From the IMG/VR virus record IMGVR_UViG_3300047321_000126, positions 1 through 48,260 of that record: 48,260 bases of DNA, one strand, 5' to 3'. Shown here piece by piece: positions 1-48,260 of this stretch. Below the pieces are notes generated by a model. It saw only the letters and a list, made by a program, of their open reading frames with translations, ran no database searches and was not told where the DNA came from. The DNA is from a virus. Within the stretch, counting starts at the first letter, position 1, and each line of letters opens with the position of its first letter. A program made the translations under genes and the position numbers.

Positions 1-274
1 TGATCTCCACCGACTTGGAGTCGGTGAGGATCTGGAGGTTGTCCTCCTTGTCGGTGTCCCACTCCTCCACGGCGCCGCCCATGAGCTGCGCGATGACGTC
101 GGCCACGGCGGGGTCACCGGTCGTGACGCGCCATTCGTTCAGGCTCTCCGGCTGCTTACCGACGAGCCGGCCGGAGCGGAAGCGGCCGACGACATCGTCG
201 GCGAAGTTCTGCTTCCGCGGCTTGGGCTTGGCGTCGGGGTCGGTCTCGAAGATGCTGCGAAGGTTGTTTGCCAT
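1..274 (-). CDS. Recombination directionality factor, phiC31 gp3-like (partial, C-terminus outside window)
   Basis: ATG at 274, running off the window at position 1; 91 residues visible. The N-terminus has the IFETDPDAKPKPR stretch, then GRFRSG, EWRVTTGDP (about 48-56) and a DNLQILTDSKSVEI strand, the pattern of the phiC31/phiBT1 gp3 family. In that family the protein binds the phage serine integrase and turns it from integration to excision. The window also encodes a serine integrase (36545-38200), the expected partner. The gene has its own phage-type promoter (340-368) and a GAGAGG ribosome site. Family assignment is from remembered motifs; the integrase partnership is inference. Confidence 0.65.
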   Translation of the reverse strand, partial: MANNLRSIFETDPDAKPKPRKQNFADDVVGRFRSGRLVGKQPESLNEWRVTTGDPAVADVIAQLMGGAVEEWDTDKEDNLQILTDSKSVEI

Positions 275-339
275 GTGTGTGAGTGCCTCTCGTAGATGCC
301 TGCGTGAGTGCCGCGCTTGGCGGCGTCTCTTACGCCTTA

Positions 340-374
340 GTTATGGGGTGGAGCCCGGGAAATGTGACGCTCGA
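340..374 (-). promoter_or_regulatory. Phage promoter P1 (GTCACA-N17-CATAAC) for the RDF gene
   Basis: On the minus strand -35 GTCACA (368-363), a 17 bp spacer and -10 CATAAC (345-340). Flanks TCGAGC upstream and the C-rich CTCCACCCC spacer end are shared with the copies at 6845, 9824 and 47679. The predicted transcript begins near AAGGCGT and would carry a short hairpin, GGCGT-aagag-ACGCC. Confidence 0.75.
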
Positions 375-387
375 ACTCCGTCGAATT

Positions 388-837
388 TCAGGCTCCGTGA
401 GTCGACTTGCGGAGGTCGGCCAGCTCCGCCCGCAGGCGCGCATTCTCCCGGCGTTCGTAGACGAGCTGCGACTCCGCAGTCTCATGCCCGCGCTGCCACC
501 AGTCGCGGTCTGCCGTCAGCCGCGCGATCTCCGCGGCCTTCAGGTCCAGCGCCTCCATGGCGAAGTTCGCCTCGTCCGCGGCACGCCGTCGGGCTGAGAG
601 CCAGGCCGCGCGGTAACGCCCGCTGTACCCCTGCCGACACATGGCCTGCCATGTCAGCATGCGGTGCCGTGCGCCCCGCCACCATGAGCGGTGCTTCTTC
701 GCCCGACTGCGGGCGGAGAGCCAGGCCAGGCGGTAACGGTCGCGGTCGTCCTCCGCGTCAACAAGCCGCCCCGCCAAGGGCCGCACGGACCACTCGCAGT
801 AGTCGTCGTACCTGTCTTCCCAGGAACTGTTAGTCAT
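388..837 (-). CDS. Coiled-coil protein with internal duplication, unknown function
   Basis: 149 residues from ATG 837, overlapping the previous stop by 8 nt, with GGAGG seven bases upstream. Arg/Ala/Glu-rich and probably helical throughout. Two near-identical segments, RYRLAWLSARSRA (about 35-47) and RYRAAWLSARRRA (about 74-86), point to an internal duplication. The C-terminus reads ADLRKSTHGA because the ORF runs through a copy of the dispersed palindrome (393-414). No family recognised. It could be a scaffold or nucleic-acid-binding helical protein, but nothing shows which. Confidence 0.6.
   Translation of the reverse strand: MTNSSWEDRYDDYCEWSVRPLAGRLVDAEDDRDRYRLAWLSARSRAKKHRSWWRGARHRMLTWQAMCRQGYSGRYRAAWLSARRRAADEANFAMEALDLKAAEIARLTADRDWWQRGHETAESQLVYERRENARLRAELADLRKSTHGA
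393..414. repeat. Dispersed palindrome, copy 1
   Basis: Two mismatches from perfect symmetry around a GTCGAC centre. It lies inside the 3' end of the coiled-coil gene and 25 bp upstream of the -35 of promoter P1. Confidence 0.8.
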
Positions 838-1372
838 TCGCCAGCCTCCAGAGGTCGCCGTCCGTCGATGTCACGCGCTTCGGGTTGAGCAGCCTCCACA
901 GGTCCCCCGGAGTCACGTCGCCCGGGAGTCGGCCGTCGTCGAAGAGGTGGACGCCCGCGCGGAGATAGCAGAGGTCGACGAGCTGGGAGCAGATCAAGTG
1001 TCCCGTCGACGCGATGAATTCCGTCACCCATGCCGGCCGTACGCGGAAGTGCGCCAGGCCGATGGAGGCGTAGTCCAGGAAGCTGTACGGGGTGCCGACT
1101 AGGTCAAACGCCTCGTCCTGAATCTGCAGCCGCTGGTACACGTCCAACTCGAAGTGCCCCGTCGACCAGATGACAGGCTCACTCGCGTCGGCCAGGTCAA
1201 TCAGCTCCGCCCCACCGGGCATCGCCTGCACGATCTGGCCGTTACCGACATAGATCATTGCGTGCTGCACTGGAGCGGCGTCGCCGATCAGCGCCTGTCC
1301 GGCGGCGATGGCCTTACCGGTGATGCCGGAGATCTTCGTCAGGGCGAAGTCCCCGGGAAGTGGTGTCACCAC
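830..1372 (-). CDS. Permuted papain-fold (YiiX/NlpC-P60-like) cysteine hydrolase
   Basis: 180 residues from GTG 1372, SD GGAG eight bases upstream. A His motif comes first (QHAMIYVGNGQIVQA, about 36-50) and a Cys motif later (HLICSQLVDLCY, about 128-139). This His-before-Cys order is that of circularly permuted NlpC/P60 enzymes (YiiX/YebB type), which cleave amide bonds in peptidoglycan peptides or similar substrates. No signal peptide or cell-wall-binding domain, and it sits in the early block far from the endolysin, so an intracellular or virion role is possible. Family likely; substrate unknown. Confidence 0.6.
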   Translation of the reverse strand: MVTPLPGDFALTKISGITGKAIAAGQALIGDAAPVQHAMIYVGNGQIVQAMPGGAELIDLADASEPVIWSTGHFELDVYQRLQIQDEAFDLVGTPYSFLDYASIGLAHFRVRPAWVTEFIASTGHLICSQLVDLCYLRAGVHLFDDGRLPGDVTPGDLWRLLNPKRVTSTDGDLWRLAND

Positions 1373-1716
1373 TGGTCGTTCTCCTCTTCGTCGTCGGGGT
1401 TCCAGGGCTGCTCGCCGGCCACGACGGCACGCAGGGCCGTGGCGACTGCACGACCCATGGGCATGGTGTGGGCGTCAGGCAGGGAACTCCCGATCAGCAG
1501 TTCCAACGCCTGCCGAAGGTGCTTCTCCGCGCACTCCTCCGCCGTCGACGGGTAGCGCGTGCCAGGCCGGTAGGCGCAGATCCTGATGCCGTCCTCGTCC
1601 AGGATTTCCGTGCCGATCGTGGCGCCGATGTCCTTCGTCACCACCTCGACCTGTCCGCGGTAGCGGCCAACGGTGTAGTCCAGGACGAAGCGGGGGTGAA
1701 TGTCGATTCGGGTCAT
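1366..1716 (-). CDS. Small phage protein, unknown function
   Basis: 116 residues from ATG 1716, chosen because it overlaps the upstream stop as ATGA and has GAGGAGCT before it. N-terminal beta-rich part (IDIHPRFVLDYTVGRYRGQVEVV), then a helix with AEECAEKHLRQALELLIGSS, and an acidic tail. No family recognised. It overlaps the next gene by a few bases, so the pair is translationally coupled. Confidence 0.65.
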   Translation of the reverse strand: MTRIDIHPRFVLDYTVGRYRGQVEVVTKDIGATIGTEILDEDGIRICAYRPGTRYPSTAEECAEKHLRQALELLIGSSLPDAHTMPMGRAVATALRAVVAGEQPWNPDDEEENDQW

Positions 1717-2174
1717 GTCAGCTCCTCCTCTGCGTGCGTGTGTGCCTTTCTGAGCGCCTCTTCGACGAGCGGTGCCCACTTCCTCCGGCGTCGCTCTGCG
1801 GCCTCCTTGAGGGGCGCCTCGTAGGCGCTGACGAACTCTCCTGACGTCTGGCCCATGCCCATGACGAGGCGGACGGGATAGTCGTCGTACCGCTGGCGCT
1901 TCAGCTGCTGCGCGAACCGCTGGTACATGCGCAGCTTCTCCCGCGCCTGCTCCAACTCCCAGTAGGTGCGAGCGTCCTGCGTGGTCTGCCAGAGCGAGCG
2001 GCCGGCGGGACCGGGGAAGGTCTCGCATCGGATGCAGGCAGCGGCCCGTCCGTGCCACGGAGTCTCGCGGAACTCCTCCCGCGGCTTGTGGCGCCGGCAG
2101 AGGCCGGTGCAGAGGAGGGCAGTCCGGTCACGTGCGTGCCGGTAGCGTTCGCGGTATTCGCCGAAGGTGGTCAC
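1713..2174 (-). CDS. Zinc-ribbon-like small protein
   Basis: 153 residues from GTG 2174, SD GGAG. Near the N-terminus a Cys set, LCTGLC (about 21-26) and CIRC (about 47-50), spaced about 22 residues apart, looks like a structural zinc site of the kind found next to some phage nuclease-like domains. The rest is a charged helical region. No catalytic HNH residues visible. Function unknown. Confidence 0.6.
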   Translation of the reverse strand: MTTFGEYRERYRHARDRTALLCTGLCRRHKPREEFRETPWHGRAAACIRCETFPGPAGRSLWQTTQDARTYWELEQAREKLRMYQRFAQQLKRQRYDDYPVRLVMGMGQTSGEFVSAYEAPLKEAAERRRRKWAPLVEEALRKAHTHAEEELT

Positions 2175-2175
2175 T

Positions 2176-2553
2176 TCAGCTCCAGTCCGAGCAGAGGATC
2201 CAGCCCGGTTCCGGCTGCTCCGACGTCAGCCCCAGCAGCTCCATGCCGGCGCGGAGCTTGGCCTCCCAGTCGCGGGCGGCTGGGGCGCTCGCCATTCCGT
2301 GCGGGTCGACGACCACGGGCCCTCCCCTCCAAGCTCGATGTGCCTCAGCGGTCAGGAGGTACATCGGGTAGTCGTGGGAGCAGTGCCGTGTGATGTGTAC
2401 GCCTGTGAGTCCGGCGGCCTTGAGCCTCTTCTCCGCCTCCTCATCGAACCCCTCGTAGTCGTCGCTGTCCGGGTCCAGGCCGTCGACGTCGTACTCCGCG
2501 CCCTCCGGCAGGATGTAGCCATACGCCAGGATGGCGTCAGTTGACTGCCCCAT
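2176..2553 (-). CDS. Conserved-type actinophage protein, unknown function
   Basis: 125 residues, start overlapping the upstream stop (TAATG). Acidic N-terminal third (EYDVDGLDPDSDDYEGFDEE) followed by a mixed region with HITRHCSHDYPMYLL and a C-terminal WILCSDW. Nothing catalytic is evident. It is part of the tightly packed coupled operon between 4.24 and 0.83 kb. Confidence 0.6.
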   Translation of the reverse strand: MGQSTDAILAYGYILPEGAEYDVDGLDPDSDDYEGFDEEAEKRLKAAGLTGVHITRHCSHDYPMYLLTAEAHRAWRGGPVVVDPHGMASAPAARDWEAKLRAGMELLGLTSEQPEPGWILCSDWS

Positions 2554-2768
2554 TACGCCTCACTCACCTTCGCCAGCATGGCCGCGAGCCACTGGCCGGC
2601 CAGGTGCTCCGCGATCTGCGGCGTCCATCCGCGGGCCAGGAGGTCCGCCCGCATGCCGTCAGCGGCGTCGAAGAGTGGCGCCAGCAGCGACATGCCGTCC
2701 ATGAGCGTGGTCGCCAGTGCTGCGCGCTGCTCGTCGATGGTGGGCGTGGGTGTCTTGGTTCCGAACAT
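2553..2768 (-). CDS. Small helical protein, unknown function
   Basis: 71 residues; the ATG overlaps the previous stop (TGATG), so it is translationally coupled. Sequence suggests two or three amphipathic helices (LMDGMSLLAPLFDAADGM; AEHLAGQWLAAML). Not recognised. Confidence 0.6.
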   Translation of the reverse strand: MFGTKTPTPTIDEQRAALATTLMDGMSLLAPLFDAADGMRADLLARGWTPQIAEHLAGQWLAAMLAKVSEA

Positions 2769-3067
2769 CAGCGGCCTCCCCGCGGGTCGTGGTCTCCAAG
2801 GAACAGGGACGCCTGCCGGAGCCGACGAGCGTGCTCCCTATTGGCGTCGAGATGGGACACCGCACGGTGGCACGCCGCCACAACCGCCCGTCGGCCGTTG
2901 GGGTCGTCCTCGCGGACAATGGCGGTGCTCAGCACCCGGGAGCCGAACCGCTTCCGTCGCTCGCGCACCTCTACTTCAAGGAAACCCATGCCGTCGTCCT
3001 TGACACGGTAGAACCATCCCTCCGGCAGCTCCGGGGCGCCGGCTTCGACGAGTTCGGCCATGCTCAT
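2768..3067 (-). CDS. Small phage protein, unknown function
   Basis: 99 residues, ATGA overlap with the upstream gene; the internal ATG two codons later is an alternative. Centre has a beta-like segment ending GFLEVEVRERRKRFGSRVLS, then a basic helical C-terminus. Not recognised. Confidence 0.55.
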   Translation of the reverse strand: MSMAELVEAGAPELPEGWFYRVKDDGMGFLEVEVRERRKRFGSRVLSTAIVREDDPNGRRAVVAACHRAVSHLDANREHARRLRQASLFLGDHDPRGGR

Positions 3068-3258
3068 GCGGTCTTCTCCTCTTCGATCTCGTACGTCAAT
3101 ACGATCTCCTCACCGGGCTCCCACCGGGACAGCTCCCGAAGCAGCCAGTCAAGGAGCTGCGCTTCGTTCCGGATGTCCGAGCCGCTCTTGCACACCGACG
3201 CACCGACGCCGGCGCGGGGAGGTAGCAGTCCGCCCATGTGCAGCGCACGGACCCGCAT
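3064..3258 (-). CDS. Small phage protein, unknown function
   Basis: 64 residues, start coupled to the upstream stop (TGATG). Contains a helix LLDWLLRELSRW and a strand EEIVLTYEIEEE at the C-terminus. Not recognised. Confidence 0.5.
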   Translation of the reverse strand: MRVRALHMGGLLPPRAGVGASVCKSGSDIRNEAQLLDWLLRELSRWEPGEEIVLTYEIEEEKTA

Positions 3259-3440
3259 CAGTCCTCCCCTTCCGTCAGAAACTCAGCGACCCGCAGAACG
3301 TCGATGACGTCCGGGTTGTAGCCGTGCCAGTCCAGCGAACCGACCAGCGTGTGAGCCGCGCGGAAGGCGTCCAGACGGTCCAGCCGTCGGGCGCTCACTG
3401 CCGCCTCCGCGGACGGCTCGCCGGCGTCGATGTGGGCCAT
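3258..3440 (-). CDS. Small phage protein, unknown function
   Basis: 60 residues, coupled to the upstream stop. Helical, with DRLDAFRAAHTLVGSLDWHG and a short acidic end. Not recognised; supported mainly by operon packing and the shared overlap pattern. Confidence 0.5.
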   Translation of the reverse strand: MAHIDAGEPSAEAAVSARRLDRLDAFRAAHTLVGSLDWHGYNPDVIDVLRVAEFLTEGED

Positions 3441-3886
3441 CAGTCCTCCTCCGGGTCAATCTGGTCCGCAGCATCGCGGCAGGGTCGGAACTTGCCTGGC
3501 TCCAGAACGCCATCGCGCTTCAGGGTTGCGGTCTCCTCCCGGATCTCCTCCGCCAGCTCGTGCGCGTGAGCCATCAGCGCTTCGTCGATGATCCCTTCCG
3601 GGACGCCGTAGCTCTCCAGAACTTCACGCGCGCTGATCGGCTTGTCGCAGCCCCCCGGGCAGAAGTCGAACATCGAGTGAACTCCGGGCGGGCACTGCGC
3701 CGGATTGGACTCCGGGTGGTATCGCCAGCAGTTCGCGCCGTAGTAGTCGAGTTCCGACTCACGCACCCAACGGCCGCCACTCAGCTGGACTGTCCGGTCA
3801 GCGACGACGCGGAGCACGGACACCCACGTGTCGCCGGCGCCAATGTAGACGGAGTCTCCGGTCTTGATGTCCTTTGCGCCGATCAC
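3440..3886 (-). CDS. SH3-like N-terminal plus Cys-containing protein, unknown function
   Basis: 148 residues from GTG 3886 (GTGA overlap with the upstream stop). N-terminal KTGDSVYIGAGDTWVSVLRVVADRTVQL resembles a small SH3/KOW-like barrel. The middle has CWRYHPESNPAQCPPGVHSMFDFCPGGC, a possible zinc site. The C-terminus is helical and charged. Role unknown. Confidence 0.6.
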   Translation of the reverse strand: MIGAKDIKTGDSVYIGAGDTWVSVLRVVADRTVQLSGGRWVRESELDYYGANCWRYHPESNPAQCPPGVHSMFDFCPGGCDKPISAREVLESYGVPEGIIDEALMAHAHELAEEIREETATLKRDGVLEPGKFRPCRDAADQIDPEED

Positions 3887-4059
3887 GAGGTCACCTCCGG
3901 GTCGATGAAGTCGGACATGAAGAGCGGGTTGCCTGTGATCTCCGCCCGGATTTGCTCCGCCAGCTCGCTCGCTATACCGTCCAGCACCTTCCCCGCCAGC
4001 TCCGCGTTGCCGTCGTAGTAGACGGTCAAGGCGTGCTTGGCCACGCTGTGGAAGCTCAT
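3883..4059 (-). CDS. Small helical protein, unknown function
   Basis: 58 residues. ATG 4059 is preferred over GTG 4068 because it has GGGGTGG at good spacing and overlaps the upstream stop as ATGA. Sequence around GNAELAGKVLDGIASELAEQIRAEI is a clear helix. Not recognised. Confidence 0.55.
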   Translation of the reverse strand: MSFHSVAKHALTVYYDGNAELAGKVLDGIASELAEQIRAEITGNPLFMSDFIDPEVTS

Positions 4060-4244
4060 GCCGTCCACCCCACTGCGTAGCCCATCTCGTCGTACAGTGC
4101 CGCCACGTCGTCCTCGCTCATGACGACGGTGGAGATCGTCTCCCCGCGGGCGTTCTTCGTTTCGAGGTCGAACTCCAGCCCGCGCCGGCGGATGGTGACC
4201 ATGGAGCCATCAGCGGTGTGGATGGTGGTGGGTGTGGTCTTCAT
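4056..4244 (-). CDS. Small phage protein, unknown function
   Basis: 62 residues from ATG 4244, with AGAGGAGAGC just upstream; longer readings lack a ribosome site. Beta-rich (HTADGSMVTIRRRGLEFDLETK) with a short C-terminal helix. First gene of the coupled run that continues to 830. Confidence 0.6.
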   Translation of the reverse strand: MKTTPTTIHTADGSMVTIRRRGLEFDLETKNARGETISTVVMSEDDVAALYDEMGYAVGWTA

Positions 4245-4278
4245 GCTGCTCTCCTCTGCTGTGTGGTTGCACGCCGAA

Positions 4279-4307
4279 AGCCCCCGGCGCCGAAGCAACC
4301 GGGGGCT
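4279..4307 (-). terminator. Hairpin terminator
   Basis: AGCCCCCGG and CCGGGGGCT arms around an 11 nt loop, followed on the minus strand by TTTC. It lies six bases after the stop of the 4313-4663 gene. Confidence 0.7.
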
Positions 4308-4312
4308 GATGG

Positions 4313-4663
4313 TTAGCGCTGCTCGCGCGGAAGGTGGTGTGCCGTAACGCGGCCGTCGGCGTAGTGGACAAACGCCTCCGGGTTGTCACCCATCCACTTG
4401 ATCAGGACGGTGGCGGACTCAACCGGCTCGTCGTAGATGCTCGGAACCTCGTCTCCCCGGTCGTAGCCGACCCACTGCGCCGACCATCGGTTGCCGCAGC
4501 ACTCACAGTCGCCGTCGCCATCGAAGTACAGGCCGATGCTCTCGGCTCGTTCGTTGGCGTCCTCCGCGCTGTCCGCTTCGACGATCACGTATTCGCTGAT
4601 ACCGGCCGCCTCGTCGAAGTCGAAGCCGCCGCCGGAGTTGTTCTGGCTGAAGGTGAAGAACAT
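4313..4663 (-). CDS. Conserved actinophage protein with CxCC site
   Basis: 116 residues from ATG 4663, with AGGAGGTACTC before it. Starts MFFTFSQNNSGGGFDFDE, has a helix DSAEDANERAESIGLYFDG and a GDCECCGNRW motif (about 52-61) that may bind a metal. I recall closely similar short proteins in other actinophages, without a known function. It is set between two hairpin terminators, so it is probably a monocistronic, well-expressed gene. Confidence 0.65.
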   Translation of the reverse strand: MFFTFSQNNSGGGFDFDEAAGISEYVIVEADSAEDANERAESIGLYFDGDGDCECCGNRWSAQWVGYDRGDEVPSIYDEPVESATVLIKWMGDNPEAFVHYADGRVTAHHLPREQR

Positions 4664-4696
4664 GAGTACCTCCTGATCGGATTTCCTACGCACTCA

Positions 4697-4723
4697 GCCC
4701 CCGGGACCGAAGTCACCGGGGGC
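4697..4723 (-). terminator. Hairpin terminator
   Basis: GCCCCCGG and CCGGGGGC arms with an 11 nt loop. It lies directly downstream of palindrome copy 2 and the 4752-4832 small ORF. Confidence 0.6.
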
Positions 4724-4730
4724 AAGGGCG

Positions 4731-4750
4731 TGCGTGAGTCGACTTACGGA
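4731..4750. repeat. Dispersed palindrome, copy 2
   Basis: TGCGTGAGTCGACTTACGGA, intergenic, immediately after the 26-residue ORF and before a terminator. Confidence 0.8.
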
Positions 4751-4751
4751 C

Positions 4752-4832
4752 CTAGTGCGGGCCGGGGCAGGCGGAGCGGTGGCAGTTGTGCGTCCAGCAC
4801 CAGTCAGGGGATCTCTGCGGGTCGTCGCTCAT
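4752..4832 (-). CDS. 26-residue Cys/His-rich small ORF
   Basis: ATG 4832 overlaps the upstream stop as ATGA. The peptide contains WCWTHNCHRSACPGPH, three Cys and three His in 16 residues, a plausible single-zinc knuckle. Very short, so codon statistics cannot prove it. Support comes from coupling and placement between a gene and a palindrome/terminator. Confidence 0.4.
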   Translation of the reverse strand: MSDDPQRSPDWCWTHNCHRSACPGPH

Positions 4833-5173
4833 GCTGCTGCCTCCGTCTTCATCTTCTTCGCCAGCCGGCGCACCTTGCGGATGAGCCGCTCCACGTCGTC
4901 GCGCTGGATCTCCTGACCGCTCACCCCCGCACGTGCTTCACGAACGAACTCCGTGACGTCGTGGATGGGCTTCAGGTCTGCGATGCCTGTCGTCCACTCG
5001 AACGGCGACGGACACGAGCAACCGGAGTCGGCCTCCCAGAAGAGTGCTCCGTCCTCGTCGCGCTGCCAGACCGCCAGGATGCTGAACTCGTAGTACAGGT
5101 CCGCGGACAGCTCGCCCACAGCCGTCAGGCCGAACTTCTCCGGGCTGCCGTACACGTCGTCGTCGCCGTACAT
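4829..5173 (-). CDS. Conserved-type actinophage protein, unknown function
   Basis: 114 residues from ATG 5173 (GAGGAGAGAG upstream). Contains PEKFGLTAVGEL, then ILAVWQRDEDGALFWEADSGCSCPSPFE, a segment I remember from several actinophage proteins of unknown function, and a basic helical C-terminus. GCSC might bind a metal. Confidence 0.6.
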   Translation of the reverse strand: MYGDDDVYGSPEKFGLTAVGELSADLYYEFSILAVWQRDEDGALFWEADSGCSCPSPFEWTTGIADLKPIHDVTEFVREARAGVSGQEIQRDDVERLIRKVRRLAKKMKTEAAA

Positions 5174-5201
5174 CTGCTCTCTCCTCAGTGCATGCCGAAG
5201 C

Positions 5202-5226
5202 GGGGGCGCCCGGTGTGGACGCCCCC
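5202..5226 (-). terminator. Hairpin terminator
   Basis: GGGGGCG and CGCCCCC arms, 11 nt apart, 16 bases beyond the stop of the small membrane protein. Confidence 0.5.
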
Positions 5227-5241
5227 TGTGTGTGCCTTGCG

Positions 5242-5457
5242 CTAGTTGCGGAGCCGTCGGACGTATGTCGTCAGAAGGTTGATCCCTGCAACGAGCATCG
5301 CCGCCGTCCAGTAGCCGACCGCCGGCACGGCCGCCGCTACGTCAGCGTGTACGGCGCCCAGGATGACCATGAGGGCCCACGCCTCCGCGAAGGGCCAGGC
5401 CAGTGCCCCTACGCACCCTCCGATGACCTGCGGCCATGACTTCTGATCCGTACTCAT
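5242..5457 (-). CDS. Small two-helix membrane protein
   Basis: 71 residues, ATGA overlap with the upstream gene. Hydrophobic stretches at about 12-34 (VIGGCVGALAWPFAEAWALMVI) and 41-62 (AAAVPAVGYWTAAMLVAGINLL) with a basic C-terminus, YVRRLRN. Could be a holin-type or superinfection-type membrane protein; there is no lysis gene next to it. Confidence 0.6.
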   Translation of the reverse strand: MSTDQKSWPQVIGGCVGALAWPFAEAWALMVILGAVHADVAAAVPAVGYWTAAMLVAGINLLTTYVRRLRN

Positions 5458-6005
5458 GCGCTCTCCCCCTTCAGTCGCGCGATCTCCCGCGCCTGGCTGA
5501 CGATGGTGTTCTTCAGGTCGTCGAGTAGCGAGCCGCCCGGGGCTGTCGCACTCCAGTACTCCGCGGAGGTCTCCAGGTCGGTAAGACGCTTCCGCAGCGC
5601 CTCACACTCCTTGGACTTCTCCTCGAAGTGCTCGTCCGCCACGTCTTCGCGGCGAATGGCGGCGTCCGCACGCTCCTTCTCGTTGCGGAGAAGGTCGCTC
5701 GCAGTGATGTGCTTAGCCGCCAGCTCGTCGCGCTCGTCGCTCAGACGCTCAATGCACGAAAGCGCGTCGTCCAGGGACGCCTTCAGCTCTGCGGTGACTG
5801 CGCCGACCAACCCCGCCCACTGTTCGCCGCCGACCGCAACGCCCATCTGGGATCGGGCGCCCGTGGTGGTCACGTGGGAAGGGCTCCAGTGCCGCGTCTC
5901 GAACAGCACCTCTACACGGCGCGGGTCCTCGTACTGCCGGACCTCCCCACCGTAGAAGCTGTGGGTGATCCGCCCGGGACGCCCGATCCTCCTGCCGTCG
6001 CTCAT
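5454..6005 (-). CDS. Coiled-coil protein, unknown function
   Basis: 183 residues from ATG 6005 (ATGA overlap with the nuclease gene). N-terminal 70 residues look globular (THSFYGGEVRQYEDPRRVEVLFE); from about 75 to the end it is heptad-like, rich in Glu/Lys/Leu. Co-transcribed with the Cas4-like nuclease under P2, so a recombination accessory role is possible but unproven. Confidence 0.6.
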   Translation of the reverse strand: MSDGRRIGRPGRITHSFYGGEVRQYEDPRRVEVLFETRHWSPSHVTTTGARSQMGVAVGGEQWAGLVGAVTAELKASLDDALSCIERLSDERDELAAKHITASDLLRNEKERADAAIRREDVADEHFEEKSKECEALRKRLTDLETSAEYWSATAPGGSLLDDLKNTIVSQAREIARLKGESA

Positions 6006-6805
6006 GCTGCCCGCCTCTGCGTGCCTGTCTCCGTCTCTCCGCCCTTCGCGATCGGCCGGCCAACCACGCCCTTCTTCCCTTCGCGGTCCCAGTCGAAGAC
6101 CTGGCGAAGCGCAAGGAAAGCGCGGAAGATGTCCTCGTCGCACGCCACGGGAACGAACTGCCAGCCCTCCGGACGCACATGGAGGACGGCGCCGCCAGTC
6201 ATCTCCGGGACGTGGATGGACTCGCCCGTCTCCGCAAGGATGATCCGGTCCGCGTAGCGGTAGGCGCTCAGCTGCAGCGCCACGGAGTCGTATACCGACT
6301 TGGAGGTCTTCCAGTCCAGGACCACGACCTCACCGTCCACACGGGCGATGGCGTCGAAGCTGCCGGCGTACAGGTGGGAGTCGCTCCACACCGTCTCCTC
6401 CAGGTGGAGGAACTCCGGCTGGATCTCGTCCAGGAACTCCTTGAAGTACTGAACGTGAGGCTTGACGTCCGCGTGTACCTGGCGCAGCGGGACGCTGTCA
6501 CCCCGCGCGAGTCGCTCGAAGTAGTCGTGAGCCGTCGACCCGAGATCAGACGCCGCCTTCGTCTTCCGACGGTGCGCGTTCTTCAGGTAGTCGATGGCGC
6601 CCTGCGGGTCGCGCTCGATCAGCTTGGAGACGATGTCCCAGTTGTTGACGGCCGCCTCCGCCGACTCCTTCGCTGCCCAGAACGTCAGGAAGTCCTTCGG
6701 CAGCATGCCCACGACGCTCGTCACGCCCGGGACCTTGATGTGTGCGTCGTTCGGGTCGATGTAGAAGCGGCTTCCGCCGCGCTTGATCGTTCCTACTCCG
6801 GCCAC
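6002..6805 (-). CDS. Cas4/RecB-like PD-(D/E)XK exonuclease
   Basis: 267 residues from GTG 6805 (GGAGG four bases upstream). Nuclease signature in order: H93 in GSTAHDYFE, E136/E137, D151 in YAGSFDAI, D164-x-K166 in VVLDWKTSK and Q178-x3-Y182 in QLSAY, which match the Cas4/RecB nuclease family. No Fe-S cysteine cluster is visible, so it is a cluster-less phage-type member. Such proteins process DNA ends in phage recombination and replication. Driven by its own phage promoter P2; first gene of its transcript. Confidence 0.85.
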   Translation of the reverse strand: MAGVGTIKRGGSRFYIDPNDAHIKVPGVTSVVGMLPKDFLTFWAAKESAEAAVNNWDIVSKLIERDPQGAIDYLKNAHRRKTKAASDLGSTAHDYFERLARGDSVPLRQVHADVKPHVQYFKEFLDEIQPEFLHLEETVWSDSHLYAGSFDAIARVDGEVVVLDWKTSKSVYDSVALQLSAYRYADRIILAETGESIHVPEMTGGAVLHVRPEGWQFVPVACDEDIFRAFLALRQVFDWDREGKKGVVGRPIAKGGETETGTQRRAA

Positions 6806-6844
6806 TTGGCCTCCACCCTTGTTGGCGTTCGCTCTGACGCCTTA

Positions 6845-6880
6845 GTTATGGGGTGGAGACGGCGGGATGTGACGGTCGAT
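6845..6880 (-). promoter_or_regulatory. Phage promoter P2 (GTCACA-N17-CATAAC)
   Basis: -35 GTCACA (6873-6868), 17 bp, -10 CATAAC (6850-6845) on the minus strand. The leader begins AAGGCGT and forms GGCGT-N8-ACGCC, as at P1. It follows the AT-rich inverted repeat 6931-6999. Confidence 0.75.
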
Positions 6881-6904
6881 CTCAAAGAATCTTGCTCGTC
6901 CTCC

Positions 6905-7020
6905 TCCCGGGCCAAACCGGGGCCAAAATGCAAACTAACCCCCTTTTTTCAAAGCTCTCTAACGCGTGTAGAGAGTTATGAAAATAGGGGGTTAGTTTGT
7001 CTTTCTGTCCGCAGTTTGGC
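6905..7020. repeat. Long AT-rich inverted repeat, copy A
   Basis: Outer arms CAAACTAACCCCC / GGGGGTTAGTTTG enclose T-rich and A-rich tracts and inner arms CTCTCT / AGAGAG around AACGCGTGT. Flanks GGGCCAAACC and CAGTTTGGC are also shared with copy B (36260-36357). A long, low-GC hairpin in a GC-rich genome, between the stop at 7059 and promoter P2. It may be a strong terminator, a replication or recombination site, or both. Confidence 0.8.
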
Positions 7021-7058
7021 GCGGAGCGGGGCGGAGGCTGGTCGACGTGGAGGCGCGC

Positions 7059-7796
7059 TCAGCCCCGTGAGCTGGGCTTTTGTGTCAGCTTGCGGAGCGA
7101 GGATAGCTTCCGCTCGATGGCTGCCAGCTCGACGTCAAGGGCGGCCCGTTGCCCGTCGGTCATGTGCCGCTTGATGACGTTCCGGTCCAGTTGTCCCAGG
7201 ATGTCCTTAGCCACCACAGCCAAGCGCAGATGGTCGGCCGTTGCTCGTACTGCCTTGCCGGCCTCTTCCCCTGTCGGTTCAGCCTTGCTCCGGCTTGGCT
7301 TCGGGGTGGACTCCTTGACGGCCGTCGACACCCTAGCGGCCTTGATGATCGACGAGTTCACCTTGCGGCTGTCCTGGAGCCGCTCCAGTGGCGACGTCGG
7401 CTGTAGGTCGTTCGCCTCCAACTCGCGCGGCGTCAGATGACGCCGGAGGAGGTTGCCGATATGCCACCGGACGGAGGCCTGCAGCGCGCTAGTGCTGTCG
7501 GATGGGATGCCCGCGCTTCGGTACATTTCCGCCACTACCTGACGGTATTCGTGGCTGGATCCACGCATGTCTTGGTGTTGGATACGCAGCGCAACGACGA
7601 CAACCGCAATGTTCCTGACGAGCGTGGTGGCTGCGCCTTGAATGCGGTGGTGTTCGCGTGCATACGCCGCACCACGGGCGACGAGTGCCGCCTCTCCCTC
7701 GTGCGCAAGGTCGTCCAGCTCCAGCGCGGGGAGGTCATCCACGCTGACGGGGACGGGGTCCCCTGATCTCTTCGTGGCGATCTCTCGGCTCATCAT
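7059..7796 (-). CDS. Actinophage early protein, possibly DNA-binding, unknown function
   Basis: 245 residues; ATG 7796 or 7793, with GAGAGG upstream. The middle has SALQASVRWHIGNLLRRHLTPRELEANDL (about 104-132), a segment reminiscent of proteins I have seen in Streptomyces phages with RYHIGN..LRERL repeats. Then a Ser/Lys-rich linker and a C-terminal basic helical region with DRNVIKRHMTDGQRAALDVEL. Overall basic and helical, fitting a DNA-binding role, but no named fold. It sits between the SprT-like protease and the Cas4-like nuclease. Confidence 0.6.
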   Translation of the reverse strand: MMSREIATKRSGDPVPVSVDDLPALELDDLAHEGEAALVARGAAYAREHHRIQGAATTLVRNIAVVVVALRIQHQDMRGSSHEYRQVVAEMYRSAGIPSDSTSALQASVRWHIGNLLRRHLTPRELEANDLQPTSPLERLQDSRKVNSSIIKAARVSTAVKESTPKPSRSKAEPTGEEAGKAVRATADHLRLAVVAKDILGQLDRNVIKRHMTDGQRAALDVELAAIERKLSSLRKLTQKPSSRG

Positions 7797-7883
7797 GACC
7801 TCTCAGCGTCGGCGTAGGCGCGCATAGAGTACCGCGAGGCACTGGCCTTCGCCAGAGACTACCCCGATGCAGTGCCCCGCATG

Positions 7884-8522
7884 TCACCGGGTTGCGTCAG
7901 GCGCCGCAAAATCCTTTCCGCATACGCCGCAGGTGATGGCACCCTTTGCGGCGACGGTCTGGGAAACCCGGATCTTCCGCGGCTCGACACACTTGCACTG
8001 AAGTGTCAGGCGGTCCGGAGTCCGCGTCCGGGTGGACTCTGGTAGCACGAGGTGCGGGAGGACTTGCGGGATGGCGGCTGCCAGGGTCTTCAGGTCCGTC
8101 GCATACCGCGTCCTGGAGTCGTCCGTCAGCTCCGGTGATCCGTAGCCACGACCGCTGGCGGCCGGCTGCCTGTCCGCTGGCCATTCGAGCCCCACCTCCA
8201 CAGCTGCCGCCAGGTAAGAGGCGTTGTGGTAGGTGCCCCGACGGCTAGTGTCCTGGACATTGCGCACCCAGCAGAGCACGTGAGCGGCCTCGTGGAGTAC
8301 GGCCTCCAGTACAGCGTCAGGCCCGTCGCGAAGGGTGTCCGCGGAGACGACGAGGCCCGTCACGACCTCCCCCTCCCGCGTCCACCGTTCCGGGCCGTGT
8401 TTGGACGGCGATGGTGTCGGTACGACAGACATCCTCATAGGTGGCAGATCGGTGTGGGTGGACCGTAGATGTTCCCACAGGGCGTCCAGCGCCTGCAGGA
8501 ACGGTCCGGGTGAGGTCGGCAT
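7884..8522 (-). CDS. SprT-like zinc metalloprotease
   Basis: 212 residues from ATG 8522. HEAAH (about 77-81) gives the zinc site and YHNASY (His about 99) the likely third ligand. The C-terminus has CKC and CGVC pairs, a zinc ribbon as in SprT/Spartan proteins, which cut proteins crosslinked to DNA. An upstream ATG (8543) lies inside the promoter, so I reject it. With -10 GTACAT ending eight bases before ATG 8522, the mRNA is probably leaderless. Role during phage DNA replication or takeover is inference. Confidence 0.75.
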   Translation of the reverse strand: MPTSPGPFLQALDALWEHLRSTHTDLPPMRMSVVPTPSPSKHGPERWTREGEVVTGLVVSADTLRDGPDAVLEAVLHEAAHVLCWVRNVQDTSRRGTYHNASYLAAAVEVGLEWPADRQPAASGRGYGSPELTDDSRTRYATDLKTLAAAIPQVLPHLVLPESTRTRTPDRLTLQCKCVEPRKIRVSQTVAAKGAITCGVCGKDFAAPDATR

Positions 8523-8530
8523 GTCGGGGA

Positions 8531-8560
8531 ATGTACCTTGCATGTGTCGGTCGACACAAC
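8531..8560 (-). promoter_or_regulatory. Operator-promoter, TTGTGT-N17-GTACAT
   Basis: -35 TTGTGT (8559-8554) lies within TTGTGTCGACCGACACA, a palindrome related to the 20 bp operator at 42562, 43412 and 45751; -10 GTACAT (8536-8531). Probable leaderless start for the SprT gene. Confidence 0.65.
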
Positions 8561-8574
8561 GGTGCGTGTAGCCG

Positions 8575-8594
8575 TCCGTGAGTCGACTCGCGGA
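8575..8594. repeat. Dispersed palindrome, copy 3
   Basis: TCCGTGAGTCGACTCGCGGA, intergenic, 15 bp upstream of the -35 at 8559. Confidence 0.8.
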
Positions 8595-8617
8595 GGTTGT
8601 GCAGACCTCTGAAACGC

Positions 8618-8660
8618 AAAAAGGCCCCCCACCTGCCTGTTACGGCGGGTAGAGGGCCTT
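8618..8660 (-). terminator. Hairpin terminator with U-tract
   Basis: AAGGCCC / GGGCCTT arms, with TTTTT following on the minus strand. Ends the membrane-protein transcript (stop 8699). Confidence 0.75.
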
Positions 8661-8698
8661 GTCTGGGAGGCAAAGTTTTACCGGGAGCTAAGGCTGTC

Positions 8699-8947
8699 TT
8701 AAGCCTTGTCGTCCGGCGTCACCTTCTTGCGGGTGCTCTCGCCCACGAGGATCGGCAGCGCCACAGCGCCGACGAATCCCACGCGGTCTGCAACGCCCGT
8801 AGTGATCGACGGTACGAGGAACGCCAGCGCCAGAGCCGCCGACGTCAGAGCCGCCCGGAGCCGCACGGGCTCAGTGGCCGCGAAAACCTGCAGCGCGACG
8901 TAGGCGCGGAGTACGAGGTTGTTCAGGTAGTCCAGGATCTTCCGCAT
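8699..8947 (-). CDS. Small membrane protein, holin candidate
   Basis: 82 residues from ATG 8947. Two hydrophobic helices (about 30-49, RAALTSAALALAFLVPSITT, and 54-69, DRVGFVGAVALPILVG) and a charged C-terminus ESTRKKVTPDDKA, the build of many actinophage holins. Last gene before a strong terminator. The endolysin is about 3.4 kb upstream in the same direction, so a holin role is plausible; the membrane protein at 11987-12316 is a competing candidate. Confidence 0.6.
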   Translation of the reverse strand: MRKILDYLNNLVLRAYVALQVFAATEPVRLRAALTSAALALAFLVPSITTGVADRVGFVGAVALPILVGESTRKKVTPDDKA

Positions 8948-8966
8948 GAATGCCTTTCGGTTGTCG

Positions 8967-9206
8967 TTACGCGACGTCAGGTTCTTGGCGCCACGGGTAG
9001 TCCTCGTAACGCAGGTACCTGCATGCCGCCCGGAGTGCGCTGTCCCAGCTGTCGAAGTGGCCCCGAGGCCACCCGCCGATCTCGATGTACCAGAACGGCG
9101 GCACGTCCTCGTCAGGCTCTCCAGGACCGCCAATGATCCGCCAGCCGACGGCCTTCCGGACCTTCGGCTTTTGTGGCCAGCAGCAGCCGCAGTCGGCCCA
9201 CTCCAT
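8967..9206 (-). CDS. Small phage protein, unknown function
   Basis: 79 residues, TGATG coupling to the dNMP kinase stop. Begins MEWADCGCCW, a Cys cluster. The rest is Trp/Tyr-rich (PPFWYIEIGGWPRGHFDSWDSALRAACRYLR) and could be a small alpha/beta domain. Not recognised. Confidence 0.6.
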   Translation of the reverse strand: MEWADCGCCWPQKPKVRKAVGWRIIGGPGEPDEDVPPFWYIEIGGWPRGHFDSWDSALRAACRYLRYEDYPWRQEPDVA

Positions 9207-9793
9207 CAGGAGAGCGCCCGTGCGTAGTGCCGACGGGACTCGCGGTTGTAGATGAGATCCGCGACGGCGGACATCTCTTGCTGCAGGTCGTAAACCTCTC
9301 CGGAGTTATAGATCAGGTAGTCCGCGTCTTCCGCCGTTAGGGAGTTGTCGGATACGTGGTTGAATCGCGGCACGTCCTGGCGGTCGATGTGGACGAGATG
9401 GAAGCCGGCGCCACGGAGGGACTCCGCCTCGTTGGGGTACCTGACGTCAGTCACGACGACGGGGACACCGGACTCGTTGGCTTCCGCAGCCTTCTTCATT
9501 GCCGGCCGTACCCAGATGTCGGGGTCCACCTCCCGCGCTCCGTGACCAAGACGCTGAAGGAACGGGCGCGCTTCCGGGCACTCGTCCTTCGCCCGTTCCC
9601 ATCCCATCTCCGCCACGATGTCGGAGAGCCGTACCTCCTTGCCGACGAAATCGACGATCGGATTTAGTTCGAGCGCCATCTCCTTTACCGTGTCGCAGAA
9701 CGCGACCCGCCGGTATCCGCGGTTGTCGACGAGCCACGCGCCGGCCGTGTCCTTGCCGACGCGGGCCCGCCCGATGATGCCGATGTTCCCCAT
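9206..9793 (-). CDS. Deoxynucleoside monophosphate kinase (P-loop)
   Basis: 195 residues from ATG 9793 (GGAG just upstream; ATG 9802 is an alternative). N-terminal P-loop GRARVGKDT (8-16) after MGNIGII, the GxxxxGKD(T) form seen in phage dNMP kinases of the T4 gp1 type. VVVTDVRYPNEAESLRGAG is the characteristic second motif of that family. It would phosphorylate dNMPs to dNDPs to feed phage replication. Own promoter P3 at 9824. Confidence 0.8.
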   Translation of the reverse strand: MGNIGIIGRARVGKDTAGAWLVDNRGYRRVAFCDTVKEMALELNPIVDFVGKEVRLSDIVAEMGWERAKDECPEARPFLQRLGHGAREVDPDIWVRPAMKKAAEANESGVPVVVTDVRYPNEAESLRGAGFHLVHIDRQDVPRFNHVSDNSLTAEDADYLIYNSGEVYDLQQEMSAVADLIYNRESRRHYARALS

Positions 9794-9823
9794 GCACTCC
9801 ATCCCCTCACTCGGTGTACCTGA

Positions 9824-9857
9824 GTTATGGGGTGGAGGATCGAAAATGTGACGGTCG
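9824..9857 (-). promoter_or_regulatory. Phage promoter P3 (GTCACA-N17-CATAAC)
   Basis: -35 GTCACA (9852-9847), 17 bp, -10 CATAAC (9829-9824). It lies just beyond the stop of the tail-fibre gene and 31 bp before the dNMP kinase, so it separates late from early transcription. Confidence 0.75.
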
Positions 9858-9869
9858 ACCGGGCAATTT

Positions 9870-11990
9870 TTACAGCGGCAGAATCGGTGCCAGTGCTCGC
9901 ACCATCCACCGGCCGAGCATCGCGTGACCGGCGTCCGTGGGGTGGACGTTGTCAGCTCCAACGACGGTAGCCACGTTGCCCGACGTCACGAGTGGCGCTT
10001 GAGTGCTCACGACGGCGCCAGTACCGCCCAACGTGTTGCCCGTGACGAGGGAGATGAACGGCAGGCCGGCCGCCAGTGCAGCAGCCGCAAGGGTGTTGTC
10101 CGTCGTCACGAGCGACCCCGCGGGTGTAGCAGTAGGCACCCACGGACCGACCACGATGATCTGTGTGTTCGGTAGTGCTGCCTTCGCTGCTGCGTAGAGG
10201 GACGCCGCAGCCGAGGCGATGGCCGTCTGGCTCCCGGTGTTGTCGTTGTATCCGCCCTTGATGACCAGGACGTCCGGCGGGTACGCGACGATGTCCGACG
10301 TCAGCCGGTCGCCGAACGTCTGGAACGATCCGGGAGTGATGTACCCGGTGCCCCCTCGTGCCTGGTCCCAGACGTCAGTAACACCGAGCATGCGTGCCGC
10401 CCGGTAGAGCCACGTTCCGACGCCCTGGCCCGAGTTCTGCGCGCTTCCGTCGGTGATGGAGTCTCCCAGCACCATGAGACGTCCACGGACCGTCACAGGT
10501 CGCCACAGCTGGAAGCTAGGGCCGATGTAGATTCCGCCGAACGGGACCGTGAAGAGGTCGAGGCGGATCCTGCGTGGAGCCGACGATCCGAAAGCGACCT
10601 TCAGCATGTGCCCGGACCCGATGGTGGTGCCACCAAGGCTGACGGGGGTGGCCGTCACCGGCCGGCCGTCGATGCTCAGTTTGTACATGGACGTCGCAGC
10701 GATGTACTTGAAGCGCATCTCGAAGGCATCGGCATCCGTGGTGAACTCCAGCGCCCACGCGCTCTGTCCGCTGGAGTACAGGTGCGGCGTCTTCGACGTC
10801 GGCAGGGCGTAGGACGTGTCCGGCGCCACGGTGCCGATAGCGAAGTCGGACGCCCCGCACCACAGGAAGTCGCCGCGGACGTCAGTACCCGCGAGCGTGA
10901 CCAGCGGAGGCGCGTACTTGACGGCGCTCGCGATGGTGCTCGTAGTCGTCTGCGTGGTGCTGATCGTCGGTGCGGCACCGGAGTACAGCGGGTCAGTCAT
11001 CCCCGGATCCGGGATGCCGCCACGACGGATGCTGTAGCGGGCACTGGCCGCGAGCGCGCCTTCATTGGCCGTCACCCTGCCCGCCAGTGTCGTCAGATCC
11101 GTGGCCGTCGCCGCTCCGATGGACGCGGGAGAGACAGCGTCCACACCGCCTGCCGCGTGGCTTGTTGCGTGGTAGGTCGGGTTTCGGTCGTCGGTCAGCC
11201 GGCTGTCACCGTTGCCGACATAGGCGGCGTCTGCGCGCGTCACCTCCGCCGCGAGCGCGTTGATCCGTGCGGTCGCCTCCGACACAACGGCGGCGTCACG
11301 TGCGCTCGCCTCCGTCGCAACGGCACTGTCGGTGTACGTGGCTGCGCTGGCAACAGCTGCAGTCTGCGCGGCCGAAGCTGCGCCGGCGGGGTCCGCCCCC
11401 ACGTCTGCGGCGTCCAGCTCAACCGTGCCCGTCTGGCCGTTGACGGAGGCAATGACGCCGCCTCCGCCGCCACCGATCGAGTAGCCAGTGGGCCAGCTGG
11501 ACGCCTTCGGTCCGTAGATCTTCCACGCCACGGTGTCGATGTAGAAGTCCCCGGCAGCACCTACGCCCGCCGTCGGCGCCACGGTGCCGTTCAGGATCGT
11601 CCGTCCGGACGGGCCGGTTGGCCCGGTCACAAGGACGTAGTCACCGTCTGCGGGGTTAGCCGGGGCGATGTCCGCCAGGTCGACGACGGGTACGGCCTGC
11701 GGGAGGACGATGGAGTACGTTCGCGGCTGGAAGCCGGTCAGCGTCTCCGTCACGTTGTAGGCCCACCCGGTGGGCTGCATCGCGGTGTTGTCCGTCGCCA
11801 CGAGCGTGACGGAGAAGGCACCCTGTGCGTTCAGGGTGGCGGTAACGGCGCCGGCGGTGATGGTGTCCGCGCCCGACAGGGTGATGAGCGCGGGCGCTGC
11901 AATGGTGACGCTGCCCGTCAGGGCTGTGCCGTCAGGATGGATATAGCGACCGGTCAGCGTGACTGTAGCGATTCCTGCGGGCATGGTCAT
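9870..11990 (-). CDS. Tail fibre with C-terminal SGNH/GDSL esterase domain
   Basis: 706 residues from ATG 11990 (ATGA overlap with the holin candidate). N-terminal beta-rich region (1-110), a short GPTGPSGR collagen-like patch (about 123-130), glycine-rich turn, Ala-rich helical stalk (about 200-280), a lectin-like beta region, then an SGNH hydrolase: block I GDSITDG (S511), GGTGY, GGYNDN (N582) and DNVHPTDAGH (D680, H683). Likely deacetylates or de-esterifies cell-surface glycans during adsorption. Confidence 0.85.
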   Translation of the reverse strand: MTMPAGIATVTLTGRYIHPDGTALTGSVTIAAPALITLSGADTITAGAVTATLNAQGAFSVTLVATDNTAMQPTGWAYNVTETLTGFQPRTYSIVLPQAVPVVDLADIAPANPADGDYVLVTGPTGPSGRTILNGTVAPTAGVGAAGDFYIDTVAWKIYGPKASSWPTGYSIGGGGGGVIASVNGQTGTVELDAADVGADPAGAASAAQTAAVASAATYTDSAVATEASARDAAVVSEATARINALAAEVTRADAAYVGNGDSRLTDDRNPTYHATSHAAGGVDAVSPASIGAATATDLTTLAGRVTANEGALAASARYSIRRGGIPDPGMTDPLYSGAAPTISTTQTTTSTIASAVKYAPPLVTLAGTDVRGDFLWCGASDFAIGTVAPDTSYALPTSKTPHLYSSGQSAWALEFTTDADAFEMRFKYIAATSMYKLSIDGRPVTATPVSLGGTTIGSGHMLKVAFGSSAPRRIRLDLFTVPFGGIYIGPSFQLWRPVTVRGRLMVLGDSITDGSAQNSGQGVGTWLYRAARMLGVTDVWDQARGGTGYITPGSFQTFGDRLTSDIVAYPPDVLVIKGGYNDNTGSQTAIASAAASLYAAAKAALPNTQIIVVGPWVPTATPAGSLVTTDNTLAAAALAAGLPFISLVTGNTLGGTGAVVSTQAPLVTSGNVATVVGADNVHPTDAGHAMLGRWMVRALAPILPL

Positions 11991-12316
11991 GCGCCGTCAC
12001 CTCCGGTGCGGGGTCGTCCAATGATCATGTGTTCCGCGTCGTGGCCGGCCTGCCACTCGCGGACGCGTGTAATGCCTTCGCGAACGTCGTCAACGTCGTC
12101 GCGCAGGTCGTCAATGCGGGCGTTAAAGCGCGCCTCCAGGCGCGTTCCTACGGCGTTCAAGGCGTCAAGGGTTACGGCGCGGGTCTCTTCTCCCTGCGCC
12201 TGGACTGCGCCACGAGTGCGACGCTGACCAGCCAGGAGAGGGGGAATGGCAGCCACCACAGCAGCGCCGATGACGGCAACTGCTGCGATGACTGCGACGA
12301 GGATTTCAGGGCTCAC
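11987..12316 (-). CDS. Membrane-anchored coiled-coil protein, holin candidate
   Basis: 109 residues from GTG 12316. One strong N-terminal membrane helix (about 4-29, EILVAVIAAVAVIGAAVVAA) followed by a coiled coil (FNARIDDLRDDVDDVREGITRV). Lies directly after the endolysin, where phages usually place a holin or other lysis-membrane protein. A single-helix, coiled-coil build fits a class III holin or an anti-holin. Confidence 0.65.
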   Translation of the reverse strand: MSPEILVAVIAAVAVIGAAVVAAIPPLLAGQRRTRGAVQAQGEETRAVTLDALNAVGTRLEARFNARIDDLRDDVDDVREGITRVREWQAGHDAEHMIIGRPRTGGDGA

Positions 12317-12319
12317 GGG

Positions 12320-13387
12320 TCACGCCTTGACCTTGAAGCCGCGCTTCGCGCCCAGCTTCTCCAGCGACGTCTTGCCGGGGATACCGTCGGCCGCGGAGCC
12401 CGTGTAGCCGCACTTCTTCTGCCACGCCTTGTAGGCCGCGATGGTGGTGGAGCCGAAGCTCCCGTCACCCGCGTAGGCAGCCGCGAGCAGCCCCTCCGCC
12501 TTCAGGGCTGTTTCGACAATGCGGACGTCAGCCGCGTGCGTGGTGCCGCCCTGCTTCAGGCCCGGGTCACGGCGGGACGCGGCGATCAGGTTGGAGAGGT
12601 CAACCGTTGGTGCCGCAGGCTTAGGCGCCGACGAGGTGGCCGCCTTCAGCTTCAGCACCTGGCCGACCTTGATCGTGTATGGCGACTTGATCCCGTTCAG
12701 GCTCGCGATCGTCTCCCACTTGATGCCCGTCTTCGTCCCGATGCCGGAGAGAGTGTCGCCGCTCTTCACGGTGTAGGTGCTCGTCGACGGGGTGGCAGGC
12801 TTGGCCGGCTCCGGGCTGCCCTTCGGGGCTGCCTTGAAGAGTCCGGACGTCGAGATCGCACCTGGATCCCAGTGATCGTTCCCCGGGACGTTGCAGTGAC
12901 CGTAGTGGCCCCCCTTCGTCGCCCACGTGGTTCGGCTGCGCTTGCATGCGGACGACTTCGCGGCCGGCGTCCCCATGGGGAAGGTGTCCGGGACACCCCA
13001 TGAGCGGATCGCGCGCATGAGTGCCTTGAAGTTGGGCCCCGGCTTCCAATAGCCGGTGAACGGCGCCGATGCGCGGGCCAGGACTTCGATCTGGATGCAG
13101 ACTCGTCCGGTCCTGTTCGTCCTCGTCGCGCCGTCGTTCTTCAGCGCGCGAGCGGACTGATTGAGTGGCCCGTACTGCCCCAGCCGGTCGGTGGTGGGGT
13201 CGTAGAGGATGTGCGGCTCCGCGCCGATGTTGATCAGGTAGGAGCCGACGTTCTTGAAGCTGGCGTCTCCGTGGCCGCTCTCCGTGGTGTGCCAGACGAC
13301 ACGACCGGGCGCGGAAGGCGAGTCCATCGCGCCTCCGATGCTGCCGTCTCCCAGACGCTCCGCTTCCTTGATCCAGATTTCACCCAT
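12320..13387 (-). CDS. Endolysin: N-acetylmuramoyl-L-alanine amidase with LysM and peptidoglycan-binding domains
   Basis: 355 residues from ATG 13387 (GGAGGGG upstream). Amidase_2-type domain at about 1-185: H33 in VVWHTTES, H164 and H172 in YGHCNVPGNDHWDPG, the usual zinc ligands. A LysM repeat follows (about 203-248, TYTVKSGDTLSGIG ... VGQVLKLK), then a PG_binding_1-like region (about 275-350, GDGSFGSTTIAAYKAWQKKCG). Cleaves the amide between muramic acid and the stem peptide at lysis. No signal peptide, so it needs a holin. Confidence 0.9.
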   Translation of the reverse strand: MGEIWIKEAERLGDGSIGGAMDSPSAPGRVVWHTTESGHGDASFKNVGSYLINIGAEPHILYDPTTDRLGQYGPLNQSARALKNDGATRTNRTGRVCIQIEVLARASAPFTGYWKPGPNFKALMRAIRSWGVPDTFPMGTPAAKSSACKRSRTTWATKGGHYGHCNVPGNDHWDPGAISTSGLFKAAPKGSPEPAKPATPSTSTYTVKSGDTLSGIGTKTGIKWETIASLNGIKSPYTIKVGQVLKLKAATSSAPKPAAPTVDLSNLIAASRRDPGLKQGGTTHAADVRIVETALKAEGLLAAAYAGDGSFGSTTIAAYKAWQKKCGYTGSAADGIPGKTSLEKLGAKRGFKVKA

Positions 13388-13410
13388 CGGTGATCCCCTC
13401 CCGGGCATAG

Positions 13411-13435
13411 AAAAAGCCCCGACGTCTGGCGGGGC
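13411..13435 (-). terminator. Intrinsic terminator with T5 tract
   Basis: GCCCCG / CGGGGC arms followed by TTTTT on the minus strand, after the stop at 13457; separates tail genes from the lysis cassette. Confidence 0.8.
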
Positions 13436-13456
13436 GTGAATGTCTTGCGGTGTGCG

Positions 13457-14086
13457 TCAGTCGCCGGCGGGGCTGAACTGGATTCCGTCTAGCGCGACCC
13501 ACGAAGGGTCGGCGATCGTCCCCTGGCCTCCACCTGCCTCGCAGAAGTAGATGAGGTCCCCGTTCGACATGACCTGAACGCGAGCGGTCATTTTGCTGAG
13601 GCCATCGGACGTGGACCGGGTGGTGGCCACGAGGAAGATTCGGCTGGCTGCCGGAGCAACGGCGACGGGGATCGAGCTGAACTTCACCAAATCGCCGCCG
13701 TCAACGAGCTTCCCGCTGTTCGCCTTGAAGCGTCCGCGAAGCTCAATTCCGCCACCCGCTTTCCTTCTCCACCCGGGCGAACCGCCCTGCGCGGAATGGC
13801 TGTTCACAAACGTCAGTGGCTGCCACGGACCGTCAGACAACAGCAGCCACGTTCCGTCAGCCTGACGCCCCTCCCACCTGTTCTCAGCGATCAGGTAGGT
13901 AATCATCCCGGGAACGGGCTGAATGGATCCGGTGAACGCTGCGGAACGTGCGTTGGCACTGGCGAAACGCATCACGGTAAGCGGTACAACGCCGTTCAGC
14001 ATCGTCGCCATAGCCGTTTCGATGTTAGGGACGTCGCTCAACACCGGGTACTGAACGCCCTGTGCGTACTGATCTGTTTTGGGCAC
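13457..14086 (-). CDS. Tail-associated protein, unknown function
   Basis: 209 residues from GTG 14086. N-terminal MPKTDQYAQGVQYPVLSDVPNIETAMATMLNGVVP is the kind of helical start seen in many phage baseplate and fibre proteins; the C-terminal two thirds is beta-rich. Its position between tail genes and lysis genes suggests a minor tail or receptor-binding component. Confidence 0.6.
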   Translation of the reverse strand: MPKTDQYAQGVQYPVLSDVPNIETAMATMLNGVVPLTVMRFASANARSAAFTGSIQPVPGMITYLIAENRWEGRQADGTWLLLSDGPWQPLTFVNSHSAQGGSPGWRRKAGGGIELRGRFKANSGKLVDGGDLVKFSSIPVAVAPAASRIFLVATTRSTSDGLSKMTARVQVMSNGDLIYFCEAGGGQGTIADPSWVALDGIQFSPAGD

Positions 14087-14126
14087 GTCGAAATAGCCTC
14101 TCTCGGTTCGTCGAAAGTCGTGGGGG

Positions 14127-14387
14127 TCAGGAGGTAGCTAGCGCGCCTTCGACAATCCAATTGCCGTCAGCGTTACGCGAAACCTTCACGGTCTCCCCGA
14201 CAGTCGGGGCGGAATAGGACTTCAGCCGTCGGACGCTTGCGACGGGTCCGCGGGCGGTGCTGATATCGATCGTGCCGTCCGTGTGCGTCGCCGTGACGGT
14301 GGCCAGGCACCAGGAGGCACCCCGCTGCTCCACGGCGCGCTCAGCGGCCCTCTGGACGGCCTCCGCGAGCATCTTCGACAAGGTCAT
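14127..14387 (-). CDS. Small OB/beta-barrel tail protein
   Basis: 86 residues, ATGA overlap with the upstream minor tail gene. After an N-terminal helix, the pattern CLATVTATHTDGTIDISTARGPVASVRRL ... PTVGETVKVSRNADGNWIVEG matches small OB-like domains in actinophage tail clusters. Probably a tail-tip accessory. Confidence 0.6.
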   Translation of the reverse strand: MTLSKMLAEAVQRAAERAVEQRGASWCLATVTATHTDGTIDISTARGPVASVRRLKSYSAPTVGETVKVSRNADGNWIVEGALATS

Positions 14388-15493
14388 GCGGTGTCCTCCT
14401 TCCCGCTCCGCAGGTTCACGCTGAAGGAGCCCTCTGCCGTCAACGGGATCGTGGCGGACTGGAGTAGATACCTTTCCGCCCGTCCGGAGTGGACAATACG
14501 AAGGACGTCATTGCCTTCCACGGCGGGATTGGGAGAAGAGGCGATCGACGTCGTAACGTTCGGCGCAATGGCGTCGAAGAGGGCGTAATCCGCGGCTGAC
14601 TGGCAAGCGGCTACGCTTATCCAGAGCGCCGACGAGATGGACTTAGTCACCTTGCCGAACGGTCCGCCCCAAAACGTCGGGCTCGTCGGGTCGGTGTCCT
14701 TAGCGATCGCGGAAACGGGAGCGTTGTTGCCGGCTGAGTTTTCGCCAGACGCCACCACCGCGTTGCAAACGGCGGTGCGCGACATCGCTCGCGCCGATGA
14801 CATGAGCGTTCCGCCTTCTCCCTCCGCGATGTCCCACGCAACGGGAGCGGTCAGGACATCGGGCAGATCCGTTATGACGAAACGGTTTTGAGCATCGACG
14901 TAGATTTCCGCTTGCATCGCCAGGGCGATTTGAGTAACGGCGTCCCATCGGTCTGCGCCGGCGTCCCAAACGGTCACAGCGCACGTTGGGTTGCGTGTTC
15001 CCGACGTCAGGTTGACGATCGTTGCGTCAGGCAGTGTCTGCCGGATGAGAGCGGTAATCGCGTCGACGCATCCACCGTATCCGCGCGTAGTGGCGGGTAC
15101 TTGGAACTTGTCGTCGATGATCGCGCATTCCATACTCTTGCCCGTCAAAGTGACCGGGCCTAGATGCACGTCGCCGGCTGGCTCGTCGATACGGAAGGTT
15201 CCGAGTGGAACCATTTCCGTGGAGCCGTCGGTGAACCGGATTCCGCGGCTAACCACGAGCTGCTGCCCGTATGCCGCCAGCGGCGACGTCACGTCCCACG
15301 GAAGATACTTAGGGTCGCTCACGGTGAGAGATAGCGTCCGCCTCGTCTTGCTCCCCCGGTCCACCGTGACCGACCCGTCCGCAATGGGAAGGTCGGGCAC
15401 GGTGACAAGGCCGGCGTAGTAGGCGTCCACCCGAACGGAGATCGAGTGCGACGTGCGCAGGGCTTCCAGGAAGCGCGCGCTTACGGGGTACAC
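14384..15493 (-). CDS. Minor tail protein, DUF5047-like
   Basis: 369 residues from GTG 15493. Begins with SARFLEALRTSHSISVRVDAYY, continues with a strand-rich region containing DRGSKTRRTLSLTVSDP, GTFRIDEP and LTGKSMECAIIDDKF, and ends as a tail-hub-like fold. I recall this organisation from actinophage minor tail proteins annotated as DUF5047. Probably part of the tail tip, next to the large upstream beta-sandwich protein. Confidence 0.7.
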   Translation of the reverse strand: MYPVSARFLEALRTSHSISVRVDAYYAGLVTVPDLPIADGSVTVDRGSKTRRTLSLTVSDPKYLPWDVTSPLAAYGQQLVVSRGIRFTDGSTEMVPLGTFRIDEPAGDVHLGPVTLTGKSMECAIIDDKFQVPATTRGYGGCVDAITALIRQTLPDATIVNLTSGTRNPTCAVTVWDAGADRWDAVTQIALAMQAEIYVDAQNRFVITDLPDVLTAPVAWDIAEGEGGTLMSSARAMSRTAVCNAVVASGENSAGNNAPVSAIAKDTDPTSPTFWGGPFGKVTKSISSALWISVAACQSAADYALFDAIAPNVTTSIASSPNPAVEGNDVLRIVHSGRAERYLLQSATIPLTAEGSFSVNLRSGKEDTA

Positions 15494-15494
15494 A

Positions 15495-17732
15495 TCAGAC
15501 TCCGTTCACTCCGGTATAGACGTCCAGCCAGTTGGTCGCACCGGACGTCAAAACACTCAGCCAGTCGGGGTTCCCACCGCGGACCGTGTCCCACGTGCGG
15601 CTCACGCTGCCGGTCGTCCCACCCACCGGGCGGTCCACTTCCGTCAGCGGGACTGACCATGCGCGGTCGTGGTGGCCGGCGTAGTCGTCGACGTGCGCGG
15701 CCGTCACGTCTCCCACCTGGACGTACACGTCAGGCTCGCCCCACGCGCGCGGCCACCGGATCAGCAACGTGTTCCCTGTCTCCAGGAGCCACCACATGTC
15801 GTCTAGCTCTTCCTGCGTCTCCGTGATCAGCGTCAGTGTCCCGGTGCGTGAGGTACGCACGTCCGTGACGACGATGGGGCGGGCTCTGCCGCGGATAGCG
15901 TTGACGCCTTGTCGCGCTGCCCGCGACCAGTCAGGGAGTGTGCCTACGACGGCCGTCGTGTTCCTGGCGGGAAGTCCCGGGTCCACAATCGATACCGATG
16001 TGTACTCCGGCTCGGGCAGGGTGATCGGATCCGATGTCGCACTTACGTACAGCGTCGATCCAGTCCACAGCTTCATCACGTACCGGACAGGCACGCCTAG
16101 CGGTGCTTCGTAGTCCTCCGCCACCGCGAAGTCACCAGCGATGACGGTTTGCGTCAAGTCGCCGGCGGAGCCGCGGACGGGCGTCAGAGTCCCGTCGGGT
16201 CCCATGCGCGACAGACTCCAGTAGGTGTAACTACTCGTCGTCATCCCCTGCATGGTGATGGAGGCGCCTACTCCGCCGGGGAGTGGGTCCGCCAGTACGT
16301 TGATCCCGCCGGGGCCGACGAGGACGTTGTCCACGTGGATCCCTGCGCCGGCGTCGGGCGTGATGAACCGTAGCCCCACCGTCAGGGTTGCAGCGGAAGC
16401 CGGCGCCACTGAGCTGCCCTGCGGTGCGTACCAGCCTGCTAGGGCGCCCATCTTCCAGCGCGAGTAGGTGACCGAGATCGTCTCGCCTGACGCGTCCGCC
16501 CACGTAAACAGCATGTCTACCACCGGGCCGTCCACCGTCGCCGGGTGGTAGATGTACGGCGCTATACGGTACGCCTGGCGGGGGATCACCGGGACGGACG
16601 TTTTCATTGAAAGGACGGCGTCAACAGTTCCGTCAGCCACGAAACGCATCGTGGCTACACCCTCGTAGGTGGACGGAGGCGTCGAGCGGATGAGTGAGGT
16701 AGCTCCGCTGACGATCTTCCAGTTGGCTACGGAGACTTCAAACGACTGATCGTTGTACCCGAGCAAATTGCCCGGGATCAGCGGCGACGGTGAAAGCCTC
16801 ACCTGATCGAAGATCCATGCCTGGCTGGCAGCCGTCGCCACCGCCTCCAGCACAACTCGCGCCGACGTCGCGCCAGATGGTGCCTTGTCGATGACCGCAC
16901 ACCGGACCCACGTCGAAGCCGCCAGCCCGGTCCACGTCTGCGACGAGGTGCTGATCTGCGTCCCGACGTTGTCGTACCAACGGATCTGAACGTGCAGCTC
17001 ACCGGTTACGGGCGGGTAGACCCACGCATACGCCACGTGCTCCACCCCCGCCGCCACAGGCACGGAAGCTGTGGTGCCGACGCGAAGGAGGTCGACGGCC
17101 GTCGCGGTTGCCCGTAGCGACCACCAACCCTCGTAGCTCAGTGTCGACACCCGGTCGACGGTGCAATTCCAGACGCTTTGCCAGCCGCTCGTGTCCACCT
17201 CCACCCCCTGCACGGTGTAGGGCAGGAGGTTGCCGGGGATGGTGTCGGCGGGCCCGAAGGTGGCAGAGTCCATCACCACGAGCTGTGCGGCTCCAAGGCC
17301 CGTCACTGTGATCCGCATTGACGCGTACTTGGCGCCCGTTGGAGCGGTGGTGGCCAGGATGGGGGGCGGTGTCTGCCACGCCGTAGCGTTAGGCAGCGCT
17401 GACACCGCGGACGTCGACGAGGCGAGAAGAGTCCCGCCCGTCACGTCGGTGTAGTAGGACACGGTGACGGTCGCACTACGGCCAGCGGCTGCGGCTACCA
17501 GCGCGAAATAGGCATACGCGAGGTACTCCGTGCCAGCGGTAACCGCTACTCGGCTCGCCGTGCTAGCACTCACCGTCCCTGTAGCGGTTGCCTTCAGCTG
17601 GAGGCTGGCCACGCCCGAGTACGAACGCGTCGTGGATCGGGTGGCCGTGGTGTTTGTCTCGGCCACCCACCCGGATGCGTCGGTCTCCATGCTGTACGTG
17701 TTCGCAGGCAGGAGGTTCGTCTTTACACCCAC
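15495..17732 (-). CDS. Large tail-tip protein with tandem carbohydrate-binding-like domains
   Basis: 745 residues from GTG 17732. Three successive beta-sandwich (CBM-like) repeats, each opening with a NLLP/NLLG phrase: ANTYSMETDASGW (about 10-22), NLLPYTVQGVEVDTSGW and NLLGYNDQSFEVSVANW. The C-terminal region (about 560 on) resembles distal tail proteins. Likely a minor tail protein that contacts the cell surface. The repeat count is from direct reading. Confidence 0.7.
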   Translation of the reverse strand: MGVKTNLLPANTYSMETDASGWVAETNTTATRSTTRSYSGVASLQLKATATGTVSASTASRVAVTAGTEYLAYAYFALVAAAAGRSATVTVSYYTDVTGGTLLASSTSAVSALPNATAWQTPPPILATTAPTGAKYASMRITVTGLGAAQLVVMDSATFGPADTIPGNLLPYTVQGVEVDTSGWQSVWNCTVDRVSTLSYEGWWSLRATATAVDLLRVGTTASVPVAAGVEHVAYAWVYPPVTGELHVQIRWYDNVGTQISTSSQTWTGLAASTWVRCAVIDKAPSGATSARVVLEAVATAASQAWIFDQVRLSPSPLIPGNLLGYNDQSFEVSVANWKIVSGATSLIRSTPPSTYEGVATMRFVADGTVDAVLSMKTSVPVIPRQAYRIAPYIYHPATVDGPVVDMLFTWADASGETISVTYSRWKMGALAGWYAPQGSSVAPASAATLTVGLRFITPDAGAGIHVDNVLVGPGGINVLADPLPGGVGASITMQGMTTSSYTYWSLSRMGPDGTLTPVRGSAGDLTQTVIAGDFAVAEDYEAPLGVPVRYVMKLWTGSTLYVSATSDPITLPEPEYTSVSIVDPGLPARNTTAVVGTLPDWSRAARQGVNAIRGRARPIVVTDVRTSRTGTLTLITETQEELDDMWWLLETGNTLLIRWPRAWGEPDVYVQVGDVTAAHVDDYAGHHDRAWSVPLTEVDRPVGGTTGSVSRTWDTVRGGNPDWLSVLTSGATNWLDVYTGVNGV

Positions 17733-17869
17733 TGGTCACCCTCTTTTACTCCGGGCTCGCCACGTCGCGGCATGAGGTCGGGAACCGGCGGGCGGTCGAT
17801 GGGAGGCGCCGTGTAGACCGGAGCCTCCCCACCCTGATCAGGAACGGGGTCTAGCTGTTCGTCGGGCAC
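17723..17869 (-). CDS. Small proline-rich protein between tape measure and tail-tip gene
   Basis: 48 residues from GTG 17869 (AGGTGGG upstream; GTG 17881 gives 52). Pro-rich: VYTAPPIDRPPVPDLMPRRGE. It fills the 139 nt gap exactly, overlapping the next start (GTG 17732) by 10 nt. Below usual ORF length cut-offs. Not recognised. Confidence 0.5.
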   Translation of the reverse strand: MPDEQLDPVPDQGGEAPVYTAPPIDRPPVPDLMPRRGEPGVKEGDQWV

Positions 17870-17871
17870 GT

Positions 17872-20800
17872 TCAGACCCACCTTCCTGTGTTGATGGCCG
17901 AAGCCGTGGACTCCTCGCGCGCGACAACCTCTGTGCGCACGATGTCGGTGATTTCGCGGTCCCCGACGTAGACGCGGACGTCGGCGTGAACCGTCGTTGC
18001 GCCTCCGCCCTGGCCCGCGGGGAGACTTGCCAGGTCCGCGGCCTGACGTGCCATGGCTCGCGTGTCACCGTTGCTGTAGATCTGCGCAGGACTCATGAAG
18101 CGGACCAACTCCGGTCCCTGCTCGCCGACCATTGCCAGCTCGCCGACGCTGGGGAATCCGCCTGCCCAGTAGCCGGATGGCTTCTTCGCCAGGGCTGGGG
18201 CGAATCCGTAGTGCGACGTGAAGAGTGGGTCATTCCAACCCCGTGCGCTCTTCCCGACGACCACGCCTTGCCCGCCACGCGATTCCACGTTCACGCCCGC
18301 GAGCGTGCCGGCCGTGTGGCCGACGCCAGCGTTCGTCACACCAATCTGGAAGGGCGAACGCAGGTTTCGAACCCACCCCGCGGGGGCGTTGTTGCCCTGG
18401 AAGGAGAAGGTGCTCCACAGGCGTCCCTTCGGGACCTGTCCCAGGATCACCTTCTGAATGCTGCTCATGAAGCCGGAGCAGTCGAATGACGGATTTCCTG
18501 CGCCACCCCACTGATACGGCATTCCGGCCTTCGAGCGTGCCCACATCAGGGCTCGTCCCACACCGCCGGACGCGGACGTGCCGCTACCGTCGCCGCCAAA
18601 GATGGAGTTCTTCAGGCTCTTCAGCAGCCCGATGGGGATTTCCGTCGTCATCTTCCCCCAGTCGGAGGAGGCGAACTTCCGCATCTGCTCGCGCGCCCAA
18701 CCCATCGCGGAGTTGAACAGCTTGTCAGGGTTGGTGAGGAAATCCGCGGTGCTCTTCGCTCCGCTGACTACAGCGCCACCAGCGGACTTCAGCCCGCCCA
18801 GGATGCTGCCGAAAATGCCGCCGTCAGCGAACGCCGGCATGCCGTTGTTGATCGCACGCTGAACACCGCTGACGCCGCCTGAACGGGCAGCTGCGTTCCA
18901 CTCGTTGATCTTGTCGGCGCCAATTGCTCGCGTCCACTCCGGGCGCATGATGGCTTCACCGCCACCGACGGCGATAACGCGATCGTCACGGCCCGGGGAG
19001 TAGCCGGACATGATGCCGCCAGTCGCGAAGCCCTCCAGGCTCATCTTCTTCAGCTTGTCAGCGCCGGTGATCTTCGCCACCTGATTCCACAGGGGGACGA
19101 TTCCGCCGTTGTAGACGTGCGAGATGATGAAGCGAATTGGCTTCTTGGCGATGTCCTGGAGCTGATCCCACTGCTTCTTGATGTCGTCCTTCGCCAGCTT
19201 GAAAGCCTTGGCGACGAGGTCAACGGCGTCGGAGATCTTGTCCATCGGAGGCTTGATGGCCTTCTCGTACAGCCACTTGGCCTTGTCGCCGATCCAGCCA
19301 AAGACAGGCTTGACTACCTTGTCCCACAGCCACTTAGCCACCGCTCCAAGGGCGTCTAGCTCCTTCTTCGCCTCCCTGAACGCCGGCTTAATGGCCTTGT
19401 CGTAAACCCACTTTGCCTTGTCCCCGATCCAACCGAAGACAGGCTTGATGACCTTGTCCCACAGCAGAGTTGCGGCTGCTCCGATCAGCTTGAACGAAGG
19501 GCCGATCGCCTTCTCCCACAGCCACATTGCGACCTTCCCCAGCGCCTTGATGGCAAGCCACGTCGGCAGGAGGAAGAGCGTAATCAGTGCGGTGATCAGG
19601 AACTGAGCGGCCTCACCGATGAACTTGAAGGCGGGACCAAGAGCGTTGTTCCAGAGCCACATCGCTACCGTTCCGATAGCCTTCAGCCCGGTCCAGATGG
19701 CTGAGAACACCGGCTTCAGAACGTTGTCCCACAGGAACAGTGCCGCGAACTTGATTGCGTCCCACACGGCGATTACGGCCGTTCGGAACCAATCCCAGTG
19801 GTTCCACGCGTACATGATTCCCGCGACGAGCAACACCAAGGCCGCAATGATGATTGTGATGACGGCGACAACCGGGTTCATCTCGAATGCGAGATTCGCT
19901 TCCCAGATCGCAGCCGCCCACCCCTGCGTGATGAGCGTCCCGAGGATGACTGCGCCGTTGTAGACCGCCATTCCGATAGCGGCGGCAGCCATGATCAGCT
20001 TGATAGCCTTCGTGGCGGCGTAGAATCCCCAAAGAAGCTGAACGACGCCGGGCATGTTCTCTGCCAGCCACTTGATGCCGTCGATGATCGGGCCCATGAC
20101 TTCGAACATGGATTCCGACAGCGGAGCCAGTGCCTTAGAGACCTCCAGCACAGACGAGAGGATCTTGCCGATGAACTCAGCGAGTCCGGGCGCTGTGTCC
20201 TTCACGTACTGGAGGAACTTCTCGAAGTCCGGCGAGCCCTTAAGGCTCTTGCCCCACTTCGCGAACCGTCCCGTGATGCTGTCCGACTTCTTCGCGATGC
20301 CGTCCATGTGCGGGAGGAAGGCGTCGATGATGCCGGCCATACCTGCGAGCACGTTTCCAAGCGCCTTGCCCAGACCGACGATCGCGGGCTTCACGTTGTC
20401 GGCGATGTCGTCCTTGAACCCCTGCCAGAACGGCGTCTTCAGCTGCCGTGACGCGGAGTCCATCAGGCTCGTGATGCCGTCGGCTGCCCCCTTCACAAGT
20501 GGCGTCAAGCCAGGAAGGGAGTTCTTCATCCCGTCGACGGCGCGCGTGAAGATCGGCAGTACTTCGGGCTGTAGCGACTTCTGCCAGTCGTCGAACGCCT
20601 TCTTCAGTCCCTGCGGGCCGGCGATGGCGTCGAAAAGGTCACGCTGGGGCTTGGTGAGCTTCGCAAGAGCCTTCTGATACTCGTCAGCCTTCGTGATCGC
20701 CTTCGTCGTCGTGCTGATCCCTGACAGGCGAGCGGACGCCAGTCCGCGTTCCGCGGATGCGACGGACTCCGCGGCCGACACCTGTGTCTCCGCGGCGTTC

Positions 20801-22323
20801 TGCACGGCGTCAGCCAAGCCACGCTGAGCGTCGGCTACGGTCTGCGCGGCCTCGGTCTGTGCGCGAGCGGCTGCCCGCTGAGCGTCCGCGAGTTGCTTGG
20901 TGTTGTCCAGGACGTCGCGCTGAGCGTCGGCCAGGCGTTCCGTAGCAGACTTCACGGCGGCAGAGCCGTTGACGCCAGCCTTGCGCTGCTTCTCCGCCTC
21001 CTTCTGGAGGTCTGCGTAATCCTTCTTCTGCTCTGCGGCGTTCTGCCTCGCGCGGTCGTAGGCCAGCTGCGCGGCGTCGAGCTGCAGCTGAGTGGCCGTG
21101 CCGGCGTCAGCGCTCCGCAGAACATCGTTCAGATCCTCTTGCGCTTGCTGGACGCGGAGAGTGGCCTCCCGCTGGTCCAGTGCGCCATCCGTCAGCTTGT
21201 CGTTCAGGTCGGCCAGCTGACGAGCGGCGTCCGCGCGAGCCTGCGTCAGATCCTGCTCAGCCTGACGGGCGGTGCGCTGAGCGTCGGAGAGGGATCGCTC
21301 CGCGCTCTCCACGGCTGCAGCTGCCTGCCGGCGCTGGTCCGCGGCACGCTGTACGGCCTGCGCGACGCCTCGTTCTGCGTCCTCCACCTGTCGGTTAGCC
21401 TGCGAGATGGAGCGCGCGGCAGCACGGTGGGCGGAGGCAAGTGACGCCTGTGCACCAGCCATCTGCAGGGACCTCTGCGCAGCCTGAACGGAGGCACGAG
21501 CACCGTTGTTGGTGGCGCTCGTCGACTCGTTCTCTGCCGCCGTCTTCGCCGTCATGGCTGCCGTTACGCCCTTGATGGCGGGGATGGCCGCGAGACCGAA
21601 GGCACCAATTCCGCCGGCTGCAGCCGTCGCCATGGCGGCGATGCCACCGAGACCGGCCGCCAGGACCGGGCCAAGCGGGATCGCCACAAGGGCAGCAGCC
21701 TGGACGGTGAGCGCCAGGAGCGCGCTACTCGCGCCGGCTCCGTCGACGTCGACGTCGACCGTGATCCGCTTCCGGTCCACGGCGTCGATCTCTTCGCGGA
21801 TTGCAGCCAGCGCCACGCGAGCGGCAGCCGTGTCCGCGCGAACCGCAACGTTCGGGTGTTCAGCACCGAGCCGCTTCAGCTGCTCTTCGATCCGGGTGAC
21901 CTCAGCGCGAGCGGCCATGGCGTCGACGTCGATACCGATGCGCTTGTTGGAGAGCTGCTCCATTTTGGCGCGGAGGCGTGCGAGTTCCGCGTCCACTCCG
22001 GTGTCACCGAGGCGGACATCCAGCTTCGGCATGGCCTTGAAGGCCACTTCGAGCTTGCGTCTCAGGCTGCGCGCAAACGCACCACCTGCGTTGTCGCCCT
22101 GGCGTCCCGCGGCTGCTGCACCGGCCTTGCCACCTTGATTGATGGCCTGTGGGATGGCGATCACGATGTTGTTTGATATCGCCTGCCCCATGCGCTTGCC
22201 CGCCTCTTCGCCGACCTTGTCAGCGATGGGGAGGACAAGCGCCTTCAGCTTCGTGTGAAACTGCGGGATGACGGGAACGACGTCAACCGCTGCACCACCC
22301 ACAATGTCCAGATCAGCCATCAC
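17872..22323 (-). CDS. Tape measure protein with C-terminal NlpC/P60-like domain
   Basis: 1483 residues. Long Ala/Gln/Arg-rich coiled coil (about 280-560), a hydrophobic centre (WAAAIWEANLAFEMNPVVAV and following) and repeats based on KAKWVYDKAIKP / AKWLWDKVVKP (about 1000-1090). Near the C-terminus GMPYQWGGAGNPSFDCSGF, then GVGHTAGTL, are the Cys and His motifs of an NlpC/P60 peptidase. The tape measure sets tail length, and the peptidase could open the wall during DNA entry. The longest gene, in the usual place after the tail chaperones. Confidence 0.9.
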   Translation of the reverse strand: MMADLDIVGGAAVDVVPVIPQFHTKLKALVLPIADKVGEEAGKRMGQAISNNIVIAIPQAINQGGKAGAAAAGRQGDNAGGAFARSLRRKLEVAFKAMPKLDVRLGDTGVDAELARLRAKMEQLSNKRIGIDVDAMAARAEVTRIEEQLKRLGAEHPNVAVRADTAAARVALAAIREEIDAVDRKRITVDVDVDGAGASSALLALTVQAAALVAIPLGPVLAAGLGGIAAMATAAAGGIGAFGLAAIPAIKGVTAAMTAKTAAENESTSATNNGARASVQAAQRSLQMAGAQASLASAHRAAARSISQANRQVEDAERGVAQAVQRAADQRRQAAAAVESAERSLSDAQRTARQAEQDLTQARADAARQLADLNDKLTDGALDQREATLRVQQAQEDLNDVLRSADAGTATQLQLDAAQLAYDRARQNAAEQKKDYADLQKEAEKQRKAGVNGSAAVKSATERLADAQRDVLDNTKQLADAQRAAARAQTEAAQTVADAQRGLADAVQNAAETQVSAAESVASAERGLASARLSGISTTTKAITKADEYQKALAKLTKPQRDLFDAIAGPQGLKKAFDDWQKSLQPEVLPIFTRAVDGMKNSLPGLTPLVKGAADGITSLMDSASRQLKTPFWQGFKDDIADNVKPAIVGLGKALGNVLAGMAGIIDAFLPHMDGIAKKSDSITGRFAKWGKSLKGSPDFEKFLQYVKDTAPGLAEFIGKILSSVLEVSKALAPLSESMFEVMGPIIDGIKWLAENMPGVVQLLWGFYAATKAIKLIMAAAAIGMAVYNGAVILGTLITQGWAAAIWEANLAFEMNPVVAVITIIIAALVLLVAGIMYAWNHWDWFRTAVIAVWDAIKFAALFLWDNVLKPVFSAIWTGLKAIGTVAMWLWNNALGPAFKFIGEAAQFLITALITLFLLPTWLAIKALGKVAMWLWEKAIGPSFKLIGAAATLLWDKVIKPVFGWIGDKAKWVYDKAIKPAFREAKKELDALGAVAKWLWDKVVKPVFGWIGDKAKWLYEKAIKPPMDKISDAVDLVAKAFKLAKDDIKKQWDQLQDIAKKPIRFIISHVYNGGIVPLWNQVAKITGADKLKKMSLEGFATGGIMSGYSPGRDDRVIAVGGGEAIMRPEWTRAIGADKINEWNAAARSGGVSGVQRAINNGMPAFADGGIFGSILGGLKSAGGAVVSGAKSTADFLTNPDKLFNSAMGWAREQMRKFASSDWGKMTTEIPIGLLKSLKNSIFGGDGSGTSASGGVGRALMWARSKAGMPYQWGGAGNPSFDCSGFMSSIQKVILGQVPKGRLWSTFSFQGNNAPAGWVRNLRSPFQIGVTNAGVGHTAGTLAGVNVESRGGQGVVVGKSARGWNDPLFTSHYGFAPALAKKPSGYWAGGFPSVGELAMVGEQGPELVRFMSPAQIYSNGDTRAMARQAADLASLPAGQGGGATTVHADVRVYVGDREITDIVRTEVVAREESTASAINTGRWV

Positions 22324-23044
22324 GCCTCCTTCTGCGTCTGATTTCTCAGCCGCGGGTCAAGGGCGCGGCGCTGCTCGTCCGTCAGTCCCTTCCGGGCTGC
22401 AGACTTCGGGGGGATTCCGGGGCGTGGTGTGGGGTGAAATTCGCCAGGCTTCCCGCCGGCGATGGCGATAGCCGCGTTACGGCTGAGGGTGACCTCGTCT
22501 TTGATGGCCGCGAGCAGCATCTCCACGGCGCTCCACGGCGCCTTGTCCGGGCGGTACTCGCCACTAGGACGTCCCGCGGTGTCCTCCGGCTGTGCATTCC
22601 GAAGGGCGGTTCTCGTCGCCGATTCCGGCGGAAGACCCTGGATCAGGACACGCAGCCGACGTATCGACATGCGTCCGCGGTACACGTCCAGTAGGTCGAT
22701 ACCGCGGAACGCCAAGTCAGCCTCTAGCGCTTCCGCGTGCTCCTGGAGGACGTCCCACGTCCACCAGACTTTCCCGGGGTCTCTCCCGCGGACTCCATCG
22801 CGGCGGATACGAACTCGTTGATCTCGTCAAGGGTCGCGTCGATGTCGATGAACTTCTCCACGTCGTCCTCGTGGAGTACGCCGGCCGCCCACGTGTCGTA
22901 GTCAGCGGTGCGGAGGGCTCGCAGGTACGAGGGGCGCCACTGAGTGACGGGCTTCACGCGGAGTTCGACGTCAGCCAGCTGCGCCGTGCTGTACGCCTCG
23001 GTGGCCTCGTTCTCCTGCGCCTGCGAAGGGGTGGTCTGAGTCAT
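22320..23044 (-). CDS. Tail assembly chaperone, long form by -1 programmed frameshift (G-T fusion)
   Basis: The first gene (stop 22724) contains GGGAAAG at 22775-22769 in the correct X XXY YYZ phase (CCG GGA AAG). A -1 slip continues without interruption as VWWTWDVLQEHAEALEADL into the reading frame of 22320-22715, whose FRGIDLLDVYRGRMSIRRLRV motif is typical of the lambda gpT-like half. Product about 241 residues. The internal ATG 22715 lacks a ribosome site, so the fusion is favoured over a separate gene. Ends 4 nt inside the tape measure start. Confidence 0.85.
22724..23044 (-). CDS. Tail assembly chaperone, short form (G)
   Basis: 106 residues from ATG 23044 (AGGAGA upstream). QLADVELRVKPVTQWRPSYLRALRTADYDTWAAGVL is characteristic of actinophage tail chaperones; the C-terminus after the slip site, SGGRGTSSRSTRKR, is low-complexity. 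Short and long forms together load the tape measure during tail assembly. Confidence 0.85.
   Translation of the reverse strand: MTQTTPSQAQENEATEAYSTAQLADVELRVKPVTQWRPSYLRALRTADYDTWAAGVLHEDDVEKFIDIDATLDEINEFVSAAMESAGETPGKSGGRGTSSRSTRKR
22769..22775 (-). promoter_or_regulatory. -1 frameshift slippery heptamer GGGAAAG
   Basis: Correct phase for simultaneous P- and A-site slippage; joins the two halves of the tail chaperone. Confidence 0.8.
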
Positions 23045-23112
23045 GCGCGCGGGTCTCCTAAGTCAGTGATTGTGTTGCTGCGCGGGTCTTGTGGAGCTGA
23101 GTTGAGGATGAA

Positions 23113-23147
23113 GCGGAGCCCCGGACCCGCGCGGTACAGGGCTCCGC
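23113..23147 (-). terminator. Hairpin after the major tail protein gene
   Basis: Perfect 9 bp arms GCGGAGCCC / GGGCTCCGC, 17 nt apart. Positioned to lower transcription between the abundant tail tube protein and the chaperones. Confidence 0.6.
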
Positions 23148-23163
23148 TGGACTGCGTGAGGGC

Positions 23164-23754
23164 TTAGCCCTCCGGGAAGAAGCCGGAGACGTCGATGTCG
23201 CCGTAGTCGAGCGAGCGGGTAACGGCGGACGCGTTCGACGCGCCCTTGTAGAACTTGAAGGTCATCTGCAGCGCCATGACATCGCTCGTCTGTGGCTGCT
23301 CGTCGCCTCGCTCGGTGACCTTGCCGTTCGGCATGTAGAGCCGCATGCGCTTGTCGCCGTCCATCGAGTCGAAGACGAACGCGTACCGGAGGTCGTTCGG
23401 CTTGTCAGGAAGCGCGTAGGTGACGGTTCCCGTGGTCGGCTCCAGCGAAGCCAGCGGAACGTTGTCGTAGAGCGACCGGACGAAGGGGTTCAGTCCCTCC
23501 AGGAAGGTGACCTGTGCGCTCTTCACGGACTTGGTCATCAGCGTCCGGATGGGCTCCAGGCTGCCGGCCGCCTCGATGTCCTTGGACTCCTCTTCGATCT
23601 TGAAGAGCCCGCCCTCCGTGGTGATCCAGCCGAGATTTACCCACGGGGTTGCCGGGTCCGCGAACGAGACCGGCGCGACCGTGTTCACGGCCGCTGCGTA
23701 GACGAGATAGTCGGTTGCGCCGAAAGTGAGATCGGCATTGCGGGTGTCCGCCAT
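23164..23754 (-). CDS. Major tail protein
   Basis: 196 residues from ATG 23754 (GGAGG upstream). Begins MADTRNADLTFGATDYLVYAA and has WVNLGWITTEGGLFKIEEESKDIEAAGS, GLNPFVRSLY and a long C-terminal beta region, the pattern of siphovirus tail tube subunits. Placed between tail terminator and chaperones and followed by a hairpin, as expected of a highly expressed structural gene. Confidence 0.85.
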   Translation of the reverse strand: MADTRNADLTFGATDYLVYAAAVNTVAPVSFADPATPWVNLGWITTEGGLFKIEEESKDIEAAGSLEPIRTLMTKSVKSAQVTFLEGLNPFVRSLYDNVPLASLEPTTGTVTYALPDKPNDLRYAFVFDSMDGDKRMRLYMPNGKVTERGDEQPQTSDVMALQMTFKFYKGASNASAVTRSLDYGDIDVSGFFPEG

Positions 23755-23814
23755 GATGCCTCCAGGGCATGCGAAAGTGCCGCGCAAGTCGCCTCACGCG
23801 GTTGGGAAGTTGGG

Positions 23815-24180
23815 TTATGCAGCCCGGAGGCTCACGGTGAAAGTGGCGCCACGTCGGTGGATCGCGTCATTCGCCCACGGCTGCCGGGACGGACCGGCGT
23901 CACACCGGACACCACGTACGACTGCGCCGTTCACAGGGCCACGAAGAAGCACAAGAGCATCACGCACCTGGCCCGCGAGCGTTCGTGCCTCGTCCGCAGT
24001 AGCGGCGAATACGTCAACAGCCACGCGGGGGTGATGACTGAAACGCTCGTCCGGTCCCCCGATGCGCTCCACGCGGATCACGGGGAGCCGGTCCTCCAGA
24101 TCGGGCGGGGTCTCTGCGCAGCTGAACGCGCCAAAGGTCGATTCCGCCCACGGGGCGAGCACAGCTTCAACGTCAGGCAC
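23815..24180 (-). CDS. Tail terminator protein
   Basis: 121 residues from GTG 24180, overlapping the upstream gene. LPVIRVERIGGPDERFSHHPRVAVDVFAATADEARTLAGQVRDAL is the typical alpha/beta tail-terminator (gpU-like) signature. Caps the tail tube and joins the neck. Confidence 0.8.
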   Translation of the reverse strand: MPDVEAVLAPWAESTFGAFSCAETPPDLEDRLPVIRVERIGGPDERFSHHPRVAVDVFAATADEARTLAGQVRDALVLLRGPVNGAVVRGVRCDAGPSRQPWANDAIHRRGATFTVSLRAA

Positions 24181-24532
24181 TGTGCGCCCCCTTCACAGTG
24201 TCGATCGCCTTGGTGAGGATCGCGTACCGCGGAACTCTTCCGTCGCCCGTTTCCACGCGCCAGGCATGCGGGGCAGTGTTGACTACCTGCGCCCCGAAGC
24301 GCTGCCGGGGCTGCCCGCGAAAGGGCACGTTCCGGTTGATCGGCATAACGTCAAAGCTGCGCTTGTACCATCCCGGGTGCTTGTCCTCCGCGGGGTCGCC
24401 CACGGGGGCTGTCGCCTGTGCAACGTGCATGATCTTCACGCAGGCATCCCGGCACGGCTTTGCAAGCCACGGCCGGCTTACCATGCGTCCAAGACCGGCG
24501 TACTTGCCTGTGTACTTCGAGCGGTACGCCAT
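24173..24532 (-). CDS. Head-tail connector / minor capsid protein (HK97 gp10-like)
   Basis: 119 residues, TGATG coupling. Basic N-terminus, HVAQATAPVGDPAEDKHPGWYKRSFDVMP, and NTAPHAWRVETGD are features of the HK97 gp10-type neck proteins, which sit between stopper and tail terminator. Confidence 0.75.
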   Translation of the reverse strand: MAYRSKYTGKYAGLGRMVSRPWLAKPCRDACVKIMHVAQATAPVGDPAEDKHPGWYKRSFDVMPINRNVPFRGQPRQRFGAQVVNTAPHAWRVETGDGRVPRYAILTKAIDTVKGAHSA

Positions 24533-24891
24533 CAGCCGGTCACCTCCTTCACCGTGGCTTCGACTCGCGCGAGCGACGTCAGGGGGAAGACCATTGGGCG
24601 CCCGACGACCTCCCAGACCTCCGCGCCGTCGTCAGAGACGATTCGGTCGTCGGGACGGACATCGGTGCCGAGAGGAGCGGCGAACACGCGACGGGTGGTG
24701 ACGGTCTCGGATGCCTCGTTCGTCTCCGACGAGGAACCCACGGTCACGCCGTAGGGGCTCATGATGGCGCAGTTGTCCACCTGGACCCGCACGCGGGGAC
24801 CGGGCACGTAGGACCCCGTAGAGTCCCGCACCCGCTCCCCCGCGCGGTCGATGAACCACGTGGCCGACATCAGCGACGCGATCAGGCTCAT
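24532..24891 (-). CDS. Head-tail stopper
   Basis: 119 residues from ATG 24891, chosen for its ATGA overlap with the adaptor gene (ATG 24903 possible). A beta-barrel-like pattern with VRVQVDNCAIMSPYGVTVGS, DVRPDDRIVSDDGAEVWEVVGRP fits SPP1 gp16/stopper proteins that plug the filled head. Confidence 0.7.
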   Translation of the reverse strand: MSLIASLMSATWFIDRAGERVRDSTGSYVPGPRVRVQVDNCAIMSPYGVTVGSSSETNEASETVTTRRVFAAPLGTDVRPDDRIVSDDGAEVWEVVGRPMVFPLTSLARVEATVKEVTG

Positions 24892-25265
24892 GCCGGCCGC
24901 CATGGGTACGTAGAGATCCGGGTCTCCACCGGGGCGATGTCCAGCATCCCGGCGCCTGACGCCTTGCCCACCGCGCGACGCAGCCGACGAACCTCGTCGT
25001 CAGACAGCACCACGCCGGTCTGCGCGTCGGTGTAGCTCACGAGCATGCCGCCCGCTTGCTCAGACCGGACGCCCTGCGGGTTGGTGAGGATCCGGGCAGC
25101 AACCGCAAGTGCTACCGCCCGGATGCCGCGCTGAGGCGGCTCGGTGATCCGGTCCCCCACCTCACCAAGGATGGCGTCCTCCGCCAGGTCGTGTGCCAGT
25201 TGAGCGCGCTCGTCCGTCAGAGGGATGCCCAGCAGGGTGCGGAGATCAGCTGTCAGAAACAGCAT
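24888..25265 (-). CDS. Head-tail adaptor (gp6/gp15-like)
   Basis: 125 residues from ATG 25265. Helical: DLRTLLGIPLTDERAQLAHDLAEDAILGEVG, then GIRAVALAVAARILTNPQGVRSEQAG, a motif common in head-tail adaptors. It attaches to the portal; the order capsid, adaptor, stopper, gp10-like, terminator is standard. Confidence 0.8.
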   Translation of the reverse strand: MLFLTADLRTLLGIPLTDERAQLAHDLAEDAILGEVGDRITEPPQRGIRAVALAVAARILTNPQGVRSEQAGGMLVSYTDAQTGVVLSDDEVRRLRRAVGKASGAGMLDIAPVETRISTYPWRPA

Positions 25266-25491
25266 CGCCGCCCGCCTTCCGTCGCGCCGGAGCGCGCTTG
25301 GCCGGGGCTGCCTTCTTCGCAGCCGGCTTCGGAGCGGGCTCCGTAAGTCGACTTGCGGAGGGCGGCTCCAGCCACGCCTTCGAGTTGGTGATGAGTGCCT
25401 GTGCCCACTCCGGGACCTCGTCCGCGGGGCCGAACACGTGGCTCACGCCCGCGGAGTCCGTCACGTGGACGTTCGTCTTCAGGGTTGCCAT
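25246..25491 (-). CDS. Small head-associated protein with Lys/Ala tail
   Basis: 81 residues from ATG 25491. N-terminal half VHVTDSAGVSHVFGPADEVPEWAQALIT is of the kind found directly after capsid genes in actinophages; the C-terminus is KPAAKKAAPAKRAPARRKAG, basic and disordered. Contains palindrome copy 4 in a different frame (read as SASRLT, not RKSTHG). Possibly a minor head or DNA-binding protein. Confidence 0.65.
   Translation of the reverse strand: MATLKTNVHVTDSAGVSHVFGPADEVPEWAQALITNSKAWLEPPSASRLTEPAPKPAAKKAAPAKRAPARRKAGGDAVSDS
25339..25360. repeat. Dispersed palindrome, copy 4 (inside a coding region)
   Basis: CTCCGTAAGTCGACTTGCGG at its core. The only copy in the structural region, and in another reading frame than the copies at gene ends, so the DNA and not the peptide is conserved. 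Confidence 0.8.
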
Positions 25492-25514
25492 GCGTGAATG
25501 CCTCGCGATCAATG

Positions 25515-26531
25515 TCAGAGAACGTCGGCGACGAAGGTCAGGTCTGGGGCCGCCATGACAGGAAGGGCGATGGCAGTCGCGCGGGTCCACACAGTCTGCG
25601 GGTCCTCCGTCTTGTAGCCACCGACCGCCACGCCCGCAGCGTCGCCAGCCAGGCCGTACCGCGGGTCGTCGGCCTCCACAGGGACGCCCCACAGGGTCTG
25701 ACCCACAGCGTCGCCGAACTCCGGCAGGAAGAGGATCTTGTCCACGGGAGTGACTCGCGTCGCAACGCCGTTCACGGACACCTGCGCGTCGTAGATGACG
25801 ACCGGTGGGATGTCGAAGTCGGCCAGCACAGTGTTCAGGCCGTCCCGCGTGAGGACGGTCGGAGGGTTCTGCGTGTTCGCCAGCTTCGTCAGGCCGACGT
25901 TACGCCGAAGGGCGTTGTAGATCGTCCGGGACATCAGGGTGTACGCCGGCAGTCGACCGTTGGTGTTGTTGTAGGTGTCGAGCCAGGACGACAGGTCGCC
26001 ATACGCGTCAGCGGTGGCAAAGGTGCTCCACACGGTGGAAGCCGTCACGGAGTGTGCGGCGTTGCGGCCGAAGTCGACGCCGGCCTGAACACCGTTCTCG
26101 TTCAGGTTGACGCTGCCGTTGAAGAGCGCCTCACCGCGCGCCAGCTCCATACGGGCTTCGATCTGGCGGGCGAGTCGCACGCCGTCGTCCAGCATGGCGT
26201 CACGGATCTCGGCGCTCTGAGTGTCCACGTTCCGGCGCTTGATGCGCTCGTACTCGCCGACCGGGATCTTCCGCGAGATGGGCGGCAGTTCGCCAGACAC
26301 TCGCGCGCCGCCGGGCCGGACACCGACGTCAGACGATGCATCGAAGCCACGGAACACAGCAGCCTCGGTGAGGCCGCCACCTCCGCGGGTGAAGCGGTAG
26401 GAGAGATCGTTGATGGTGCGGTTCGGGAGCCAGCGGTCAAGCGTGAGCTGATTCTCGTCGCGGTCGGCCAGGGCCGCGCGGGCGTACCCGGTCAGTTCCG
26501 CCGGGGTCGCGAACTCGTCAATGAGCTGCAT
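25515..26531 (-). CDS. Major capsid protein (lambda gpE-type)
   Basis: 338 residues from ATG 26531. MQLIDEFATPAELTGYARAAL, DRWLPNRTINDLSYRF and SGELPPISRKIPVGEYERI, followed by a long helix EARMELARGEALFNGSV, match the major capsid protein E family (HK97 fold). C-terminal VWTRATAIALPVM is also typical. Forms the icosahedral shell with the decoration protein encoded upstream. Confidence 0.9.
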   Translation of the reverse strand: MQLIDEFATPAELTGYARAALADRDENQLTLDRWLPNRTINDLSYRFTRGGGGLTEAAVFRGFDASSDVGVRPGGARVSGELPPISRKIPVGEYERIKRRNVDTQSAEIRDAMLDDGVRLARQIEARMELARGEALFNGSVNLNENGVQAGVDFGRNAAHSVTASTVWSTFATADAYGDLSSWLDTYNNTNGRLPAYTLMSRTIYNALRRNVGLTKLANTQNPPTVLTRDGLNTVLADFDIPPVVIYDAQVSVNGVATRVTPVDKILFLPEFGDAVGQTLWGVPVEADDPRYGLAGDAAGVAVGGYKTEDPQTVWTRATAIALPVMAAPDLTFVADVL

Positions 26532-26549
26532 AGTTGGTTGTTACCTCTC

Positions 26550-26948
26550 TCAGACGAAGATGACGCGGGAGGCCAGGTCGGTCTTCCCTGCGGCGTCGAC
26601 GGCGACGGGGAGCTTGGACTCCTTGACGGCGCAGTGGACGAGCATCGAGCCGACCGCGCTGGACAGGGTGGCGCCCCGACGGGTCACGACCTCCACGCCC
26701 GTGAAGAGGAAGCCCACGAGGGTCTGACGGCCATCGGTCTTGGTGTCGTCGTACAGGCCGTACTTCTGGGAAGCGGTGATCTTCCCCAGCGGGATGCCGC
26801 TCTTGATGTAGCCGTCCGGGTAGTGGGTGCCGGCGGTGAACGTGGAGACATCGAGAGTCACGCTCGGCGCGATGTCGGTGCCGTGGTCGCTGGCGAGCCA
26901 GTCCCGCCGGTCCTGAGAGAAGCTCTCAGTGATGAGTCCGAGATTCAT
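26550..26948 (-). CDS. Head decoration protein
   Basis: 132 residues from ATG 26948 (AGGAGGATCC upstream). SDHGTDIAPSVTLDVSTFTAGTHYPDGYIKSGIPLGKI and YDDTKTDGRQTLVGFLFTGVEV match lambda gpD-like decoration proteins. Trimerises on the capsid surface. Confidence 0.85.
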   Translation of the reverse strand: MNLGLITESFSQDRRDWLASDHGTDIAPSVTLDVSTFTAGTHYPDGYIKSGIPLGKITASQKYGLYDDTKTDGRQTLVGFLFTGVEVVTRRGATLSSAVGSMLVHCAVKESKLPVAVDAAGKTDLASRVIFV

Positions 26949-26970
26949 GGATCCTCCTGTGAGGGATAGG

Positions 26971-27627
26971 TCAGTTCTTGCCGTGACGCTGGCGATACAG
27001 GTCCGCGCCGGTAGCGGTGGTGCGGGTGTTGCCGCCTACGTCGCCCCCACGGTCGCCGCCTGCGCGGGGTGGAGGCGGAGGGGTGCCGAGGGTTGAGGGC
27101 GCGAAGTCCTTCAGTAGGTCGTCTGCGTCGGTCTCCAGCTCCTCCTTCGTGGAGCCCTGGAGTCGCTTGGCCTGCGCAGGCGTGAGGCCCTTCTCAGCAG
27201 CTACGGTGATCCGCAGCGCGTCCGCGCGTGCCTCGTCCCGCTCGCGTTCAGCGGTGAGTCGGGCGGTCTCCGCGGCTTCCTTCTCTGCCTGGAGCCGCTC
27301 AGCGTCGGTGAGGTCAGCAGCCTTGCGTGTGGCGAGCTCCGCCTCAGCCGCGCGCAGGCGCTCCAGCTCCGCAGCGTCAGGCGCAGCCTTCGCGGCCGTC
27401 TCGTGCTTACGGGCGTGGTGCTTCCAGTACGCCACCTGATGTTCGGTACTCATCTCCGCAGTGGGAGTGTTGTCCGGGTAGCCGTGCTCGTTGACGGCCG
27501 GCTTCACGCCATCGTCAACAGTGCCGTCGCCACCACCGATGAACCGGATCGGGCGACCATCCTTGCGGTAGCCCATGATGGTCTGCGGAGCGTGGGAGAG
27601 CGCGAGGGAGTGCCGAAGGTTGCGCAT
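26971..27627 (-). CDS. Scaffolding protein
   Basis: 218 residues from ATG 27627; AGGGG upstream. Long charged helical region (about 70-170, ELERLRAAEAELATRKAADL and on), Pro/Gly-rich patch (TPPPPPRAGGDRGGDVGG) and a short basic C-terminus DLYRQRHGKN, the classic scaffold build. Directly precedes decoration and capsid genes. Confidence 0.8.
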   Translation of the reverse strand: MRNLRHSLALSHAPQTIMGYRKDGRPIRFIGGGDGTVDDGVKPAVNEHGYPDNTPTAEMSTEHQVAYWKHHARKHETAAKAAPDAAELERLRAAEAELATRKAADLTDAERLQAEKEAAETARLTAERERDEARADALRITVAAEKGLTPAQAKRLQGSTKEELETDADDLLKDFAPSTLGTPPPPPRAGGDRGGDVGGNTRTTATGADLYRQRHGKN

Positions 27628-27667
27628 GGTGGTTCCCCTGTCGGGAGTCGTCAGCCCGTGGCGGGCG

Positions 27668-28474
27668 TCAGGTCGGAAGGTGGATGTCGTCGGGGCCCGA
27701 GAATCGCTGTCCGCGATACCCGAGGACCGGACCAATCTCGCCGTGGGCGTTGGCGATGATGATCTTTCGGTAGTCGACCGCTCGTCCTCCACGGTCCGAC
27801 TTGCCAAGCGCCTCTTCGACTAGGTCGTGGATGCGCTCTAGCTTCTCTTCGTCGATGACCTGGCCCGGATCCTCGTCGGCCGTCACCAGCTTCACGAGGC
27901 AGTCACAGCCCGGATGGATTGGCGCCAGGTCGCGCTTCCGGTAGCGCTGCGTGGACGCGATCATGCAGAGCGCGCAGTCGTACTCGCCCTGCAGCTCACG
28001 GACCGTGTACTGAAAGCGCGGCATGTCGTCGCCAACTTCGCGCACCGTGTGCGTGCGGGACAGCTGAAGATCAGTCTTCGCGAGCGTCTCCAGGCGGTGC
28101 GCTCCGCGGTCCAGGGCGACGTCAAAGGGGACGTCGTTCTCCAGGGCAGCCCACACGTCCTTGAATGGGCGCCGGTAGACCTCTTCGGGGTCGACGTCGC
28201 GTAGCGCACGTCCGGTCACCTTGTCGAAGTCGAGGTCTACTCGGGTGCCTCCGCCGATATCGCGGTAGGTCTGCTCCAGGTAGGTCGTCGTGAGCGCGGC
28301 TATCTGTCGTTCTCCCGCAAGCAGCACGGGAAGGGCTGTCCGCTGAAACCGCCGGACGTCGGAGGAGCGCCAGGAGCCCAGATCAGTCCAGGACCGGCCA
28401 ACGCGTCCAAGGACGCTTGCCCACACGCCGCTGACGGCCGTTCCGTACTGCCGGTCAAGCCGCGTCAGGGACAT
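27668..28474 (-). CDS. Head morphogenesis (MuF-like) protein
   Basis: 268 residues from ATG 28474 (GTG 28480 also possible), overlapping the portal gene by 20 nt. LQLSRTHTVREVGDDMPRFQ and the metal-site-like CALCMIASTQRY ... IHPGCDCLV (about 163-190) match the C-terminal core of phage Mu F-like minor head proteins. Probably ejected or portal-bound during capsid maturation. Confidence 0.75.
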   Translation of the reverse strand: MSLTRLDRQYGTAVSGVWASVLGRVGRSWTDLGSWRSSDVRRFQRTALPVLLAGERQIAALTTTYLEQTYRDIGGGTRVDLDFDKVTGRALRDVDPEEVYRRPFKDVWAALENDVPFDVALDRGAHRLETLAKTDLQLSRTHTVREVGDDMPRFQYTVRELQGEYDCALCMIASTQRYRKRDLAPIHPGCDCLVKLVTADEDPGQVIDEEKLERIHDLVEEALGKSDRGGRAVDYRKIIIANAHGEIGPVLGYRGQRFSGPDDIHLPT

Positions 28475-29975
28475 TGTCACGCCCGATCATGGTCGGCTCG
28501 TTCTGTGGCTGCTTCGCGTCGCGCTTGGCCTGAAGGGACGAGGGCTGGGGATCGGTGGCCGGCGTTGCGTTGAGTGCGTCTGCCGCTCGGTCGATCTCCA
28601 TGCGCGCGATCTGTGCGGGCGTGTATCCCATGTCCTCCATGCGCTGACGCCACGGGACGCCGGCCGAAGCCTTCTTCACGGCTGCATCAGCCAGTTCGGA
28701 GATGGTCCGCGACTCCGGGTCACGCCAGATGGTCTCAGCGCTCCAGGCGGTCGCGCGGGTCTCGTCGCCGGCGACCTTGAAGGCCAGGCGCATGACGTTT
28801 TCCCACGACTCTCCGAAGGTGCGCTGACGGTCGCGAACCTTGCTGATGAGGCCGGTCTCCGCAGCCTTCAGAGCGTCGCCGCTCACGTTGACGACGGCGC
28901 CGATCAGGTAATGCGGAGGCGTCCGCGAGATGGCGGCCAGATCCTGAACAGCAGCCTCTACGGCACGGACGTACGGGACAAGGTCCGTCGCGGAGAACTC
29001 GCCGAACTTCACGTCGGGGTTGTCCGTCGTCCAGAGCTTGCGAATGTCCAGCTGGAAGGGCTGAATCGCTGCACCCGTGAGCGGGTCCTCGTCGACCTCC
29101 AGGCCGGCGGCGTACCGCTGACGGAAGGCTCCGTACTTCATGGCGGCAATCAGGTTGATAAGCGACAGGTTGATCCGGTTCTGGATCGACAGAACGTCCT
29201 CATGCTCCGCGAATCCCTCCGGCCGACGGTTGCGCCGGTTGATGAAGGGAACGAGCGGAACCATTCCCAGCTCGTTCTTCCGGTAGCCGTCAGGCTGCGT
29301 CGGGAGCGCCAGGGCATCCCATCCGCGGAGTTCAGCCGCGCGGCCGGAGAAGGTCGGGGACGCTGTCTTCGTGGTGAACTCATGGACCTCTGACGGAGTC
29401 CAGAGCGTCGCCCGGGTGTTGCCGGTCCAGTCGTCACGCCAGAGTTTCAGGCCGGCTGCCAGCTTTCGGCGGTTGCCTTGCTCGTGCTCCACGGCCACCT
29501 GTGTGGGTGTCTCGTGGGTTAGCACCGGACGGCCGTCGTCGCCCTTTTCAACGAGGACGAACGCCCGTCGCTGCGACATGGCGCCGTAGTGGACGAGAGC
29601 TGAATCCGCGTCCATTGAGTTCTCTTGCCAGATCCTATTGGCCTCCTTGTCGGAGACCTTCGCGCCGTCGGACGACTTGCTGTCCGGGTCGTCGAAGCGG
29701 AAACCGTCGACGCCCAGCCGCTCGCCTGGCGAGTCGATGACGAGAGACAGCCAGTTAGTGCGGGCGTCCCGCATCCACTCTGCGATTTCCTTCGGGTCAA
29801 CGCCAGGGACGTGGGGCAGCTTTGGCTTGCCCTCTGCGGCCTTGCGCAGTGAAGTCAGCCCTGGGGTTACCTCTCCGTCGACGTCGCGCGAGTCGTCACG
29901 CTCGTCCAGGAGCTTTTTGCCGAGACGCTGAAGCCACCACCCAGGAGACTCCACCTTCGTGACGTCGATAGGCAC
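28455..29975 (-). CDS. Portal protein (SPP1 gp6-like)
   Basis: 506 residues from GTG 29975 (GGAGG eight bases upstream). WWLQRLGKKLLDE, IDSPGERLGVDGFR, GMVPLVPFINRR, DVLSIQNRINLSLINLIAAMKYGAFRQRY and SRTPPHYLIG(A)VVNVSGDALKAAE are standard SPP1-type portal motifs. Dodecameric ring for DNA entry and tail attachment. Between terminase and MuF-like protein. Confidence 0.9.
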   Translation of the reverse strand: MPIDVTKVESPGWWLQRLGKKLLDERDDSRDVDGEVTPGLTSLRKAAEGKPKLPHVPGVDPKEIAEWMRDARTNWLSLVIDSPGERLGVDGFRFDDPDSKSSDGAKVSDKEANRIWQENSMDADSALVHYGAMSQRRAFVLVEKGDDGRPVLTHETPTQVAVEHEQGNRRKLAAGLKLWRDDWTGNTRATLWTPSEVHEFTTKTASPTFSGRAAELRGWDALALPTQPDGYRKNELGMVPLVPFINRRNRRPEGFAEHEDVLSIQNRINLSLINLIAAMKYGAFRQRYAAGLEVDEDPLTGAAIQPFQLDIRKLWTTDNPDVKFGEFSATDLVPYVRAVEAAVQDLAAISRTPPHYLIGAVVNVSGDALKAAETGLISKVRDRQRTFGESWENVMRLAFKVAGDETRATAWSAETIWRDPESRTISELADAAVKKASAGVPWRQRMEDMGYTPAQIARMEIDRAADALNATPATDPQPSSLQAKRDAKQPQNEPTMIGRDNVPDAA

Positions 29976-29987
29976 TAGTGGACCTCC

Positions 29988-31700
29988 TTAGAAGGCGACG
30001 AGGCGGCCAGTCCGCTTCTTTCGCTTGGTGATTCCTGCAGCGACGGCGTCAGCGCGGCACTCGTAGGCGAGCGTGGCGGACATGGCGGCGTCGATCTTCT
30101 TCGGGCTTTTCGGATGTTCCTTGCCGATGCCGATGTGGTTGCGGCCCATGGGGCGGCGTTTGGCGCTGACGACGTGGCGCGAGAGCGTGGCGCCCATCCG
30201 GGCATACGCAGCGTCGTTGTCGTCAGCCTTGTCGGCGCCAGCCCATGAGAGACCCTTGTCGTCAACGGCCTCTGTGAATCGGTTGAGCGCTTGCTCCATG
30301 GCTGTCGGGCGGTTGGTCCACCACTCCAGCGGACGGGCCTGTGTGGCACGTACCTGGAGGTCGTCACCGTGATCCCGGGTCCAGGCGTCCACGTAGTCCT
30401 GCCAGTGCGGCGGGTCGCAGTAGAAGCCACAGACCTCGTAGCGCTCGAAGGCGCGGCCGACGGCGTTGTCTACCGACTCGCGGTCGACTTGCCAGCCTTC
30501 ACCTTCGGGGCCTTCGGGCTTCTCCCAGACACCGAGCAACTGCAGATGACCGTCCGAGACGCGGCAGGCTGTAAGCGCCGTGGCGTCGTCGCGAATGGAT
30601 CCGTCGAAGCCCAGCGTGATCAGTTCGCCGTCAGCTATTTCCTCGTCGCGCCGGCAGAGCTGCCAGGCGTCAGGGTCCATCCACGCATCGGAGGAGGACG
30701 TCCGGCTGTTGAGGAAGTAGCGCTTTCCGTCGGCAGAGTCGTTACGCAGGTCGTAGAAGTCGTCGACGAGCGTGTCCAGGTCCATCCACTCCATGGCGTC
30801 GCCGTAGGAGTCGAGCAGAGCGGCCCGGAGTTCGTCTTCGTTCTTCAGGTCCTTACAGACGCCGTACCGGTGGTCGTACATGAGACGCGCGCGACCACGC
30901 TTTTTGCGCCCCTCACGGATCGCTTCAGCCTCTTCGTAGGTGCGTTCCGCGACGCTGTCTTGCCCCGGGGCGAACATCGTGGTCGTTTCGAGATACCACG
31001 TCTGCGCGCCCTTCTTCCGCTTGCGGAGGTTTCGGGTAACGGTCGCGTACATGCGCCGAAGTTCAGGCGTGTTGTACAGGTGGGTTTCGTCGAAGCAGAC
31101 CCATGTTTCCTTACCGCCGTCCTTCGACGAGCTGGAGGCAGTTGACGGTGTGATCTCTCCGCCGTCGGGAAGGTTGATCTTCGTCAGTCCCGGGTCGACG
31201 CCAGGGACCGCGGACAGGAGTGACGCCTCGTCGGTCAGGTTGAAATAGATGGTGTCGTACACATTGCCGGTCTGGCCTTCCTCCGTCGCCATGATTCGGA
31301 GGTAAGGGACCTTGACCGGGCGACCCATCGGCTCGCCGGGCTCGTAGACGTACTCAAAGCCCAGCCCCCACGGGTCGCGGTAGACCTCACCGCCTTCAGC
31401 CCAGCCGGTGAACCGGGACGGGCCGAACGCTTCGAAGAGGCCGATGCGCGCGCCAAGTCCGCTCTTGTCGCAGCCCTTCGGGCGGGAGAAGAACGCAGAG
31501 TCGTAGAGCATGCGGCCGGTATCGTCGTCCAGCGCGTAGCAGTCGACGACAAAGCCTGTGTACTCGTCTCCGTGGCGTACCGGCTCGCCCTGGACGTCGC
31601 CAGGACCGTGCACCACGAAGTACTCCATCCATGCGACCGAGAGCCAGCCCAGAGAGCGGGATCGGTCGTGACCGGGGGCGCGCACGATGTCGTGCGGCAT
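29988..31700 (-). CDS. terL: Terminase large subunit
   Basis: 570 residues from ATG 31700. ATPase: Walker A SRPKGCDKSG (72-81, K79), Walker B WVCFDETH (D204, E205). Nuclease: D366 in LGFDGS and D429 in YCDPPHW. Packages DNA into procapsids through the portal. The HNH gene nearby (33523-33828) fits the HK97-like cos-type packaging partnership known from other phages. Confidence 0.9.
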   Translation of the reverse strand: MPHDIVRAPGHDRSRSLGWLSVAWMEYFVVHGPGDVQGEPVRHGDEYTGFVVDCYALDDDTGRMLYDSAFFSRPKGCDKSGLGARIGLFEAFGPSRFTGWAEGGEVYRDPWGLGFEYVYEPGEPMGRPVKVPYLRIMATEEGQTGNVYDTIYFNLTDEASLLSAVPGVDPGLTKINLPDGGEITPSTASSSSKDGGKETWVCFDETHLYNTPELRRMYATVTRNLRKRKKGAQTWYLETTTMFAPGQDSVAERTYEEAEAIREGRKKRGRARLMYDHRYGVCKDLKNEDELRAALLDSYGDAMEWMDLDTLVDDFYDLRNDSADGKRYFLNSRTSSSDAWMDPDAWQLCRRDEEIADGELITLGFDGSIRDDATALTACRVSDGHLQLLGVWEKPEGPEGEGWQVDRESVDNAVGRAFERYEVCGFYCDPPHWQDYVDAWTRDHGDDLQVRATQARPLEWWTNRPTAMEQALNRFTEAVDDKGLSWAGADKADDNDAAYARMGATLSRHVVSAKRRPMGRNHIGIGKEHPKSPKKIDAAMSATLAYECRADAVAAGITKRKKRTGRLVAF

Positions 31701-31708
31701 CCGGCCTC

Positions 31709-32173
31709 CTAGCCTGTGAGGCGGTCTCGTCGGGAGCGGATGTCACTCACGTTGGCGGGGCTCTGTGCGGGCGCCTGACGGGCTGGCATGGGGTCGTCGA
31801 CCTTGAGCTTCAGGCGAGCCCTGTCCTCCGGCGTAGCGCCGAATTTGGCCGCTCTGAGGCGGACTTCAGCGGCTAGCGTCCACTGGCCCTTGTCCCACAT
31901 CGAGTGATGCATAAGGGCGGTGTCGATCAAGAACGCCCAATCGGTATCCGTGAACGTCTGCGCCTGCGCGCTCTCGCGCCAGGTCTTCCACCACAGCAGC
32001 GTCATCGGGTGCCACTCGGTGAGTTCACCGGTCTTCGTGTTGACGCCTAGGACGCCCTCCGGCAGCTCAGGACCGCGGAGTTCGTCGTCAGGGGTGATGA
32101 CCGTTTCCGGTTCCGCGGCGTTGCGCCGGCGTCGCTTGGATGGGTCTTTGGGGGCTGGACCTCTTCCCGCCAC
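31709..32173 (-). CDS. Terminase small subunit (probable)
   Basis: 154 residues from GTG 32173 (GGGAGG upstream). Basic start GRGPAPKDPSKRRRRNA, then WHPMTLLWWKTWRESAQAQTFTDTDWAFLIDTALMHHSMW, a pattern seen in actinophage small terminases. Located 8 nt before terL. No canonical helix-turn-helix stands out. Confidence 0.75.
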   Translation of the reverse strand: MAGRGPAPKDPSKRRRRNAAEPETVITPDDELRGPELPEGVLGVNTKTGELTEWHPMTLLWWKTWRESAQAQTFTDTDWAFLIDTALMHHSMWDKGQWTLAAEVRLRAAKFGATPEDRARLKLKVDDPMPARQAPAQSPANVSDIRSRRDRLTG

Positions 32174-32220
32174 TTCGGTACCTCCCGGTTAGGAACGGCA
32201 GCGCCGTCCCATGTCGGGAG

Positions 32221-32817
32221 TTACGCCGTCAGCTTGGTAACCACCGCGGAGAGGTCCGCGAGGATCGACGGGGAAGAGCCATGTCGGCGTCCCGTCATTG
32301 CGATGTAGCGGCCGGTTCCGTAGATCTCCACGGCCGTGCCGTCGGGGCGTCGGATGCGCCGTCCATGGCGGACGTCAGCGCGACCCCAGATGTGCAGCCC
32401 GTCGCCGGACGGGGAAACCTCTACGTAGGTGGCTCCCGCGTCGCGAACGATGGCCGCAGCCCACGGGGCGAGCTGCCCGGTGAGCGCGTTCATGCAATGG
32501 TCCAGGTCGATACAGACCACGTCGTCGACGTCGGAGAGGACGAAGCCCAAACCGACGCCGGCCGTCGACTTCACGGCCTCTGTGTAGCTGCTCCACGTCC
32601 GCGGGTCGGTGCTCGACGCTGGCATGTCGCCAGTTGTCAGCGGGACCTTCGTCGCGGACCGTCGAACCCACCTGTCGCGGGTCGTCAGTTCGGTTGGCAG
32701 CGCGTTCGCCTTCAGTGCGCGGGATAGCGCCTTCCGGCAGCGAGGCGAGCAGGTGCGCGCGTGAGAGCGTGCCGTGATCGGCATCGGCTCCGGGCACATC
32801 TCGCAAGTTCGCTTCAT
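32221..32817 (-). CDS. Small archaeo-eukaryotic primase-polymerase (Prim-Pol) domain protein
   Basis: 198 residues from ATG 32817. N-terminal CEMC ... CSPRC (C5, C8, C23, C27) zinc site; CIDLDHC (D104, D106) as the catalytic acidic pair; SPSGDGLHIWGR (about 135-146) with the sHxH-like histidine, then EIYGTGRYIAMTG. These are the motifs of Prim-Pol domains found at the N-terminus of phage and plasmid replication proteins, here without a helicase. The strong promoter puts the start nearly at +1, so the mRNA is likely leaderless. Could prime replication or act in repair. Confidence 0.75.
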   Translation of the reverse strand: MKRTCEMCPEPMPITARSHARTCSPRCRKALSRALKANALPTELTTRDRWVRRSATKVPLTTGDMPASSTDPRTWSSYTEAVKSTAGVGLGFVLSDVDDVVCIDLDHCMNALTGQLAPWAAAIVRDAGATYVEVSPSGDGLHIWGRADVRHGRRIRRPDGTAVEIYGTGRYIAMTGRRHGSSPSILADLSAVVTKLTA

Positions 32818-32823
32818 GTCTCT

Positions 32824-32852
32824 ATCGTACTGGGGGCGTGTCACACTTTCAA
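32824..32852 (-). promoter_or_regulatory. Host-type promoter TTGAAA-N17-TACGAT
   Basis: -35 TTGAAA (32852-32847), 17 bp, -10 TACGAT (32829-32824), the vegetative sigma consensus of Streptomyces. Six bases separate the -10 from ATG 32817, so the mRNA should be leaderless. Confidence 0.75.
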
Positions 32853-33080
32853 GCCTCTCACCTGCGGCGATACGTCAGGGGATCAACGCCGGCGAGTCAC
32901 ACTTTGCGCCTCCCGTGGCCCTCAGATGCCCCTAGGACGCCCTGTGCGGGCGCCTGACGGCCTCCCATCCGGCTCGCTTCCGCAGCCCGATTCCAAGTCC
33001 CCAGACCCGTACAGACAGCGGACACCAGCACTCTTACGGTCTTCAAGGCGGGCCGGCGGGGGTCACCCCCCTGGGTTGGG
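32845..33080. other. Non-coding region; possible cos or packaging site
   Basis: About 235 nt with no convincing gene. Contains two AAAGTGTGAC-CGCC type repeats (about 32839-32848 and 32899-32907, minus strand) and a perfect GGGGGTCACCCCC palindrome (33058-33070). It lies between HNH-linked genes and terminase. A packaging site is inference only. Confidence 0.3.
33058..33070 (-). terminator. Perfect GGGGGTCACCCCC hairpin after the 33081 stop
   Basis: Five-bp arms with a 3 nt loop, ten bases downstream of the 33081-33338 stop; no U-tract, so a weak terminator at best. Confidence 0.3.
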
Positions 33081-33338
33081 CTAGTCGATCTTGGCCGTGA
33101 AGCCGGCGCGAGACTCGCGGCGATCACCGTCCGCGTGCTCTCCCCTGATCTCCAGGCGAGCCGGCACGAGCGTCAGCGTGATCGTTGTCAGCGTTCGATC
33201 TGACTTCGTTCCAACGTTGATCTTTGGTGCTCTTGCGAGACGACCAACATCGACACCGTTGACGCTCACACGCGTGACCATGAGTCCGTCCTCGCCCGTG
33301 TCCTCCGCCTCCTCCAGCACCACGTGTGCGCCACTCAT
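33081..33338 (-). CDS. Small beta-rich protein, unknown function
   Basis: 85 residues from ATG 33338 (ATGA overlap). HVVLEEAEDTGEDGLMVTRVSVNGVDVGRLARAPKI followed by alternating strands LTTITLTLVPARLEIRG. Not recognised; adjacent to the HNH gene and probably in the same transcript. Confidence 0.6.
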   Translation of the reverse strand: MSGAHVVLEEAEDTGEDGLMVTRVSVNGVDVGRLARAPKINVGTKSDRTLTTITLTLVPARLEIRGEHADGDRRESRAGFTAKID

Positions 33339-33523
33339 GGGCGCTCCTGTGCGATGCGTATGGTGCGCCCACACACGCACGTACCCACGCACGTGGTGGA
33401 TGGAGCACGGTAGTAGGCCACGATGTAGTCACCCCATGCTGTAGCACCCTCTGGCCATGGGCCCTCAGGTAGGCGTCCACCCTTGGCCCACCCACGCAGG
33501 CGGGTACGTATGCGCTCCACCAT
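33335..33523 (-). CDS. Small protein with CVCGR motif, unknown function
   Basis: 62 residues; start coupled to the HNH stop (TGATG). Basic N-terminus and Cys pair TCVGTCVCGRTIRI near the C-terminus. Not recognised. Confidence 0.55.
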   Translation of the reverse strand: MVERIRTRLRGWAKGGRLPEGPWPEGATAWGDYIVAYYRAPSTTCVGTCVCGRTIRIAQERP

Positions 33524-33828
33524 CAGTCCTCCAGGGCAGGGTGTGTAGAAGGGGGCCTGTGCACAGAGGCCCGTGTGAGGCCGGCTGCTGTGCCGCCTTC
33601 ACTGCTGCTCTTCTGCCTGTGATGCCAGGTGCACAGCAGCTGCAGGTTCGCGTCGCTGTGGTCGTCTCCGTGGACGATATGGTCCACGTCAGTGCCCGGT
33701 AGCTCGCACCGTCGGCCGTCGCTGTAGCGGGCTGTGCAGACGCCTCCGTCACGGCGGACGATGCGACGTCGGATAGCCGGCCAGTTCTTCGGCAGGCGGC
33801 TGCGTCGGGTACTTCCGTCCCACGCCAT
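33523..33828 (-). CDS. HNH endonuclease
   Basis: 101 residues from ATG 33828 (GGAGGT six bases upstream). RRIVRRDGGVCTARY, then DVDHIVHGDDHSDANLQLLCTWHHRQKS (about 46-73): first His in VDH, Asn in ANLQLLC, last His in WHHRQK, the beta-beta-alpha-metal HNH. Cys in the first part and in LLC may bind zinc. In many phages such an HNH beside terminase is needed for cos cleavage. Confidence 0.85.
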   Translation of the reverse strand: MAWDGSTRRSRLPKNWPAIRRRIVRRDGGVCTARYSDGRRCELPGTDVDHIVHGDDHSDANLQLLCTWHHRQKSSSEGGTAAGLTRASVHRPPSTHPALED

Positions 33829-33907
33829 ATCGCCACCTCCGCGGGGCTCATGTTCTACGCTGTCGCTCATTCGCGGCCAGGGGAGGCCGTCAAGATCGGG
33901 GGTAATC

Positions 33908-34150
33908 GTGGAGTTCAAGCTCTTCGGGAAGCGCATCGCTGGCACGCCGTCGCCGCTCAAGCCCGACTCCGCCGCTCTGAGGGCGTACAAGCAAGGCCTG
34001 GAGACGCATAGTCGCGTAGCCGTCGGGGGCGTGCACAACGTGGACCGGCTGATCACCCGCGTCGAGATGGCTGGGTGGAAGCTTCAGTTCAACGAGCCGC
34101 ATCCGGCCGGCGATCGAGCCATGCTGACGTTTCGTCGCGTTGGTCCGTGA
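33908..34150 (+). CDS. Lone plus-strand small gene (possible moron)
   Basis: 80 residues from GTG 33908, GGGGG four bases upstream. LFGKRIAGTPSP ... GGVHNVDRLITRVEMAGWKLQFNEPHPAGDRAMLTFRRV. Opposite to every neighbour and followed by its own hairpin terminator, the layout of an independently expressed lysogenic or accessory gene. Not recognised. A weak -10-like TACGCT lies at 33855. Confidence 0.55.
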   Translation: MEFKLFGKRIAGTPSPLKPDSAALRAYKQGLETHSRVAVGGVHNVDRLITRVEMAGWKLQFNEPHPAGDRAMLTFRRVGP

Positions 34151-34170
34151 CGTCGGCCTGGAAGTAGCCC

Positions 34171-34207
34171 AGCCCCGCTCGCGGGATCTCTCCTCCGCGG
34201 CGGGGCT
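34171..34207. terminator. Bidirectional hairpin between convergent genes
   Basis: AGCCCCGC / GCGGGGCT arms around a 21 nt loop, between the plus-strand gene and the minus-strand tailspike-like gene. Confidence 0.65.
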
Positions 34208-34221
34208 GCGTTTGTGGCGGC

Positions 34222-35448
34222 TCAGACGATGCCGTCCCGGTCGTCACGGTGGACGACTTTCACGGCGCTTGCCTTCGAGCCGGTGACCGTCAGGAACGCC
34301 GCCTTCGTCCGCCTCGTCGCCACCGTGCGTGCGCACTGGTCATAGACGATGCTCTGACGCGACGGGGCTTCCGACTGCGCGTAGGAGTGGCGGCCCGTCA
34401 GGGTGCATCCCTGATAGCGCACTCCCGATGGGTTCGTATAACGGTGCGGGGCGTAGGCGTCGCCGGCTGAGTAGGGCTTGAACGCCCATGCGTCGTCCAT
34501 GCAGCCGATGAACTGGACCATGCCCTTCCAGGCAGAGTCAATCACCATGTTCGCCGCATCCCGGGGCTCGAAGCGGACTCCGGTCACCGTGAGGCTCTGC
34601 ACGGAGTCGAAGTGCGAGCCGCCGGGAAGGTAGAAGAACCTGGATGGCGAGCCGTCCGGGCGCTTCCCCGTGAAGATCCATGAGCCGCCGCTCACGGTGA
34701 CCGATCCACCCTTGTCGAAGCGGAGAACGTCGCCGTAGCTGGGCTCCATTTTGCAGTCACGGAAGCTGTAGTTCAGGAACTGATCCTGCTGCGCGTTGGC
34801 CGGCGTCATCCCTGACCAGAACCACGCGACGTCGTAGTAGCCGGTGACAGTGCAGCGGTCGAAGACGAACTCACTGTTGCAGTTGCTCGTCTGCGGACCG
34901 TCCAGCCCGACGCCGTACTTCCATGAGCCGCGCCACTCGCAGTTGGTGAAGTTCCAATCCTGGCACGCGCCAGTGCTGGAGCTGTAGAGGAACGAGGCAC
35001 CGGCGTTCGTCGACCGGAACGACACGTCGTAGAAGCGGACGCCCATCCAACGGTCCTGATTGACGAAGAGAGGCAACGCTCCGGTCATGACGATCTCAGA
35101 CGACCGCTTCCCCATGCCGCGGAAGGTGAGTCCCTGCGCACGCCCGCTCTTTGGCCGCATGATGCTGCCAGAGACGTTGTAGACGCCCGTCAGGAGCACG
35201 GTCACCGTGGCCACCGGGACGCTTCCGCCGGCGTCAGGCGTGAGCCGCTTGTCCACGTCGTCCATGAGCGCCTGGAAGGCTGCCGTGGCGTCCTTCCCGG
35301 GCTTCGCGCCGTAGTCCTCCGGGCGAACGATGTACGTCGCCGCGGAGGGCATCGGGCGCTTCGACAGGACGTCGAAAGCGGACTCCAGGACCTTCGTGCG
35401 TGCGTCTATCGCGTCGACGTCGGACGCGCTTGGTACCTCTACAGGCAT
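34222..35448 (-). CDS. Tailspike-like pectate-lyase-fold protein
   Basis: 408 residues from ATG 35448. N-terminal helix DVDAIDARTKVLESAFDVLS, then YIVRPEDYGAKPGKDATAAFQALMDDV, the entry motif of right-handed beta-helix phage proteins, and many short strand repeats (FYDVSFRS, NFTNCEWRG, FDRCTVTG, FRDCKM, VTGVRF, FIGCMD, YQGCTLTG). Likely a capsule or wall-polysaccharide-binding or -cleaving spike. Placed away from the tail operon, behind the tRNAs. Catalytic residues not identifiable by eye. Confidence 0.75.
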   Translation of the reverse strand: MPVEVPSASDVDAIDARTKVLESAFDVLSKRPMPSAATYIVRPEDYGAKPGKDATAAFQALMDDVDKRLTPDAGGSVPVATVTVLLTGVYNVSGSIMRPKSGRAQGLTFRGMGKRSSEIVMTGALPLFVNQDRWMGVRFYDVSFRSTNAGASFLYSSSTGACQDWNFTNCEWRGSWKYGVGLDGPQTSNCNSEFVFDRCTVTGYYDVAWFWSGMTPANAQQDQFLNYSFRDCKMEPSYGDVLRFDKGGSVTVSGGSWIFTGKRPDGSPSRFFYLPGGSHFDSVQSLTVTGVRFEPRDAANMVIDSAWKGMVQFIGCMDDAWAFKPYSAGDAYAPHRYTNPSGVRYQGCTLTGRHSYAQSEAPSRQSIVYDQCARTVATRRTKAAFLTVTGSKASAVKVVHRDDRDGIV

Positions 35449-35475
35449 GGCGTCCTCCGCCGTGGTGGATGTGTG

Positions 35476-35553
35476 TGGTCGGGATAGTCAGATTCGAACT
35501 GACGACCCTCCGCTCCCAAAGCGGATGCGCTGACCAAGCTGCGCCATATCCCG
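35476..35553 (-). tRNA. tRNA-Pro (UGG)
   Basis: All arms pair: acceptor CGGGATA/TATCCCG, D stem GCGC/GCGC, anticodon stem TCCGC/GCGGA with loop TTTGGGA (anticodon TGG), T stem GTCAG/CTGAC with TTCGAAT. Discriminator A followed by an encoded CCA. Leftmost of the cluster. Confidence 0.9.
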
Positions 35554-35560
35554 ATGTCAG

Positions 35561-35638
35561 TCGGCAGCGAAGGAATCGAACCTCCGTCTCCGGACCATCG
35601 CCCGGTGATCTCACCGCTAGCAGTCAATCCCGCAGGCG
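35561..35638 (-). tRNA. Degenerate tRNA-like element
   Basis: Good T arm (GGAGG / CCTTC, loop TTCGATT) and acceptor 3' strand GCTGCCG with A. The best 5' acceptor strand, CGCCTGC, has two mismatches; the D loop is long; the anticodon stem CCGGG/TCCGG closes only six bases with no U33. It may be a decaying tRNA or a tRNA mimic. Confidence 0.35.
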
Positions 35639-35718
35639 AGTGCCATGGTCAACCCTGCGGCGAGATGCGTAGCCGTGCGTTCCCGTTGCCGGGCCCGCCA
35701 TTGATCTAGCTGCCGAAG

Positions 35719-35793
35719 TGGTCCCGGGAGGACTTGAACCTCCGCCCTCCGCATCCGTAGTACGGCGCTCTATCCAGACTGAGCTACGGGACC
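35719..35793 (-). tRNA. tRNA-Arg (ACG)
   Basis: Acceptor GGTCCCG/CGGGACC, D stem GCTC/GAGC, anticodon stem CCGTA/TGCGG with loop CTACGGA (anticodon ACG), T stem GGAGG/CCTCC with TTCAAGT. 75 nt, CCA not encoded. Confidence 0.9.
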
Positions 35794-35945
35794 ATGTCGT
35801 CGTGCCACTCCTTCGCCTGCCCCGGGTGACCCGGTCGCGCAAGGCAACGACGATTCTGGGGGAGGAGGATTTTCCTGCCGAAGCAGCCCCTTACCTTCGC
35901 CACGCGGCTCCCGGTCTGCCCCAGGTCACCGCGCGGCCGTGCCCG

Positions 35946-36014
35946 TGTGTCCGGCAGGATTCCAACCTGCGCGCATCCCTTGCGGGCCCGCTCTGGGCAC
36001 TGAGCTACGGACAC
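35946..36014 (-). tRNA. Aberrant 69-nt tRNA-like element
   Basis: Perfect acceptor GTGTCCG/CGGACAC, D stem GCTC/GAGC and T stem GCAGG/CCTGC. Only 19 nt replace the anticodon arm plus variable loop, folding as CCC-GCAA-GGG, so there is no anticodon loop. The D loop (AGTGCCCA) and T loop (TTGGAAT) have swapped the usual G19-C56 pair to C19-G56. Confidence 0.5.
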
Positions 36015-36197
36015 CATCCTCGTCCGGGCTTCAGTCGGGCTGAAGTCCCATGCACCGGGCAAGGAAGTCTTGGACGGCCGGAGCGCTCAACCGCGCTCTA
36101 CCGGAGGAGAGTGCGGGAGCACGGGAGCGCTGCCGGCCGTCGGAGGGAAGCGGACGCCGCGCCATTCGCCGGCGCCGCCGTTCTTCCCTCTACATTG
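36015..36197. other. Non-coding spacer upstream of tRNA-like elements
   Basis: No gene seen. A perfect CTTCAG-tcggg-CTGAAG hairpin lies at about 36030-36046. A D-arm-like CTCT...GGTAGAG at about 36098-36113 (minus strand) might be another tRNA remnant, but no acceptor or T arm fits. Confidence 0.35.
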
Positions 36198-36226
36198 GTT
36201 ATGGGGTGGGTGTGACACTTTGTTGA
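36198..36226 (-). promoter_or_regulatory. Promoter variant P5 upstream of the tRNA cluster
   Basis: Shares -10 CATAAC (36203-36198) and the C-rich CACCC spacer end with P1-P4, but GTCACA lies only 7 bp away. At the normal 17 bp distance the hexamer is TCAACA (36226-36221). Sits at the same place relative to the AT-rich repeat as P2 does. Confidence 0.5.
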
Positions 36227-36259
36227 TCTTGGTCCGCCTCCCCCTCCGGACAGTTCTGG

Positions 36260-36357
36260 TCCAAACCGCCAAACTGAACCCCTTTTTCACTTCTTCTCTA
36301 ACGCGCGTAGCACTAAGTAGAAATTAGGGTCTGGTTTGTCATTCTGGCCAGTTTGGC
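36260..36357. repeat. Long AT-rich inverted repeat, copy B
   Basis: Same orientation and order as copy A: CCAAACC, AAACTGAACCCCTTTTTCA, CTCTAACGCG, AGTAGAAATTAGGG, GGTTTGTCATTCTG and CAGTTTGGC. More degenerate than copy A. Lies between the integrase stop and the tRNA promoter. Confidence 0.75.
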
Positions 36358-36411
36358 ACTGAAGTAGCTACGCAGAGCTACGAACTGAGGCCACATCAGC
36401 ACTGTCCGTAG

Positions 36412-36420
36412 TTATCCACA
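36412..36420 (+). other. DnaA-box-like TTATCCACA
   Basis: Exact match to the bacterial DnaA box consensus, within the 36358-36544 non-coding stretch; continues as CACAGG-cac-CTGTG, an inverted repeat. With the AT-rich repeat next to it this could mark a replication origin. A single box is weak evidence. Confidence 0.4.
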
Positions 36421-36544
36421 GGCACCTGTGAATGGCGGAGGCTCCGGTCGACGTCGACGAGGCGGGCAGAGGCGGCCGACGAGGCGCCCACGGGGGTCCG
36501 CAGGCGCCCCAAAACTTGTTGCTGAACGTTATCGACCCGTTACC

Positions 36545-38200
36545 TTACAGGCTCTCTTGGTAGGCCACATCGTCCAATGCATCCTGCTCCGGGTCGACGT
36601 GCGTCCCGATTTCGAACGTCAGTCGCGCGTCAACCGGCGCTCTCCAGCGCTCCGGAGGGTGCACAGTGACGCGCACACCGGCCGCCAGGAGCATTTGACG
36701 ACGAGCCATGGTGTCCGTCGTAGCGCGCCAGTCGTCGGCCCATGTGGTGTCCAGCTCGACCATCCTCTCTTGCGCCGGCGTGACGGGGACAGCACTCAGC
36801 TCGTCCAGTCGGTCGGAACGTCCCTGCAGCTGCGCCATGACGGCGTCCGCAGCGCGTCCACGCAACGCTCCGAGCCTCGTGGACAGCTCTTCGATGTCGG
36901 CCTCCAGGTCCGCGATCTCCGCCCGATGGTCGACGCCAGGGACACGGATGACCTGTGTCCGCTTGAAGGGCCCCATGTGCGCGAGGAATTGCTCCTCTAC
37001 GTACTCCAGGACGCCGGCGGACTGGATACTGAGCGCCGTCACGCCCTTCGGGTGGTTTTTCCCGTTGCAGCGGAAGACTTCCTTCTTCACGCCCGTCTTG
37101 ATGCGGACTTTCTTCCCGGTGGCGGGATCCGTCTTCGTGGAGGACTCCACATACCAATTGACGTACATGTTGGAGTCACAGACGCTGCAGACGATGACGC
37201 CAAGGAGCGGATGTCCGTCCTTCCGACGTGGCCCGGTGCTGCCGTTCGCGAGCAGCTTCAAGGCGTCTTGCAGTTCGTGCCACGTGGCGTCGTCGATAAG
37301 CGACTCCCCTTGGCGGATGGGGTCTCCGGATTCGCCGCGGACGGTGGTGCCGTCCCTTTTCACGATGTAGCCGCGCATCAACGGCGACTGGAGCATGTCC
37401 CGGACTACCGTGAGCTGCCACTCGCTTTCGTCGTCCATCTTTCTTGGAGGCGTGGCGAGCAACGCGCGGTGGTTCTTCGGGGTGATGGCCTCCATCTCCT
37501 CCAGCCACCGTTTGATTTCGCTGTAGTTGCGGCCGGCAATCGCGCGAGCGACCATTCCGCGCCGGATATCCGCGGTCGACCGGTTGGGGTGCTTGGCGTC
37601 TACGTGCTCGAATAGCCACCAACCCTCGTTGCCGTCGGGGAACATCTGCCGGCCCGGCTTGTAGCCGTAGGGGACAACGCCGCCGGCCCAACGGCCCATT
37701 GACTGAAGGTGTGCGGCGGCACCTTGGTTCCGCTCCATGATGGTCTGGCCTTCGAGCTGAGCGGCGAAGGCGAGAATCAACATGATGAGTTCGGACATGG
37801 GAGAGCTGAAGTCGAGTTCGAGTTTGTCCCCGCCGGGCCCTGACGCGAACACGAGGCGCTTTCCGTGCTTCTTCGCGTAGCGGCCTAGATCCGCCATGTC
37901 GGCCATGGAGCGGACTGCGCGGTCCATGCGCTGCCAGATCATGACGTCCCACTCGTCGGGGCGCTCCAGCCAGTAGGAGAGTTCCTCGCGCTCCCACGGC
38001 GTAGTCTTCAGGGCTGACACTTCAAGGTCCCGCGCCCAGCCGACGAACGTTCCACCGAGGCGGTTACCTGCGGCAGTGACGCGTTCCTCCTGGACCTCCG
38101 GGGACGTCGACGCGTCCGTGTATCGGCTGATGCGCAGCGCACCAACCATGCGGAGTGCGCCGCTAGTTGACGGCTCGCGACGTAGCGCTGATGGAGTCAT
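36545..38200 (-). CDS. int: Large serine integrase
   Basis: 551 residues from ATG 38200 (ATG 38149 possible). Resolvase domain at about 20-165: catalytic S25 in ALRISRYTDASTSPE, R91/R94 in WQRMDRAVRS. Recombinase domain about 175-330 (GGVVPYGYKP ... MLQSPLMRGYIVK), then a zinc ribbon CSVC (338, 341), C378 and H383 where a fourth Cys is usual, and a coiled-coil insert (about 415-470). The catalytic region recalls Bxb1-type integrases. Integrates the phage at attP x attB; excision would need the RDF at the left end. TATCAT seven bases before the ATG hints at a leaderless mRNA. Confidence 0.93.
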   Translation of the reverse strand: MTPSALRREPSTSGALRMVGALRISRYTDASTSPEVQEERVTAAGNRLGGTFVGWARDLEVSALKTTPWEREELSYWLERPDEWDVMIWQRMDRAVRSMADMADLGRYAKKHGKRLVFASGPGGDKLELDFSSPMSELIMLILAFAAQLEGQTIMERNQGAAAHLQSMGRWAGGVVPYGYKPGRQMFPDGNEGWWLFEHVDAKHPNRSTADIRRGMVARAIAGRNYSEIKRWLEEMEAITPKNHRALLATPPRKMDDESEWQLTVVRDMLQSPLMRGYIVKRDGTTVRGESGDPIRQGESLIDDATWHELQDALKLLANGSTGPRRKDGHPLLGVIVCSVCDSNMYVNWYVESSTKTDPATGKKVRIKTGVKKEVFRCNGKNHPKGVTALSIQSAGVLEYVEEQFLAHMGPFKRTQVIRVPGVDHRAEIADLEADIEELSTRLGALRGRAADAVMAQLQGRSDRLDELSAVPVTPAQERMVELDTTWADDWRATTDTMARRQMLLAAGVRVTVHPPERWRAPVDARLTFEIGTHVDPEQDALDDVAYQESL

Positions 38201-38431
38201 GCGTCACATGATAGTTGCTTCACCTAGCGTGCGCCAGTCTCAGCGAGTTACATGTCACCTGGAAGTGCGTTCGCCCACGTCAAAGCCCCGCCCTCCCTTG
38301 GGGGTTAATAGGGAGAACGGGGCTAGCGGACGGGCAGGGACCGTGCCGACCTCACATCGAGCGTGGTCCCTGCCGCCCTCCACGCGCCGGGGGTGACGCC
38401 CCTAACGCGCGGGTCTGTGGGCGAGCCGGAG
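38201..38431. other. Non-coding region 5' of int; candidate attP location
   Basis: Contains the terminator 38284-38324 and about 80 nt next to the integrase start where phiC31-type phages carry attP. Partial symmetry (GTGACATG / CATGTGAC) is visible at about 38208-38260, but no crossover core can be named from the sequence. Confidence 0.3.
38284..38324 (-). terminator. Hairpin terminator
   Basis: AGCCCCG / CGGGGCT outer arms with inner CTCCC / GGGAG; between the 38432 stop and the integrase start, isolating int from upstream transcription. Confidence 0.65.
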
Positions 38432-38659
38432 TCAGATCAGAGCGCGGGTGCTCTGCTCGTCCGTTTTCCGGTGCTCGTTAATCTCCTTAGCGAACTGCGC
38501 GGCGAGAACGTCACTGGCCGTCGGAGACGCTGGCTCCGTGGCGGCGATCCAGTGGCGGAGTAAAGCCCCGCAAACGTCGCACCCGGGGTAGGGCTGCGGG
38601 ACGGCTCTCTTCCGCGGGCCAGTGTCGCGGTCGGCATGTAGCTGGCTAGAGTCCTGCAT
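38432..38659 (-). CDS. Small CxxC protein, unknown function
   Basis: 75 residues from ATG 38659 (AAGGAG eight bases upstream). YPGCDVCGALLRHWI (about 24-38) and a C-terminal helix SDVLAAQFAKEINEHRK. Divergent from the GntR-type gene across a region rich in inverted repeats, so perhaps part of lysogeny control. Not recognised. Confidence 0.6.
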   Translation of the reverse strand: MQDSSQLHADRDTGPRKRAVPQPYPGCDVCGALLRHWIAATEPASPTASDVLAAQFAKEINEHRKTDEQSTRALI

Positions 38660-38688
38660 GGCGTCGCTCCTTCATAGCGTCGTCCACG

Positions 38689-38716
38689 CCCCTGGATCGG
38701 TCGCACGGTCCAGGGG
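38689..38716. repeat. Inverted repeat in the divergent control region
   Basis: CCCCTGG / CCAGGGG, 14 nt apart, in the leader of the 38432-38659 gene; an attenuator or operator. Confidence 0.45.
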
Positions 38717-38728
38717 TCTTTGCCTGAT

Positions 38729-38753
38729 ACAGCATCCTATAGAACACTGCTGT
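38729..38753. promoter_or_regulatory. Operator-like ACAGCA-N13-TGCTGT around a divergent -10
   Basis: Perfect 6 bp arms flank CTATAG, which can serve as -10 in both directions (TATAGA rightward, TATAGG leftward). Likely control site of the divergent pair; -35 boxes are not clear. Confidence 0.45.
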
Positions 38754-38778
38754 CGTCTATCTCTCGCACTGACGTACC

Positions 38779-39039
38779 ATGATCCTCTACGGTCCTCACG
38801 TGATTGAGCTAGACGAGACGCGGCCCAAATGGCGACAGGTGGCGGAGATCCTCCGTGCCCGCATTGCTGACGGCACTTATCCGCCCGGGTCGCGCGTGCC
38901 TTCCGTCGTCCAGCTCACCGAAGAATTCGGCATCGCGGTCGTCACCGCGCAGAAAGTCACACGCGCATTGCGGGAGGAAGGCGCCATTCGTACCGAAGTG
39001 GGAATGGGGTCGTACGTCACTGGCCTGCCTCCCCGCTGA
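38779..39039 (+). CDS. GntR-type winged-helix regulator lacking an effector domain
   Basis: 86 residues from ATG 38779 (GTG 38800 possible, no clear SD). WRQVAEILRARIADGTYPPGSRVPSVVQLTEEFGIAVVTAQKVTRALREEGAIRTEVGMGSYV is a full GntR winged helix, and the protein stops right after it. Full GntR regulators carry a further 120-150 residue ligand domain, so this is DNA-binding only. Candidate repressor or modulator of lysogeny genes. Confidence 0.85.
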   Translation: MILYGPHVIELDETRPKWRQVAEILRARIADGTYPPGSRVPSVVQLTEEFGIAVVTAQKVTRALREEGAIRTEVGMGSYVTGLPPR

Positions 39040-39111
39040 CGACGTCTGCTGGCTAGCTCTACCATCGTCCACCACCCGAGGGGACGAAAGGGCGGACATA
39101 TCCGGGACACC

Positions 39112-39144
39112 TAGGACGGACGCTCGCTATCGTCCTAAGCGTCC
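39112..39144. promoter_or_regulatory. Interleaved operator-like inverted repeats before the XRE gene
   Basis: TAGGACG-N12-CGTCCTA (39112-39137) and GGACGCT-N13-AGCGTCC (39118-39144) overlap. TATCGT (39128-39133) could be the -10. Probable autoregulatory site. Confidence 0.5.
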
Positions 39145-39165
39145 GAACCGTCCCCGGGGGTCCCC

Positions 39166-39906
39166 TTGAATACTGCGCTGCGTGATGCTCTGTCAGCTGC
39201 CGGCGTGAGCCGCATTGGGCTCGCTCGTACCGTCGGAGTCGACGCCAAAACCGTGGAACGATGGATCTCGGATGAGTCCCGCGCTCCGCACCCTGGCACG
39301 CGCGAGGATGTAGCGCAGGCGTTAGGGGTTGGAGTAGAGATGCTGTGGCCACGGTCCGTAAGGAGCGTCGTCAAGACTGGCCCGGAGCGGGAGATCGTCA
39401 GTGCGTACCCGTACCGGAATGCGTGCCCGACGTCGGTTTGGTCCACGCTGATCGACTCCGCGTCGAAGAACATCACCTTTGCCGGCTACACCAACTACTT
39501 CCTGTGGCAGGAGCAGAGCCGCCTAGCCGACCGGCTAAAGTCAAAGGCGTCGGCCGGCTGCTCCGTGCGGTTCCTCGTCGGCGACCCCGCATCCGACGTC
39601 ACGCGCCGGCGCGAAGAGATCGAAGGCGTACCGCTGACGGTGGGCACGCGGATCCGGATCACCCTCGACGCGCTGCAGCGCATGGGCGACGTCCCGGGCG
39701 TCGAAGCGCGGTACTCGGATGACCACATCGCGCTCAGCGTCTTTATGTTCGATGACGAGATGTTGGTGACGCCCCATCTTTCGTCGCTGCTAGGTCACGA
39801 GTCGCCCATGCTTCATCTGCGGCGGCTAGGGGACGACGGACTGTACGACCGGTTTGCCGGCCACGTGGCGGCCTTGTGGGAGCACGGGCGTCCCGTCAAC
39901 GGCTGA
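39166..39906 (+). CDS. XRE-family regulator with DUF5919/PLD-like domain, candidate repressor
   Basis: 246 residues from TTG 39166 (GGGGG five bases upstream). Helix-turn-helix at about 8-36 (VSRIGLARTVGVDAKTVERWI). C-terminal domain with YPYRNACPTSVWSTLIDSASKNITFAGY, RLKSKASAGCSVRFLVGDP and SVFMFDDEMLVTPHL, as in actinobacterial XRE-DUF5919 proteins distantly like phospholipase D. Plus strand, opposite int; the best candidate for the immunity repressor. Ligand unknown. Confidence 0.8.
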   Translation: MNTALRDALSAAGVSRIGLARTVGVDAKTVERWISDESRAPHPGTREDVAQALGVGVEMLWPRSVRSVVKTGPEREIVSAYPYRNACPTSVWSTLIDSASKNITFAGYTNYFLWQEQSRLADRLKSKASAGCSVRFLVGDPASDVTRRREEIEGVPLTVGTRIRITLDALQRMGDVPGVEARYSDDHIALSVFMFDDEMLVTPHLSSLLGHESPMLHLRRLGDDGLYDRFAGHVAALWEHGRPVNG

Positions 39907-39922
39907 CCCCGGAAACGCAGAA

Positions 39923-39951
39923 AGCCCCCGCCGCGTGATGCGACGAGGGCT
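39923..39951. terminator. Hairpin between convergent genes
   Basis: AGCCC / GGGCT arms with inner GC pairing, TTTC on the minus side. Serves the XRE gene and the minus-strand gene ending at 39971. Confidence 0.6.
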
Positions 39952-39970
39952 CTCGGGTGGTGCTGGGGCG

Positions 39971-40486
39971 TCAGTCCTTTGCCCCGCAGTCACAGCTGCT
40001 GTAGTACCGGCCACCGTTGCGGAGCTTGCACGTCGATGCGTGCCGCAGGACGTCCGCGACGCCTTCGGACACCCGCTCAAGCATTCGGGCTGCCGTGTCT
40101 TCGATGGTGTCAGTCTCGTAGCCGGGGAAGTCGCTGGCCTGTGCAGCGAGCACCCTGAACGCCTCGCGGATCTCCTCACGAACGATGGCGCGGACGTCGT
40201 CAGGGGTCACGCTCGTCTCCTTGGCTGGAACGTCGACGGTCGTGAGCCAGCTCAGGCTTCCGTCCTCGTGCTCGATGTGGTCGTCGTCGGCGTTGTCACC
40301 GTGTCCGGCCGGCAGTTGGCAGACGACTTCGAGGTGTTCGTCGCCTGGCCAGAGGACGGTTTCGGCGCCGCAGACGGGGCCAGCCGGTTCGGGCGCCTTG
40401 TCGGCGGTCTCGGGCTGCCTGGTCAGCGTTTGGGCCCGTCTCGATGCTGCACGGTCTACCCACGCGAACGGCGGCTCTTCACGCAT
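39971..40486 (-). CDS. Small phage protein with Cys-rich C-terminus
   Basis: 171 residues from ATG 40486 (GGGAGGGG upstream). Contains GPVCGAETVLWPGDEHLEVVCQLPAGHGDNADDDHIEHEDG, a Cys/His segment typical of small actinophage metal-site proteins, a central helix (DDVRAIVREEIREAF) and C-terminal CKLRNGGRYYSSCDCG. Function unknown. Confidence 0.6.
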   Translation of the reverse strand: MREEPPFAWVDRAASRRAQTLTRQPETADKAPEPAGPVCGAETVLWPGDEHLEVVCQLPAGHGDNADDDHIEHEDGSLSWLTTVDVPAKETSVTPDDVRAIVREEIREAFRVLAAQASDFPGYETDTIEDTAARMLERVSEGVADVLRHASTCKLRNGGRYYSSCDCGAKD

Positions 40487-40928
40487 GGTCACCCCTCCCC
40501 CATGCCGCCATCGTGCGCGTAGCCGCGCGTCGATCTTCGACGCTGAGGGTGGGTGACGGAGCGGAATTCCCTACCGCGCGGTACCCGCTGCGCAACTCCC
40601 GGTAGTGACTCGGCAGGTGACACACGGCGCGCCACGTGCACTCCGTGGACGGTCCGCGATGACGGTCGCACCACTCCCCCGGGTGCAGCGCCCGGTAGTC
40701 CTCGTCATGCTTCAGTCTCCAGCTGTGGTGCCACGCCTCCAGCGAGGCGATGTTTCGGTCCAGTTCGACGAGCCGGCGCTCACGGTCCGCCTGCGCCTCG
40801 CGGTGCTGGGCCTCACGTCGGAGGCGGAGGAGACTGCCGAAGACTCCAGGCTGTGCGTCGTCGTCGGTGAGGAACCGGGCGGAGGTGGCCCCCGCTCCGG
40901 TCATGCGGTGCAGCTGTGCGCGCTTCAT
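40479..40928 (-). CDS. Charged helical protein, unknown function
   Basis: 149 residues, ATGA overlap upstream. Long basic helix (LLRLRREAQHREAQADRERRLVELDRNI), then HPGEWCDRHRGPSTECTW, a possible zinc site. Not recognised. Confidence 0.55.
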   Translation of the reverse strand: MKRAQLHRMTGAGATSARFLTDDDAQPGVFGSLLRLRREAQHREAQADRERRLVELDRNIASLEAWHHSWRLKHDEDYRALHPGEWCDRHRGPSTECTWRAVCHLPSHYRELRSGYRAVGNSAPSPTLSVEDRRAATRTMAAWGRGDHA

Positions 40929-41326
40929 CGGCTCTCCTCCAGTGTCGACATGACACCCTCCAGGCCGTCACGCATGCCGCGCCACGCCTTCCTCATGCTG
41001 GCCCGGTACCAGCTTTCGTAGTGGTCGCACAGGCCGACCACGCTGCGGCACTCGTCGCCGCACTGTGACTCGTCGAACTCGTCCGGGACAACGGCGTCTT
41101 CAGCCGCCTCCGCCGCGCGGATGAGCGCCGCAGCCAGCTCCCGGGCCTGCGCGGGGGTGAAGCTGTCCGGGGCAAACTCCCCGGGGACGTCGAAGTAAAC
41201 GGACCCCCGACGCCACTCCTGCAGCCCCGACCAGTGCATCGTGGTCGCGTAGTCGGTAATGGTGAACACGGAGTAGCCGTCTACGTCTGCGTGGAGGTTC
41301 GTTCCCTCTACGTTGTTGAACTCCAT
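40925..41326 (-). CDS. Conserved-type early protein, unknown function
   Basis: 133 residues from ATG 41326. Beta-rich N-terminus (DGYSVFTITDYATTMHWSGLQEW), the phrase FTPAQARELAAALIRAAEAAE also found as LTPADARTFARGILALADE in the 46125-46658 product, and C-terminal Cys/His residues. The shared phrase suggests the two genes have a related domain. Confidence 0.6.
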   Translation of the reverse strand: MEFNNVEGTNLHADVDGYSVFTITDYATTMHWSGLQEWRRGSVYFDVPGEFAPDSFTPAQARELAAALIRAAEAAEDAVVPDEFDESQCGDECRSVVGLCDHYESWYRASMRKAWRGMRDGLEGVMSTLEESR

Positions 41327-41335
41327 CGTCTCTCC

Positions 41336-42079
41336 TCACGCGCCAACGGTGCGGCGGCTGTTAGCAAACACTGTAGAACACTCGCGCATGTCGACGAGCG
41401 GTCCAGGGAACTTCATGATGCGCGGGTTGGGCCCGTTGGCCGCGCCCCTGATCGTCACGTCGCTCAGCCCCAACGCCTCCGCGGCTTCGCTGTACGTCAC
41501 GAGAACGGGCTCCTGCGGCTCTTCGGCGACCGGCGTGGGGTCTTCCTGCTTCAGAGACTCCGTGGGCTCTCCAGCGTCCGCCTGTGCCCTTCGCTCCAGC
41601 TCCTCACGGACCCACGCGGGTGCGCTGGGCGCGTCGTCGACTGCGACGTCCGTGGGCGGGTCGATGTGAAGCACGTGCGCGGCGACCAACGGCGGAACGG
41701 CGGAGACAACGACGACAACCCATAGCGTTGGGCCGAAGACGGTAGCGGTGATCACGTGTTCCGTGACCTGCGCGGCCGTTGCCATGAGCAGCGCCAGGAG
41801 CGCGCCAGTCGTTGCGTTGCGGGAACGTCGCTTCGCCTCGTTCTCGTATCGCGTTCCGACGGCAACGCGGGCGGCCTCCTTCTGCGCCTTCGCAACGCTC
41901 GCCCCGATCGCGGCGTACAGGCTCATCACGGCCGGCATGAGCCAGGCGAAGCGTGCGTCCCAGCCGGCCATCTGCGCGAGCGCGTACTCACCGGGCGCGG
42001 AGAGTGCCAGGGCGGCGTAGAGAACGGCGGTCTGCCCGTACTTCCGGGCCAGTCTGACGTGTGCGGGGGTCTTCGGCAT
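41336..42079 (-). CDS. DUF2637/SpdB-like membrane protein with C-terminal helix-turn-helix
   Basis: 247 residues from ATG 42079. Three to four membrane helices (about 16-35, 42-62, 88-108, 113-135) with APGEYALAQMAGWDARFAWLMPAVMSLYAA, typical of the DUF2637/SpdB-like family of Streptomyces plasmids and phages. After an acidic linker, VTYSEAAEALGLSDVTIRGAANG (about 193-215) is a MerR/XRE-like helix-turn-helix. Plasmid members are linked to intermycelial spread; here the role is open. Confidence 0.7.
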   Translation of the reverse strand: MPKTPAHVRLARKYGQTAVLYAALALSAPGEYALAQMAGWDARFAWLMPAVMSLYAAIGASVAKAQKEAARVAVGTRYENEAKRRSRNATTGALLALLMATAAQVTEHVITATVFGPTLWVVVVVSAVPPLVAAHVLHIDPPTDVAVDDAPSAPAWVREELERRAQADAGEPTESLKQEDPTPVAEEPQEPVLVTYSEAAEALGLSDVTIRGAANGPNPRIMKFPGPLVDMRECSTVFANSRRTVGA

Positions 42080-42125
42080 GGCTCCTCATTGGTGTGCACG
42101 GGGGTGTGGGTAAGTGGTACGGGTG

Positions 42126-42156
42126 GAGCCCCCGCCATCGCAACTGGCAGGGGCTC
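42126..42156 (-). terminator. Hairpin terminator
   Basis: AGCCCC-CGCC / GGC-GGGGCT stem, 14 nt downstream of the 42170 stop. Confidence 0.6.
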
Positions 42157-42169
42157 CAGGGGTGTCGCA

Positions 42170-42502
42170 CTAGCTGCGCTTATCCGCTATCTCACGGACG
42201 CGGAACATAGCGGCCTTGACGCTCGGTCCGTCAGTCCACGGGGCGCCGGCATGCGCCTGGCGGATCTTCGAGAAGAGGCGCAGGGTTCCCGTGCCGCGGG
42301 AGTGCCACGTGTACTTGAAGTACTCCCGGCTGTCAGGGTCGGCCACGTGGACCGTGACGAACGGGCTGTTACCGCTGTCCTCCGCCCACTGCCAACCGGT
42401 GGTCCAGCCGGACAGAGCGGCGGTGTTGAGCAGTCCGACGGCCGCCTTGGGAAGAGCAAATCCCGCCGGGGCGTCCTGTGTGCCGAACTTGTTGTCGATC
42501 AT
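42170..42502 (-). CDS. Small phage protein, unknown function
   Basis: 110 residues from ATG 42502 (GGGGAGG upstream). Beta-rich, with FVTVHVADPDSREYFKYTWHSRGTGTLRLF and a final helix. Controlled by the operator-promoter at 42552-42581 and closed by a terminator, so it is a one-gene unit. Not recognised. Confidence 0.65.
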   Translation of the reverse strand: MIDNKFGTQDAPAGFALPKAAVGLLNTAALSGWTTGWQWAEDSGNSPFVTVHVADPDSREYFKYTWHSRGTGTLRLFSKIRQAHAGAPWTDGPSVKAAMFRVREIADKRS

Positions 42503-42551
42503 GGCGTTTCCTCCCCTGCCGGACCCTCCGTGAGTCCCTGGCGTGGCTCAA

Positions 42552-42581
42552 CTATGACACACTTGAGTCGGCCGACACAAG
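42552..42581 (-). promoter_or_regulatory. Operator-promoter TTGTGT-N17-TCATAG
   Basis: The 20 bp near-perfect palindrome CTTGTGTCGGCCGACTCAAG (42581-42562) covers the -35 (42580-42575). The -10 (42557-42552) contains the TAG stop of the upstream 42552-42776 gene. Confidence 0.7.
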
Positions 42582-42776
42582 TCCCTTCGGCGAACTTCCG
42601 TAAGTCGACTCACGGAGCATCGCCACGAGCGCTCCCCCGGGCAGCTCCACCACCCATCCGCCGCGGACTCTCGTCCGTCCGTAGCCGGCACTCACGGCCT
42701 GGCGGAGGAAGTGGCGCTGTGCCACGTCGTCGACGATGCCCGATGCGCCGCACTCCATCGTCAGGCGGTAACGCAT
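42552..42776 (-). CDS. Small phage protein whose 3' end runs through palindrome and promoter
   Basis: 74 residues from ATG 42776, overlapping the upstream gene. RYRLTMECGASGIVDDVAQRHFLRQAVSAGY ... WVVELPGGALVAML. The last 20 residues (starting RESTYG) are encoded by palindrome copy 5 and the following operator-promoter, so they probably arose by read-through into regulatory DNA. Not recognised. Confidence 0.5.
   Translation of the reverse strand: MRYRLTMECGASGIVDDVAQRHFLRQAVSAGYGRTRVRGGWVVELPGGALVAMLRESTYGSSPKGLVSADSSVS
42597..42616. repeat. Dispersed palindrome, copy 5
   Basis: TCCGTAAGTCGACTCACGGA, 16 bp upstream of the -35 at 42580; inside the 3' end of the 42552-42776 gene. Confidence 0.85.
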
Positions 42777-43366
42777 CCCAGCTCCTTCGCCCTCGTCACG
42801 ACGACCTTGCGGTCCGCGGGGATGACGGCGTCGCCTCCGCCCACGAAGCTGATGTGGACGTGGTTGCGGAGCGCCGTGGGCCAGGTGCTGTGTGTCGCCG
42901 TCCGCTCGTGGCCGTGGAGGGTGAAGACGTCGCCGGCTCGGATGTCGCGGGCGGTGACGGTGAGGGTGACGTGGGCGGGGTCGACGGACATGCTGGCCTC
43001 CTTCACGAGGGCCTTGCGGTTGATCACGACGACTACGGGTCGCTCTTCGACGACGACCGAGGCGGCCTCCGCACGCTGCTCAACGCACCAATGGTGGCCG
43101 CACTCCCCACCGATCTCCATCGGGTGACCCTCGTCGCACAGCTCGAAAGTGCCCGGGGCGAACCACTCGGATCCGAAGCGACCGCTAGAGGGTCCCTCCA
43201 CGTCAGTGAAGTCGATGCTGTTGCGCAGCCACTTCAGTGCGTCCTCTTCAGTGCCAAGGTGCTTACCCATGTCGGTGCCGTTCAGGGTCACGCGGGTGTA
43301 GCCGAAGTCGGCGCCACGAGCCTTGACGACCTTCAGCTTGCGGCCCTTGTAGGTCTCGGTCTTCAT
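42761..43366 (-). CDS. Actinophage early protein, unknown function
   Basis: 201 residues from ATG 43366 (AAGGAGAG upstream). KTETYKGRKLKVVKARGADFGYTRVTLNGTDMG, then ALKWLRNSIDF, a Cys/His cluster CDEGHP ... CGHHWC (about 77-94) and a C-terminal beta region with an AGDVFTLHG phrase similar to the 46125-46658 product. First gene of an operator-promoter transcript. Confidence 0.6.
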   Translation of the reverse strand: MKTETYKGRKLKVVKARGADFGYTRVTLNGTDMGKHLGTEEDALKWLRNSIDFTDVEGPSSGRFGSEWFAPGTFELCDEGHPMEIGGECGHHWCVEQRAEAASVVVEERPVVVVINRKALVKEASMSVDPAHVTLTVTARDIRAGDVFTLHGHERTATHSTWPTALRNHVHISFVGGGDAVIPADRKVVVTRAKELGCVTA

Positions 43367-43401
43367 GGTCTCTCCTTCGTCAGTCCCTTGCGTTGCCTCG
43401 A

Positions 43402-43431
43402 TGATGACACACTTGAGTCGGCCGACACAAG
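43402..43431 (-). promoter_or_regulatory. Operator-promoter TTGTGT-N17-TCATCA
   Basis: Same 20 bp palindrome as at 42562 (43431-43412), -35 43430-43425, -10 43407-43402. It drives the 42761-43366 gene. Confidence 0.7.
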
Positions 43432-43446
43432 CCCAGCTGACGAACT

Positions 43447-43466
43447 TCCGTAAGTCGACTCACGCA
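43447..43466. repeat. Dispersed palindrome, copy 6
   Basis: TCCGTAAGTCGACTCACGCA, between the sortase-like stop and the promoter, 16 bp from the -35 at 43430. Confidence 0.85.
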
Positions 43467-43467
43467 C

Positions 43468-44253
43468 CTACACCCGACGCAGCAGCGAGAACCCCGTCCC
43501 GTCCCCCACGCAGGTCTGCAGAACGAGCGCCGGCGAGCCGGGGAACGTGGGGATCGATCCGCCCTGACGCCCGATCCGCAGGCGGCCGTAGACCTCGTAG
43601 GTCCCTGCGAGCGGGCCGGAGATGACGCGTACTTCCTGGCCGACGGGTACGCGGGCGAGCCACTGATAGCCCATGTAGGCGTGCCCCGCGAGGATCCGTC
43701 CGGCGTACATCGTCAGGGCTCCGGCGTCGATGCACTCCTGAGCGTGGCCGGTGCAGTTGCGGTAGAAGCTGATGCGGATGTCGGCCGGCGGCGTCGCGAT
43801 CGGGTGGCGCGTCGTCGGTGTCGTCGACGGAGTGGCGATGTGCTCCACCATCAGTGCCTTGCGCTCCCCGTGGCGGCTCGTGTTCGTCGACGAGCGGGGC
43901 TCCGGAGTCGGGTAGTAGGGCTCGACGCCCTCCGACGTCCGGCTGAAGTACGGGGCCGGCGCCATGTCCGACGTCGGGTGGCTCGTCGGGTTCGCCAGGA
44001 CCACGGAGAGGGCGAGTGCGGTTGCAGCCCCGGCGGTGACAGCTGCAGCGCGGAACGGGCCGCGGGAGGGACGGCCGGTGTGGGCCAGTCGACCCCGCAT
44101 GTTCCAGATGTCCATCTGTCGTCGCTCCCCGCGCGGGAACAACGTCCGCTGCGCGTAGTCGGGTCGCAGCTCCAGCGTGCCAGCAACCCGCATCCACATG
44201 TACGACTTGCCGAACAGCGCGGTCCGGCCGACGAACGTCTCTCGGGAGTGCAT
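43468..44253 (-). CDS. Membrane-anchored sortase-like protein
   Basis: 261 residues from ATG 44253 (GGAG eight bases upstream). A membrane helix at about 66-88 (GPFRAAAVTAGAATALALSVV) follows a basic N-terminus, so the C-terminal part is extracytoplasmic, then a Pro/Ser/Thr-rich linker. The domain from about 155 has LAGHAYMGYQW (H191), VPVGQEVRV, GTYEVYG, LVLQTC (C248) and FSLLRRV (R259/R260), the His-Cys-Arg order and spacing of sortases. It would act on surface proteins or could be an inactive relative. Fold assignment by motif only. Confidence 0.6.
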   Translation of the reverse strand: MHSRETFVGRTALFGKSYMWMRVAGTLELRPDYAQRTLFPRGERRQMDIWNMRGRLAHTGRPSRGPFRAAAVTAGAATALALSVVLANPTSHPTSDMAPAPYFSRTSEGVEPYYPTPEPRSSTNTSRHGERKALMVEHIATPSTTPTTRHPIATPPADIRISFYRNCTGHAQECIDAGALTMYAGRILAGHAYMGYQWLARVPVGQEVRVISGPLAGTYEVYGRLRIGRQGGSIPTFPGSPALVLQTCVGDGTGFSLLRRV

Positions 44254-44255
44254 CG

Positions 44256-44408
44256 TCACTTCTCCTCTTCCCTCGTCGGCGTCGGTCCGCCGGCCTTGCG
44301 CATGTCCGTGTGGAGCTGGCTGACGGCCGACCGGCGGTTCGTCGTGGCTGTGGCGTGGAAGCGGTCGAACGCGGCCTGTACGGCGGCGTCTCGGGTGTTG
44401 CGGGTCAT
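44256..44408 (-). CDS. 50-residue small protein, unknown function
   Basis: ATG 44408 with GGGGAGGAG upstream; stop overlaps the ribosome site of the sortase-like gene. Sequence DAAVQAAFDRFHATATTNRR is helical and basic. Missed by a 60-residue cut-off but well placed: it fills the gap between coupled genes exactly. Not recognised. Confidence 0.6.
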   Translation of the reverse strand: MTRNTRDAAVQAAFDRFHATATTNRRSAVSQLHTDMRKAGGPTPTREEEK

Positions 44409-44653
44409 GGCGTCTCCTCCCCTTCGATCTCTCGCTTCAGCTCGTTCAGCAGCCGCGTCATTGTCGGCTCGTCGGCGAGCAGTCGCGTCGTGTGCTCGTT
44501 GTGAATCAGGTACTCCCCTACCCGGTACGTGGTGGCCTCCGGGTACCGCGTGGCCATCTGCCGTGCACGGGCGCGGGCCACGTCGACGGGAATCTCCGGG
44601 TAAGCAGCCATGAGCTTGTCTGCCGCCCGTCGGATCTTCAGTGCTTTCAGCAT
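44405..44653 (-). CDS. Small helical protein, unknown function
   Basis: 82 residues from ATG 44653 (GGGGGAG upstream). RRAADKLMAAYPEIPVDVARARARQMATRYPEATTYRVGEYLI, then an acidic helix LLNELKREIEGEE. Overlaps the next start (ATGA). Not recognised. Confidence 0.6.
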   Translation of the reverse strand: MLKALKIRRAADKLMAAYPEIPVDVARARARQMATRYPEATTYRVGEYLIHNEHTTRLLADEPTMTRLLNELKREIEGEETP

Positions 44654-44661
44654 CGCTCCCC

Positions 44662-44874
44662 CTAGAGCCGGATCACGTCGACGTGGTCGCCGCGGAGGTA
44701 AGTCATGATCAGCGGGTGACCGTTGGGCCAGTCCCGTAAGTGCGTCTGTACCCGCAGGACACTTGTGGAGGTCACCCATACGTCGACCACACGAGCGAGC
44801 GGGACACGGTTGCCGTCCAGGAGGCCGACGAGCCAGTCTCCGGGGCGTATGTCGGGGAAGCTGGGGATGTCCAT
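44662..44874 (-). CDS. Small SH3-like protein, unknown function
   Basis: 70 residues from ATG 44874. IRPGDWLVGLLDGNRVPLARVVDVWVTSTSVLRVQTHL suggests a small all-beta barrel. Not recognised. Confidence 0.55.
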   Translation of the reverse strand: MDIPSFPDIRPGDWLVGLLDGNRVPLARVVDVWVTSTSVLRVQTHLRDWPNGHPLIMTYLRGDHVDVIRL

Positions 44875-44903
44875 GCCGCCTCCTCTGCGGGTCGTTCTTC
44901 GAG

Positions 44904-44980
44904 TGCCCCGCCGCGGATTCGAACCGCGCGCCCGCCGGCACTGGGGGTGCCGGGTTGATCGGGCGATGCCTAGGCGGGGC
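44904..44980 (-). tRNA. tRNA-like element with non-canonical D and anticodon arms
   Basis: Perfect acceptor GCCCCGC/GCGGGGC and T arm CGCGG-TTCGAAT-CCGCG. The anticodon hairpin CGGCA/TGCCG has loop CCCCCAG, with C in place of U33 (nominal anticodon CCC); it extends to a 7 bp stem with a 5 nt loop. No D stem pairs. Isolated from the main tRNA cluster. Confidence 0.45.
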
Positions 44981-44988
44981 GAGTGTGC

Positions 44989-45216
44989 CTAGCGTCGGAG
45001 GTAAGCGCCCGTTGCGTCGTCGTACCGGATGTAGCTCTTCCGCTCCTCCAACGCGTTCGCGATCTCGGGGACGTTGGTCGGGTTGACGGTTCCGACGAAC
45101 CCACGCCACGAGAACACTGCTGCCTCCCGACCGGTCAGCGTTACCTTGCTGATTCGCTGTCCCCAGAGCTGAAAGCGCTCGTCGGCCGCGAGGTGGATCA
45201 CGATCTTCTTCGCCAT
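44989..45216 (-). CDS. Small phage protein, unknown function
   Basis: 75 residues from ATG 45216 (GGAGGAGAG upstream). KKIVIHLAADERFQLWGQRISKVTLTGREAAVFSWRGFVGTV ... NALEERKSYIRYDD: mixed strands then helix. Not recognised. Confidence 0.6.
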   Translation of the reverse strand: MAKKIVIHLAADERFQLWGQRISKVTLTGREAAVFSWRGFVGTVNPTNVPEIANALEERKSYIRYDDATGAYLRR

Positions 45217-45269
45217 CTCTCCTCCTCCTACGGCCTGCCTCATCAGCGCGGGTAGGCCAGTCCCCGCGG

Positions 45270-45285
45270 ACGCCCCGGAGGGCGT
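45270..45285 (-). terminator. Small GC hairpin after the 45301 stop
   Basis: ACGCCC-cgga-GGGCGT, no U-tract; weak terminator candidate. Confidence 0.35.
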
Positions 45286-45300
45286 TTCGGCGATTCGCGC

Positions 45301-45693
45301 TCAGTCGCTGAAGCAGGTGAAGCGGTCGGTGACGTCGTTGCCGTTGGCGTCCCGGACCGCGATGTCCCACGCCTCACCACGGTCTGCGGCACGGGAGACG
45401 ATGCGTCCGATGGTCTCCACGGCACGAGCCGGCCGGCCATCGCGGACCTGAACGCCCTGGCTCGTCTCGTAGGTGAGCGTGTAGAGGGGCGCCAGCTGCG
45501 CGAACCGCTTGCCGTTGTGCGTCTTGGTCACGACGAGGCCCGCGTCCTCCGCCTCCTGAACGGCCCGGCTGATGCCCAGCTGCGCCGACCCCATGCCCCA
45601 ACCCATCGTGGCAACTGCGGTCCAGTCGTAGGAGGTGCCGGTGAGTCGGGCGACAACGTCGGCGACGGTGGCGGAGACCGTGGTGTCAATCAT
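45301..45693 (-). CDS. Winged-helix-like small protein, unknown function
   Basis: 130 residues from ATG 45693 (AGGAGAGG upstream). N-terminal TVADVVARLTGTSYDWTAVATMGWGMGSAQLGISRAVQEAEDAGLVVTKTHNGKRFAQL reads as helix, helix, wing and suits a small winged helix; the rest is a beta/alpha tail. First gene behind operator-promoter 45740-45770. A DNA-binding role is inference. Confidence 0.55.
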   Translation of the reverse strand: MIDTTVSATVADVVARLTGTSYDWTAVATMGWGMGSAQLGISRAVQEAEDAGLVVTKTHNGKRFAQLAPLYTLTYETSQGVQVRDGRPARAVETIGRIVSRAADRGEAWDIAVRDANGNDVTDRFTCFSD

Positions 45694-45739
45694 GATGTCC
45701 TCTCCTGCCGGACTCTCCGTGAGTCCCTGGCGTGCGTTC

Positions 45740-45770
45740 ATAGTTGCACACTTGAGCCGACCGACACAAG
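45740..45770 (-). promoter_or_regulatory. Operator-promoter, TTGTGT with AACTAT
   Basis: Palindrome CTTGTGTCGGTCGGCTCAAG (45770-45751) over the -35 TTGTGT (45769-45764). The -10 is AACTAT with an 18 bp spacer (or CAACTA with 17). Confidence 0.65.
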
Positions 45771-45775
45771 AGACT

Positions 45776-45795
45776 TCCGTAAGTCGATTCACGGA
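45776..45795. repeat. Dispersed palindrome, copy 7
   Basis: TCCGTAAGTCGATTCACGGA, only 6 bp upstream of the -35 at 45769, about ten bp closer than copies 3, 5 and 6. Confidence 0.85.
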
Positions 45796-45802
45796 ACGAC
45801 GA

Positions 45803-45828
45803 AGGCCCGGAGCCGAAGCCCCGGGCCC
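45803..45828 (-). terminator. Hairpin terminator
   Basis: GGCCCGG / CCGGGCC arms, 10 nt loop, seven bases after the 45835 stop. Confidence 0.6.
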
Positions 45829-45834
45829 TGTGCG

Positions 45835-46125
45835 TCAGCCGGCGAGAAACTCCGCCAGGCGGATGATGTCGTCCGCGGTGTGCGTCGTGCCCGCGAGGTG
45901 CTCCTTCGCGCGGGCCACGAGGGCGTCACGGTCAGACGGTGAGCCGACGCGCTCTACATCGTGCATCCACACCTCGCGCTTCTCGTCGTCAAGCGCCACC
46001 AGATAGGGGTAGATATCCCCGACGTCAACCTTCGTGACCGAGCCCGTGTAGCCGTCGTAGACACCGGTCCCGGCTACAAGCTCCCGGACTACACGAACCC
46101 GGTCGCCGATCTTGATGTCTGCCAT
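45835..46125 (-). CDS. KOW/SH3-like small protein, unknown function
   Basis: 96 residues from ATG 46125 (GAGGAGAAG upstream, TGATG coupling). DIKIGDRVRVVRELVAGTGVYDGYTGSVTKVD is a KOW-like barrel motif; the C-terminal helix SDRDALVARAKEHLAGTTHTADDIIRLAEFLAG resembles that of the upstream gene (DLTELADYLAEEK), so the pair may be a duplication. Confidence 0.6.
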   Translation of the reverse strand: MADIKIGDRVRVVRELVAGTGVYDGYTGSVTKVDVGDIYPYLVALDDEKREVWMHDVERVGSPSDRDALVARAKEHLAGTTHTADDIIRLAEFLAG

Positions 46126-46658
46126 CACTTCTCCTCCGCCAGGTAGTCGGCCAGCTCGGTCAGGTCGAACGCGGTGTAGGACTGGCTGCCGCTCATGAGG
46201 TCCATGGCCTGCTCCAGCAGTGCCGCGCGGGACGGGGCGGAGTCGTCCAGGGCGACGACCTTCGACATGTCGATGACTGGCTTGTCGTTGATCTTCTCCA
46301 CGTCCGTCGGCCGAAAGATCCAGCCGCCAGCGTCAATGTCGCCAGGGTCCGCAGCGTCAAGGCCCCTCACCGTGAACACATCACCTGCCTTGACGTCGGC
46401 GAAGTTGGCCCCGTCAGTCATTACGCGAACGCTGTCTCCAACCTTGACGGTGGACATTTCCGCCACCTCTCCCCCGTCGACCTCATCGGCCAGGGCCAGG
46501 ATGCCGCGGGCGAAGGTTCGGGCGTCGGCCGGCGTCAGGAACGGGTCCGATACCGCGCTTCCCTCCGCATAGGCGGTGAAGATCACGGATGTACCGTTCT
46601 GGCCCGCCTTCACACGCTGATCGGCGTCGTAGCGGCACTGTGCGATGTGCTCGGTCAT
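46125..46658 (-). CDS. Two-part early protein with SH3-like centre, unknown function
   Basis: 177 residues from ATG 46658 (AGAGGAGAG upstream). N-terminal half (1-65) is like the 40925-41326 product (LTPADARTFARGILALADE); second half, VKVGDSVRVMTDGANFADVKAGDVFTVRGL, is SH3/KOW-like as in the downstream gene, ending in a helix. Looks like a fusion of two small phage modules. Confidence 0.6.
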   Translation of the reverse strand: MTEHIAQCRYDADQRVKAGQNGTSVIFTAYAEGSAVSDPFLTPADARTFARGILALADEVDGGEVAEMSTVKVGDSVRVMTDGANFADVKAGDVFTVRGLDAADPGDIDAGGWIFRPTDVEKINDKPVIDMSKVVALDDSAPSRAALLEQAMDLMSGSQSYTAFDLTELADYLAEEK

Positions 46659-46687
46659 GCTCTCTCCTCTGTCGTCGTGCTCGTTAG

Positions 46688-46709
46688 CTCCGTAAGTCGA
46701 CTCACGGAG
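46688..46709. repeat. Dispersed palindrome, copy 8
   Basis: The most symmetrical copy: CTCCGTAAGTCGACTCACGG plus AG, between the 46711 stop and the 46658 start. Confidence 0.85.
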
Positions 46710-46710
46710 G

Positions 46711-46845
46711 TCAGTCGATGAACTCCGCGTCGAAGAGGCGGGAGTCCTCCAGCGCCTCCACGGCAGCCAGGACATCGGCGCCCCACAGGGCGGCCTCCTC
46801 CGGCCGGACTCCCTGGAGGTCGTAGTCGTCAAGGGACGGGTACAT
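46711..46845 (-). CDS. 44-residue acidic small protein
   Basis: ATG 46845 with AGGAGAAAG upstream. DLQGVRPEEAALWGADVLAAVEALEDSRLFDAEFID is acidic and helical. Between the sigma-like gene and palindrome copy 8. An anti-sigma or DNA-mimic role would fit its place and charge but is guesswork. Confidence 0.5.
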   Translation of the reverse strand: MYPSLDDYDLQGVRPEEAALWGADVLAAVEALEDSRLFDAEFID

Positions 46846-46862
46846 GGGCTTTCTCCTGTCGA

Positions 46863-46875
46863 GTAAGTGACTTAC
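46863..46875. repeat. Dispersed palindrome, degenerate copy 9
   Basis: GTAAGTGACTTAC: the centre has lost one base of GTCGAC. Overlaps the stop of the sigma-like gene (46872). Confidence 0.55.
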
Positions 46876-47648
46876 GCAGCGATGTTGTGAGCGTCGGCCA
46901 CGATGCGTGCGCGGGCCGTGCCGTTCTTCCGGAGCTGCCTGAGTGCCGCGCACTGCCTGTGGCTGTTGATTCCCAGCTCGTCGCTGGCCTGTTCATCGCT
47001 GGTCTTCATCATCCCGATGCCGTAGAAGGCACGGAGAGCGAAGGACTGTCGGGGTGCGATCTCTCCCAGGAGGAAGCGCGCGACGTCGCGGCTCTCGGTG
47101 GGCGCCACGAAGTCGGCAGTAGTGTCCGGAAGAACGTCCGCCCACGTCAGATCGCTGTCTCCGCTCGACACCGGGGCGTCCAGGCTGTCGGTCTCCATGA
47201 GCGCCTCACACACACTTACAAATGCTTCACGCGACATACGGTGACGGGGCTCCGGGTCAGTCGATACGGTCATCCAAGCGCCTTCGACGTCGCCCCCCGT
47301 CGACGCAAGGGCGCGCTTCACCCGAATCACCGTCGTCGGGTCCACCGACAGTGCAGTCGTGGACTTGATGTTGGCTTCCACCACCGCACGACGGACAGCC
47401 TGGAAGGCGTAGCTGTGAAGTTGGGCCTTCGCTCCCTCGGTGTCGTAGTCGCGAACGTGCTCCATGAGCGCCACACGCGCCTCCTGGAGGAGATCCTCCG
47501 CGTCCTCCCGGTCGGCGTTCGGTACCGCGGAGCGGACGGCGCTCTTCAGTACCGGCTCATAAGCGCTGAGGATGTCCCACATGGCGTCGGTGTCGCCGGC
47601 CTGCGCCTGGCGGATCTGCTCATCAGTCACAGTGCGGTTCGTACGCAT
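46872..47648 (-). CDS. Sigma-70-family-like RNA polymerase factor
   Basis: 258 residues from ATG 47648 (AGAGGAGAC upstream). Region 2-like segment at about 25-100 (LSAYEPVLKSAVRSAVPNADREDAEDLLQEARVALMEHVRDYD, then HSYAFQAVRRAVVEAN), a linker, and a region 4-like helix-turn-helix at about 195-245 (IAPRQSFALRAFYGIG ... SDEQASDELGINSHRQCAALRQLRKNG). This is the layout of an ECF-type or phage sigma factor. Transcribed from phage promoter P4, so it may direct the P1-P4 family; which step is inference. Confidence 0.7.
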   Translation of the reverse strand: MRTNRTVTDEQIRQAQAGDTDAMWDILSAYEPVLKSAVRSAVPNADREDAEDLLQEARVALMEHVRDYDTEGAKAQLHSYAFQAVRRAVVEANIKSTTALSVDPTTVIRVKRALASTGGDVEGAWMTVSTDPEPRHRMSREAFVSVCEALMETDSLDAPVSSGDSDLTWADVLPDTTADFVAPTESRDVARFLLGEIAPRQSFALRAFYGIGMMKTSDEQASDELGINSHRQCAALRQLRKNGTARARIVADAHNIAA

Positions 47649-47678
47649 GGGGTCTCCTCTAGTGCTTGGTGTGCCTGA

Positions 47679-47713
47679 GTTATGGGGTGGACGAGCGAAA
47701 ATGTGACGCTCGA
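47679..47713 (-). promoter_or_regulatory. Phage promoter P4 (GTCACA-N17-CATAAC) for the sigma-like gene
   Basis: -35 GTCACA (47707-47702), 17 bp, -10 CATAAC (47684-47679). Flanks TCGAGC and CATAACTCAGG as in P3. Confidence 0.75.
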
Positions 47714-47799
47714 TATTTGTGACCTGGACCACACAGGTGGGCGGACGTCAGGGCATGACGAGCCGCCCTGTGTGCAGGTAGTGGTGAGTTGATGGCGCT

Positions 47800-47819
47800 C
47801 CCCCGTGTCGGCCCGGGGG
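47800..47819 (-). terminator. Hairpin terminator
   Basis: CCCCCG / CGGGGG arms, 8 nt loop; after palindrome copy 10 and before promoter P4, so the sigma-like gene is isolated. Confidence 0.55.
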
Positions 47820-47828
47820 TGCGCGGTG

Positions 47829-47850
47829 CTCCGTGAGTCGCCTTACGGAG
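47829..47850. repeat. Dispersed palindrome, copy 10
   Basis: CTCCGTGAGTCGCCTTACGG plus AG, one mismatch in the centre, six bases after the 47857 stop. Confidence 0.8.
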
Positions 47851-47856
47851 GCGGGA

Positions 47857-48078
47857 TCAGGCGGGAAGATCCTTCACGGGCCAGCCGAACGCGTCGGCAA
47901 TGCCCACGTCGGCCATGGCCTGCGCACAGCACTCCCAGCCGGCCATCCGGTAGAGCGCCGTGACGTCGAGCCAGGTGACGCCGTCATTCATCAGCTGCGC
48001 GTCGAGCAGCCCCGCCATTTCGTGCAGCGCGCCCAGTTCGTCAGGCGTCCTCTGCGGTCCCGTCAGCATGATCGTCAT
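47857..48078 (-). CDS. Small phage protein, unknown function
   Basis: 73 residues from ATG 48078 (GGGGGG upstream; ATG 48069 possible). LTGPQRTPDELGALHEMAGLLDAQLMNDGVTWLDVTALYRMAGWECCAQAMADVGIADAFGWPVKDL is helical with WECC. Overlaps the upstream gene by 38 nt. Not recognised. Confidence 0.6.
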   Translation of the reverse strand: MTIMLTGPQRTPDELGALHEMAGLLDAQLMNDGVTWLDVTALYRMAGWECCAQAMADVGIADAFGWPVKDLPA

Positions 48079-48260
48079 TGAATCCCCCCGGGACTAGGAC
48101 CGGCTCCTCCCCCTCCCATCGGGCGAGTGCGCGATCCATTGATGCGGTGGTTCCTCGCACGTAGGCGACTGCGTAAGTCACGTACTCGGCACCAGTTTTG
48201 AGTACGTTAAGCAGAGCATCACGGGCGGAGTCGAGTGCCGTTCGCTCGGTCGGTCGAGAG
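48041..48260 (-). CDS. Partial gene at the right edge, unknown function
   Basis: Open from the window edge to TGA at 48041; 72 C-terminal residues, with ALLNVLKTGAEYVTYAVAYV (helical), then ASMDRALARWEGEEPVLVPGGF and an acidic tail. The start is beyond the window. It carries a half-site of the dispersed palindrome (GCGTAAGTCAC, about 48171-48181). Confidence 0.5.
   Translation of the reverse strand, partial: SRPTERTALDSARDALLNVLKTGAEYVTYAVAYVRGTTASMDRALARWEGEEPVLVPGGFNDDHADGTAEDA

Follow-up and report, generated by a model that had tools for sequence, protein, structure and literature searches.

A sigma-70-family factor and its probable phage-specific promoter class in a temperate Streptomyces phage

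A temperate Streptomyces phage encodes a sigma-70-family factor that very likely (probability of about 0.87) drives a promoter class of its own, comprising the sites P1 to P4 and probably P5; core binding, transcription and timing are inferred. The genomes compared here show directly to which family the protein belongs, where the promoter copies lie and which genes they precede, as well as the concerted divergence of the promoter boxes between phages and the covariation of these boxes with the recognition helix.

The window, that is, the whole stretch of DNA analysed, is a 48,260-base IMG/VR virus record corresponding to a fragment of this phage. It shares approximately 77% DNA identity with phage Samy across its terminase-to-capsid part. 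Its gene order is of the phiC31 kind, and the minus strand holds nearly all genes. One end of the record lies inside the recombination directionality factor (RDF) gene and the other upstream of the sigma gene. Because the record is cut at these points, it lacks the primase and polymerase that would be expected between the two genes.

The phage protein is a sigma-70-family factor

46872..47648, minus strand: phage sigma-70-family factor, 258 aa, gp12/SAMYPH_68 family
46935..46937, minus strand: codon of Q238, equivalent to sigma70 Q589 and covarying with the -35 box (RpoD profile alignment and box-class test)

The sigma ORF has an ATG start, an AGAGGAG ribosome-binding site and a stop codon. 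An alternative GTG start at 47732 (286 aa) was rejected as less likely, as P4 would fall inside the gene. A preliminary description of the window had claimed that this 258-residue protein contains region 2-like and region 4-like segments, and this claim held in Pfam for region 2, and in the RpoD profile comparison and in the AlphaFold2/Foldseek analysis. Region 2 matched Pfam Sigma70_r2 (7.3e-8, above the gathering score), a profile also matched in 19 of 19 aligned homologues, and the PHROGs match was RNA polymerase sigma factor (3.6e-18). Region 4 gave no Pfam match. A profile of the 19 homologues aligned with RpoD across regions 2 to 4 (E 1.9e-8), and this alignment reaches the recognition helix, with 'ALRQLR' of the window sigma placed on 'RIRQIE' of sigma70; Q238 of the window sigma is therefore equivalent to sigma70 Q589. 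This residue (Q414 in Thermus) touches -35 bases in sigma-70 structures.

Structure prediction had been suggested as a check. The AlphaFold2 model (mean pLDDT 81, pTM 0.46) places region 4 at residues 183–253, with the last helix at 233–253. Using Foldseek, the model was matched full-length (~260 columns) to sigma factors including sigmaS, sigmaB and SigA, the best being sigmaS (6e-6). Overall TM-scores were low (~0.25–0.37) because domain placement is uncertain. Sequence and model together show a sigma-70-family factor with region 2 and a region 4 helix-turn-helix, while binding to core polymerase and promoter-specific initiation are inferred.

We also considered assignment to the ECF (group IV) sigma factors, which was rejected. 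The Pfam Sigma70_ECF match (0.08) is below the cut-off, and TIGR02937 scored 41.8 bits against a cut-off of 42.9. Moreover, helices 104–152 sit where region 3 is expected, and the RpoD alignment crosses region 3.

A four-copy element lies upstream of early-type genes

A direct-repeat search of the window was where the four-copy family first surfaced. P1 to P4 are a single element, GTCACA-N17-CATAAC, located upstream of the RDF, exonuclease, dNMP kinase and sigma genes. In the window, the consensus CGTCACATN9TCCACCCCATAACTNAGG has 4 mismatch-free matches, every one on the minus strand, where shuffles give an expectation of 0.00.

340..368, minus strand: P1, GTCACA-N17-CATAAC
1..274, minus strand: RDF gene, downstream of P1, truncated by the window end, 62% identity to Samy gp48
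6845..6873, minus strand: P2, GTCACA-N17-CATAAC
6002..6805, minus strand: exonuclease gene, downstream of P2, 77% identity to Samy gp34
9824..9852, minus strand: P3, GTCACA-N17-CATAAC
9206..9793, minus strand: dNMP kinase gene, downstream of P3, 58% identity to Samy gp29
47679..47707, minus strand: P4, upstream of the sigma gene, with -35 GTCACA at 47702-47707, a 17-nt spacer and -10 CATAAC at 47679-47684
36198..36216, minus strand: P5, compact GTCACA-N7-CATAAC upstream of the tRNA/late region
35476..35793, minus strand: tRNA-Pro and tRNA-Arg, downstream of P5

The preliminary description had placed P4 in the same family as P1 to P3. This held, with four perfect copies that we take to be its P1–P4. 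Its proposal that the sigma switches on replication, nucleotide and excision genes is supported by the identity of the downstream genes, although transcription is inferred. P5 by itself does not exceed chance (8 of 100 shuffles); it carries weight because ten phages share the compact copy.

Each hexamer matches the host consensus at four of six positions (GTCACA versus TTGACA and CATAAC versus TATAAT), and given these matches some activity of host sigma on P1–P4 is conceivable. A sigma-70 consensus scan of 42000–48260, which includes P4, gave no match. The labels '-35' and '-10' are used by analogy, as transcription start sites have not been mapped.

Promoter boxes diverge in concert between phages

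The comparison set consisted of related phages and prophages, 20 of which carry the sigma family of the window. In 19 of these 20, the sigma-gene element recurs on the same strand, usually in three further copies, with scores exceeding any opposite-strand score; the lone exception to recurrence, G016, is a 14.5-kb fragment. The copies of the upstream element agree inside each phage and differ jointly from phage to phage. Most phages have GTCACA, and the variants are GAAACA (G002 and G007), CTGACA (G006), CTCACA (G010 and G012) and ACTGGA (G009), with G020 carrying mixed GTGACA/GAAACA boxes. Variants on the -10 side are CATAAC, CATATA, CATACC, CAYAAC and CACTAC. Since the host RNA polymerase is common to all phages, a phage-encoded reader is the natural cause of this joint divergence.

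A similar arrangement is present in the phiC31 group (8 phages), with boxes GTTGCC in phiC31, GTCGCC in TG1 and GTCACC in the rest, approximately 9–13 sites per phage and a copy upstream of gp12 in all eight. Scanning phiC31, phiBT1, Attoomi, Sycamore and the Arthrobacter and Microbacterium phages with the window matrix returned no convincing site, and the phiC31 and phiBT1 boxes emerged solely by de novo search. For Attoomi and Sycamore, the region upstream of the sigma gene holds a recurring element of their own, while no convincing element was found in the Arthrobacter phages and Elva. A viral-contig scan with phiC31 gp12 returned only phiC31 itself.

The box class follows the recognition helix of the sigma

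The box-class test covered 173 protein columns and left out G006 and G009, which have unique boxes. Q238 was the single column that fully separated the box classes (mutual information, MI, of 0.65 versus 0.36 for the runner-up): the residue is V, V and M in the GAAACA-type phages and Q, K or R in the GTCACA/CTCACA phages. The association is carried by three GAAACA-type phages, of which two are sisters and one (G020) has mixed boxes; on the sigma tree, two changes are required to account for the GAAACA label. When MI was computed for all protein-DNA column pairs, Q238 with DNA position 6 reached a z of 4.2 and was not first. We cite the focused -35-class test because the top ranks of the all-pair analysis mainly follow phylogeny. 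G009, excluded from the test, combines the most aberrant box with the most aberrant helix (SVQPYRAE).

Between the gp12 proteins of phiC31 and phiBT1, the recognition helix is the least conserved 12-mer (17% versus 71% overall), and the boxes of these two phages differ only in the upstream half. Across the phiC31 group, the box differs where the recognition helix differs, the pairing being N/Q (helix) with C/T (box), and H or N versus Y (helix) with A/G (box). Phages phiC31 and TG1 are single cases, and this residue-base pairing is offered as a possible lead rather than a statistic. Sequence covariation shows that the box variants are linked to the region 4 recognition helix, in the absence of binding data. 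The preliminary description had regarded the boxes as non-host elements, which is supported by their concerted, phage-specific divergence and by this link.

Two side observations concern region 4. The sigmas of the window, G001 and G015, which form one clade and still have the GTCACA box, carry a 4-aa insertion immediately ahead of the recognition helix (approximately residues 226–233). In addition, the sigma genes of IMGVR_UViG_2912640942 and of an S. microflavus sequence (L021) are near-identical, and the copy in the former is frameshifted; it reads 210 aa and has lost region 4, with its promoter unchanged.

Compact sites at the tRNA/late region

At the late/tRNA site of ten phages, the same phage-specific boxes lie exactly 10 bp closer, with a spacer of 7 rather than 17. 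The tRNA survey, in which spacers of 3 to 22 were permitted, found close matches only at 7 or 17. Spacer 7 was detected in nine phages (the window, G001, G002, G004, G007, G009, G010, G013 and Samy), and direct reading added G003. Spacer 17 is present at this site in G005 and G006, and G011 has a 17-nt copy that may be its late site, with no tRNA found there. G009, G002, G007 and G010 keep their own variant box at this site, and the phiC31 group uses the compact form (about 7 nt) at all sites.

The spacer-7 copies depart from standard -35/-10 geometry. A bolder reading is that one phage sigma reads both boxes at 17 nt (early) and at 7 nt (tRNA/late), which we regard as an open proposal with the odds against it. 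If it were true, the -35/-10 spacing would jump by a full helical turn with function kept, against standard sigma-70 geometry, and spacing could encode early versus late timing.

As a separate observation, the compact late copies (the window, L006, Samy and others) mostly run on into GTAG(G)AGGGAAG, 4 nt past the -10 box. Conserved across phages, this motif is likely to be the transcript start, though start sites have not been mapped.

A Crp-type dyad distinguishes the sigma promoter

47719..47732, minus strand: Crp-type dyad GTGGTCCAGGTCAC, whose start is 25 nt upstream of the -35 box of P4

A GTG-N8-CAC dyad was found at the sigma promoter of 19 of the 20 phages, compared with none of 56 other early sites (within 60 nt), with a chance expectation of ~0.02 per site. 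Relative to the -35 box of the sigma gene, its start is 25–26 nt upstream in 18 of the 20 phages and 36 nt upstream in another. Three phages of the phiC31 group (phiC31, TG1 and Shawty) have GTGAC-N4-GTCAC in the corresponding area. The Streptomyces Crp consensus is quoted as GTG(N6)GNCAC (PMC10033298); the window dyad fits it, as do, by eye, approximately 16 of the 20 phages. As a sequence match, a Crp-type site is present at P4, and both Crp binding and regulation, in either direction, are inferred. Because the sigma promoter has this dyad and the other early sites are without it, expression of the sigma is probably not under sigma control alone.

Inverted repeats and repressor genes

47829..47850, no strand assigned: conserved inverted repeat CTCCGTGAGTCGCCTTACGGAG, lying upstream of the sigma gene and inferred to be a probable repressor operator

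Nine palindromes like CTCCGTAAGTCGACTTACGGAG are present in the window, starting at approximately 393, 4730, 8575, 25339, 42597, 43447, 45776, 46688 and 47829. Counterparts occur in G001 and G002, and a repeat similar in style but with another sequence (CCTACTCACGTGAGTAGG) is present in phiC31 and phiBT1. These palindromes and inverted repeats like CCGTAAGTCGACTTACGG are likely to be repressor operators, repressor action being inferred.

A second promoter-like family, TTGTGT-N18-CATAGT, occurs at 42509-42588, 43359-43438 and 45698-45777 of the window and also in L006 and L007. A 22-bp near-palindrome, ACTTGTGTCGGCCGACACAAGT, lies over its -35 part, directly adjoined by an inverted repeat like CTCCGTAAGTCGACTTACGGAG. 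These sites resemble, and may be, host-type, repressor-controlled promoters of small genes.

Two repressor-like genes were also observed. The minus-strand gene at 7059-7796 is a homologue (46% identity) of the Samy putative immunity repressor SAMYPH_32; the phiC31 repressor gene is much longer. The gene at 39166-39906, among the few on the plus strand, is HTH repressor-like (phrog_2328, 7e-5), adjoins the integrase and has a position like that of Samy gp91.

Comparison with known systems

One close point of reference is the gp12 system of Lomovskayavirus phiC31, also found in phiBT1, TG1, Vash and Shawty. Both groups share the sigma family and phage boxes at the sigma gene, at the dNMP kinase, exonuclease and RDF positions and upstream of the tRNA. 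The sigma gene is downstream of the DNA polymerase in phiC31, phiBT1, TG1, Samy, Attoomi, Sycamore, Yang and others; in the window, the position of the polymerase gene would fall beyond the contig end. The window does have the gp12-type feature of a phage-specific box preceding the sigma gene as well as further early genes. The gp12 proteins of phiC31 and phiBT1 differ in being ~390 aa long, with region 4 preceded by a long insert, and share 22–24% identity with the window sigma. Their boxes are GTTGCC or GTCACC, 7 nt and then CTTAC or CTTCA, compact throughout. The phiC31 box, GGTTGCCGACTCCCTTAC, is not that of the window, whose GTCACA-N17-CATAAC follows the same logic with another sequence and spacing. 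The phiC31 early promoters were reportedly mapped in the 1990s and found to be active only in the lytic cycle; to our knowledge, no activator of them has been identified.

Samy is another. SAMYPH_68 shares 45% identity with the window sigma, in the same synteny, and Samy has four GTCACA-N17-CAYAAC sites, including one at its own sigma gene, and a compact late site. Its -10 side is ATTACGACAYAAC, compared with CCACCCCATAAC in the window. SAMYPH_68 is annotated only as 'RNA polymerase sigma factor', and the Samy paper (PMC11302927) does not use the word 'promoter' in its main text.

SPO1 gp28 and gp33/gp34 and T4 gp55 are phage sigmas that turn the host core polymerase towards promoters of the phage, and they serve middle or late genes. 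The window sigma differs in that it belongs to a temperate actinophage, is associated with its own gene and with genes of the early/replication type, and has a Crp-type box at its promoter. The label of sigma factor is itself not new, as phiC31 gp12, Samy gp68 and others already bear it in RefSeq. In the literature searched, which did not cover the 1990s phiC31 promoter papers, we found no paper linking this sigma family to phage-specific early promoters. While phage sigma factors as such are known, the assignment of the promoters, the coevolution, the Crp-type box and the two spacings (17 and 7) are likely to be undescribed, subject, for the promoter link, to that limit of the literature search.

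Alternative explanations

P1–P4 could be ordinary host (HrdB) promoters, the sigma-like protein having some other role. The 17-nt spacer and the four-of-six match of each hexamer do resemble the host consensus, but the consensus scan around P4 was negative, and a shared host polymerase explains neither the joint shift to GAAACA or ACTGGA nor why the helix follows. We consider this explanation very unlikely. Somewhat harder to set aside, though still unlikely, is that another phage activator binds the upstream box, with the sigma reading only the -10 or being unrelated. In its favour, the box lies 17 or 7 nt from the -10, a difference of one helical turn, an arrangement seen more often with activators than with -35 elements. 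Against it, the boxes track the sigma helix at the Q589 position, and do so also in phiC31, phiBT1 and TG1, although not every other gene was screened.

It could also be argued that this sigma relative reroutes host genes rather than phage genes, as Bacillus phage sigmas that alter host programmes are known (PMC9429907). The window phage and its relatives, however, bear several matching promoters at lytic genes, and this possibility is considered very unlikely.

Proposed mechanism

In the reading that we prefer, of a phage sigma acting on its own promoter class, the sigma would replace the host sigma on the core RNA polymerase of the host, or compete with it. Its region 4 helix (233–253, with Q238) would read the -35 GTCACA and its region 2 the -10 CATAAC, across the 17-nt spacer. 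On induction, a little sigma would first be made by read-through or from a host-driven, Crp-type-gated start, and the sigma would then amplify itself through P4 in a positive feedback loop. The self-amplification put forward in the preliminary description is partly supported, by P4 lying in front of the sigma gene; amplification in time and core binding are inferred. The sigma would activate the exonuclease (P2), dNMP kinase (P3) and RDF (P1) genes, with the tRNA/late region (P5) as a probable further target. P4 may be gated by a Crp-type regulator of the host, and a phage repressor would probably silence the sigma system in lysogens, such control being inferred.

Phages phiC31 and phiBT1 are workhorses of actinomycete genetics, and no named factor is known to us to stand behind their phage-specific early promoters. 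The data point to a single gene, helix and residue, and provide a testable answer to what drives the phiC31 early promoters. Natural pairs of phage variants make a specificity swap simple, and the set could offer a natural test of how sigma region 4 shifts specificity and provide orthogonal sigma/promoter pairs for Streptomyces. The Crp-type box, in turn, suggests a possible link from the cAMP state of the host to phage development.
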